In this document: positions 1 to 38,874 of the stretch, piece by piece
Layout of the letters: each line of letters begins with the position of its first letter
How positions within the stretch are numbered: the first letter of the stretch is position 1
DNA from: a virus
Direction: 5' to 3' (one strand)
Length of the DNA stretch: 38,874 bases
IMG/VR virus record: IMGVR_UViG_3300025636_000389
Span: 1-38,874 of that record
Notes under the pieces: generated by a model
Told to the model about the DNA's origin: nothing
Databases searched by the model: none
The model's input: the letters and a program-made list of their open reading frames with translations, nothing else
Made by a program: the position numbers and the translations under genes

Positions 1-144
1 CACATCATCAAGTATTTCCACGAGAATCACGAGTCTCTTTCTCCTTCGGAGTTGAAGGTGACCCTTGTCCGTCGAAATACTACTAAGGTTGTTATTTGTA
101 TAAATAGCACCGCAGGGGTACGCCGAATTGTTCGGGTGCCCTAA
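1..144 (+). CDS. 3' end of an unidentified gene (partial)
   Basis: An open frame runs from the left edge to a TAA at 142-144 and would give 47 residues (starting HIIKYFHENHE). Its codons resemble those of the other genes here, but no family is recognised. The last third would run through the late promoter box at 99-106. A competing frame ends at a TAA at 84-86, just before that promoter, so the true gene end is not settled. Confidence 0.3.
   Translation, partial: HIIKYFHENHESLSPSELKVTLVRRNTTKVVICINSTAGVRRIVRVP
99..106 (+). promoter_or_regulatory. T4-type late promoter (TATAAATA)
   Basis: This is an exact match to the T4 late -10 box TATAAATA with no -35 hexamer, 69 bases upstream of the Hsp20 start. 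T4 late boxes are read by host RNA polymerase carrying a phage sigma-like factor and sliding clamp. The box recurs before several other late-type genes in the window. Confidence 0.7.
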
Positions 145-174
145 TTTTACTTGCTTTTAATTAAGGAGTCATAC

Positions 175-630
175 ATGACAAACACAGCAGCAAAATCACT
201 ATTTCCAAGATCAGCATTCGTAGGATTCGATTCTATGTTTGATGATTTAGACCGCGTCTCTCGGAACTCGGGCGATAGTTTTCCTCCGCATAACATTATT
301 AAGACTGGAGGAGACCACTATCTAATCGAGTTGGCTATCGCTGGATTCAGCGAAGAAGAACTTGATATCGAACTAAAGAATAGAACCTTGACCGTTCGGG
401 GACAGCATGAAGACCGTGGAAGGAAATACATTCATAAAGGAATCTCAACTAAGAAGTTTGAGAGACAGTTTCGCCTGTCGGAGTATGTTGAAGTCACTGG
501 AGCTGATTTCAGGAATGGGTTACTTGCCGTAAAACTGGAAGTCGTAATACCTGATAGTCAGAAGCCTCGTAAGATAAAAATCAATTCTAACGAGGAAATA
601 AACAATGCCCAAGAGTACATCGAGACCTAG
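175..630 (+). CDS. Hsp20 / alpha-crystallin small heat shock protein
   Basis: This 151-residue protein is a small heat shock chaperone of the IbpA type. The alpha-crystallin domain spans about residues 35-138. It includes the AIAGFSEEELDIEL strand region (55-67) and the family signature NGLLAVKLEVVIP (114-126), followed by an RKIKI strand. Hsp20 proteins hold unfolded proteins in the cytoplasm and are common in marine T4-like phages, where a role in virion assembly has been proposed. The ATG at 175 is preferred over an upstream TTG at 151 because an AAGGAG ribosome site sits at 163-168. The late box at 99-106 fits late expression. The classic C-terminal IxI motif appears as IKI. Confidence 0.93.
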   Translation: MTNTAAKSLFPRSAFVGFDSMFDDLDRVSRNSGDSFPPHNIIKTGGDHYLIELAIAGFSEEELDIELKNRTLTVRGQHEDRGRKYIHKGISTKKFERQFRLSEYVEVTGADFRNGLLAVKLEVVIPDSQKPRKIKINSNEEINNAQEYIET

Positions 631-712
631 TCGTATAGACAATATCGGTTTATTGTGCGCGACATTATGTAGTGGATTAACCATTATATATTGTCTCACA
701 GTTCTAGCATAA
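605..712 (+). CDS. Small predicted membrane protein (35 aa)
   Basis: This short frame starts inside the end of the Hsp20 gene. It has a GAGGA-like ribosome site about 8 bases before the ATG and ends just before the terminator at 721-748. The product has a basic N-terminus (MPKSTSRPSR) and one hydrophobic stretch of about 20 residues with two Cys. It may be a single-span inner membrane peptide. Support is its position and composition only; no family is recognised. Confidence 0.4.
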   Translation: MPKSTSRPSRIDNIGLLCATLCSGLTIIYCLTVLA

Positions 713-720
713 CTAAATAA

Positions 721-748
721 GGGGGGACAGTAATGTCCCCTTTTTTTT
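721..748 (+). terminator. Rho-independent terminator
   Basis: A perfect GGGGACA/TGTCCCC stem (723-729 with 734-740) with a four-base loop is followed directly by eight T. It closes the Hsp20 unit. Confidence 0.93.
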
Positions 749-761
749 ATGAGGATATATT

Positions 762-1601
762 ATGAACCTAATATACAGTTATTGGGATGGGGAAATACTG
801 GAGTCATGTCAGGCTGGAGTTGATGCTATGCGTGATTATGCTCAACGTATTGGGGTTCAATACCAATTTGATGATAACCCGAGATTTCTTCAATATAATG
901 TTGGTAATTTCACCCCGCATTTCGGAATACTTAAATTAATATATGACACCTCCTTCGATGACTATGAAGATATACTTTTTGTAGATACCGATGTATTCCC
1001 GATAGAAAACCTAAATGAAAATATCTTTGATTACTTTCATGGGGATATAGGTATTGTGTCTGAAGGGTTTGTGGGTGACTTGAATGAACATGAACACGAT
1101 ATGTGGTATAAATGGAATACTGCGGTGAGAGAAAGATTTGGGGTAACCATACCGACCCGAAAGGACGGACTACCTAGAATACTTAATACTGGTGTTGTGA
1201 TGTTTTCAAAACATGCGAGACTACAGGCAAGAGAAAAATGGATGGATGTGAGGAAGTATATTAAATTCGTCTCACGTTATAATCTAAATGAGTTCTTTAC
1301 ATGTGACCAACCTTATATACATATGATGATATATTTACATGATGTGGATGTTCACTTGATGGGAGCAGAATGGAACTCTCAACTCATAACGCAACTTAGT
1401 ATGATTGATGGTAATCTAAATATAAGACACCGAGATTACAAGAATGCTGATACTAAATTTGTACATGTTCGATTAGAACAAGCAGATTTTCTCAGTAAAG
1501 AAGACCATCACAAGTTGGTTAACAGTCCCAAGGATTCCTGGCCGGACTACGTATTAAACTATTCATACCTACGAGGATATCCAGTTGAAAATAAATTGTG
1601 A
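762..1601 (+). CDS. Glycosyltransferase, GT-A fold (GT8-like)
   Basis: This 279-residue protein looks like a retaining GT-A glycosyltransferase. The sugar-nucleotide and metal binding DxD motif is FVDTDVFP (Asp75 and Asp77). Further family-like segments are LNTGVVMFS (141-149) and CDQPYIHM (181-188). The start has a GAGGA ribosome site. It opens a cluster with a PhyH-type dioxygenase and a second transferase-like gene, so it may decorate a phage or host glycan. The acceptor cannot be told from sequence. DNA glycosylation is possible in principle, but no hydroxymethylcytosine synthase is seen in the window. Confidence 0.72.
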   Translation: MNLIYSYWDGEILESCQAGVDAMRDYAQRIGVQYQFDDNPRFLQYNVGNFTPHFGILKLIYDTSFDDYEDILFVDTDVFPIENLNENIFDYFHGDIGIVSEGFVGDLNEHEHDMWYKWNTAVRERFGVTIPTRKDGLPRILNTGVVMFSKHARLQAREKWMDVRKYIKFVSRYNLNEFFTCDQPYIHMMIYLHDVDVHLMGAEWNSQLITQLSMIDGNLNIRHRDYKNADTKFVHVRLEQADFLSKEDHHKLVNSPKDSWPDYVLNYSYLRGYPVENKL

Positions 1602-1603
1602 CC

Positions 1604-1632
1604 TTGACAAGTTCAATAAATTCGGTTATAAT
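1604..1632 (+). promoter_or_regulatory. Sigma70 promoter upstream of PhyH-like gene
   Basis: Perfect TTGACA (1604-1609) and TATAAT (1627-1632) boxes are separated by 17 bases. The promoter begins right after the stop of the glycosyltransferase gene and 15 bases before the next ATG, so the leader is very short. Confidence 0.88.
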
Positions 1633-1646
1633 AGAGCATATCAGTT

Positions 1647-2357
1647 ATGAATACCGATATAAGTAAATTTAACACAGAAGGTTATGTCGTTATACGTCAA
1701 CCGATTGATTTTGAGTTTAAAGCTGAATTGATTGCTGAGTGTGGACGATTAAAAGATATAGGAGAGGAGCGACTAAGTAACGGTGATGGTTGGGTGATGA
1801 ATAGTCCCAATAACCCCTGTAAACTAGATGGTGCTATGAAGTCTAATCCTATATTTCGGAGACTTGGACAGAATAGAAAACTTGTCGATATCGCTAAAGA
1901 ACTTCTTGACATATCTGAAATAGACACGTATATTAGTAAGTTCTTTCCGATGATACCTTATACTGGATTCTCGGTGGGTTGGCATCAAGATAACCATTAT
2001 ATTAAAGCTGATCCGAGTAAGTTAATAAGTTGCGACATTTTCGTCCAAGGTGCTACTAAAGAAAGGGGTTGTCTCCGAGTAATACCAAGGTCACACCTAG
2101 AAAATCATGGTCATCATAAATCAAGTCATAATGGAATATTTAACTGGATGAGCGTTAACGACGCACACTCTGGTATATTGGATATAGAACTAGAAGAGTG
2201 TTTTGCCATATTCTTTCATCCCAACTTGGTTCATAGTTGTTATGAAAACAAAAGTAACGGATATCGATATAGTATAGCTTGGGAATATATTCAACGCGGT
2301 TACGTACCAAGCACCCATAATGGGCACATCTCACAGGATAGAATACAGGTAATATGA
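1647..2357 (+). CDS. PhyH-family Fe(II)/2-oxoglutarate dioxygenase
   Basis: This 236-residue protein matches the phytanoyl-CoA dioxygenase family. The iron ligands are HxD in GWHQDNH (His113, Asp115) and the distal His186 in FFHPNLVHSCYEN. Arg197 is placed to hold 2-oxoglutarate. The segment GCLRVIPRSHLENHG is the typical family strand-loop before the second His. Members hydroxylate small molecules or sugar- and lipid-linked substrates; the substrate here is unknown. The gene overlaps the next one by ATGA and lies between two glycosyltransferase-like genes, so a glycan or nucleotide-sugar substrate is a reasonable guess. Confidence 0.85.
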   Translation: MNTDISKFNTEGYVVIRQPIDFEFKAELIAECGRLKDIGEERLSNGDGWVMNSPNNPCKLDGAMKSNPIFRRLGQNRKLVDIAKELLDISEIDTYISKFFPMIPYTGFSVGWHQDNHYIKADPSKLISCDIFVQGATKERGCLRVIPRSHLENHGHHKSSHNGIFNWMSVNDAHSGILDIELEECFAIFFHPNLVHSCYENKSNGYRYSIAWEYIQRGYVPSTHNGHISQDRIQVI

Positions 2358-3154
2358 AAGTAAAACAAATAGTCATAAAAGGTAATGAAAAGTCGGAGGA
2401 GTATGCTGCTCTATCGCGACACTCTTTTCAACGTGCTATCGACGAAGGATATATTGATGGTATAGAAATATTTGATGCTATTACTCCAGAGTCTGATACG
2501 TTTCAAGAACATGTAGACAAATATGACTGGGCGCGTAGTTTGATGACTGTCGACCTGAATTCAGGTAACGGTAAGGACGACCATTCACCTACAGAAAAGG
2601 CGGGTATGTGTTCTCATTGGGAATTGATGAGACAGCAAGCAGAGAGTGATGAGAAGTTCTGGATTATTGAACATGATACTTGGATGATAGAAGAACGCTT
2701 CGACGCATTCAAGATGGCCACACACTTTGCCAAGGACACTATGTATGCGAATATAGGACTTTTTATGGGTATGTACTCTATGGATAAAAGTTTTGCTCAT
2801 TGGGCGTACTATATGTTAACTGTAAAAAACTTCCCTATCAATTGCGGGCCTTACTGTGTGCTACAAAGATTGTTTCGTACATACACGACACGTCATCTAG
2901 AACAACCTGATATAGATTTCTACGGGATAAATGATACTGCCATACATCCTTGGAATCAATGTGATACGCTATATGTTGGTCGTGATATCGGAATACCTTT
3001 TAATAAATCAGACAGACACCGGACTGGAATACCTAACCCTACCACTCAAGTGATTTCAAAACGACTTTGTGTCACGCAAGACCACCACGGTTATTCGGAC
3101 AGATATCAAAATGAACCTTGGACACGTCATCATTTCTTTAAAGTAATTGATTAA
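2354..3154 (+). CDS. Putative glycosyltransferase, GT25-like
   Basis: The 266-residue product resembles GT25 (LPS-type) transferases. The segment EKAGMCSHWELMRQ (81-94) corresponds to the GC(F)SH...W helix of the family, followed by FWIIEHDTWM (102-111), where GT25 enzymes have an acidic LEDDA-like metal site. Here that motif is EHD, so the match is imperfect. The gene overlaps the dioxygenase gene by four bases (ATGA), which implies translational coupling and joint action. Alternative: a divergent transferase whose activity has changed. Confidence 0.5.
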   Translation: MKVKQIVIKGNEKSEEYAALSRHSFQRAIDEGYIDGIEIFDAITPESDTFQEHVDKYDWARSLMTVDLNSGNGKDDHSPTEKAGMCSHWELMRQQAESDEKFWIIEHDTWMIEERFDAFKMATHFAKDTMYANIGLFMGMYSMDKSFAHWAYYMLTVKNFPINCGPYCVLQRLFRTYTTRHLEQPDIDFYGINDTAIHPWNQCDTLYVGRDIGIPFNKSDRHRTGIPNPTTQVISKRLCVTQDHHGYSDRYQNEPWTRHHFFKVID

Positions 3155-3163
3155 AAAATCCTC

Positions 3164-3192
3164 TTGACAGGCACGCTAAATAGTGTTATACT
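3164..3192 (+). promoter_or_regulatory. Sigma70 promoter of the methyltransferase-CmoA unit
   Basis: TTGACA (3164-3169) and TATACT (3187-3192) are 17 bases apart, directly after the preceding gene. The leader to the ATG at 3219 contains a GAGG ribosome site. The two downstream genes overlap, so this promoter probably drives both. Confidence 0.85.
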
Positions 3193-3218
3193 ACGTGTTA
3201 TATTAATAGAGGTAATTT

Positions 3219-4367
3219 ATGACTTACACCCCATATATGTTGGAAGATGTTTATTTAGAGGCATCTAAGAAAAAATTTAATGTCGTCTCCACCTTCGCAG
3301 GTGGCGGCGGTTCATCCACTGGTTATCGTCTTGCTGGTGGAGATATCCTCGCAATCAACGAGTTTGTAGAAGAAGCACGTAACACATATAAAGATAACTA
3401 TCCTACCACACCTATAATCCCCAACGATATCAAAGAATTGTCGGGTCAAGACTTTCTAGACCTTGTCGGTCTCAAGAAAGGTGAGTTGGATATCCTCGAT
3501 GGGTCACCTCCTTGTTCTGCCTTTTCGGTTGCTGGTAAACTTTCACATTCTTCAGATGGTAAACATTCTGATGGGTGGGGACAGACCAAAAAATACTCTG
3601 ACGGTAAAATTGTAGAAAATATCGAAGACCTGTTCTTTGAGTTCTTGCGTGTCGCCAACGAGATTCAGCCTAAGGTTATTATTGCGGAGAACGTTAAAGG
3701 TCTTACTATTGGTGAGGCAAAAGAATATTACAACCGTATCCTGAATGAGTTTGAGAACATTGGATATGAAGTTGTTTCTGAAGTTATGGACTCTCGTTAT
3801 TATGGTGTCTCGCAGACTCGTTCGCGTGTAATATTTATTGCCGTGCGACAAGATGTTGCCGATGCTGTCGGTTTAAATATCTTAACTATGAATCACTTGT
3901 TCCCAGAACCAACAAAAACTGCGATACCACTCAAGGATGCTTTAGTTGGTCTGGAGTATGACGAGGAAGAAGTAAAATATTTGACCGAGAAGTTTGAAAG
4001 AACCGCCTACTGGAAACAGACTGGTTCTAAGATGGAGACCTTTCCTAAGAAAGTATTGACCGGTATGGATTATCACCCTAAAGGTCACCATTTCAACCTT
4101 AAACGTGTATCTCTCGAAGTCCCTGCCCCTACTCTTACCGCAATGGGTAATGGTGACACTACTGCCGGCGCATTCCACTGGAGTGAATCGAGAAAGTTGA
4201 CACTAGGCGAATTAAAGCGTATAATGTCACTTCCTGATGATTTTAAACTCACGGGTAAGTGGAACCAGAAGGCAGAACGTGTTGGTCGTATGGTTCCTCC
4301 ACTAATGATGAAAGCAGTCGCTGAGTCTGTCTATGAGAACGTATTGAAGGTGTATAATGAAAGATAG
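3219..4367 (+). CDS. C5-cytosine DNA methyltransferase with altered cofactor pocket (candidate carboxymethyltransferase)
   Basis: This 382-residue protein carries the ordered C5-cytosine methyltransferase motifs. Motif I is STFAGGGGSS (24-33). Motif IV is GSPPCSAFS with catalytic Cys99. Motif VI is AENVKG (156-161). Motif VIII is QTRSRV (199-204). Motif IX is RKLTLGELKRIMSLPDDF (325-342). Motif X is VGRMVPP (355-361). Two near-invariant cofactor-pocket residues differ: Gln after the catalytic Cys is Ser100, and Asn of GNxVPP is Arg357. An Asn-to-Lys change at this motif X site in M.MpeI is known to enable carboxy-SAM use. The next gene encodes a carboxy-SAM synthase homologue and overlaps by 11 bases. 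I infer that this enzyme transfers a carboxymethyl group to cytosine. Plain methylation remains possible. No restriction partner is seen. Confidence 0.9.
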   Translation: MTYTPYMLEDVYLEASKKKFNVVSTFAGGGGSSTGYRLAGGDILAINEFVEEARNTYKDNYPTTPIIPNDIKELSGQDFLDLVGLKKGELDILDGSPPCSAFSVAGKLSHSSDGKHSDGWGQTKKYSDGKIVENIEDLFFEFLRVANEIQPKVIIAENVKGLTIGEAKEYYNRILNEFENIGYEVVSEVMDSRYYGVSQTRSRVIFIAVRQDVADAVGLNILTMNHLFPEPTKTAIPLKDALVGLEYDEEEVKYLTEKFERTAYWKQTGSKMETFPKKVLTGMDYHPKGHHFNLKRVSLEVPAPTLTAMGNGDTTAGAFHWSESRKLTLGELKRIMSLPDDFKLTGKWNQKAERVGRMVPPLMMKAVAESVYENVLKVYNER

Positions 4368-5070
4368 AGAGAAGTATAAAGACTTTACGTTTGGTCACCG
4401 CGAAGAAGGTTTCGATAATCACATCGATGCTTCGATTCGTCACTACTCCACGCTCCATGATGACGTGGTAAACCTATCACGTTACTTTGTAGAGAACGAC
4501 ACCAAGGTTGTTGACATTGGATGTAGTACAGGTAAGACTATCGAAGCAATGATTGAACAGAATCATACTACTGCTCCTAACGCACATTACTGTGGTGTTG
4601 AGTATGCTCCAGTATTTCAAAACGAAATGACTGAGCGACAGACAAGACTTAACGAAGATGGTCACCACGTCTGTTTTCAAAACAAAAACATCATCCACCA
4701 CAACTTCGAGAATTGTTCCCTTGTGACATCTATCTTTACGTTACAGTTTATGCAACCTTTATGGAGAAAGAAAGTACTACAGAACATCTATGATGGTCTC
4801 AACGAAGGTGGTGCGTTTATCTTTGCCGAGAAGACCTATGCGGAGAACTCACGTATTCAAGACATGATGACCTCCACGTTCTATGAGTACAAGGCACAGC
4901 ACTTTACCTATGAAGATATTATGGAGAAAGAAAAGACTCTCCGAACTATGTTGAAACCGATGACTTGGAATGACCTTATCAGTCTACTGACCTCAGTTGG
5001 TTTTGATTCGACTAAGATTCAACCGTTCTGGATGAACCACCTATTTGTGGGTGCTATTGCCCTAAAGTAA
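4357..5070 (+). CDS. cmoA: CmoA-like carboxy-S-adenosylmethionine synthase
   Basis: This 237-residue class I SAM enzyme aligns along its whole length with bacterial CmoA, which converts SAM and prephenate to carboxy-SAM. Shared features are the SAM loop VVDIGCSTG (51-59, with the CmoA-like GCS), SIFTLQFMQP (125-134; NFTLQFLEP in E. coli) and IYDGLNEGGAFIFAEK (144-159). It also has an LRTML segment whose Arg196 aligns with E. coli Arg199, a residue I recall as binding the carboxylate, and the C-terminal VGAIALK. Length is near the bacterial 247. The start overlaps the methyltransferase gene. CmoB, the usual partner in tRNA wobble modification, is absent from the window, so supplying the neighbouring DNA enzyme is the favoured role. 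Alternative: boosting cmo5U modification of tRNA. Confidence 0.83.
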   Translation: MKDREKYKDFTFGHREEGFDNHIDASIRHYSTLHDDVVNLSRYFVENDTKVVDIGCSTGKTIEAMIEQNHTTAPNAHYCGVEYAPVFQNEMTERQTRLNEDGHHVCFQNKNIIHHNFENCSLVTSIFTLQFMQPLWRKKVLQNIYDGLNEGGAFIFAEKTYAENSRIQDMMTSTFYEYKAQHFTYEDIMEKEKTLRTMLKPMTWNDLISLLTSVGFDSTKIQPFWMNHLFVGAIALK

Positions 5071-5092
5071 TAGTACTATTTTATAAACGTCA

Positions 5093-5125
5093 CGGGAAGG
5101 TGATATTAATCCTTTCCGATTTTTT
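5093..5125 (+). terminator. Rho-independent terminator
   Basis: An eight-pair stem CGGGAAGG/CCTTTCCG (one G-T pair) with a ten-base loop is followed by ATTTTTT. It ends the methyltransferase-CmoA unit just before the polymerase promoter. Confidence 0.85.
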
Positions 5126-5128
5126 CTC

Positions 5129-5157
5129 TTGACATAACGTACATATTAATCTATAAT
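5129..5157 (+). promoter_or_regulatory. Sigma70 promoter of DNA polymerase, apparently leaderless
   Basis: TTGACA (5129-5134) and TATAAT (5152-5157) have a 17-base spacer. The ATG at 5164 follows the -10 box after only six bases, so the usual start point falls on or next to the A of ATG and no ribosome site can be transcribed. The same TATAATGGYCACATG arrangement occurs at 8067-8081. Confidence 0.85.
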
Positions 5158-5163
5158 GGCCAC

Positions 5164-7659
5164 ATGATAAAAAATACTAAAGAATTCTATACCTCAGTTG
5201 TCCGTCGCGGCAATAACTTGCTGTATCGCGGATACAAAAATGGCGAACGCGTCAAGAAAAAGATTGCGTTTAAACCCACTCTATTTGTCAATAGTGACAA
5301 AACCTCACCTTGGAAAACCCTAGACGGTCAGAATGTCGCGCCCGTGACTTTCGACTCTATGTCTGAGGCGACCGAGTTTGATAAACTGTATCGTGACGTT
5401 TCTAACGTCAATGTGTACGGTATGAATAACATGGTGTATCAGTACATCGCTAAAAAATTCCCGACCGATATCGACTTCGACCGTTCTTCGGTGGAAGTCA
5501 CTAACTTCGATATTGAGGTTGCGTCTGACGCGGGATTCCCTGAACCTAGTAAGGCCGAACATCCTGTCATCTCTATTACGTTACGCAAGAACGACGGTAT
5601 CTATTGGGTGTGGGGTCTGAATGACTATGTGGTCACACGTAAAGATGTCTTGTTTATCAAATGCGATAACGAGATGGATTTGTTGCGTAAGTTTATTGAC
5701 CACTGGAGTCGCCATACTCCCGACGTAATTACTGGCTGGAACACTATGGGATTTGATATTCCGTATATCATCAACCGTACGCGTAATCTATTTGGTGACG
5801 AGACTCTACTGTCTAAACTATCACCTTGGGGTATCATCCGCGAGCGCAATCGGGAATACTTTGGTAAGAAGGTTCAGGAATATATCCTTGAAGGTATTGA
5901 GCATCTCGATTACTTGGATGTTTACAAGAAGTTCACATATACCCAACAAGAATCGTATCGTCTCGACCACATCGCGACTGTCGAACTTGGTGAGCGTAAA
6001 ATCAACTACGAAGAACACGGCACCCTGTTTAATCTCTACAAAGAAGATTACCAGAAGTTCATTGACTATAACATTAAGGATGTTGAACTCGTTCATGCGT
6101 TGGACGAGAAACTCGACCTCATCTCTCTTATCCTGACTATGGCATATAAGGCAGGCGCCAACTACGGTGATACCCTAGGTACTACTAATATCTGGGACAG
6201 CATCATCTATCGTATGCTGAACGCGAAACAGATTGTCGTTCCACCTAAAACCGACAAACCTAAGTCCGCGTTTGCGGGTGGTTACGTGAAAGAACCTCAA
6301 GTCGGTTCGCACGAATGGGTAACCTCTTTCGATTTGAACTCTCTATATCCTAACATCATTGTTCAATACAATATGTCACCCGAGACGGTGTTGGATGGTA
6401 TTGTTCCAAATATGTCTGTGGATAAAATACTAGACGGTACTATGTATGGTGATGACTTCGATTATTCTACACTCAGTCATTCTATTGCGCCTACTGGTGT
6501 TAGATTCTCGCACGACCGAAAAGGTGTTGTTCCTTCAATCATCGAACAATACTATTCGGAACGTCGGGTAGTCAAGAAAGAGATGTTGGAACTTCAACAA
6601 GAGTATCAGCATAATCCATCTAAGGCGCTCCAGTATAAGATTACCTCACTGAACAATAAACAGGCCGCCATCAAGATTCTTATGAATTCACTTTATGGGG
6701 CCCTTGGGAATCGCTACTTCAGATATTTCGATCAGCGTGTTGCGGAATCAATTACTATTGCGGGACAACTCGCAATCAAATGGGCAGAGAGAGCCGTTAA
6801 CAATGAAATGCAAAACCTCCTTAAAACAGATGAAGACTACGTTGTGGCAATTGATACCGACTCTGTTTATATTCGTATGGGTGCCTTGGTTGATAAGTTT
6901 GCTCCTAAAGACCCTGTTAAATTCCTAGACAAGATTTGTTCCGAACACTTTGAGAAAGTTCTGGAAACATCTTACGCAGAGATGGCGAAGATTACTGGCG
7001 CATATAGTAATCGTATGGAGATGGGACGTGAGGTTATCGCTGACCGTGGTATCTGGATGGCTAAGAAACGTTACATCCTGAATGTACATAACAACGAGGG
7101 TGTCCAATACGCAGAACCTAAACTCAAGATGATGGGTATCGAGGCAATCAAGTCTTCGACACCTTCGGTCGTGCGTGACAAGTTCAAGGAAATCTTTCGG
7201 GTTATCGTAGAAGGTACCGAATCGGACACACAACGGTACATTTCTGACTTTAAGTCCCATTTCAGAACCTTACCGCCCGAAGATATTTCATTCCCTCGTG
7301 GTATATCTGCCCTGAACAAATGGGTAGACCGCAAGACTATCTTCAAGAAAGGTACTCCGATTCATGTGCGCGGTGCGTTGTGTTACAATGCCGCATTGAA
7401 GACTCACGGCCTGACACAGAAGTATCAGGAAGTCCAGACGGGCGAGAAGATTAAGTTCGTTTATCTGAAAGTTCCTAATTACTTGGGTCAGAATGTTATA
7501 TCATACCCACTTAATATGCCAAAAGAGTTGCGTCTACATACTCATATCGATTATGACCTGATGTTTACTAAAAGTTTCCTAGACCCACTTACTCCCATTC
7601 TTGATGCGGTTGGTTGGGACGCGGAACCTCCGTCGTCACTGGAGGACTTCTTTGGATAA
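5164..7659 (+). CDS. 43: Family B DNA polymerase, T4 gp43 type
   Basis: The replicative polymerase has 831 residues; T4 gp43 is about 900. The N-terminus aligns with T4 (KEFY..V...GNN). The 3'-5' exonuclease has FDIE (Asp116, Glu118), GWNTMGFDIPYI and YNIKDVELV. Polymerase motif A is SFDLNSLYP (Asp390), motif B is KILMNSLYGALGN and motif C is AIDTDSVY (Asp564, Asp566), followed by KKRY. The C-terminus SLEDFFG corresponds to the T4 tail SLDFLFG that binds the sliding clamp. The ATG at 5164 is kept because the N-terminus matches T4, although it leaves almost no leader. The next gene starts within its last codons and ends in the same tail. Confidence 0.97.
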   Translation: MIKNTKEFYTSVVRRGNNLLYRGYKNGERVKKKIAFKPTLFVNSDKTSPWKTLDGQNVAPVTFDSMSEATEFDKLYRDVSNVNVYGMNNMVYQYIAKKFPTDIDFDRSSVEVTNFDIEVASDAGFPEPSKAEHPVISITLRKNDGIYWVWGLNDYVVTRKDVLFIKCDNEMDLLRKFIDHWSRHTPDVITGWNTMGFDIPYIINRTRNLFGDETLLSKLSPWGIIRERNREYFGKKVQEYILEGIEHLDYLDVYKKFTYTQQESYRLDHIATVELGERKINYEEHGTLFNLYKEDYQKFIDYNIKDVELVHALDEKLDLISLILTMAYKAGANYGDTLGTTNIWDSIIYRMLNAKQIVVPPKTDKPKSAFAGGYVKEPQVGSHEWVTSFDLNSLYPNIIVQYNMSPETVLDGIVPNMSVDKILDGTMYGDDFDYSTLSHSIAPTGVRFSHDRKGVVPSIIEQYYSERRVVKKEMLELQQEYQHNPSKALQYKITSLNNKQAAIKILMNSLYGALGNRYFRYFDQRVAESITIAGQLAIKWAERAVNNEMQNLLKTDEDYVVAIDTDSVYIRMGALVDKFAPKDPVKFLDKICSEHFEKVLETSYAEMAKITGAYSNRMEMGREVIADRGIWMAKKRYILNVHNNEGVQYAEPKLKMMGIEAIKSSTPSVVRDKFKEIFRVIVEGTESDTQRYISDFKSHFRTLPPEDISFPRGISALNKWVDRKTIFKKGTPIHVRGALCYNAALKTHGLTQKYQEVQTGEKIKFVYLKVPNYLGQNVISYPLNMPKELRLHTHIDYDLMFTKSFLDPLTPILDAVGWDAEPPSSLEDFFG

Positions 7660-8047
7660 CATTATAGAACAAATGTTTACCAAGGACGAGATAGAAACAT
7701 ATAAAAATATACGAAGATGTCAACAGAATATTGGTAGATATTTAGAAGATTATATAAACACGGGATTGAGTGATAATATCGTCTTTGTTGGTCGTGATAA
7801 GAATAGACCCGAAGGTGTAGATTATATTGTAGATGGTGTACCGTGGTCTATAAAAAATGCTTGGAACACCGATAATCACTCTATGAAAAAGTATAGAGAG
7901 GATAGAAATATTCTTCATTGGTATAGATTGAATAAAGATAATTCTACTAACTGGCATACTTTTTTTATTAGGGGTCTATCTGAAAATGGTTTTAGAGAAT
8001 ATATGAACGCAGAACCCGTAGCTTCACTGGAGGATTTCTTCGGTTGA
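7652..8047 (+). CDS. Small putative nuclease with polymerase-like clamp-binding tail
   Basis: The start is taken as TTG at 7652, inside the last codons of the polymerase gene, because a GGAGG ribosome site lies at 7641-7645. An in-frame ATG at 7673 has none. The product is 131 residues. The core has GVDYIVDGVPWSIKNAWN, which resembles the D...(S/E)xK centre of PD-(D/E)xK-like restriction enzymes, with Ser in place of the acidic residue. The C-terminus ASLEDFFG is almost the same as the polymerase tail, and the DNA encoding the two tails is nearly identical. It may be a nuclease or accessory factor tethered to the sliding clamp. The tail is seen directly; the nuclease role is an inference. Confidence 0.65.
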   Translation: MDNIIEQMFTKDEIETYKNIRRCQQNIGRYLEDYINTGLSDNIVFVGRDKNRPEGVDYIVDGVPWSIKNAWNTDNHSMKKYREDRNILHWYRLNKDNSTNWHTFFIRGLSENGFREYMNAEPVASLEDFFG

Positions 8048-8072
8048 CAGGCACTCTATATTATGGTATAAT
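8044..8072 (+). promoter_or_regulatory. Sigma70 promoter of primase-like gene, apparently leaderless
   Basis: TTGACA (8044-8049, overlapping the stop of the previous gene) and TATAAT (8067-8072) are 17 bases apart. The ATG at 8079 is six bases after the -10 box, the same geometry and nearly the same bases as at the DNA polymerase gene. Confidence 0.87.
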
Positions 8073-8078
8073 GGTCAC

Positions 8079-9047
8079 ATGAATTACGAATTAACTATAT
8101 TTAAAAATCAGTTCGATAACAAGACCCATAGACGAGTCTCACTTCCAACGTGGGATAAGTTTGTGGAATTGTTATGCGGTCTAAGCAATCAAGAAGGTCA
8201 AAAAGGTGGAAATAATTCTTCTCCTCTTATTACTCCTGCTGTTTTCGAGGACGGTACGACGCGCGCTAATCGAAATACTTCATATTGGGGTGGTTGGTGT
8301 TGCGTTGATGTGGATGACCATAATTATCCTACAACATCTTTAGAGGCATTAGAAGACGCATTACGGGAAGACTTCGGTCAGTATGATTATGTTGTTTACA
8401 ATACCGCCAGTTCTCGAGCGCCTACACATCCTAAAGATACCGAGAGTTATCCAAAGTTTCGTATCGTTTTTAGATTAGACGAACAGGTAGAACACGACCG
8501 CATCAAAGCGTTCTGGTACGCACTCAATACCGAACTTGGTGAAATTGGTGACCCTCAGACTAAAGACTTGGCACGTATGTATTATGTGCCTGCTCAGTAC
8601 CCAAACGCGTGGTCATTCTTTTTCGAGAATAAAGGTGTTGCCATGAATGTGTCGGAGATGATTGCTAAACATCCTTACCACGAAAAGACGGGTAATTCTT
8701 TTTTTGACAACTTACCTTTAGAGATGCAACAGGTGGTGATACAACACCGTAAAAACTCTCTAAATAACACCGACTACAGATGGAATGGATATAGGGATTG
8801 CCCTTTCTTTCCAAAACGTCTTGCTGTAGAATACCAGACAATCAGTGATACTGGTTGGTATGCCAAGATGTACCAGATAATGGTTGCTACTGCGGGAACC
8901 GCATATTCGAAAGGATATCCACTTACCGCACGGCAAATAGAAGAACTCTGTCGAGAGTTTGACCGTGATACGGGTAATTGGTATGAGAGTAGGCCCATGC
9001 ACGTTGAAGCAGATAAAGCATTAGAATACATTTATAAAAACGGATAA
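8079..9047 (+). CDS. Putative PrimPol/AEP-like DNA primase
   Basis: The 322-residue product has features of the archaeo-eukaryotic primase/replicase superfamily. These are an acidic WCCVDVDDH motif (Asp77, Asp79, Asp80) and a strand KFRIVFRL (126-133). A DPQTKDLARMYYVPA segment (158-172) recalls the D...R..r(l/v)P motif III of plasmid and phage primases. The C-terminal third is helical, with no motif I can name. Its promoter copies that of the DNA polymerase, which suggests a replication role. No DnaG-type gp61 primase is seen in the window, so this could take that place. The assignment rests on motifs only and is tentative. Confidence 0.5.
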   Translation: MNYELTIFKNQFDNKTHRRVSLPTWDKFVELLCGLSNQEGQKGGNNSSPLITPAVFEDGTTRANRNTSYWGGWCCVDVDDHNYPTTSLEALEDALREDFGQYDYVVYNTASSRAPTHPKDTESYPKFRIVFRLDEQVEHDRIKAFWYALNTELGEIGDPQTKDLARMYYVPAQYPNAWSFFFENKGVAMNVSEMIAKHPYHEKTGNSFFDNLPLEMQQVVIQHRKNSLNNTDYRWNGYRDCPFFPKRLAVEYQTISDTGWYAKMYQIMVATAGTAYSKGYPLTARQIEELCREFDRDTGNWYESRPMHVEADKALEYIYKNG

Positions 9048-9994
9048 TGAATATGAAAAAAGTACTAGTTACAGGAGCGGCAGGATTTATTGGTTCTCAA
9101 CTTTCCGCGCGATTAATGAAACGTGGTATAGAAGTTAAGGGTATTGATAATTTCAACAACCACCTCTATGACCCCCAACTAAAAGTAGACCGCATGAAAC
9201 ATTTCGGTCTGGATATTTGGGGATGTGACCTCGCTGACGAAATCAAAACAGAAGCACTATTGCGCGACTTCGCACCGGATATTATTATCCATCTCGCTGC
9301 TCACGCGGGTGTACGTGACTCAATGGGTAAAGAGAAACAGTATCACCGTAATAACATTGACGCGACTCAGAATGTTATTGATGTGTGTAAAAAATACTTA
9401 CCTGACACACGTATTATATACGCGTCAACGTCTTGTGTGTATGCTGGGTCAAAAGTTCCTTGGACTGAAGGTCAAGAGACTGGTAAACAATTAAACCCAT
9501 ACGGTTGGTCAAAATGGACTAATGAGTGTCAGTTCCAATCGTCCGGACTCAACACGGTTGGTCTAAGATTCTTCACAGTATATGGCCCGTGGGGTCGTCC
9601 TGATATGGCGTTATTCGACTTTACGAATAAAATCCTTGACGGGAAAGAGATTACCGTGTATAATTATGGGGACATGAAGCGAGACTTTACCTTTGTTGAA
9701 GATATCTTGGATGGTATCGAAATTGTTATGAATAACACCAAGATTAAATCTGGTGAGATTTTTAATATTGGTCGAGGTCAACAGGTTGCTTTAATGGATT
9801 TCATCGATGAAATCGAGAAGAATGTAGGTAAGAAGGCTAAGAAAGACCTCGCACCTAAACATCCAGCAGATACTTTGGAGACTTGGTCAAATACCAAGAA
9901 ACTCAGTCAATTGGGTTATCGCCCAAAAGTGAGTATCGCTGAAGGTATAACACGTTTTTATGAATGGTACAAAACTTATAATGGGATTAAATAA
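9047..9994 (+). CDS. NAD-dependent sugar epimerase, UDP-glucuronate 4-epimerase-like
   Basis: This 315-residue short-chain dehydrogenase has the NAD-binding GAAGFIG (10-16), the catalytic YGWSK (YxxxK) and a Ser/Thr region IYASTSCVYA. The segment RFFTVYGPWGRPDMALF is typical of UDP-glucuronate 4-epimerases, which interconvert UDP-glucuronate and UDP-galacturonate. The ATG overlaps the preceding stop (TAATG); an ATG two codons downstream is an alternative start. The next gene, one base overlapping, encodes UDP-glucose 6-dehydrogenase, which makes the substrate. Together they turn UDP-glucose into UDP-galacturonate, a donor for the glycosyltransferases elsewhere in the window. Confidence 0.9.
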   Translation: MNMKKVLVTGAAGFIGSQLSARLMKRGIEVKGIDNFNNHLYDPQLKVDRMKHFGLDIWGCDLADEIKTEALLRDFAPDIIIHLAAHAGVRDSMGKEKQYHRNNIDATQNVIDVCKKYLPDTRIIYASTSCVYAGSKVPWTEGQETGKQLNPYGWSKWTNECQFQSSGLNTVGLRFFTVYGPWGRPDMALFDFTNKILDGKEITVYNYGDMKRDFTFVEDILDGIEIVMNNTKIKSGEIFNIGRGQQVALMDFIDEIEKNVGKKAKKDLAPKHPADTLETWSNTKKLSQLGYRPKVSIAEGITRFYEWYKTYNGIK

Positions 9995-10914
9995 TGTCAG
10001 ATAAAAATGCTCCACTAAGTCCTGCGAATCCTTTTCGTATGGCAATCGTCGGTCACGGGTTTGTTGGTCAGGCGGTCGAGTATGCTTTTACTCACCCTAT
10101 GGTTGATTTCAAACTTATCGACCCAAAATATAATACGTCTATCGATGAGTTGAGCAACTATGACCCACACTGTGTGTTTATTTGCGCACCTACACCATCG
10201 CATGATAATGGTTCGGTCGATTCCACTATCGTAGAAGATGCTACTTTGAAGGCATTGGTTCATACTAATGCGATTGTTGTTATCAAGTCGACTGTCACCC
10301 CTGATGTGATTGAACGTCTTTATAACTCTATGGATAGACGCCAAGTAGACCGATTCGCATATAACCCAGAGTTTTTAACCGAGAAAAACGCTAAGGCAGA
10401 CTTTGTTACTGCCAAGTTCCACGTCATGGGTGGTTCTCCACAGGCAACTCAAGAACTGATTGAAATCTATGATATCTTCAGTGGTTGTGAGTCTAACGAC
10501 TATCATCGTATGACCGCGTTCGAAGCGTCATTTGTTAAATACACTATTAATTCGTTTCTTGCTACAAAAGTGACATTCTTTAATCAGTTGTATGATTTGG
10601 TAAACTCGTATGGTTGTTCGTATAACATTGTAACTCGCGCAGCTGGTCTAGACCCGCGTGTAGGTATGGGTCATACTCGTGTGCCTGGGTTTGATGGTAA
10701 ACGTGGGTTTGGTGGTGCGTGTCTACCTAAAGATACAAATGCGCTGTTGAACTTCTCTACAGTAACCAATGAAGATACTGGCGAAACTATTGCCTTTGAT
10801 TTACTTGAAAAAGTTCTTGACATAAACACACGTTATCGGGTACAATATGACCTTGATGACCGTGAAAAGGTTAACAACATCACATTCGCTAATTTTGGAG
10901 AAGGCAAACAATAA
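9994..10914 (+). CDS. ugd: UDP-glucose 6-dehydrogenase family protein
   Basis: The 306-residue protein is a UDP-glucose/GDP-mannose dehydrogenase. It has an N-terminal Rossmann motif VGHGFVG (19-25), the segment YNPEFLTEKNA and the active-site loop GFGGACLPKD with the catalytic Cys. It oxidises UDP-glucose to UDP-glucuronate with two NAD+. It is shorter than the usual bacterial 390-440 residues, mainly in the C-terminal domain after the active site. It forms an overlapping pair with the epimerase upstream. Its last part contains a promoter-like sequence that may drive uvsX. Confidence 0.9.
   Translation: MSDKNAPLSPANPFRMAIVGHGFVGQAVEYAFTHPMVDFKLIDPKYNTSIDELSNYDPHCVFICAPTPSHDNGSVDSTIVEDATLKALVHTNAIVVIKSTVTPDVIERLYNSMDRRQVDRFAYNPEFLTEKNAKADFVTAKFHVMGGSPQATQELIEIYDIFSGCESNDYHRMTAFEASFVKYTINSFLATKVTFFNQLYDLVNSYGCSYNIVTRAAGLDPRVGMGHTRVPGFDGKRGFGGACLPKDTNALLNFSTVTNEDTGETIAFDLLEKVLDINTRYRVQYDLDDREKVNNITFANFGEGKQ
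10817..10846 (+). promoter_or_regulatory. Possible internal sigma70 promoter upstream of uvsX
   Basis: TTGACA (10817-10822) and TACAAT (10841-10846) are 18 bases apart, inside the end of the ugd-like gene and 68 bases before the uvsX start. One base off the consensus -10 and a longer spacer make it weaker than the others. Confidence 0.5.
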
Positions 10915-11966
10915 TGAGTATAATGAATAAACTGAAGAAGAACTCGAAGATTAAAGAGACGGATATTCTCAGTACTAGTAAATTCTTCAATAGTAAAGAT
11001 ATGGTACCGACGGATGTACCTATGGTGAACGTCGCTCTGTCGGGTTCTGTTGATGGTGGAGTCACGGCTGGACTTACTGTCCTCGCGGGCCCATCTAAAC
11101 ACTTCAAGACTTCATTTGCTCTATTAATGGCGGGCGCATATCTTAATGCCAAACCTGATGCGGTAATGTTGTTCTATGATTCAGAGTTTGGTTCACCACA
11201 GTCTTACTTCGAACAGTTTGGTATTGATACCTCTCGAGTATTACATACACCTATTAAACATGTGGAAGACTTAAAGTTTGACTTGATTAGTCAACTTGAA
11301 GAACTAGACCGAGATGATGATGTTATTATCGTTATTGACTCTATCGGTAACTTGGCTTCTAAGAAAGAGTTAGACGATGCGTTGAATGAGAAAGGTGTGG
11401 CGGATATGTCTCGTGCGAAAGCATTGAAAGGTTTATTCCGTATGTCTACACCGTACCTTGCTATGAAGAACATTCCTATGTTAGCGATTAACCATACTTA
11501 TCAAGAGATTGGTTTATTCCCTAAAGCGGTTGTATCTGGTGGTACTGGTATCTATTACTCAGCTGATAACATTTGGATCCTTGGTCGTCAACAAGAGAAA
11601 CAAGGTCAAGAGATTGTAGGTTATAACTTTGTAATTAACGTTGAGAAGTCTCGTTATGTTAAAGAGAAATCTAAGATCCCTATCGGCGTTACTTGGGACG
11701 GTGGTATTCAGAAATACTCTGGATTACTTGATGTTGCTATCGCTGGTGGTTATGTTATCAAACCATCTAATGGCTGGTATCAGCGCGTAGATAAAGAAAC
11801 TGGTGAAGTGATGGACGGTAAACTTAGATTAAAAGAAACTCTAAGTGCTGACTTCTGGGAACCTATTTTCGAAACAACTGATTTTAAAGAATTCCTTGCC
11901 AAGACGTATAAAATAGGGTATAATAGCCCTATTGATTTAGATGAAATAATACAAGAGGCAGTTTAA
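10914..11966 (+). CDS. uvsX: UvsX-type RecA recombinase
   Basis: This 350-residue protein is the phage strand-exchange recombinase. The Walker A motif is GPSKHFKTS (59-67), the divergent form seen in T4 UvsX (GPSKxFKS). The Walker B region is VIIVIDSIGNL, and MLAINHTYQE resembles the RecA signature after loop 1. It drives recombination-dependent replication and repair with the helicase and polymerase encoded nearby. The start overlaps the ugd stop by one base. The next gene begins two bases after its stop. Confidence 0.96.
   Translation: MSIMNKLKKNSKIKETDILSTSKFFNSKDMVPTDVPMVNVALSGSVDGGVTAGLTVLAGPSKHFKTSFALLMAGAYLNAKPDAVMLFYDSEFGSPQSYFEQFGIDTSRVLHTPIKHVEDLKFDLISQLEELDRDDDVIIVIDSIGNLASKKELDDALNEKGVADMSRAKALKGLFRMSTPYLAMKNIPMLAINHTYQEIGLFPKAVVSGGTGIYYSADNIWILGRQQEKQGQEIVGYNFVINVEKSRYVKEKSKIPIGVTWDGGIQKYSGLLDVAIAGGYVIKPSNGWYQRVDKETGEVMDGKLRLKETLSADFWEPIFETTDFKEFLAKTYKIGYNSPIDLDEIIQEAV
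11896..11924 (+). promoter_or_regulatory. Sigma70-like promoter inside end of uvsX
   Basis: TTGCCA (11896-11901) and TATAAT (11919-11924) are 17 bases apart, 44 bases before the ATG at 11969. It would give the helicase unit its own transcription. The -35 box has one mismatch. Confidence 0.6.
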
Positions 11967-11968
11967 TA

Positions 11969-12334
11969 ATGAAAGAACTTGATTTAGATAAACCTTCCGA
12001 ACACGTCGATTATGAAATAATGCCGATGTTCGCGGAGGACGGTACCCAAGTCTGGAAAGTTCGTTTACTTCGTGCTCCTTTTCATGGAACCACAGTCCGT
12101 TACGGAAACGTACAACTTGATGGTATTGAAGAGCAGATACGATTCAGCTTTGACATAGTTGAGACGAACGACGCAGAAACATTTAATACGGACAATGTAG
12201 ATTTACAGAACTTTGTTTCTGATGTATTAGAAGATATTATTGTTGTTGCGATGAAAGAAGGTTGGATAGGGGGTAAGGAACTAAATGATGGAAATCAATC
12301 TACAACAGACGATTCTAAGGAATCTACTGACTAA
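11969..12334 (+). CDS. Conserved hypothetical protein between uvsX and gp41
   Basis: The 121-residue product is acidic, with a predicted beta-rich N-terminal half (VWKVRLLRAPFHGTTVRYGNV) and a polar, Ser/Thr/Asp-rich tail. No family is recognised. The last 50 bases overlap the start of the helicase gene, which argues for coupled translation and perhaps a helper role in the replisome. No catalytic motif can be seen. Confidence 0.65.
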   Translation: MKELDLDKPSEHVDYEIMPMFAEDGTQVWKVRLLRAPFHGTTVRYGNVQLDGIEEQIRFSFDIVETNDAETFNTDNVDLQNFVSDVLEDIIVVAMKEGWIGGKELNDGNQSTTDDSKESTD

Positions 12335-13679
12335 CGATTCTTACACACGTAAGGTCGCCGCATTTATTAACCCAGAATACTTTGAGGGTGTCTATCAGGC
12401 ACTCTTCAAAGAGTTTACTCAATTCATTGCTAAGTTCAATCGCCTTCCGTCTAAGGAAGCTTTCAAGATTGAACTGGACAGTGCTGACCGTCTCACTGAT
12501 GAACAGTACCGTCACGCTATGGATATTCTACCAGATATTTTCCAGTATGCTGAGGAGAATCTGGAGTGGTTAGTCGAGCGTACCGAGAAGTGGTGTCAAG
12601 ACCGTGCGGTGTTTAATGCGGTAATGGAGTCTATTTCTATTATCGACGGTAAACATAAAGACCTGAATAAAAATGCTATTCCCGACGTATTATCTAAGGC
12701 ATTGTCGGTGTCTTTCGATACTAACATTGGTCACGACTATATTGATAACGCTAATGAACGTTTTGATTTTTATCACTTAGAAGAAGAACGTCTCGAGTTT
12801 GACCTAGAATACTTCAATAAGATTACCAAAGGTGGTTTACCTAAGAAGACTCTAAACATTGCCCTCGCGGGTACCGGTGTAGGTAAGTCATTGTTTATGT
12901 GTCATATGGGTGCTGCTGCTCTTTCTCAAGGTAAGAATGTACTGTATATTACTATGGAGATGGCCGAAGAACGTATCGCAGAACGTATTGACGCGAACTT
13001 GTTGAACGTACCTATCGACCAACTAGAACATCTTAACAAAGAGATGTTTACTCAGAAGGTCGAGAACATTGCGAATAAAACAAATGGTAAGTTGATTATT
13101 AAAGAGTATCCTACTGGTGCTGCTCATGCGAATCACTTCCGTGCGTTATTGAATGAACTTAAACTTAAAAAGAACTTTAAACCAGATGTTATCTTTATCG
13201 ATTATCTTAATATATGTTCTAGTGCTCGTATGAAAGGAATGGGTGGTGCGATTAACTCATATAGTTATATTAAGTCTATTGCTGAAGAACTACGTGGACT
13301 TGCGGTCGAATTCGACGTGCCTGTCGTGTCGGCGACGCAAACGACTCGTGGTGGTTACAATAATGATGATGTTGGGTTGGAAGACACGTCCGAATCTTTT
13401 GGACTACCCGCAACCGCAGACTTCATGTTCGCATTAATTGCTAATGATGAACTAAAGGCAAATAACCAGATGATGGTTAAACAGTTAAAAAATCGTTATA
13501 ATGACCCTGGCACAAACCAACGTTTTGTTGTTGGTGTAGATAGGTCGAAGATGCGATTATACGATGTAGACCAAAATGATTCACCTCTAAATAAAGAAGT
13601 GGACACGGGGCCTGCGTTTGATAACAGCGCATCTGGTCAAAGAATCTCCCAAGAGAGGTTCAATGGTTTTAAACTATAA
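12285..13679 (+). CDS. 41: Replicative DNA helicase, T4 gp41 (DnaB-like)
   Basis: This 464-residue helicase has a DnaB-type helical N-terminal region and a RecA-fold C-terminal domain. Walker A is AGTGVGKS (195-202). Walker B is DVIFIDYLN. VPVVSATQTTRGG matches the DnaB motif H3 with the sensor Gln, and LKNRYNDPG holds the DnaB-type arginine region. The hexamer unwinds DNA 5'-3' at the fork and works with the primase and polymerase. Two ATG codons in tandem (12285, 12288) are possible starts. The gene overlaps the preceding hypothetical gene by 50 bases. Confidence 0.96.
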   Translation: MMEINLQQTILRNLLTNDSYTRKVAAFINPEYFEGVYQALFKEFTQFIAKFNRLPSKEAFKIELDSADRLTDEQYRHAMDILPDIFQYAEENLEWLVERTEKWCQDRAVFNAVMESISIIDGKHKDLNKNAIPDVLSKALSVSFDTNIGHDYIDNANERFDFYHLEEERLEFDLEYFNKITKGGLPKKTLNIALAGTGVGKSLFMCHMGAAALSQGKNVLYITMEMAEERIAERIDANLLNVPIDQLEHLNKEMFTQKVENIANKTNGKLIIKEYPTGAAHANHFRALLNELKLKKNFKPDVIFIDYLNICSSARMKGMGGAINSYSYIKSIAEELRGLAVEFDVPVVSATQTTRGGYNNDDVGLEDTSESFGLPATADFMFALIANDELKANNQMMVKQLKNRYNDPGTNQRFVVGVDRSKMRLYDVDQNDSPLNKEVDTGPAFDNSASGQRISQERFNGFKL

Positions 13680-13691
13680 GGAATTCATTAA

Positions 13692-13877
13692 ATGAATCCA
13701 TATTTACATACAGCATTAGTATTATTGGTCATTGTGGTATCGTTTTATATCGGTAGATATAAAGGTTTTTACCGAGGTATTCAAAGTACATTAGACCATC
13801 TACTACATTATAAAGTACTAAGTCTAGAGGAGATAAAACTAGCTAATGAAAGATTTCAAAAAGACCGAGGAAAATAG
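13692..13877 (+). CDS. Small single-span membrane protein
   Basis: This 61-residue product has a hydrophobic segment at about residues 7-21 (HTALVLLVIVVSFYIG), followed by a basic stretch and a short helical, charged tail. It is probably an inner membrane protein with the tail in the cytoplasm. An AAGGA ribosome site precedes the ATG. Its end overlaps the next gene. No family is recognised. Confidence 0.6.
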   Translation: MNPYLHTALVLLVIVVSFYIGRYKGFYRGIQSTLDHLLHYKVLSLEEIKLANERFQKDRGK

Positions 13878-14031
13878 TTGGGTAGTTCCTGTTATCGATG
13901 TTGGTGATGGTGAACTCGCAATGGAATTTTCTGACGAACTCATGGACGCATTATCATTAAATGTTGGTGATACTGTCGTTTTTAAATCGCTAGATGAAGG
14001 ACGCTTCTCTCTGGAGAAAAAATCGTCATGA
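13846..14031 (+). CDS. AbrB/MazE-like small protein
   Basis: The 61-residue product contains EFSDELMDALSLNVGDTVVF followed by a short strand FSLEKK. This is the spacing of swapped-hairpin AbrB/MazE DNA-binding domains (polar strand, helix, L.vGD.v strand). No toxin gene is adjacent, so it may act as a small transcription regulator instead of an antitoxin. The gene overlaps both neighbours, by 32 bases upstream and 4 bases (ATGA) downstream. The match is short and the call is tentative. Confidence 0.5.
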   Translation: MKDFKKTEENSWVVPVIDVGDGELAMEFSDELMDALSLNVGDTVVFKSLDEGRFSLEKKSS

Positions 14032-14708
14032 GTGAAATAACAATTCGTAATAAAGGCATGTTAGATATTCTCAATAGTTTCTCTGATGAGATGTTATCAA
14101 AACCGTCTTACAACAATGAAAAATATTGGACGTATCGTGACCCAGAAGATGTACACAAAGGAGAATACTTCTGTTCCCGTGATTACTTAGAAGAGTGTCT
14201 ATCTAGATACCCTGAATTAGTAGGGCCTCCAGACCGTTACTTTGCGCAACCTATCTCTAAGATGGTACGTGAAGAACCGGAAGTATGGGGAGACTTTATG
14301 CAGAAGGTCAAGTATGACTTCGCTGCGGAGATTGGAGCACACACGTCCGCATTACTCTCCTATTACCCGCCAGGCGGTTTTGTTGGATGGCATACTAACT
14401 ATGATGCGAACGCATATCAGATCTTATTTACTTGGTCTGAAAACGGCGATGGGTACTTTGAGTACTATGATAAGAAGACTGACGAAATAGTTCGTATCCA
14501 AGATGTGCCTGGATGGCAATGCCGTCACTATTACTTTGGTGCTGGAGAAGAAGAAGATTTACACTGTTGGCACGCTGCCTATAACGGCAATAATCAACGT
14601 ATCACCTTAGCATATAAGTTTGTTAATGGTGGTAGTGTGAATAACCCTGAAGATGCGCAAGCGAGAGCAATGCGTGATATGTTAATTGATGAAATAGAGA
14701 GTGAATAA
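14028..14708 (+). CDS. 2-oxoglutarate/Fe(II) oxygenase-like protein with unusual iron site
   Basis: This 226-residue protein has the core of a 2OG-Fe(II) oxygenase. SYYPPGGFVGWHTNYD carries the first His122, GDGYFEYYD follows, and CWHAAYNGNNQRITLAYKF carries the second His182 and Arg191. The usual HxD carboxylate is not in place: the motif reads His-Thr-Asn124, with Asp126 two residues on. Loss of this carboxylate is a hallmark of Fe/2OG halogenases, so the chemistry may differ from hydroxylation. Alternatively, Asp126 serves as the ligand. The substrate is unknown. It lies in a run of overlapping small genes downstream of gp41. Confidence 0.75.
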   Translation: MSEITIRNKGMLDILNSFSDEMLSKPSYNNEKYWTYRDPEDVHKGEYFCSRDYLEECLSRYPELVGPPDRYFAQPISKMVREEPEVWGDFMQKVKYDFAAEIGAHTSALLSYYPPGGFVGWHTNYDANAYQILFTWSENGDGYFEYYDKKTDEIVRIQDVPGWQCRHYYFGAGEEEDLHCWHAAYNGNNQRITLAYKFVNGGSVNNPEDAQARAMRDMLIDEIESE

Positions 14709-14977
14709 TGAAATTGAATGATGTGGTAACAGTAGTCACGGTAAGTGGTGAATATGTAGGTAAGTTTGAATCCCTGAATCCTAACGGTGTGGTCACACTA
14801 AAAGACCCGCGCATGTTGATTCATGGTGAACAAGGAGTTGGTTTCGCTCGTGGTATTTGTATGACAAGTGACGAGAACACCCGTTCGGTTTCATTCCAAC
14901 AGTATGTCTTTATTACTGAAACGAATGAAGATTTTTCTAAGGCATATACTAAAGCAACCAGTGGGATTATACTATAA
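14708..14977 (+). CDS. Small beta-barrel (Sm/SH3-like) protein
   Basis: The 89-residue product starts with a pattern like an Sm or SH3 barrel: DVVTVVTVSGEYVGKFESLN, then GVVTLKDPRMLI and later YVFIT. Similar short proteins occur in marine T4-like phages, and their role is not known to me. The start overlaps the oxygenase stop by one base (TAATG), and the next gene overlaps its stop in the same way. No catalytic residues stand out. Confidence 0.5.
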   Translation: MKLNDVVTVVTVSGEYVGKFESLNPNGVVTLKDPRMLIHGEQGVGFARGICMTSDENTRSVSFQQYVFITETNEDFSKAYTKATSGIIL

Positions 14978-15216
14978 TGATTTTAGCAGATAAAGAAAAA
15001 GTCGCGGCAGCGGTAAGAGAAATGTCCGATAGCATGTTGCGAATTGATGCGGAACGTGAATTAATGAAAGATATTGTCGATGTTACCGCTGAGAAGTACG
15101 AAATTGACAAGAAACACTTCCGTAAAATTTCTAATATATACCATAAGAGAAATTTAGATGAGGCCCGTTCAGAAACTAACGAGGTCTATGAATTATATGA
15201 GGAATTGTTTATCTAA
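14977..15216 (+). CDS. dsbA: DsbA-like double-stranded DNA binding protein
   Basis: The 79-residue product aligns with T4 DsbA (about 89 residues). ELMKDIVDVTAEKYEIDKKHF matches the T4 ELIKDI...GVDGKMF region, and IYHKRN...ETNEVYELYEELF matches LYHKDN...ETEEVVELYDTVF. T4 DsbA binds double-stranded DNA at late promoters and promotes late transcription, which fits the TATAAATA boxes in this window. It overlaps both neighbouring genes by one base. Confidence 0.85.
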   Translation: MILADKEKVAAAVREMSDSMLRIDAERELMKDIVDVTAEKYEIDKKHFRKISNIYHKRNLDEARSETNEVYELYEELFI

Positions 15217-16004
15217 TGTTACTTACATCCGGTTGTAGTTTTGTCTGGGGCGATGAGTTGAAGGGGTGTTATGAAAACCCCCCAGCTCATTGGGAACTCA
15301 CGTGGACAAGCTTGTTATCAAAAGAACTGGGCATGGAATATGTCAACCTAGCATCGTGTGGTGCGTCCAACGACAAAATCTTCCGCGATGTTATTAGTTA
15401 CCTACATAATCCTGAAAATGAAAGACCTACGCATATGGCTATATTGTGGTCTGCCTGGCAGCGCGCTGAAGTCGTAGAACATATGGGATACGATAGAGAA
15501 TCGTCGATGGGTATTAACCGTAATCAAGATATGACACAGTTCTCTCCGGCGCGAACCCAACTTATAAGTGATAAGATTAAACGGAATGCGTATGATATTC
15601 TATATAATCATGGTTACGATTCTCGTACTGACATCATACACGGTCTTACTCGTATGCAGACAATGGAACTTCTCTGTGATAGTCTCGGTATTAAATTAGT
15701 ACAGGGAGTATTCCACCATAGTTGTTGGACTAATATTCTCGCAACATTAAAAGATATGGGGACTAAACACGATTCTGAAGCATACCGTAATAAACAAGTT
15801 GCCCCTACAGAGTCTTATAAGAAGTGGGTGATGGATACTGTAGGTAGTTTAAAATCTACTAGTCGTATCGGAATGGGTCGGACTCTAACGTTGTCTGATA
15901 TAATGCTTAAAATAGATGATGTCAAACCACACAGTCATCCTGGCGAACGTTCACAGGTTATTTTTACCGAAATAATGTTAGATGCGTTTAAAAACATCGA
16001 GTAA
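15216..16004 (+). CDS. SGNH/GDSL-type hydrolase-like protein
   Basis: This 262-residue protein begins LLTSGCSFVWGDEL, which matches block I of SGNH hydrolases with Ser8 as nucleophile. A VNLASCGASNDKI segment (43-55) fits the block II/III region. HSHPGERSQ near the C-terminus (about 244-252) fits block V with the catalytic His. These enzymes are esterases, often acting on acetyl groups of sugars. A second SGNH gene lies at 36144. Both may process surface glycans made by the transferases in the window. It ends the run of overlapping genes from gp41. Confidence 0.7.
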   Translation: MLLTSGCSFVWGDELKGCYENPPAHWELTWTSLLSKELGMEYVNLASCGASNDKIFRDVISYLHNPENERPTHMAILWSAWQRAEVVEHMGYDRESSMGINRNQDMTQFSPARTQLISDKIKRNAYDILYNHGYDSRTDIIHGLTRMQTMELLCDSLGIKLVQGVFHHSCWTNILATLKDMGTKHDSEAYRNKQVAPTESYKKWVMDTVGSLKSTSRIGMGRTLTLSDIMLKIDDVKPHSHPGERSQVIFTEIMLDAFKNIE

Positions 16005-16030
16005 TCATATTAGCCCAATGCTCTAATTTG

Positions 16031-16038
16031 TATAAATA
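16031..16038 (+). promoter_or_regulatory. T4-type late promoter (TATAAATA)
   Basis: An exact TATAAATA box lies in the gap after the SGNH gene, 48 bases before the ATG of the P-loop kinase at 16086. It is followed by a second, overlapping AATAAATAAT stretch. No sigma70 -35 box is present. Confidence 0.75.
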
Positions 16039-16085
16039 ATAAATAATAACATACATCTCAAACATGGAAAACGGAAAACCGTACA

Positions 16086-16763
16086 ATGAAAAGTTTTAAG
16101 ACATACTTAAACGAAGGGGTTAATGACCCTGGCATCTTCAAGGCAATCTTTCTTGCGGGTGGGCCTGGTTCAGGTAAATCATTTATCGTAGGAAAAACTG
16201 GACTTACTTCGTTAGGTTACAGAGTTGTCAATTCAGATGACGCGTTCGAAGCGGCAATGAAAAAGGTCGGCATGGAAATGAATCCCGATAACATCTTTTC
16301 TGATGAGGGTCAAAAAATCCGTGGTAAAGCGATGGAACTCACTTCGGTCAAACAGAGACTATATATTCAAGGTCGTCTTGGTCTAGTTATAGATGGTACT
16401 GGTAAAGACCCAAATAAGATTGCTAAACATGCTATTAAGTTACGTTCATTAGGTTATGACGTTGCGATGATTTTTGTTAATACCGACGTAGACACCGCAA
16501 TTAAGCGTGATGCCGCGCGTGAACGTACAATTGGCGCGAAAGAAGCAACTAAGTACTGGAATTTAGTACAAGCAAATATCGGTAAGTTCCAGCAGATGTT
16601 TGGTAAGAAAAACTTCTTGGTAGTTGATAACTCTGAAGGTAAGGACTACAAACAAGAGACATTACGCGCATACCGTGATGCTGTCAAGTTTACTAAGAGA
16701 CCACCTGAAAGTAGATTGGCCAAGAGTTGGATCCATCAGCAGAAGAAACGAAAAACTTCCTAG
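16086..16763 (+). CDS. P-loop kinase (zeta-toxin-like) with head-targeting leader
   Basis: The 225-residue product has a Walker A motif GGPGSGKS (25-32), a following VVNSDDAFE segment and an RxxxR-rich lid (KRDAARERTIG). This is the layout of the zeta-toxin/AAA-type small-molecule kinase group. The N-terminus MKSFKTYLNEG resembles the capsid targeting sequence of T4 internal proteins (MKTYQEFIxE), and LNE/G fits the T4 gp21 cleavage rule (L/I)xE. With the late promoter at 16031, this suggests that the kinase may be packed in the head and injected. Its substrate is unknown; zeta toxins phosphorylate UDP-N-acetyl sugars. A strong terminator follows. Confidence 0.75.
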   Translation: MKSFKTYLNEGVNDPGIFKAIFLAGGPGSGKSFIVGKTGLTSLGYRVVNSDDAFEAAMKKVGMEMNPDNIFSDEGQKIRGKAMELTSVKQRLYIQGRLGLVIDGTGKDPNKIAKHAIKLRSLGYDVAMIFVNTDVDTAIKRDAARERTIGAKEATKYWNLVQANIGKFQQMFGKKNFLVVDNSEGKDYKQETLRAYRDAVKFTKRPPESRLAKSWIHQQKKRKTS

Positions 16764-16815
16764 ACTATTATATTGATAGTTTGTGATGATTATATGAAAT
16801 TTATCATAGTCTCAG

Positions 16816-16848
16816 AATCCTAACCAGAAATGGTTGGGATTTTTTTTA
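16816..16848 (+). terminator. Rho-independent terminator
   Basis: An 11-pair stem AATCCTAACCA/TGGTTGGGATT (one G-T pair) with a GAAA loop is followed by a run of T, with a second T run at 16851-16859. It ends the late kinase transcript. Confidence 0.93.
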
Positions 16849-16869
16849 TCTTTTTTTTTGCTTTTGCCC

Positions 16870-16897
16870 TTGACATTCTTTTTAAAACATGTATAAT
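16870..16897 (+). promoter_or_regulatory. Sigma70 promoter
   Basis: TTGACA (16870-16875) and TATAAT (16892-16897) have a 16-base spacer. The start point would be near 16904. It drives the cluster of small genes beginning at 16954. Confidence 0.87.
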
Positions 16898-16907
16898 AGC
16901 TTTGTGA

Positions 16908-16924
16908 GTTGGGGGAGACCCCAC
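16908..16924 (+). other. 5' leader hairpin with GAGA loop
   Basis: TGGGG/CCCCA (16910-16914 with 16919-16923) closes on a GAGA tetraloop, a few bases after the predicted transcription start. A hairpin this close to the 5' end may protect the mRNA. There is no T run, so it is not a terminator. Confidence 0.5.
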
Positions 16925-16953
16925 TAATTATTTTAAAAGAGAGAGATTATATT

Positions 16954-17238
16954 ATGTTGAAATATGAAAACACTGCCTCAGTAGGCGACACTATCCGAGC
17001 ATATGACTTCCAACCTATGCCAGACCGTCCTGATTCTTCGCTCATCGGGCGTGTACTCGAGAAAGGTGAAATGCTTAATGAATTAGGTCACTATATGTGT
17101 GCCGGTTACAAAATCCTTGTGAGTTCGTCTGACAGTGGCTCAAAATCATTTGATGAGCGAAGAGTCGGTATAGAAATGATTGTTCCTTTTGAAATGTCTA
17201 TTACAGAATTCGATGGTCGCGTGGAGGTATTATGTTAA
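16954..17238 (+). CDS. Hypothetical protein (94 aa)
   Basis: The ATG at 16954 is chosen because a purine-rich AAGAGAGAG ribosome site lies just before it; an upstream TTG frame would begin inside the leader hairpin. The product has alternating strands (VGDTIRAYDF, SLIGRVLEKGEML, YKILVSSSDSG, MIVPFEMS) that suggest a small beta barrel. Similar VGD-starting proteins occur further along (17456). No family or active site is recognised. Confidence 0.6.
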   Translation: MLKYENTASVGDTIRAYDFQPMPDRPDSSLIGRVLEKGEMLNELGHYMCAGYKILVSSSDSGSKSFDERRVGIEMIVPFEMSITEFDGRVEVLC

Positions 17239-17450
17239 TTAGATTTATCTTGACAGTCGTATCAATCTGTGTTATACTCTTAGCTGTCCACCAGAGGATA
17301 GTATATGGTTCAGCGGACATGTTAACTATGTTAGGTTTTATTCCCGCATCGTTGTATATTATGATTTTTGTCGTCGATAGTTATAAGAGTATAAAAAATT
17401 ATAAGTATGGTAGATACGAACTAATAATAAAACATCCGAATAAGGACTAA
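17232..17450 (+). CDS. Small two-span membrane protein
   Basis: This 72-residue product has two hydrophobic segments (about residues 3-19 and 31-48) with a short polar link and a basic C-terminal tail (KSIKNYKYGRYELIIKH). The ATG has a GGAGG ribosome site and overlaps the end of the previous gene. A sigma70 promoter lies inside the coding sequence and serves the following gene. The function is unknown. Confidence 0.6.
   Translation: MLIRFILTVVSICVILLAVHQRIVYGSADMLTMLGFIPASLYIMIFVVDSYKSIKNYKYGRYELIIKHPNKD
17250..17278 (+). promoter_or_regulatory. Internal sigma70 promoter
   Basis: TTGACA (17250-17255) and TATACT (17273-17278) are 17 bases apart, inside the first third of the small membrane protein gene. 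It could supply the hypothetical gene and lysin downstream. Confidence 0.6.
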
Positions 17451-17455
17451 GATAG

Positions 17456-17716
17456 ATGTTCACTATAGGTGACACCATAGCAATATATAATGAACTAGAA
17501 GAAATGATTGACCGAGGTATAGTTTTAGACATTACCTTTGATACAGTAACAATACGGTCAAGTTTTACTGGTCTAAGTTCAGAGTATTTTCAGGATATGA
17601 TAGACATATTGCAATATAACGAAGATGATGTGAGTACATGTGAAACTGATGTAATCAATCCGTTATGGAAAATGCTCGACATATATAATAGATTTGACAT
17701 ACTGGCCAACCGATGA
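17456..17716 (+). CDS. Hypothetical protein (86 aa)
   Basis: The product is acidic, with an N-terminal MFTIGDTIAIYN strand pattern like that of the gene at 16954 and a helical, Asp/Glu-rich second half. No family is recognised. The stop lies just before the lysin start, whose ribosome site is in its last codons, so the two genes are probably cotranslated. Confidence 0.5.
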   Translation: MFTIGDTIAIYNELEEMIDRGIVLDITFDTVTIRSSFTGLSSEYFQDMIDILQYNEDDVSTCETDVINPLWKMLDIYNRFDILANR

Positions 17717-17726
17717 GGTATTTGTA

Positions 17727-18230
17727 ATGAGAGTAATATTATTAACGATTTTAATTTTTACATCCGCGATTGTATTTGCGACGACACGTGATGCTTCCTA
17801 TGGGAATTTCATTTCAATGGACGAGCAAACGCATTGTCTTGCTCTGAACATCTACCACGAATCACGTTCGGAAAGTATGGTAGGACAATATGCGGTAGCA
17901 GACGTGGTTTTAAATCGAGTAGCATCTTCTAGATATCCTAACACCGTATGTGGTGTAGTTAAACAGTCTCGTTTGTGGGATGGTTATCCGGTGCGTGACC
18001 AATGTCAATTCTCTTGGTACTGCGATGGAAAACCTGACACTCCAACCGAAAGTGACGCATGGCATCGCTCTCAGACTATCGCTACGTTCATGATATATGA
18101 TGATAAGTACCGAGGTATCACTGAAGGTGCTACACACTATCATACAAACTATGTTGACCCGTATTGGAACAGTAGTATGGTATTCATAGGACGCATAGGC
18201 GACCATTTGTTCTATAAGGAGGGTAGATAA
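17727..18230 (+). CDS. Exported cell wall hydrolase, SleB family (putative endolysin)
   Basis: The ATG at 17727 is chosen over an upstream frame because it has a GAGGTA ribosome site and begins a clear signal or signal-anchor segment (MRVILLTILIFTSAIVFA). The 167-residue protein matches the SleB/hydrolase_2 family. It has LALNIYHESRSES with the catalytic Glu45, YAVADVVLNRV, the QFSWYCDGKP segment and ATHYHTNYVDPYW. SleB-type lytic transglycosylases cut peptidoglycan. The uncleaved or slowly cleaved N-terminal segment would allow export by the host Sec system, as for SAR endolysins. No typical holin is seen beside it, though small membrane proteins are encoded at 17232 and 18640. Confidence 0.85.
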   Translation: MRVILLTILIFTSAIVFATTRDASYGNFISMDEQTHCLALNIYHESRSESMVGQYAVADVVLNRVASSRYPNTVCGVVKQSRLWDGYPVRDQCQFSWYCDGKPDTPTESDAWHRSQTIATFMIYDDKYRGITEGATHYHTNYVDPYWNSSMVFIGRIGDHLFYKEGR

Positions 18231-18232
18231 CT

Positions 18233-18484
18233 GTGAATTTGTCGCCTACAGGTAGTTTATTTGACCACGAAGAACCCGCTGTAGGAAAGGTATATATACT
18301 GCACGATCCATCTGGTGCGATAATGTCAGTATACGGTAATGCTAATTCAGCAATTGACCGAGCAGCGTATGAACTGACTGATAATCATCAAGAGTCGTTA
18401 TATATCGACGCATACGATTACGTAATATATGTGACCAGTGATATGGGTGAGATTACCATTTTGATTGAAGATATAAAAAACTAA
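18233..18484 (+). CDS. Hypothetical protein (83 aa), GTG start
   Basis: The start is a GTG at 18233 with an AAGGAGGG ribosome site at 18216-18223. The product has strand-rich segments (GKVYILHDPSGAIMSVYG and YVIYVTSD) and no recognised family. The order VYILHDPSG...SVYGNANSAIDRAAYEL suggests a small alpha/beta fold. The gene ends just before tRNA-Glu and is probably cotranscribed with it. Confidence 0.55.
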   Translation: MNLSPTGSLFDHEEPAVGKVYILHDPSGAIMSVYGNANSAIDRAAYELTDNHQESLYIDAYDYVIYVTSDMGEITILIEDIKN

Positions 18485-18489
18485 TTAAT

Positions 18490-18565
18490 GCTCCGTTCGT
18501 CTAGAGGCCTAGGACACTGCCCTTTCACGGCAGGTACACGAGTTCGAATCTCGTACGGAGTACCA
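18490..18565 (+). tRNA. tRNA-Glu (anticodon TTC)
   Basis: It folds as a full cloverleaf. The acceptor arms are 18490-18496 and 18555-18561, the anticodon stem is CTGCC/GGCAG, anticodon TTC is at 18524-18526, and the T loop has GTTCGAATC. The CCA end is encoded. It reads GAA and GAG, codons that are abundant in these acidic phage proteins. Confidence 0.95.
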
Positions 18566-18584
18566 CCTTATTTAAACTTTCCTC

Positions 18585-18613
18585 TTGACATGATGATTAT
18601 TGTGTTGTATAAT
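18585..18613 (+). promoter_or_regulatory. Sigma70 promoter
   Basis: TTGACA (18585-18590) and TATAAT (18608-18613) are 17 bases apart, directly after tRNA-Glu and 27 bases before the gene at 18640. Confidence 0.88.
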
Positions 18614-18639
18614 ACGCACTAATTAATTGAGACTATATT

Positions 18640-18903
18640 ATGAAATTCCACGATAAAGAAAAGAAGCTTGAATCTAAACCATTGGACTGGTATGTTAAAT
18701 GGGCTGCGACTGCTTTTGTCATAGTATCAGTGATGTTTCGACAGGCGGGGGTGGAGTTTAGATTCTATGACCTTGCGGTAGGATTCATCGGTACTGGATT
18801 ATGGATGTGGGTTTCTATAATATGGAAAGACCGTTCACTCATTATTTTGAATGCGGTTATGATGGTAATGTTAGGCTCAGGCCTTTTAAAAGAGATAATA
18901 TAA
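18640..18903 (+). CDS. Small multi-span membrane protein
   Basis: The 87-residue product has a charged N-terminus and three hydrophobic segments (about residues 19-33, 45-61 and 67-84). Short DWYVKW-type membrane proteins occur in marine phages. A holin-like role near the lysin is possible, but nothing in the sequence proves it. The stop overlaps the next ATG by one base. Confidence 0.6.
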   Translation: MKFHDKEKKLESKPLDWYVKWAATAFVIVSVMFRQAGVEFRFYDLAVGFIGTGLWMWVSIIWKDRSLIILNAVMMVMLGSGLLKEII

Positions 18904-19289
18904 TGTTTAAAGACCACGAAGTATCAAATAAACTCTATGACGAATACACGGATATGGAGATTCAACAAAGAATTAATGATGACAACGATTTTAATGAGAT
19001 TGATAATAATCGTTTAAATATAAAATATAAGTTTAATGAAGATAATTTGATTTCTGAATTAAAGGCATATATCGATTCTACTTATGATGCTCACTACTCA
19101 ACATCGGGGTTTCAGTCGAGTGAGGTCATCATAGACCGAGGTCGTGGTATGGGGTTCTTCCTTGGTAACGTGGATAAGTATAGTGCGCGGTATGGGAATA
19201 AAGGTAGTGTGGCAGATTATCGTAAAGACCTTATGAAAGTGTTACATTATGCGTTACTTGCACTACACACTCACGATTTAGAAAGTTGA
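18903..19289 (+). CDS. DUF3310-like protein (SaV-like nucleotide kinase family)
   Basis: The ATG at 18903 overlaps the previous stop (TAATG); an upstream in-frame ATG would give an implausible 34-residue extension across the membrane protein gene. The 128-residue product has GFFLGNVDKYSARYGNKG followed by DYRKDLMKVLHYALLAL. This matches the GN..KY..RyG.Kg...DL.Ka..Y pattern of DUF3310, a family found in many phages and called a nucleotide kinase by some annotations. The N-terminal half is charged and low in complexity. The function in phage is not established. Confidence 0.65.
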   Translation: MFKDHEVSNKLYDEYTDMEIQQRINDDNDFNEIDNNRLNIKYKFNEDNLISELKAYIDSTYDAHYSTSGFQSSEVIIDRGRGMGFFLGNVDKYSARYGNKGSVADYRKDLMKVLHYALLALHTHDLES

Positions 19290-19308
19290 GCGGTAGTTAG
19301 AAAAAAAG

Positions 19309-19316
19309 TATAAATA
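19309..19316 (+). promoter_or_regulatory. T4-type late promoter (TATAAATA)
   Basis: An exact TATAAATA box follows an A-rich stretch, 88 bases before the ATG at 19404. Confidence 0.7.
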
Positions 19317-19403
19317 CTATGGTACATTATTCTTAAATATCTTCATTAGCCCACCCTTGATTTGAATTGCATACACTTCCGCTCATCAAACAAGGAAAAT
19401 ACG

Positions 19404-19580
19404 ATGGAAATTATTATCGTAAGATATGTTCGTGATGGTAGCTCGGCTGAACCGAATGTGAGGACTTTCATATCACCGCATTCGGCTTACACCTTCACTC
19501 AAGATTTAGAAATGGATCCAAGTGTGATTTCAATAGAATCATACTTCGATACTGTGGAAGACCTTGAATTGTATGCTTAG
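19404..19580 (+). CDS. Small hypothetical late protein (58 aa)
   Basis: The ATG at 19404 has an AAGGAAAA ribosome site; an upstream TTG frame has none. The product MEIIIVRYVRDG... is acidic, with two predicted strands and no known family. It is a one-gene unit: a late promoter lies before it and a UUCG-loop terminator directly after it. Confidence 0.55.
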   Translation: MEIIIVRYVRDGSSAEPNVRTFISPHSAYTFTQDLEMDPSVISIESYFDTVEDLELYA

Positions 19581-19587
19581 TTATGAC

Positions 19588-19616
19588 GAGGGGTCTTCGG
19601 GCCCCTCATTTTATTT
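19588..19616 (+). terminator. Rho-independent terminator with UUCG loop
   Basis: The stem GAGGGGTC/GGCCCCTC (one G-T pair) is capped by C(TTCG)G, a very stable tetraloop, and followed by ATTTTATTTT. It isolates the small late gene from the tRNA-peroxidase unit. Confidence 0.9.
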
Positions 19617-19626
19617 TAAAAAAAAC

Positions 19627-19655
19627 TTGACAGTAACAATACATTATGTTATTAT
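19627..19655 (+). promoter_or_regulatory. Sigma70 promoter of tRNA-Ser and peroxidase unit
   Basis: TTGACA (19627-19632) and TATTAT (19650-19655) are 17 bases apart, 11 bases before tRNA-Ser. Confidence 0.82.
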
Positions 19656-19665
19656 AGCCACAAAT

Positions 19666-19755
19666 GGAGAGTTGGCAGAGCTTGGTTTAATGCACCTGAC
19701 TTGAAATCAGACGTACAGAAATGTACCAGAGGTTCGAATCCTCTACTCTCCGCCA
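19666..19755 (+). tRNA. tRNA-Ser (anticodon TGA)
   Basis: The 90-base type II tRNA has a perfect seven-pair acceptor stem (GGAGAGT/ACTCTCC), a long variable arm (GTACAGAAATGTAC), a GGTTCGAATCC T arm and an encoded CCA. Anticodon TGA is at 19702-19704. In bacteria this U34 is one of the sites that can carry cmo5U, which needs carboxy-SAM. Confidence 0.95.
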
Positions 19756-19779
19756 TTTGTTTATATTATTGAGTATATT

Positions 19780-21129
19780 ATGAAAAAATTAATGTTAGTG
19801 ACAGTGACATCTTTATTGCTATCCGCCTGTGGTGGAGGTACCGAAACGTCTAATTTAGTTGAAGTTCCTTCTACTGTAAATCCTCCCACCCAAACACCCG
19901 TACAGATAGAGAGCGCAAAACTGCGCGACCTAATCATAGTCAGTGACCTCGTACTTCCTATGAGTGACGACTATAGTAATATCCCCCAAGACGTAATGAA
20001 TCCTATAACCGAGGAAAAGGTTAAATTGGGTAAGTTATTGTTCCATGAAACTGCTATGACTCTTGGTGTTACCGAAGAACATAAGAACACATTTTCTTGC
20101 GCATCTTGTCACAATGCGAGCGCAGGATTCAAGTCCGGTATTGCTCAAGGTGTGGGTGAAGGTGGTGTTGGTAATGGTGCGAACCGTGTTAATATATTAG
20201 GTGCCCTCGCTGACTTACAACCTCTCGCGTCTCCTACCGTAATGAATACCGCGTATCAAGAGGTTATGTTATGGAACGGTCAGTTTGGTAATGCGGTTGA
20301 TGGTATTGTCAATGTAGGTATTGATGAGTCCGTACTATCCACTGAAGGTACCCCTAAAGAGAATAATGCCCGACAGTGGTCTGGACTAGAAGTACAAGCA
20401 ATCGCTGGTCTGGGTGTACACCGTCTGAATGTTGGTGAGGGTTCCCCACTTGACACATTACCTGAATATCAAGAACTTGTTATGGAAATAGGTGGTGATG
20501 ACTTACTTACCACTGCCGCACAATCTATTGCCGCGTTTGAACGTACTATCTTGTCCAATGAAGCACCATTCCAGAAATGGTTACGTGGTGATGAGGACGC
20601 GTTATCTGAGACTGAACTAAAGGGTGCTCAAGTGTTTTTTGGTGATAAAGGTGGATGTTCCAGTTGTCACTCAGGGCCTGCTCTTAGTTCACCGCAATAT
20701 GCTACTAAGGAACAGATGTTCATGGCGGTCGGTTTCAGTGACTTAGATGTGAATGATAATATAACAAACGCAGATGCCATTAACGATGCGGTTCGTAAAG
20801 GTCGCGGTGGGTTTACTCAAGACGAGTTTGACGCCTATCAATTCAAAATTCCACCACTATACAATCTGACAGATTCTAAGTTTATGGGTCATGGCTCATC
20901 GTTTACGAGTGTGCGGGAAGTTGTGGAGTATAAGAACGCAGGTGTCGCTCAAGCGGATATGCCTTTAGATAGACTGGATTATAGATTTAGACCTCTAAAC
21001 TTGACTCCCGATGAAGTTACTCAATTGGTAACATTTATTGAGAAATCTCTATACGATGATAATTTACAGAGATATGTGCCGGATGCTCTACCTAGTGGAC
21101 AGTGCGTAGAAAATAATCCTGGCTGTTAA
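19780..21129 (+). CDS. Dihaem cytochrome c peroxidase (MauG/CcpA family), lipoprotein
   Basis: This 449-residue protein begins with a lipoprotein signal (LLLSACGGG, lipid Cys17). Two haem-binding CxxCH motifs follow: CASCH (107-111) and CSSCH (293-297). The spacing and segments such as LGKLLFHE, SPTVMNTAYQEVMLWNGQ, SIAAFERTILS, GAQVFFGDKGGCSSCH and PPLYNLTDSKFMGHG match bacterial dihaem peroxidases. These reduce hydrogen peroxide in the periplasm with electrons from cytochrome c. Haem attachment would depend on the host Ccm system. A full-length copy in a phage is unusual. It lies between tRNA-Ser and tRNA-Asp, a likely site for cargo gain. It may protect the infected cell from peroxide. Confidence 0.93.
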   Translation: MKKLMLVTVTSLLLSACGGGTETSNLVEVPSTVNPPTQTPVQIESAKLRDLIIVSDLVLPMSDDYSNIPQDVMNPITEEKVKLGKLLFHETAMTLGVTEEHKNTFSCASCHNASAGFKSGIAQGVGEGGVGNGANRVNILGALADLQPLASPTVMNTAYQEVMLWNGQFGNAVDGIVNVGIDESVLSTEGTPKENNARQWSGLEVQAIAGLGVHRLNVGEGSPLDTLPEYQELVMEIGGDDLLTTAAQSIAAFERTILSNEAPFQKWLRGDEDALSETELKGAQVFFGDKGGCSSCHSGPALSSPQYATKEQMFMAVGFSDLDVNDNITNADAINDAVRKGRGGFTQDEFDAYQFKIPPLYNLTDSKFMGHGSSFTSVREVVEYKNAGVAQADMPLDRLDYRFRPLNLTPDEVTQLVTFIEKSLYDDNLQRYVPDALPSGQCVENNPGC

Positions 21130-21160
21130 GTTACCGGACGTATATATAGTATAGTAATTT

Positions 21161-21237
21161 GGAGCGGTAGTTCAGTTGGTTAGAATACCGGCCTGTCACG
21201 CCGGGGGTCGCGGGTTCGAGTCCCGTCCGCTCCGCCA
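21161..21237 (+). tRNA. tRNA-Asp (anticodon GTC)
   Basis: The cloverleaf is complete: acceptor GGAGCGG/CCGCTCC, anticodon stem CCGGC/GCCGG, anticodon GTC at 21195-21197, T arm GGGTTCGAGTCCC and an encoded CCA. Confidence 0.96.
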
Positions 21238-21240
21238 AAC

Positions 21241-21274
21241 ATCCCTTACGGGTATAATATCCCTAACGGGTATA
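21241..21274 (+). repeat. Tandem 16-base repeat
   Basis: ATCCCTTACGGGTATA (21241-21256) is repeated as ATCCCTAACGGGTATA (21259-21274) with one mismatch. Each unit holds a small CCC/GGG inverted pair. It lies directly after tRNA-Asp. Confidence 0.7.
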
Positions 21275-21275
21275 G

Positions 21276-21287
21276 AACAGTACTGTT
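21276..21287. repeat. Perfect 12-base palindrome
   Basis: AACAGTACTGTT is a perfect dyad in non-coding DNA and could be a protein binding site. No promoter directly overlaps it. Confidence 0.5.
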
Positions 21288-21341
21288 AAGACGACATGTC
21301 TAACCGTTGAGTCTCTCAACCATGCGCATAAAAATAATAAT

Positions 21342-21404
21342 GCCGCGACGGTTTAATTGGTCTAACACATAAAAGTACATCCCCAGTTCTATGCCCGTCG
21401 GGGA
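21342..21404 (+). other. Non-coding stretch with possible tRNA remnant and weak hairpin
   Basis: Between tRNA-Asp and the nuclease promoter I see no gene. Bases 21342-21369 look like the 5' half of a tRNA (GCCGCGA, then a GGTTTAATTGGT D-arm-like segment), but no matching 3' half follows. A TCCCC/GGGGA pairing (21380-21384 with 21400-21404) followed by a T-rich stretch may be a weak terminator. Confidence 0.3.
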
Positions 21405-21425
21405 CTTTATTTTCAAAATAAGCCC

Positions 21426-21454
21426 TTGACAATACCCCACAAGTCTGTTATAAT
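21426..21454 (+). promoter_or_regulatory. Sigma70 promoter of RecB-like nuclease
   Basis: TTGACA (21426-21431) and TATAAT (21449-21454) are 17 bases apart, 27 bases before the ATG at 21482. Confidence 0.9.
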
Positions 21455-21481
21455 AGCTGTACAAATTGACTTGGATATATT

Positions 21482-22201
21482 ATGTTTAAACATTCCCCTA
21501 TAGAACTAAAAGAGATGACCGCTGTAACCACAGAGTTTGGTCGTCAATACGAAACCCCCGAAGGTGTAAACCTCCCATCTATCACTACTGTACTCTCTAT
21601 TCTATCCCGTGACTCTATTGCTAAGTGGAGAAAACGTGTTGGTGAGAAAGAGGCTAATCGTGTCTCATATCGCGCATCTACGCGTGGTACTGCGGTTCAC
21701 GAGATATGTGAACAGTATGTGAACAATGACCCTAATTGGGATAAGTACATGGCAATTGACATCGATACTGGTGAGCAGAAGTTGACTAGACGTACTCCTG
21801 ATTTAATCGATTCTTTTCTGAGAATCAAACCTATTCTTGACGAGCGACTGACTCTTGTCCATGCTCAAGAAGCTCCCCTATACTCTACCCACCTAGGTGT
21901 AGCAGGTCGTGTGGATTGCGTTGGCGTCTTCGACGGTAAGTTATCCATCATCGATTACAAAACCTCTATGAAACCTAAACGTCTTGATTGGATTAAAAAC
22001 TACTTCATGCAAGAGTCCGCATACGCAATTATGTGGGAAGAACGTACGGGTATGCCTATCACTCAACTGGTCACTATTATCTCCGTAGATAACCATGAAC
22101 CACAAGTCTTTGTCGAACACCGTGATAATTGGGTTCGTCCTCTAATTGACTGTATTGCTCAATATAATGAAGAAAACCCTACAAATTATCTAGACATATA
22201 A
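21482..22201 (+). CDS. PD-(D/E)xK exonuclease, RecB/MGME1-like
   Basis: This 239-residue nuclease has the RecB-family motifs in order: RGTAVHEICE (68-77), Glu130 in HAQE, GRVD with Asp145, IIDYK with Asp158 and Lys160, and Q177ESAY. These motifs coordinate the metals and bind DNA ends in single-strand exonucleases. It probably acts in recombination or DNA end processing with UvsX and the polymerase. It has its own sigma70 promoter. A late promoter for the next gene overlaps its stop codon. Confidence 0.88.
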   Translation: MFKHSPIELKEMTAVTTEFGRQYETPEGVNLPSITTVLSILSRDSIAKWRKRVGEKEANRVSYRASTRGTAVHEICEQYVNNDPNWDKYMAIDIDTGEQKLTRRTPDLIDSFLRIKPILDERLTLVHAQEAPLYSTHLGVAGRVDCVGVFDGKLSIIDYKTSMKPKRLDWIKNYFMQESAYAIMWEERTGMPITQLVTIISVDNHEPQVFVEHRDNWVRPLIDCIAQYNEENPTNYLDI

Positions 22202-22204
22202 ATA
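22197..22204 (+). promoter_or_regulatory. T4-type late promoter (TATAAATA)
   Basis: The exact box overlaps the TAA stop of the nuclease gene and lies 45 bases before the ATG at 22250. It opens a block of late-type genes. Confidence 0.75.
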
Positions 22205-22249
22205 GTAACTAATGTACTCTACTTTACCGGTAGAGCAGAAGGAACTTAA

Positions 22250-23401
22250 ATGGCAAATCTATCGTACAACGAAATAACAAGAGAAAACAAAGAATATCGT
22301 TCTGAAGTTCTTGTTCAGAAAGTTTTCCAAATGGATGGAAAATCTAATACTTTCGTCACTGATGAGGGTATTTTTCTTGCTGATTGTGTCATCATAAATG
22401 GTAAAAAGTTTATGGTAGGTGACCCCGTAGATATTGCGGGTAAGATTCTCTCTCTTAAACTACTACCAGTTTCTAAAAGAAAGGTTTCTATTGGTGGTAC
22501 ACTTCAGGGCTCTACAACAAGAAAAGAACTTTTACTGAATAAACTGGAAAAGACTGAGGAGTTTGGTGGTCAACCTGCAGGTGGTACCAGAGTAAACAAA
22601 GGTATCAAATTCGAACATGACTTCGTCGCAGTATTGGACGAACAGTTAGCTGGTGTTGTAAGTAACAAGACGTATTCAAAAGAAGTCCAATATATACTTA
22701 ATGCCTGTGCTAAGAAAAATAAATCTCCGGTGGTCGGAGTTATTCCAGAGGGTGCTCAGAACCAAAGTCGTCCTATTAAAATGGCGGGTTCTCAGTTACA
22801 TATTGCCCCACTTAACCATAAAGACCATGGCGCAAAGTTAACGGATATTACTCTAAAACATGCTGATGGTAGTTATAGTTACCTTTCATTGAAGTTCTCA
22901 AGCACTTTGACATTTATGAATGCCGGAATTAGTTTAATATTTCCGCAATCACAGATACGACAGGGTGAGATAACAACTGATATGGGTAAGGCCATATTAG
23001 AGACTTTAGGTATGGAATCTGCTATATTCTGTGATGTGTTTAATAGTTATGGAAGACGAAAATTTCCAACAGTAAAGGCAAAACTAAACGGTGAAAAGTT
23101 AAAGAAGTTTTTACAGACCTGTATAGGTTCCCAATATTGGATGGTACATGGAATGGAAGGCGGCAAGGTGTACTTTTGGGAAATGTCAGCAGCAAATAAT
23201 CCGAAGTATGCTACTATTACCGGAGATGTCGAGATACAGTACGGTGGTAAGAATGGTAACGGTAAACGTATCGATATAGTGTTTGGTAATCAATACTTCG
23301 ATTTTAAAATAAATATACGGAATAAACAAGGTGGACTCTACCCATCTCACATTATGTGCGACTATAAGAGTAAACCCGCCACCGGAAAGAAATTACTTTA
23401 G
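22250..23401 (+). CDS. Conserved hypothetical late protein (383 aa)
   Basis: This late gene has an AAGGA ribosome site. I recognise no named family. The N-terminal 100 residues are strand-rich (KVFQMDG...FVTDEGIFLADCVIING). The middle holds KFEHDFVAVL and then DITLKHADGSYSYLSLKFSS, an acidic-to-SLK pattern that might be a restriction-endonuclease-like fold. Unlike its neighbours it lacks the MKxF leader. It is followed after eight bases by the KWDG gene, so the two are probably made together. Confidence 0.6.
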   Translation: MANLSYNEITRENKEYRSEVLVQKVFQMDGKSNTFVTDEGIFLADCVIINGKKFMVGDPVDIAGKILSLKLLPVSKRKVSIGGTLQGSTTRKELLLNKLEKTEEFGGQPAGGTRVNKGIKFEHDFVAVLDEQLAGVVSNKTYSKEVQYILNACAKKNKSPVVGVIPEGAQNQSRPIKMAGSQLHIAPLNHKDHGAKLTDITLKHADGSYSYLSLKFSSTLTFMNAGISLIFPQSQIRQGEITTDMGKAILETLGMESAIFCDVFNSYGRRKFPTVKAKLNGEKLKKFLQTCIGSQYWMVHGMEGGKVYFWEMSAANNPKYATITGDVEIQYGGKNGNGKRIDIVFGNQYFDFKINIRNKQGGLYPSHIMCDYKSKPATGKKLL

Positions 23402-23409
23402 GAATAATA

Positions 23410-24630
23410 ATGATAGACTTTTCAACGTTCATAACTGAACAGAAGAACACCCATATGACACATATCGAAGATAAAGTTATCTACGGTGGTGTTGACGGTA
23501 CTCGTCAGGCGATATTCGCATTACGTTCATTGCGAGATATGTTGGCGGGTAAAGCCAAAGGTAAAGTATCTGTGAAGTGGGACGGTGCGCCTGCCATTTT
23601 TTGTGGAACTGATCCATCGGATGGAAAGTTCTTTGTTGCGAAGAAAGGGATTTTTAATAAGAATCCAAAGGTGTACAAAACGAATGAAGATGTTGAAGAA
23701 GATACGAGCGGTGACTTGGCGGAAAAACTTAAAGACGCTCTTAAATATTTGCCAGCTCTTGGTATTAAAGGTGTTATTCAAGGTGACTTTCTTTTTGGTC
23801 GTGGCGATCTTAAAACTAAGAAAATAGATGGACAGGACTATGTAGTCTTTCAACCAAATACTATCGCATATGCCGTACCAGTAGACCAATCCAAAGAAAT
23901 ACGCGCTGCTAAGATTGGTATCGTGTGGCATACCACATATACTGGTAGTACTTTTGAAACCATGAAGGCGTCATATGGCGTTGATATGAAGACTATAAAT
24001 AGTAGTAAGAATGTCTGGTCTCAAGACGCAATGCTCAGAAACTTGACTAATGCCACAATGACTGTGCGTGAAACTACTGCGGTAAACACACTGTTGACCC
24101 AGGCAGGTAAACTGTTCAATCAGATATCTGGTAATACGCTCCGGTCATTAGAGAGTAATCCCAAATTGGCTCAGATGATTGAACAGTTTAATAACACTTA
24201 TGTACGTAAAGGTGAGGTTATTACCGATACTAAATCACATGTGGACAAACTTATTTCTTTTATTGAAGAAAAGTTTCAGAAAGAGATTGATAAACGAAAA
24301 ACTGAAAAGGGTAAGTCCGCACAACGATTAAAACGGGATGATTTATTGGTATTCTTTTCTCAAGATAACCGCGATTCTCTTGTTAAAATGTTTGAACTGC
24401 AGAAAGTTATTGTACTGGCGAAATTAAAACTTATAAATAGTCTTGATAAACTTAAATCAATCGACACATTTGTGAAAACTCCTAATGGCTATAAAGTTAC
24501 TGGTGAGGAAGGATATGTCGCAATTGATAAACTTGGTGGTGATGCGGTGAAACTCGTTGACCGTATGGAATTTTCATACAACAACTTTTCGCCAGATATA
24601 TTAAAGGGTTGGGAATCCAACCGTAGATAA
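23410..24630 (+). CDS. KWDG nucleotidyltransferase/ligase-like protein with head-targeting leader
   Basis: The 406-residue protein carries VKWDGAPAIF with Lys56 in the KxDG motif of covalent nucleotidyltransferases (DNA/RNA ligases and capping enzymes). FVAKKG and IQGDFLFG follow where ligase motifs III and IIIa could lie. A C-terminal EGYVAIDKLGGDAVKLVD resembles the EGxxxK...K motif IV/V region. The N-terminus MIDFSTFITE is like the head-targeting leaders nearby, with ITE as a possible gp21-type cut site. It may be a late, virion-carried ligase or nucleotidyltransferase. The substrate is unknown. Confidence 0.7.
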   Translation: MIDFSTFITEQKNTHMTHIEDKVIYGGVDGTRQAIFALRSLRDMLAGKAKGKVSVKWDGAPAIFCGTDPSDGKFFVAKKGIFNKNPKVYKTNEDVEEDTSGDLAEKLKDALKYLPALGIKGVIQGDFLFGRGDLKTKKIDGQDYVVFQPNTIAYAVPVDQSKEIRAAKIGIVWHTTYTGSTFETMKASYGVDMKTINSSKNVWSQDAMLRNLTNATMTVRETTAVNTLLTQAGKLFNQISGNTLRSLESNPKLAQMIEQFNNTYVRKGEVITDTKSHVDKLISFIEEKFQKEIDKRKTEKGKSAQRLKRDDLLVFFSQDNRDSLVKMFELQKVIVLAKLKLINSLDKLKSIDTFVKTPNGYKVTGEEGYVAIDKLGGDAVKLVDRMEFSYNNFSPDILKGWESNRR

Positions 24631-24661
24631 AAATGGGTTGAACCAAATAGAGGAAAATCAA

Positions 24662-25120
24662 ATGGCACCTATGTCATTTAAGCAATTTGTTAATGTTGAT
24701 TACGCCAATGGTGGTGATGAACAGTTGGCATATAACGCTCAAAAAAGAAAAAAAGAATCTGTCGAGACTCAAGATGAGGCACTTGACATTACCCAGCGAC
24801 GTAAACTTTCTCAACGTATGAAACGTATGAAGTCACGTATCGCAATGGGTCGTAAACGAGCATCGCGTAAAGTTGCGAGTATGGACAAACTAAAAATCCG
24901 CGCACGTAAACAAGCACGCAATCAAATCATAAAAAAACTAACTAAGGATATCCCTAAATCCGAGTTATCTAATGCTCGTAAAAAGGATATAGAAAAGAGA
25001 TTAGAGAGACCTGCTATACAGAATCGTATTGCGCGTATCGCTAAGAAGTCTTTACCCCAAGTGCGTAAAGCAGAGTTAGAAAAGAAACGTGGGGGCGGTG
25101 CGAAAAAAGATGCCAATTAA
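24662..25120 (+). CDS. Highly basic late protein, probable DNA- or head-associated
   Basis: The ATG at 24662 is chosen for its GAGGAAAA ribosome site; an upstream TTG frame has none. The 152-residue product starts MAPMSFKQFVN, a variant of the nearby leader motif, and then is very rich in Lys and Arg (RRKLSQRMKRMKSRIAMG...). The second half is helical and charged. Related basic proteins are frequent in marine T4-like phages. Composition suggests binding to packaged DNA, as for T4 internal proteins. No enzyme motif is present. Confidence 0.65.
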   Translation: MAPMSFKQFVNVDYANGGDEQLAYNAQKRKKESVETQDEALDITQRRKLSQRMKRMKSRIAMGRKRASRKVASMDKLKIRARKQARNQIIKKLTKDIPKSELSNARKKDIEKRLERPAIQNRIARIAKKSLPQVRKAELEKKRGGGAKKDAN

Positions 25121-27086
25121 GAATTTTTCCCAATACCTGATTGAAGAAGAGCGTGAAGTATTTTTCACGTTCGGTCGGATGAATCCTCCGACTATCGGTC
25201 ACGGTAAAGTAATGGATGTCCTTTCTCAAAAGTCTGGTAAAGCAGACTATAAAGTATTCGTATCACAAACAAACGATGCTAAGAAAAATCCATTGTCTTA
25301 TTCAGACAAAATTAAACACGTGCGTAAGATGTTTCCAAAACACGCACGTCAAGTTATGGTAGACAAGAAAGTAAAAACTGCCATAGATGCGCTGGTATCA
25401 TTATATGACCAAGGTTACCGTTCAGTAACTATGGTGGTAGGTGATGACCGCATAAGAGAATTCGACGTATTGTTCAATAAATATAATGGACAACAGGCCA
25501 GACATGGTTTCTACAACTTCAAAAACATTAATATAGTATCTGCCGGTAAGAGAGACCCTGATGCTGAAGGTGTTGAAGGAATGTCAGCGTCAAAACAAAG
25601 ACAGAATGCCGTAAATAATGATTTTGTGTCTTTCTCTCAAGGTGTACCTAAGTCAATGACCAATGCGGATGCTCGTCGTTTATACAACGATGTACGTAAA
25701 GGTATGGGACTAAAAGAGACCTCCGAATTCCGTAATCACCTGACACTAGAATCAGTATCACCTATCCGCGAAAAGTTCGTAAGCGGTGAGTTGTTCGGTG
25801 TGGGTGACGAAGTCATAGTAAAAGATAGTGACGAACTAGCAACAGTTGCTGTTCTAGGTAGTAACTATGTTATAGTCGAAACTCATGAAGGTAAGAAATT
25901 GCGTAAGTGGTTAGATGCTGTCGAGTTAGTAGGTACTTTAGATGAAGAAGTATCTCAGAAAGAGATTAATGACCTAGAAAAGTTCGCTGACCGACTACTT
26001 AATAAGTTTGATGTTGACATCGAATTCACCCGTCACTTCAAAGACCGCATGAATGATAAACGTAATAGACCTGATATTAAAATCTCAGAGTTAGAAAAAC
26101 TTTTTCAGAAAATGGCAGATAACAAGGGTAAGAAGATTAAGAAACACGGTAACTCAGAGGCAATCCTCAAGGATATGCAGTCTGACCTGAATCTACCTGT
26201 AGTCATCAACTGGAAGAATGGCGAGTTTGAAGTTGTTAACAAAACAATAATGCGTAAGAAAGCATTCAAGTCTCCTGACCCACAACTCAAGTATGAGAGT
26301 CAAGACCCAGATATCAAAGACCGTGAGGGAACTCAACCTTCACGTTATCACGCAGGACTAAAGAAGTCTACCAAAGTAAAACGTGACGCGCACTTCAAAA
26401 AACATGGTAAGAAAGCAGACGATGATTCATCTGCGTATAAACCAGCTCCTGGCGATGCGACCGCAAAAACTAAACCATCTAAATATACCAAATCATTTAA
26501 GGATATGTATGATGAAGATTGTTGGGACGGTTATAAAGAAGTCGGTATGAAAAAGAAAGGGGACAAGATGGTTCCTAATTGTGTCGCAGAAGATATTGAT
26601 GAGGGGTTCCTTGATAAATTAAAGTCTATGACCCTTAGTAAGTCTCAATACCAAGATGCGTTGGTAGTCTTAAAGAAACTTCTGAATCGCAAGAAAAAGG
26701 AAGGTCGAGGTAAAATGAAGCATAGTACACATTATTATGCGCAGCAGATCGCCAAGTCATATGCGGGTATGAACCATAGAGCACTTCATGATATGTTAGG
26801 GAATTGGAAACCAAAAACCATGAAACAACTTGGACTTGAAGAAAAAAGATATGCGCTCTATGATACATTGGAACTTGACGAAGGGCCTGATGGTATCGCT
26901 GCTAAGGCGAAGAAGTCTGGTATATCACCCGAGACTCTAAAGAAAGTTTATAATCGTGGAGTTGCGGCATGGAAGACTGGTCACCGGCCAGGTACCACTC
27001 CTCAACAATGGGGACACGCACGAGTCAATGCGTTCATTGTTAAGAAGAAAAAGGGTGGTCTTAACCACGACAAAGATTTAGCATAA
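25110..27086 (+). CDS. Modular late protein with HIGH-type nucleotidyltransferase domain
   Basis: The start is ATG 25110, overlapping the previous gene by 11 bases. The 658-residue product opens with the leader MPIKNFSQYLIEE. A nucleotidyltransferase domain follows: FTFGRMNPPTIGH (19-31, HxGH-like) and GMSASKQRQ (157-165, KMSKS-like). Further on are a strand-helix module with FTRHFKDRMNDK and VVNKTIMRKKAF, resembling RelE-type folds, and a PSRYHAGLKKSTKVKRD module. Next are CWDGYKEVGMKKKGDKMVPNC and a C-terminal basic domain with SGISPETLKKVYNRG. LDE, IDE and LEE sites at module borders fit the prohead protease rule, so it may be a processed head polyprotein. Confidence 0.7.
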   Translation: MPIKNFSQYLIEEEREVFFTFGRMNPPTIGHGKVMDVLSQKSGKADYKVFVSQTNDAKKNPLSYSDKIKHVRKMFPKHARQVMVDKKVKTAIDALVSLYDQGYRSVTMVVGDDRIREFDVLFNKYNGQQARHGFYNFKNINIVSAGKRDPDAEGVEGMSASKQRQNAVNNDFVSFSQGVPKSMTNADARRLYNDVRKGMGLKETSEFRNHLTLESVSPIREKFVSGELFGVGDEVIVKDSDELATVAVLGSNYVIVETHEGKKLRKWLDAVELVGTLDEEVSQKEINDLEKFADRLLNKFDVDIEFTRHFKDRMNDKRNRPDIKISELEKLFQKMADNKGKKIKKHGNSEAILKDMQSDLNLPVVINWKNGEFEVVNKTIMRKKAFKSPDPQLKYESQDPDIKDREGTQPSRYHAGLKKSTKVKRDAHFKKHGKKADDDSSAYKPAPGDATAKTKPSKYTKSFKDMYDEDCWDGYKEVGMKKKGDKMVPNCVAEDIDEGFLDKLKSMTLSKSQYQDALVVLKKLLNRKKKEGRGKMKHSTHYYAQQIAKSYAGMNHRALHDMLGNWKPKTMKQLGLEEKRYALYDTLELDEGPDGIAAKAKKSGISPETLKKVYNRGVAAWKTGHRPGTTPQQWGHARVNAFIVKKKKGGLNHDKDLA

Positions 27087-27092
27087 TAACAC

Positions 27093-27121
27093 TTGACAAT
27101 AAGCGATATTCAATATATAAT
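27093..27121 (+). promoter_or_regulatory. Sigma70 promoter inside the late-type block
   Basis: TTGACA (27093-27098) and TATAAT (27116-27121) are 17 bases apart, 37 bases before the ATG at 27158. A host-type promoter here would allow expression before late genes are switched on. Confidence 0.85.
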
Positions 27122-27157
27122 ACGTTATAAGGTCATGTAAAGGAATTAATAATTAAA

Positions 27158-27754
27158 ATGAAAACATTTCAAGAAATAAGAGAAGATAACCAAAGTATTG
27201 AACTTGGTGAAGCGCGCTACTTATCTCCCGCAGAGAAAAAATTTCGTGACCAAGAACGTAACGCAGGTTTAGAAGATGAAGGTAAACCATCATATGCTGG
27301 TAAGAAACTTATTCTTCTGAAGAACGGCAAACCTTTAAAGATTAGCGGTAAAGAAGTTGTGGTCAAAGACAAAAACCACGCGCAGGGTATTGTTAACAAG
27401 TTAATGAAGCAACCATTTAATAAAGATGCTAAGTTTTCAATGCGCGCCGTAAGTGAATCTGCTGAGATTGAAGAAGCTCGTCAAGACTCTGCGAAAGACG
27501 TTTACTGGCAGTCATATAGTCTTGCGGTACGTCACGCACTTGCTCAAGCGAAGAAGAAAGGTTTTGAGGTAGACGAAGATGATATCGATAAAGAGATTTC
27601 ATTCGGTTCTGGTAAGCCAGGACGTGGTAAGACAGTACGCCATACATTGAAGTTGACCAAAGGCGGTAAACCTCAGAAGAAAGCATTACATATTCAAGTA
27701 TACAATCGTGACACCGATAAGAGTCCGTTTGAACTTAACTTTTACATTTCATAG
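27158..27754 (+). CDS. Late/head-associated protein with capsid-targeting-like leader (198 aa)
   Basis: The N-terminus MKTFQEIREDNQSIELGEARY closely resembles T4 internal-protein leaders, and LGE/A is a good gp21-type cleavage site. A first basic module (YLSPAEKKFRDQERNAGL) ends near a second possible site, IEE/A (about residues 104-107). A second module (AKDVYWQSYSLAVRHALAQ... then FELNFYIS) follows. Catalytic motifs are not visible. It probably belongs to a family of small proteins put into the head. Confidence 0.65.
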   Translation: MKTFQEIREDNQSIELGEARYLSPAEKKFRDQERNAGLEDEGKPSYAGKKLILLKNGKPLKISGKEVVVKDKNHAQGIVNKLMKQPFNKDAKFSMRAVSESAEIEEARQDSAKDVYWQSYSLAVRHALAQAKKKGFEVDEDDIDKEISFGSGKPGRGKTVRHTLKLTKGGKPQKKALHIQVYNRDTDKSPFELNFYIS

Positions 27755-27762
27755 GAAAGACA

Positions 27763-28263
27763 ATGAAAGACTTTTTTGAATTAAGAGAAGGTAAATTACC
27801 ACCTCACCTAGCAAAGTTCTTTGATAAAGACGGCAACTTGAATAAAGATGCCGAAGAACGTGTTAAGAAAGGTAGAAAGGCGAAAGGACTAGACCCTTAC
27901 ACTGGTAAGAAACTAAAAGAAGAAGATGAACTCGATGAATCATTGAGTGCGATGATTAAGAAGAAACATGACAAGACTAAGAAAGACCAAGCAGATGCCA
28001 AGAAGAGTATCGAAACCAAACAACGTCTGAAAAAGTCAGGTATTCATGTTAAAGAAGAAACACTTGATGAAGCAAAAGAGTCAGGTATGGATATCGCACG
28101 TCGCATCGTGAAGAATAAACAACACGAGAAAGGTGTGGATATGACTACTGCTAACTTCATCCTACAGGTTTATAACAAAGTAAATGACGCAAACCAGAAG
28201 AAGATGGAAGGTTCTAGTCTGAAACAGCTTGTTGGTCTTGTACAGAAAGTTATGGGAAAATAA
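27763..28263 (+). CDS. Late/head-associated protein with leader motif (166 aa)
   Basis: The 166-residue, Lys-rich product begins MKDFFELREGK, with LRE/G as a possible prohead protease site. More such sites separate its parts: ELDE/S (about residue 60) and TLDE/A (about residue 107). The last part (IARRIVKNKQHEKGVDMTTANFILQVYN) is a compact helical module. No enzyme family is recognised. The gene lies eight bases after its neighbour, with an AGGAAAGA ribosome site. Confidence 0.62.
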   Translation: MKDFFELREGKLPPHLAKFFDKDGNLNKDAEERVKKGRKAKGLDPYTGKKLKEEDELDESLSAMIKKKHDKTKKDQADAKKSIETKQRLKKSGIHVKEETLDEAKESGMDIARRIVKNKQHEKGVDMTTANFILQVYNKVNDANQKKMEGSSLKQLVGLVQKVMGK

Positions 28264-28264
28264 G

Positions 28265-28615
28265 ATGAAATCATTTGACCAATTTAATAAGATAGACGAA
28301 CATTGTGAATGCAATGACCTATATGAGGATTTGGTCACTGAGTCTGCTGAGTATCAGGGCAAGAAAGTCAAACTCAACGACCCTATCCGTACTTCAGAGA
28401 ACCCTAACAAGAAGTTTAAGGTTTATGTCAAGAACGAATCTGGTACGGTCGTTGTAGTTCGTTTTGGTGACCCTAAGATGTCAATCAAACGTGATGACCC
28501 AGCAAGACGCAAATCATTCAGAGCAAGACATAACTGCGCAAACCCCGGCCCTAAATGGAAAGCAAGATACTGGTCTTGTTACCAATGGCGTGGTGGCGCA
28601 AAGGTAGACAGTTAA
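28265..28615 (+). CDS. Late/head-associated protein with conserved DP-R-FGDP domain (116 aa)
   Basis: The ATG at 28265 follows the previous stop by one base. The 116-residue product begins MKSFDQFNKIDEH and has LVTE/S as a possible cut before the core. The core (VKLNDPIRTSENPNKK..., RFGDPKMSIKRDDPARRKSF, RHNCANPGPKWKARYWSC) is a domain I have seen in many phage head or protease-associated proteins. Its Cys residues could bind metal. Its role is not known to me. Confidence 0.68.
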   Translation: MKSFDQFNKIDEHCECNDLYEDLVTESAEYQGKKVKLNDPIRTSENPNKKFKVYVKNESGTVVVVRFGDPKMSIKRDDPARRKSFRARHNCANPGPKWKARYWSCYQWRGGAKVDS

Positions 28616-28620
28616 TCTGT

Positions 28621-28628
28621 TATAAATA
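28621..28628 (+). promoter_or_regulatory. T4-type late promoter (TATAAATA)
   Basis: The exact box lies just after the preceding stop and 35 bases before the ATG at 28664. Confidence 0.75.
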
Positions 28629-28663
28629 GTACAATAATAAACTAAATTAATGGTAACCCATCA

Positions 28664-28954
28664 ATGCTGAATGAAAGTAGCTCAGGCGAACAGAGACTCG
28701 CCCGAATAGAAACTAAGATTGATAAATTGTCGGATGCGATGATTGATTTGGCGCGAGCCGAAGAAAAACTTATCAATATAGATAAAAACTCTCAGCAGCA
28801 TTCTGAGCGTATGAATCGTTTTTCTGCGCGTATGGATGACCTAGAAGAAACTGTAAACGACCAAGGCAAAACCGTAAAGGTAATGCAGTACGTATTAACA
28901 CTAACCGCCACTATTTTTGCGGGTATAATTGTCAAAACATTTTTTGACTCATAA
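28664..28954 (+). CDS. Coiled-coil membrane-anchored protein, XhlA-like
   Basis: The 96-residue product has a long heptad-like coiled coil (RLARIETKIDKLSDAMIDLARAEEKL and onward) and a single C-terminal membrane segment (about residues 74-93). This is the layout of XhlA/haemolysin-type phage proteins that join holins in lysis. Late expression from the box at 28621 fits that role. Low sequence identity is expected in such proteins, so the call rests on architecture. Confidence 0.55.
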   Translation: MLNESSSGEQRLARIETKIDKLSDAMIDLARAEEKLINIDKNSQQHSERMNRFSARMDDLEETVNDQGKTVKVMQYVLTLTATIFAGIIVKTFFDS

Positions 28955-28970
28955 TCGGAGATAAGTAACA

Positions 28971-29855
28971 ATGTCAAATATCAATAAAATTATGGAGGCA
29001 TATTTGTCAATGGTCTCCGAAGAAAACAAAAACCTAGACCAATTAGACGAAAGCAAAAAACTACTTGACCGATATCAAGAACTCAGATCAAATGGCAAGA
29101 AAGATAGTGCTATCATCGATATCATGATGAGTGACAGTTCATTCAAACGTTTCTCTAGAGATCAAATGTCTAAGATTATCGGTGACGCATTGCGTAGTGG
29201 TAAAATTTCTAAGAAAGTTAAAGAAGACGTTGAGTTAGAAGAGAAAAAGAAACTCGACCCTGTCAACGATAAAGAGAACGATAAAGAATTTAAAGATCGT
29301 AAAGACAAAGACATCGACAACGATGGTGATGTTGATTCGTCTGATGAGTTCCTTCACAAGAAACGTGCCGCAACTGATGACGCAATCGACGGTGGTAAGA
29401 AACCTGCTAAGAAAGAAGCAGTAGAACCAGAACCAGAAGAAGACGAAGTTGCTGAACCAAAGAAGAAACCTAAAACTGGTAAGGCATCTTTAACTAAAGA
29501 CATCAAACATAACTCACATACTGCTGACGCTACTGCCGAGATTTCTAAGATTGAGTCTGTGGATACTCGCGCAGCGTTTATCGAGATGTGGTCTCACATC
29601 GAAGAGGCAGTAAAGAGTAAACAAGTTCCTGATAGTGCCTCTAAACCAGAAGGTATCATGGACAAAGAATCTCCTAAGTCTAAAGAGTTCGCCAAGAAAC
29701 ACGATGTTGAAATGGGTAAGAAACCAGAATTGGTTGCAGATGACGAAGAAGGTCATGATATGGCAACTAAAGCAGGACGTGCCACTAAACAATCTAGTGG
29801 ACGAGGTAGTGATAATCTAAGTAATGGTGACAAGTCTCCGGTTAAGGGTAAGTAA
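28971..29855 (+). CDS. Charged late protein with EF-hand-like motif (294 aa)
   Basis: The product is highly charged and low in hydrophobic residues, as expected for a scaffold or core protein. It starts MSNINKIMEAYL, with IME/A as a possible cleavage site. A calcium-type loop DKDIDNDGDVDSSDE (about residues 112-126) is followed by FLHKKRAATDDAI, a motif pair frequent in marine T4-like phage structural proteins. HIEE/A near residue 212 is another possible protease site. Long Lys/Glu/Pro-rich linkers join the parts. The function is not known. Confidence 0.6.
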   Translation: MSNINKIMEAYLSMVSEENKNLDQLDESKKLLDRYQELRSNGKKDSAIIDIMMSDSSFKRFSRDQMSKIIGDALRSGKISKKVKEDVELEEKKKLDPVNDKENDKEFKDRKDKDIDNDGDVDSSDEFLHKKRAATDDAIDGGKKPAKKEAVEPEPEEDEVAEPKKKPKTGKASLTKDIKHNSHTADATAEISKIESVDTRAAFIEMWSHIEEAVKSKQVPDSASKPEGIMDKESPKSKEFAKKHDVEMGKKPELVADDEEGHDMATKAGRATKQSSGRGSDNLSNGDKSPVKGK

Positions 29856-29857
29856 TA

Positions 29858-30061
29858 ATGCTTACCTTGTTGACTTCAACATCAACTAAGATAAAAGAAT
29901 CAACTATTAGTAAGCGAACCAAGTTTCCTGATAGTAGATACTATTCAATGACTAAGGGGGATCTTATAAAGATGTGTGCCCAATTAGGTATTGAAATAAA
30001 TGGTCTCACTGGCGAGACCAAAGAAATAATTATTATGCGTATACGCGAACAACGAGGATAG
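29858..30061 (+). CDS. Small SAP/HeH-like protein
   Basis: The 67-residue product ends with MTKGDLIKMCAQLGIEINGLTGETKEIIIMRIRE. This has the helix-extended loop-helix pattern of SAP or HeH domains that bind DNA. The N-terminal half is Ser/Thr-rich. It starts two bases after the previous stop. A second protein with a similar motif is encoded at 30286. Confidence 0.5.
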   Translation: MLTLLTSTSTKIKESTISKRTKFPDSRYYSMTKGDLIKMCAQLGIEINGLTGETKEIIIMRIREQRG

Positions 30062-30065
30062 TAAA

Positions 30066-30296
30066 ATGATTAAAGCTCCACATTGGTGTAAAAATGCTGA
30101 ACCTACTGTAAAAGGTTGGGTTGACTCTAAATCTGGTGAGTTAATGAAGTCTCAGAAATTTACACATAAACAGGTTGCTGAATGGCATGATGCCCTTCAT
30201 GGTATTGGTAACAAACATGATGTTGCCGAAGTTGTACTCAACCATGAAGATGATTTAATTGAAGATGATTATATCGAGGAAGAAGATGATGTTTAA
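30066..30296 (+). CDS. Hypothetical protein with acidic tail (76 aa)
   Basis: The N-terminal half (APHWCKNAEPTVKGWVD) looks like a conserved phage domain with a single Cys, but I cannot name it. The C-terminus is a run of Asp and Glu. The last bases overlap the next start (ATGATG). No motif supports a function. Confidence 0.5.
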   Translation: MIKAPHWCKNAEPTVKGWVDSKSGELMKSQKFTHKQVAEWHDALHGIGNKHDVAEVVLNHEDDLIEDDYIEEEDDV

Positions 30297-30498
30297 TTTT
30301 ATATGTAAGTTGTTTGCTAAAAAGGAAGATTCTACTCCAGTATCTTTAACTGAGGCTCCCTCTCATAGACCTTTGGCGAAGATGACTAAACAAGAGCTTG
30401 ATGACCTAGGTGCGCACCACGGTATTAAGTTAGACCGTCGTAAGAAAAAATCAGTTCTTGTACAAGAGTTACAAGACGCAGGGATTACTCACAAGTAA
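30286..30498 (+). CDS. Small SAP/HeH-like protein (70 aa)
   Basis: Either ATG 30286 or 30289 can be the start; the former is placed seven bases after a GAGGA site. The product has a hydrophobic, basic N-terminus (FNFICKLFAKKE) and a C-terminal MTKQELDDLGAHHGIKLDRRKK, a SAP/HeH-like helix-loop-helix pattern like that at 29858. Together the two may be small DNA-binding or head-associated proteins. Confidence 0.5.
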   Translation: MMFNFICKLFAKKEDSTPVSLTEAPSHRPLAKMTKQELDDLGAHHGIKLDRRKKKSVLVQELQDAGITHK

Positions 30499-30521
30499 TC
30501 TCTCCCATATGGGTTTACATT

Positions 30522-31493
30522 ATGTTCAAGTTCTATATATTGACCAGCGGGGGTCAGCAGGCCCTTGCGCGTCAATTTGATACGTTCAAAACTACTGACG
30601 TAGTTGTCGTAATCAATACACTCGACAAAGAGTATGAAACTCGAATTTACGAGTGGTGTCAAAAACTTTCAATCGAATGCCATATAACTAAATCAGACGG
30701 TACCGCTGCTACTGGAAAGAATAGCGTTCTCAAATTATTCTTGGAATCTGATAACGAATATATGGTACATGTGGATGGAGATGATTTTATCACCCCCTAC
30801 GGTAAAAATATGTACCGTACCACAGCCAATTTACCTAACCCACCTGATGTAATTGCACTGTATAATCAACTAGCGTTAGAAGTGTATCGTAAAGGTGTCT
30901 GGGATGACCAGTACGACTCTTTAACTGTCAAGACTAATGGAATGTATGTTCCTCAAGCACTCGCACCACAGTACCCACACGACTATACGACTAGTGCCCA
31001 AAGTTATGGTGACCCTGAACAGTTAACCTCAATGTATATGACACAAATACCAGATTTGGATTATCAGACAGCATCTGATTGGGGACATGCTCGGGCAGAA
31101 TTGAATAAACTGTTCAACAAGTATGGTGAGAGAGATGAAGGTTTTAATAGACTTACGTTTCTTTCCCGCAAGGCAGCTGAACTGATGCATTATGACAACA
31201 CATTAATAGTAGGTGAGGATACATACCAGTTCTATAAACTCAAGACACTTGCGTATGAGGGTATCTTAGATATGCGTATGCGTAATGAACGTTGGGCATT
31301 TTCCTATGTATATTTGAGTGATAGACCTAGTATAACCAAAACTTTAGATTTGGAACGTAAATTGTTTGGTATGATTGATTACTCTTGGCAACTGCCACTT
31401 CTAGAATCTCTAAATAGATTGATACCGACATTACCTGTCGATTTCTCACTACCGGAATTTTATGACCCGCACTATGAAGTTAACAAAAAATAA
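30522..31493 (+). CDS. Glycosyltransferase, GT-A fold (GT2-like)
   Basis: The 323-residue product has the GT2 layout. A YILTSGG start is followed by VVVVINTLD, and GTAATGKNSVLKLFLESDNEYMVHVDGDDF has the DxD-type site at Asp85, Asp87 and Asp88. The family uses nucleotide sugars. Its place in the late block suggests that it modifies a virion component, perhaps with the UDP-uronate donor made by the ugd/epimerase pair. The acceptor is not known. Confidence 0.7.
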   Translation: MFKFYILTSGGQQALARQFDTFKTTDVVVVINTLDKEYETRIYEWCQKLSIECHITKSDGTAATGKNSVLKLFLESDNEYMVHVDGDDFITPYGKNMYRTTANLPNPPDVIALYNQLALEVYRKGVWDDQYDSLTVKTNGMYVPQALAPQYPHDYTTSAQSYGDPEQLTSMYMTQIPDLDYQTASDWGHARAELNKLFNKYGERDEGFNRLTFLSRKAAELMHYDNTLIVGEDTYQFYKLKTLAYEGILDMRMRNERWAFSYVYLSDRPSITKTLDLERKLFGMIDYSWQLPLLESLNRLIPTLPVDFSLPEFYDPHYEVNKK

Positions 31494-31842
31494 TTTACTT
31501 ATTTACGCAGCACAAAATTATCATAACCCTCAGAATATTGATGGGGAAGAATTCATGGACGACCTCAAACGGTTTAAATATGTTAAGAGGTTAGTCAATA
31601 GATATTACCAACAGAACGACCTTGCCGAACGTTTGATATTAAACCACTTGATTGTTATATTCAATGTTTTTGGCCATGACGCTGGTGTCGAAATACTCGC
31701 CATGAAGATACCATTAGAACAATGGAAAATACTAAAACCATTTCTAATATTTCTCCGCATTATTAAAAATGAAGAGATTACAGGTATTGATATGGATAAA
31801 TACGTTATAGAAAAGTTAAGGGAAATACGATGGGACTCCTAA
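31462..31842 (+). CDS. Conserved phage hypothetical protein (126 aa)
   Basis: The helical product has LKRFKYVKRLVNRYYQ (about residues 35-50) followed by LAERLILNHLIVIFNVFG, a pattern conserved in T4-like marine phages for a protein of unknown role. The start overlaps the end of the glycosyltransferase gene. The ATG at 31462 has a weak GGAA ribosome site; ATG 31474 (MKLTKNN) is an alternative. The gene overlaps the next one by 13 bases. Confidence 0.6.
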   Translation: MTRTMKLTKNNLLIYAAQNYHNPQNIDGEEFMDDLKRFKYVKRLVNRYYQQNDLAERLILNHLIVIFNVFGHDAGVEILAMKIPLEQWKILKPFLIFLRIIKNEEITGIDMDKYVIEKLREIRWDS

Positions 31843-32420
31843 AGAAAGCCGCTGATACGGTATACACAATTAGGTTTTTACGATTGCTCGTTCAGAAGTT
31901 CGAGGATACTGGTGCCTTTAAGGCTGGTATTATTGATAAAGACGGTAATAAAAATCCAGACTTCAGTATGGACAAGATGGATGACCGCGACGCAGCACGT
32001 ACGCATTACACACCATTTCATCGTCTAGTGTTTAATCTGAAGAAGATTATGGCGAAGGCGCCCGGTGGTTCATCTGCTGTTGCGCGGTATGGCGCAGCAC
32101 TTGCTCTTATTAAAGAACATGGTGAATTGTCTGATAAGAATCTGGACAAGATTCATAATAGTACTGGTATAGACATTTTAGATGTTCTTGCTGAGCAGTC
32201 TCAGTGGTACGTGTTAGAAGATGGATCTATGTCGCCTGGAATATATCGCATGAATGTTGAAACTATCACAGAACATTGCGAACCAGTTCGTAAGAACGAC
32301 AAGATTCGTATAGTTACAGGTGCTCCTGTCCATACTATATTAGGTATGTCTGTGTATGAGGGTGTTCACCAACGCACCAACCAACGAGTTTTAGCAACAT
32401 CTATGGAATTAATTAAATGA
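31830..32420 (+). CDS. Conserved phage hypothetical protein (196 aa)
   Basis: The N-terminal half is helical and basic (LLKKAADTVYTIRFLRLLVQKFE). A conserved FHRLVFNLKKIMAKAPGG and YGAALALIKEHGELS follow. The C-terminal half is strand-rich. Related genes occur in marine T4-like phages beside the 31462 homologue, so the two may work together. No catalytic motif is seen. It overlaps the next gene by four bases (ATGA). Confidence 0.6.
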   Translation: MGLLKKAADTVYTIRFLRLLVQKFEDTGAFKAGIIDKDGNKNPDFSMDKMDDRDAARTHYTPFHRLVFNLKKIMAKAPGGSSAVARYGAALALIKEHGELSDKNLDKIHNSTGIDILDVLAEQSQWYVLEDGSMSPGIYRMNVETITEHCEPVRKNDKIRIVTGAPVHTILGMSVYEGVHQRTNQRVLATSMELIK

Positions 32421-32986
32421 CCTCCGATTTCTTAGTAAATGATATCGTGGGACATATTGAGGGTCATTTGTCTATTACAGACAGAACCGTCGAAACTTTC
32501 ACCAAAATATATGATATAATACAACCTACTCGTATATTAGAGATAGGGTTTAATGCTGGCCACAGCGCATTTATGACGTTGAATATATTACCTGAAGTTA
32601 CATATCATTCTATCGATATAGGGCGGCACGCGTATACTAAAATTAATGCTGATAAACTTAAAGAGATATTTAAAGAAAGATTTGATTATCGTATATCAAA
32701 TTCTCGCAATATGTCAGCGAAAAATGTAACAAAGTATGACACCATCTTTATTGATGGCGACCACAGTATTAGTGGATTGACATCTGACTTGAGACTTGCG
32801 AGTGACGCGGGAATTGAATATATATTAATTGATGATTATTCAGAAGATTGGTTTCCACAAATAGTTGAATTGACCACACACTTTCTAACCAAACCAGAAT
32901 TTGGATATCATTTAGTTGACATTTTTCACTATGATTCTCGCGATGGAGATAATCCTGTTGCGTTATTAAAGAAAAATGACTCTTGA
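32417..32986 (+). CDS. Class I SAM-dependent methyltransferase (copy 1)
   Basis: The 189-residue protein has motif I RILEIGFNAGHS (38-49), then YHSIDI, a DTIFIDGDHS strand and a LIDDY segment. This is the pattern of O-methyltransferase/Methyltransf_24 enzymes, which often act on sugars or small metabolites. The gene directly downstream encodes a close paralogue, with nearly the same DNA at motif I. A role in glycan methylation is possible given the transferases nearby; the substrate is not known. Confidence 0.8.
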   Translation: MTSDFLVNDIVGHIEGHLSITDRTVETFTKIYDIIQPTRILEIGFNAGHSAFMTLNILPEVTYHSIDIGRHAYTKINADKLKEIFKERFDYRISNSRNMSAKNVTKYDTIFIDGDHSISGLTSDLRLASDAGIEYILIDDYSEDWFPQIVELTTHFLTKPEFGYHLVDIFHYDSRDGDNPVALLKKNDS

Positions 32987-33563
32987 AGAGCAATCCGATA
33001 GACTACTGACATCGGAAATGGGTGCGTCCGAAGGAAGATTAATTCTTTCTGAACGCACCATTGAGACCATAAAAACCATATATAAAAAGACCAATGCTAA
33101 AAGGGTTCTAGAAATAGGGTTTAATGCGGGCCACAGTAGTTTCGGTGTGTTATCTTTAATTGACGATGTTACATACCATTCAATAGACATATGCCAATAC
33201 CCTCATACAGAAGTGTGCGCAAGTAAACTATCTGATATGTTTCCAGAACGTTTTAGTTTTACTAAATTAAATTCAAAAGACCTTGACACAAACGCCATGT
33301 CGGTGTATGATATGGTCTTCGTAGATGGTGACCATCGTAAAGGGCCTGCTGCTTTAGATATACAGAAATGTAATCAAGCAGGAGTTGAGTGGATACTCAT
33401 AGACGACTATGAATATATCTGGTTCCCTGAACTAACTAAACTTATCAACCACTACATTACCAGCAGCAGGTTTCCGTACTCCCTAAGTAGTATACACGAG
33501 TATGAATCGTTAGATGGTTGGACAGGTGTAGGTAAAATGGTATTACTAAAAAGAGACTCATAA
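32976..33563 (+). CDS. Class I SAM-dependent methyltransferase (copy 2)
   Basis: This 195-residue paralogue of the preceding gene overlaps it by 11 bases. It shares RVLEIGFNAGHSS, YHSIDIC, VFVDGDH and ILIDDY segments in the same order. It differs mainly in the N-terminal 30 residues and the C-terminal part (SSIHEYESLDGWTG). The pair points to a recent tandem duplication with changed specificity. The stop overlaps the next ATG by one base. Confidence 0.8.
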   Translation: MTLEEQSDRLLTSEMGASEGRLILSERTIETIKTIYKKTNAKRVLEIGFNAGHSSFGVLSLIDDVTYHSIDICQYPHTEVCASKLSDMFPERFSFTKLNSKDLDTNAMSVYDMVFVDGDHRKGPAALDIQKCNQAGVEWILIDDYEYIWFPELTKLINHYITSSRFPYSLSSIHEYESLDGWTGVGKMVLLKRDS

Positions 33564-33745
33564 TGAAAACGTATAAAGAATTCATGGCAGCCTTCCACGA
33601 AGAAATTGCCAACAACACATCATCGGTAGCAGGTGCGGGAGACGATTCCAGCACAGTAGTTATGCGAAAAAAACATGACCGCAAAAAACGTCGTGATGAC
33701 GCCGTTAATGTGCTACGCAGATATCTTCCCGATAATATAAAATAG
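33563..33745 (+). CDS. Small protein with capsid-targeting-like N-terminus (60 aa)
   Basis: The first residues MKTYKEFMAAFHEE are almost those of T4 internal protein leaders (MKTYQEFIxE). An acidic-to-neutral linker (SVAGAGDDSS) and a basic tail (MRKKHDRKKRRDD) follow. The size and charge fit a small head-internal protein. The strict (L/I)xE cut site is not present here. The start overlaps the second methyltransferase stop. Confidence 0.6.
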   Translation: MKTYKEFMAAFHEEIANNTSSVAGAGDDSSTVVMRKKHDRKKRRDDAVNVLRRYLPDNIK

Positions 33746-33748
33746 TTC

Positions 33749-33777
33749 TTGCCATAGGTGGCAAACTACTATATAAT
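33749..33777 (+). promoter_or_regulatory. Promoter with inverted repeat over the -35 box
   Basis: TTGCCA (33749-33754) and TATAAT (33772-33777) are 17 bases apart. The -35 box is one arm of a perfect inverted repeat TTGCCA-tagg-TGGCAA (33749-33764), which could be an operator. It lies upstream of the 33802 gene and the nrd unit. Confidence 0.7.
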
Positions 33778-33801
33778 GACTCGTGAACTTAGGGAATACC
33801 T

Positions 33802-34143
33802 ATGAAAATAATTGAACTAGAGCATTACTCTATTGTAGTGTTCGGACTTGAAGTAACAGATAATGAATTGTCTGTGATGATAAAAGACCGTAATGAAGAT
33901 AAACTTATTTACGTGGCATTAGAAGGTACGTCTACCGAGGTACTTTCGCCCAATAGATTCTTGGTGAAAAACCGTGACAGTTCCTTTGATAACCACATGA
34001 TGTGGGAAGGTATGTTATCTGACGAAGATAAACAAGAATACATTATTCGTTGCGCTCAAAGATTCTATGAGACTGGTAAACAAATGGTTATCGAAGATTA
34101 CGACTTCAAAGATGAAGAAGTTTTTTATGATTACAGTAATTAA
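33802..34143 (+). CDS. Hypothetical protein before nrdA (113 aa)
   Basis: The acidic product has strand-rich first and helical second halves (EDKQEYIIRCAQRFYETGKQMV), ending with Asp/Glu/Tyr-rich residues. No family is recognised. It follows the promoter with the inverted repeat and precedes nrdA by 21 bases, so it is probably cotranscribed with the ribonucleotide reductase genes. Confidence 0.55.
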   Translation: MKIIELEHYSIVVFGLEVTDNELSVMIKDRNEDKLIYVALEGTSTEVLSPNRFLVKNRDSSFDNHMMWEGMLSDEDKQEYIIRCAQRFYETGKQMVIEDYDFKDEEVFYDYSN

Positions 34144-34164
34144 TATATTAATAAAAATATTGGA

Positions 34165-36165
34165 TTGAAAATGGGAATTGAAATACAAACAGGACGAGAC
34201 GACCTTTTGACCGACTATGCCGTCGGTATGCTGAAAGACTTCTATATGATAGAGGGTGAAACTTCTCCACAAGACGCATATGCCCGCGCAGCGAACGCAT
34301 GGTCAGTATACCGAGGTAATATGGATGAGGGTCTTTCTGAAAGACTATATGAGTATGTGAGCAAGAAATGGTTTATGTTCGCGTCTCCGGTATTATCAAA
34401 CGCACCCCAAGAAGGTAAGAAGACTAGGGGTCTGCCTATCTCTTGTTTCCTCACGTATGTACCAGACACTTTAGAGGGGTTAATTGAACATTCCTCGGAA
34501 TTACGTTGGTTATCTGTGATGGGTGGTGGTGTCGGTGGACACTGGAAAGACGTACGCACTGTCTCAGACATCGCTCCAGGCCCGATTCCTTTCCTACATA
34601 CAGTAGACGCGGACATGATTGCTTATCGTCAAGGTAAGACGCGTAAGGGGTCATATGCGGCATACTTAGATGTACATCATCCGGACATTATCGAGTTCTT
34701 AAACATCCGTATCCCTACGGGTGATGTTCAGCGTAAGGCGTTGAATATTCATAACGCGATTAACATTACTGATGAGTTCATGGCAGCAGTTATTAATAAT
34801 AGTGATTTTGACTTACGTGACCCCAAAAATGGACATGTAAAAGATACTGTCAACGCACGAAAGTTATGGGAAAGAATACTTGAAGTCCGGTTTCGCACAG
34901 GTGAACCTTATTTAAACTTTATTGATGCCGCTAACCGTGGTCTTCCTAAAGTGATGAAACAAAAGGGTCTAAAAATACACGGTTCTAATCTATGTAACGA
35001 AATTCACCTACCAACATCTGCCGAACGTAGCGCAGTATGTTGTTTATCGTCACTCAACTTAGAATACTATGATGACTGGAAAGATACTAATATCGTGGCA
35101 GACCTTATTAATATGCTAGATAATGTAATTGATTACTTCATAGAACATGCGCCTGACCATATCTCACGTGCTCGTTTTTCCGCATCACAGGAACGTTCGT
35201 TAGGTTTAGGTGCGATGGGATTCCACTCTTTGTTACAAAAACATGGAGTCGCATGGGAATCTGACAAGGCGAAAGAGATTAACGATGTAGTATTCAAAAA
35301 TATCCAAAAACAGGCTACTGCGGAATCACTTCGTTTAGGTAAGGAACGTGGAGAGGCACCAGACATGGAAGGTACTGGTATGAGGAACGCGCACTTGATT
35401 GCCATTGCGCCTAACGCATCGTCTGGTGTGATTCTATCAACCAGTCCTTCTATTGAACCACTGAAGGCCAATGCGTATACACACAGAACTCGCGCTGGTT
35501 CGTTTTTGGTTAAGAACAAGTATCTTAATCAGTTATTAACTGAAAAGGGTTTTAATAACGATTCCATATGGACTTCTATTATCACTAATAAAGGTTCTGT
35601 TCAACACTTACCGTTCTTGAACGAAGGTGAGAAGGCGGTATTTAAAACTGCTCAAGAATTAGACCAGAATTGGGTTGTACAGCACGCTGCTGACCGTCAG
35701 AAGTATATCTGTCAAGGTCAGTCGGTCAACTTGTTCTTTCCTTCTGGTACTGCTAAGAGTTATGTAAATAAAGTACACTTCAGTGCTTGGAAACTTGGTC
35801 TGAAAGGTCTATATTACTTGAGGACAGAGGCAACTTCTCGCGCTGAAACTGTATCTGATAAAGTAGAACGAGTTGCGCTCCAGGATGATAGTCGTTCATT
35901 GGTCTACGGTAAATCTGGTTGTCCATACTGTGAAATGGCTAGAGATGAGTTAACTCTGCGTGGTATTGCGTTTGACTACATCGACCTAGACTCGATTGAG
36001 AAATCTGCGGCAGATGTAACAGGTCGCGATGTTAAGACTGTCCCTCAAATATACCTAAGTGGGAAATATATCGGTGGGTATGAAGACCTAATGAAAAATC
36101 TGTCTGAGGGTGGATATGAGGAAGGTAATTCGGAGAGTGATGAATGTCGGGCTTGCGAAGGTTAG
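34165..36165 (+). CDS. nrdA: Class I ribonucleotide reductase large subunit with built-in glutaredoxin
   Basis: This 666-residue protein reduces ribonucleoside diphosphates to deoxy forms. Landmarks are GLPISCFLTY (first redox Cys), the NLCNEI active-site segment, AVCCLSSLNLE, and PNASSG...TSPSIEP. After the catalytic barrel comes a glutaredoxin domain, SLVYGKSGCPYCEMARDEL (Cys586, Cys589) with a TVPQIYL cis-Pro loop and GGYEDL. The chain ends DECRACEG, the usual CxxC tail (Cys661, Cys664). So the glutaredoxin is inserted between barrel and tail. No N-terminal ATP cone is visible, so dATP inhibition is probably lost. It pairs with NrdB at 36961. Confidence 0.96.
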   Translation: MKMGIEIQTGRDDLLTDYAVGMLKDFYMIEGETSPQDAYARAANAWSVYRGNMDEGLSERLYEYVSKKWFMFASPVLSNAPQEGKKTRGLPISCFLTYVPDTLEGLIEHSSELRWLSVMGGGVGGHWKDVRTVSDIAPGPIPFLHTVDADMIAYRQGKTRKGSYAAYLDVHHPDIIEFLNIRIPTGDVQRKALNIHNAINITDEFMAAVINNSDFDLRDPKNGHVKDTVNARKLWERILEVRFRTGEPYLNFIDAANRGLPKVMKQKGLKIHGSNLCNEIHLPTSAERSAVCCLSSLNLEYYDDWKDTNIVADLINMLDNVIDYFIEHAPDHISRARFSASQERSLGLGAMGFHSLLQKHGVAWESDKAKEINDVVFKNIQKQATAESLRLGKERGEAPDMEGTGMRNAHLIAIAPNASSGVILSTSPSIEPLKANAYTHRTRAGSFLVKNKYLNQLLTEKGFNNDSIWTSIITNKGSVQHLPFLNEGEKAVFKTAQELDQNWVVQHAADRQKYICQGQSVNLFFPSGTAKSYVNKVHFSAWKLGLKGLYYLRTEATSRAETVSDKVERVALQDDSRSLVYGKSGCPYCEMARDELTLRGIAFDYIDLDSIEKSAADVTGRDVKTVPQIYLSGKYIGGYEDLMKNLSEGGYEEGNSESDECRACEG

Positions 36166-36959
36166 TAGTCTTTGGTGATAGTTTTGTGTCGGGGTATCGA
36201 GCAAGTCCTACCCCGAATGTCACCGAATTAAACTTTCCTTATTATTTGTCCGAGGAATTGGGAATTGAGGTTATAAATAAGGGGCAAGAGGGACGTTCCA
36301 ATCTCGCAATAGCGAGTGAGGTATTATCCTTTGTGCGAGGTAAGACCAAGGAAGACTTATCCGAATTTATGTTTCTTATAGTATACAGTCAGTGGGAAAG
36401 GGACACTATAAGAAACCAATATGTCAATAATCCTAATAGTGATAATGCTCTACGGGGTAAAATAAATCATAGAAATACTGAGAATTCTAACCCACACGAC
36501 ATAGCAACTTTACGTGTACATACCGAATTAGCATATCTCGGAATAAAACAACTATGCGAAATGTATGATATTCCGTATAGAATGATAAACAGTTATGATT
36601 ATCAACCATATCTTGATAAGTTAGATAATATTGAATGTATCAAAGCGCGTCAACTAAAAAAGGGTGCTTTGGGTATGGTAGATATTGTGGTAGGTAGTCG
36701 AGATTGGACTATGATAAACTCTAAAGGGGATGATAACTGGATAGAAAGTCGCTCCCTGAACAACACCTTGCTAGATATATGTAGTGGACAATGGTTACTT
36801 GATGAACCAAAACCATCACCATTTGAGTACTTGAATATATTGCGCTCAAAAACAAAGACTAATAAATACTTAACACCCTGTGGCCACCCTAATGTAGGTG
36901 GTAACAAAATTATCGCTAAAACTTTAGCACCATATTTAAAAGAACTTATTAAGGAATAG
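36144..36959 (+). CDS. SGNH/GDSL hydrolase between nrdA and nrdB
   Basis: The 271-residue product has VVFGDSFVSG (8-17) with nucleophile Ser13 and CGHPNVGG near the C-terminus as the His block. NKGQEGRSN (45-53) fits the block II Gly region. The gene overlaps nrdA by 22 bases and ends one base before nrdB, so it is translated within the nrd unit although its chemistry (ester hydrolysis) is unrelated. It may be an inserted gene. A second SGNH gene lies at 15216. Confidence 0.75.
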   Translation: MSGLRRLVVFGDSFVSGYRASPTPNVTELNFPYYLSEELGIEVINKGQEGRSNLAIASEVLSFVRGKTKEDLSEFMFLIVYSQWERDTIRNQYVNNPNSDNALRGKINHRNTENSNPHDIATLRVHTELAYLGIKQLCEMYDIPYRMINSYDYQPYLDKLDNIECIKARQLKKGALGMVDIVVGSRDWTMINSKGDDNWIESRSLNNTLLDICSGQWLLDEPKPSPFEYLNILRSKTKTNKYLTPCGHPNVGGNKIIAKTLAPYLKELIKE

Positions 36960-36960
36960 T

Positions 36961-37935
36961 ATGTCACTATTAAAATTCTCCCAAACATATAAACCTTTTA
37001 TGTATCCTTGGGCAGTAGACTTATCAAAGAAACATGAAGAAGTACATTGGATTGAAGACGAAGCAGAACTATCCGAGGATGTACAAGACTGGAAAACCAA
37101 ACTGTCTGAAGAAGAAAAGACATTCATCACACATGTGCTACGATTATTCACGCAGTCAGACGTGCAGGTAGGGGAGAACTACCACGAACTGTTGATTCCT
37201 CGTTTTAAAAACAACGAAGTTCGAAATATGTTATCATCTTTTGCGGCACGTGAGGCTATTCACCAACGCGCATATGCTCTATTGAATGATACACTTGGTC
37301 TACCAGACGAAGACTTCCATATGTTTCTTGAATACAAAGAGATGGCTGACAAGATTAATTTCATGAAAGATGGGGAATGTAAGACCAACTCAGGACTCGC
37401 GACTGCCCTTGCTCAGTCAGTATTCAATGAGGGTATGTCAGTATTCGCATCTTTTGTAATGTTATTGAACTTCCAACGTTTCGGAAAGATGAAAGGTATG
37501 GCAACAATCGTCGAGTGGTCTATCCGTGACGAGACTTTACACGTACAAGGTAATGCGAAGTTATTCCGTGAATTCTGCGCAGAACACCCGCGTATTGTAA
37601 ATGACGAATTAAAGTCCAAGATATATAAGATGGCAGAAAACGCAGTTGCGTTAGAAACTAAATTTATCGACCTAGCATTTGCGGGTAACGATGTACAAGG
37701 TCTCACGAAGAAAGAAGTTATAGACTATATTCGTCACATTGCTGACCGTCGTTTACTTCAAATCGGACTGAAACCATTATTTAATCAAAAAGACAATCCC
37801 CTACCTTGGTTGGATTGGGTACTGAACGGAGCATCACATGACAACTTCTTTGAGAAACGTGTGACTGAATACTCTGTTGTTGGTATGGAAGGCAGCGACT
37901 ATGGGTGGGATGAGTTGGAACGAGAGGTAGCATAA
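36961..37935 (+). CDS. nrdB: Class I ribonucleotide reductase small subunit
   Basis: The 324-residue protein has the di-iron ligands and radical Tyr of NrdB: Asp67 (FTQSDVQVG), Glu98 and His101 with Tyr105 (REAIHQRAY), and the second Glu/His sets in NEGMSVFASF and WSIRDETLH. The Tyr radical site is present, so it is a standard class Ia/Ib type. The C-terminus is acidic and hydrophobic, as needed to bind NrdA. It follows the SGNH gene by one base and overlaps a small Zn-ribbon gene by one base. Confidence 0.96.
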   Translation: MSLLKFSQTYKPFMYPWAVDLSKKHEEVHWIEDEAELSEDVQDWKTKLSEEEKTFITHVLRLFTQSDVQVGENYHELLIPRFKNNEVRNMLSSFAAREAIHQRAYALLNDTLGLPDEDFHMFLEYKEMADKINFMKDGECKTNSGLATALAQSVFNEGMSVFASFVMLLNFQRFGKMKGMATIVEWSIRDETLHVQGNAKLFREFCAEHPRIVNDELKSKIYKMAENAVALETKFIDLAFAGNDVQGLTKKEVIDYIRHIADRRLLQIGLKPLFNQKDNPLPWLDWVLNGASHDNFFEKRVTEYSVVGMEGSDYGWDELEREVA

Positions 37936-38075
37936 TGAATACAGAATATTCAATTGAATGTCCGATCTGTGACATCGAGACTGTTGTAGTAGTAAAGTAT
38001 GAAGAAGAAATTCCTCGTCACTGTGCTATGTGCGGTTCTGATGCTGAAGCAGAATTTCAATCTGAAGAAGATTAG
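37935..38075 (+). CDS. Small zinc-ribbon protein (46 aa)
   Basis: The ATG overlaps the nrdB stop (TAATG). The 46-residue product has two Cys pairs, CPIC (9-12) and CAMC (30-33), spaced as in a zinc ribbon, and an acidic C-terminus. It resembles small zinc-finger proteins found in many phages. It may bind nucleic acid or protein. Position and the Cys pattern are the only support. Confidence 0.65.
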   Translation: MNTEYSIECPICDIETVVVVKYEEEIPRHCAMCGSDAEAEFQSEED

Positions 38076-38087
38076 TAAATAGTTAAA

Positions 38088-38127
38088 AGCACACTAAATA
38101 TTATCAAATATTAATAATTGGTGTGCT
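38088..38127 (+). other. Inverted repeat next to the GIY-YIG gene start
   Basis: A perfect AGCACAC/GTGTGCT pair (38088-38094 with 38121-38127) with a 26-base A/T-rich loop ends one base before the ATG at 38129. In the mRNA the hairpin would hide the start region. No clear ribosome site is seen, so translation may be conditional. Confidence 0.55.
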
Positions 38128-38128
38128 A

Positions 38129-38545
38129 ATGAACTGGACTTACGAAGAAAAAGAATTTAACCCTGATAATGAGTTCCTTGAACCGTATCAGGGTTTTGTT
38201 TATATGATAACCGAACTTGATACTGGTAAGAAATATATCGGTAAAAAGTTTTTCTGGAAACCTAAAACACTCCCCGTCACAAAAACTCGCAAACGTAAAG
38301 TAAAGACTCGTGTCCAATCTGATTGGATGAAGTACTATGGCTCAAGCGCTGAAGTAAAACTACTCGTTGAGGAGAAAGGTTTTGATAACTTCAAACGTGA
38401 AGTGCTCAAGTTGTGCCGAACCAAGGGCGAATGCTCCTACTACGAAGCGAAACTACAGTTCCAGTATGATGTACTTCTCAGTGATGAGTTCTACAACGCA
38501 TTTATAGGCTGTAAGATACACGCAAAACATTTACCTAAAGACTAA
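38129..38545 (+). CDS. Putative GIY-YIG endonuclease
   Basis: The 138-residue product has GFVYMITELDTGKKYIGKKFFW (about residues 24-45), which fits the GIY...YIG module with VY and YIG. Basic residues, WMKYYGSS and KGECSYYEAKLQF with a candidate catalytic Glu follow. Similar genes are widely present in T4-like phages and are often called putative endonucleases. The ATG at 38129 is preferred over a GTG at 38123. The start is overlapped by the inverted repeat upstream, a layout reminiscent of hairpin control of T4 homing endonuclease genes. Confidence 0.7.
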   Translation: MNWTYEEKEFNPDNEFLEPYQGFVYMITELDTGKKYIGKKFFWKPKTLPVTKTRKRKVKTRVQSDWMKYYGSSAEVKLLVEEKGFDNFKREVLKLCRTKGECSYYEAKLQFQYDVLLSDEFYNAFIGCKIHAKHLPKD

Positions 38546-38599
38546 TTACACTTATACTATTTGGTTATAGTGTTATGCTATTTTGTTCTATTAATAGTG

Positions 38600-38628
38600 T
38601 TGACTTTCGTTTCTAAAACAAGTATAAT
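38600..38628 (+). promoter_or_regulatory. Sigma70 promoter
   Basis: TTGACT (38600-38605) and TATAAT (38623-38628) are 17 bases apart, 26 bases before the last gene of the window. Confidence 0.83.
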
Positions 38629-38654
38629 GTAGTTCTAGTGATGAGGAGGTAGTT

Positions 38655-38874
38655 ATGAAATTCTACGGTGTTAAAGAAGCGATGGTCTCTTGGAGCGAAA
38701 TACTTGTTGAGGTTATGAACAAAGAATGCGGAGAAGTTCAATACGATGGACTTGTTAGACATTACTTCGAAGTAGAGATGAATGAAGAAGAGTTAGAATT
38801 CCTTCAGAAAAATTATTGGTACGAGGTTCAAGTCGGACAAGAGTTACCTTGGAACCACAGAGTTACATTTGAGA
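38655..38874 (+). CDS. Hypothetical protein, cut by the window edge
   Basis: The ATG at 38655 has a GAGGAGGT ribosome site and follows a good promoter. The 73 visible residues (MKFYGVKEAMVSWSEILVEV...) are acidic, with a beta-alpha pattern and no recognised family. The gene continues beyond the right edge. Confidence 0.7.
   Translation, partial: MKFYGVKEAMVSWSEILVEVMNKECGEVQYDGLVRHYFEVEMNEEELEFLQKNYWYEVQVGQELPWNHRVTFE

Follow-up and report, generated by a model that had tools for sequence, protein, structure and literature searches.

A putative minimal DNA carboxymethylation operon in a T4-like phage contig from which the capping ligase gene is missing

When a phage gene for a DNA cytosine C5-methyltransferase runs into a gene for a CmoA-like protein, does the pair write carboxymethyl groups into DNA, and if so, in what form is the modified base finished? 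Asn is the usual residue at motif X of C5-methyltransferases, and the role of bacterial CmoA lies in the cmo5U modification of tRNA. The question is raised by the stretch analysed here, termed the window, which is the whole 38,874-base contig of an IMG/VR record and a fragment of the genome of a marine T4-like phage; among annotated phages, the closest to it at the DNA level is C48C1, which is recorded under Kyanoviridae. A sequence-only reading had described the two overlapping genes, a shared promoter, a closing terminator and an Arg in place of the motif X Asn, all of which were recovered (Table 1), and had proposed a phage system for 5-carboxymethylcytosine (5cxmC) of a kind not described in nature.

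That claim of novelty is out of date, as cytosine carboxymethylation in Synechococcus phage S-B43 was published in Nat Commun in December 2025 (PMC12783734). In S-B43, CmoA makes carboxy-SAM, and CmoX (SpCmoX), which accepts only carboxy-SAM and not SAM, produces 5cxmC at GC, with Arg350 touching the carboxyl group and the R350N change abolishing activity (PMC12783734). CmoY then caps the 5cxmC carboxyl with glycine to give 5-glycylcarboxymethylcytosine (5gcxmC), the modification blocks HhaI, and virion DNA contains 5gcxmC with 5cxmC undetectable, which makes 5cxmC an intermediate (PMC12783734). The proposed system is thus supported in its chemistry, shown for a close homologue with the same Arg, with the correction that bare 5cxmC is not the finished base in the characterised phage; for the window the bare-carboxyl reading may hold, as CmoY is missing from the contig. 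The core mechanism is already published, and what is new is a variant without the capping ligase.

Table 1. Features of the gene pair and its immediate surroundings in the window.
Feature	Position	Strand	Basis
Sigma-70-like promoter, TTGACA-17-TATACT, TG before the -10 element	3164..3192	+	Score 11/12
cmoX, homologue of a DNA cytosine C5-carboxymethyltransferase; SPPC motif with Cys99 as nucleophile, motif X residue Arg357	3219..4367	+	Homology, motifs
cmoA, carboxy-SAM synthase homologue; 11-base overlap with cmoX (4357-4367)	4357..5070	+	Homology
Intrinsic terminator closing the pair; 8-bp stem 5093-5100/5111-5118, 10-base loop, T6	5093..5125	+	Hairpin
cmoY remnant, an exact match to the final 22 bases of sister-contig cmoY; would encode ...LSDFFS-stop	5111..5132	+	Identity
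Promoter of the downstream DNA polymerase gene, TTGACA-17-TATAAT; flanking, outside the pair	5129..5157	+	Promoter match

The upstream gene product (382 aa) matches the C5 DNA methylase family PF00145 (E=2.6e-54), scores above the cut-off of TIGR00675 and has as its best structural match PDB 8YF3 (E=1.5e-152), which is SpCmoX (PMC12783734), with 64% identity over the full length. The carboxy-SAM-contact and catalytic residues reported for SpCmoX (PMC12783734) that were compared are all conserved, F25, E47, F48, D69, S95-C98 and R350 corresponding to F26, E48, F49, D70, S96-C99 and R357, the last of these within the motif X sequence ERVGRMVPP. A basic residue at motif X lets the C5-methyltransferase M.MpeI N374K use carboxy-SAM (cited in PMC12783734), although that enzyme carries an engineered Lys and acts on a CG motif, whereas the window has a natural Arg. 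The window differs from S-B43 in gene order (CmoX-CmoA as against CmoA-CmoY-CmoX, the genes being adjacent in both) and in the target-recognition region, where 47 of 101 residues (47%) are identical, so that the recognition motif may differ from the GC of SpCmoX.

The downstream product (237 aa) resembles E. coli CmoA (4gek, E=5e-18), PHROG 4752 (E=2e-58, a family labelled 'tRNA methyltransferase') and the CmoA model TIGR00740 (E=1e-30), its 107 bits on the latter lying below an NCBIfam equivalog cut-off of 193 bits that may be tuned to bacterial CmoA. Among CmoX-adjacent CmoAs, identity is 53-55% to those of S-B43 (53%) and S-CRM01, and the S-B43 protein has been shown to be active (PMC12783734). 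The carboxylate is bound by Arg199 in E. coli CmoA (PMC3663124); the window protein carries Glu at that position (E192) and Arg (R196) at E. coli position 203, one helix turn on. This arrangement is the rule among the 88 phage CmoAs aligned from these loci, 85 having Glu at position 199 and 85 having Arg at position 203, and because the proven-active S-B43 enzyme has the same swap, Glu at 199 is not strong evidence against CmoA function. The alignment register is backed by gap-free phage CmoAs, of which L183 keeps Arg199/Glu203 and L184 has Ser/Arg, and we infer that Arg203 takes over the role of Arg199.

The two genes form an operon with a strong promoter in front, closed by a hairpin of -11 kcal/mol, with a z value of only -1.3, which a simple scan did not catch, probably owing to its 10-base loop. 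The arrangement recurs at 100% identity in another contig, L008. Compared with the sister contig L014, the dN/dS of CmoX is about 0.07 and that of CmoA about 0.09, values that average over both lineages and do not isolate the period after cmoY loss; such low ratios place both genes under purifying selection, which supports their being real.

Equally relevant is the company kept by the motif X residue. As a check on its own proposal, the sequence-only reading had asked whether Arg is equally common without cmoA, and the outcome did not refute the proposal. The loci compared come from viral contigs and phage records and were collected chiefly through their similarity to three query proteins; they are related sequences, some from the same record, rather than independent events. 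A CmoA homologue lies within the fetched stretch in 87 of the 96 with Arg, the other nine being mostly short contigs beyond whose ends cmoA may lie, and in 0 of the 81 with Leu, which form a homologous sister clade. These Leu-bearing, Melnitz-type C5-methyltransferases (40% identical) are also phage enzymes encoded beside the polymerase gene, but rather than CmoA they mostly accompany a homologue of a Melnitz protein that matches the TET/JBP oxygenase family Tet_JBP of Pfam (65/81). Such a pair is seen at L006:4010-6194, suggesting that 5-hydroxymethylcytosine may be formed there from 5-methylcytosine. An exception of the opposite kind is a Staphylococcus SPbeta-like phage (L184:4947-6646), in which cmoA directly adjoins a C5-methyltransferase whose apparent motif X has Gly instead of Arg.

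The fate of cmoY is recorded in the 93 bases between cmoA and the DNA polymerase gene. In the sister contigs (L009, L010, L012-L014 and L035), whose CmoX, CmoA and polymerase are 93%, 96% and 99% identical to those of the window, this interval holds three genes, with cmoY last and a homologue of the window gene at 762-1601 preceding it; in L014 the first of the three encodes a protein that is ParB-like by eye and has no Pfam match. The window has lost cmoY at this locus and retains only the exact final 22 bases of the sister gene, the identity continuing to 5134, into the -35 element of the polymerase promoter; the terminator now draws its 3' half from the remnant, which also overlaps that -35 element. 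Given the sister cassette and this remnant, the window lineage most likely lost, by deletion between cmoA and polymerase, a three-gene cassette ending in cmoY. The argument rests on the 22 bases because a CmoA tree, aimed at placing the loss, is poorly resolved near the window.

Two further features of this interval in relatives may be recorded. ParB-like-by-eye proteins of differing sequence, without Pfam matches, lie between cmoA and cmoY or polymerase at L014:11895-12785, L027:11997-12989 and L020:8138-9235. In addition, the CmoY tails of several relatives, such as TLSDFFS and DLSEFMS (L014:13643-14512 and L027:12989-13855), resemble SLEDFFG, with which the phage DNA polymerase ends (window 5164-7659), and are possibly sliding-clamp binding peptides, which would tie capping to replication.

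Searches for a capping enzyme found no match to PF00733 (Asn_synthase), SpCmoY, RimK or ATP-grasp_4 in the 38.9 kb contig, and none to the same four in the complete genomes of phages S-CRM01 and RN05-S. These two phages likewise combine CmoA and CmoX without a ligase of the families searched; they differ from the window in that their CmoX is 62-63% identical to its counterpart here and their proteins are annotated only as methyltransferases, and the main text of PMC12783734 names neither. Synechococcus MW02 is the recorded host of RN05-S as well as of S-B43, and their CmoAs are 99% identical, with cmoY absent between cmoA and cmoX in RN05-S.

Three other explanations of the window pair have to be set against carboxymethylation with an uncapped product. 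An ordinary 5-methylcytosine methyltransferase beside a CmoA whose task is tRNA wobble modification would accord with the PHROG 4752 label and with the tRNA role of the bacterial protein, but is very improbable given the strict substrate requirement of the close homologue SpCmoX, the effect of R350N and the way motif X Arg tracks with cmoA; S-B43, moreover, is without CmoB according to its authors (PMC12783734). It is similarly hard to credit that 5cxmC is modified further, towards a new hypermodification, by the products of the PhyH-type oxygenase gene at 1647-2357 and of the glycosyltransferase-like genes at 762-1601 and 2354-3154, all immediately upstream and oriented like the pair. CmoX is preceded by a promoter of its own, the 2354 gene is also present in phage C48C1, and PhyH and the 2354 gene occupy the same Hsp20-polymerase site in many phage contigs without CmoX in the fetched flanks, on which grounds this branch was rejected.

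More serious is the possibility that the window phage runs the full published pathway, with CmoY or another amide ligase encoded elsewhere in the genome and 5cxmC serving as an intermediate to 5gcxmC or another amide. In its favour, S-B43 virion DNA gave only 5gcxmC (PMC12783734), a PF00733 ligase is present in 16 of 33 searched records, the sister contigs have one, and a fragment of 38.9 kb leaves room for a ligase beyond its ends. We nevertheless regard this as a tentative alternative, with the odds leaning clearly against it: the ligase of the sisters sits at the very locus where the window keeps its last 22 bases, in L027, a relative of 145 kb, the only PF00733 gene again sits at this locus, and CmoX and CmoA are maintained without such a ligase in the complete RN05-S and S-CRM01 genomes. 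RimK and ATP-grasp proteins were rejected as substitute ligases, none being present in the window, S-CRM01 or RN05-S.

Overall, a minimal DNA carboxymethylation operon is the preferred reading of the window pair, at a probability of about 0.82 for carboxymethylation itself. CmoA would convert host SAM and prephenate to carboxy-SAM; CmoX would flip out a cytosine, probably in GC dinucleotides, which contain about 15% of the cytosines of the contig; Cys99 would attack C6; and Arg357 would grip the carboxylate of carboxy-SAM while the carboxymethyl group is transferred to C5, giving 5cxmC. Barring a ligase encoded elsewhere, the carboxymethyl group would probably be left uncapped as the end product because the cassette ending in cmoY was deleted; for the window phage as a whole, we put an uncapped 5cxmC end product at roughly even odds. 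The likely benefit is protection against host restriction enzymes; activity of both window proteins, GC specificity, the uncapped end product and this protective role are what we infer.

The tetranucleotide counts show no plain pattern of protection where a site contains GC. GCGC and GGCC occur about as often as expected; the GC-containing TGCA is strongly depleted in the window (21 against 127 expected), which sits uneasily with full protection at GC; GATC is strongly depleted as well (18 against 133), and relatives differ in which of GATC and TGCA they avoid.

Several neighbouring genes are of separate interest. The small gene after the DNA polymerase (7664-8047) is similar to restriction endonucleases of the SinI type (PF09570, E=0.001), its homologue in the L206 contig passes the Pfam cut-off, and its best PDB match is the type II enzyme 6g3b (E=0.04). 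SinI cuts GGWCC, a sequence with 0 occurrences in the window (about 36 expected) and 0 in 13 other loci longer than 8 kb flagged with a gene of this type, three of which come from the contig identical to the window. The 145 kb L027 record, which is without such a gene, is also free of GGWCC (0 against 126 expected), so the avoidance is not accounted for by this gene alone. The gene was also rejected as a restriction partner for CmoX, since most of its relatives come from loci lacking CmoX, and GGWCC, its probable target, contains no GC. At 19780-21129, an open reading frame with two CxxCH motifs (CASCH and CSSCH) looks, by eye only, like a di-haem cytochrome c peroxidase, an unusual phage cargo.

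For the phages that carry CmoX and CmoA without CmoY, including the window phage, RN05-S and S-CRM01, the finished base may be bare, negatively charged 5cxmC, a proposal about as probable as its opposite. RN05-S and S-B43 offer a clean comparison, with nearly identical CmoA, the same recorded host and cmoY only in S-B43. If the proposal is true, uncapped 5cxmC would be a finished natural base, and comparing these two phages would bear on the role of the glycine cap.
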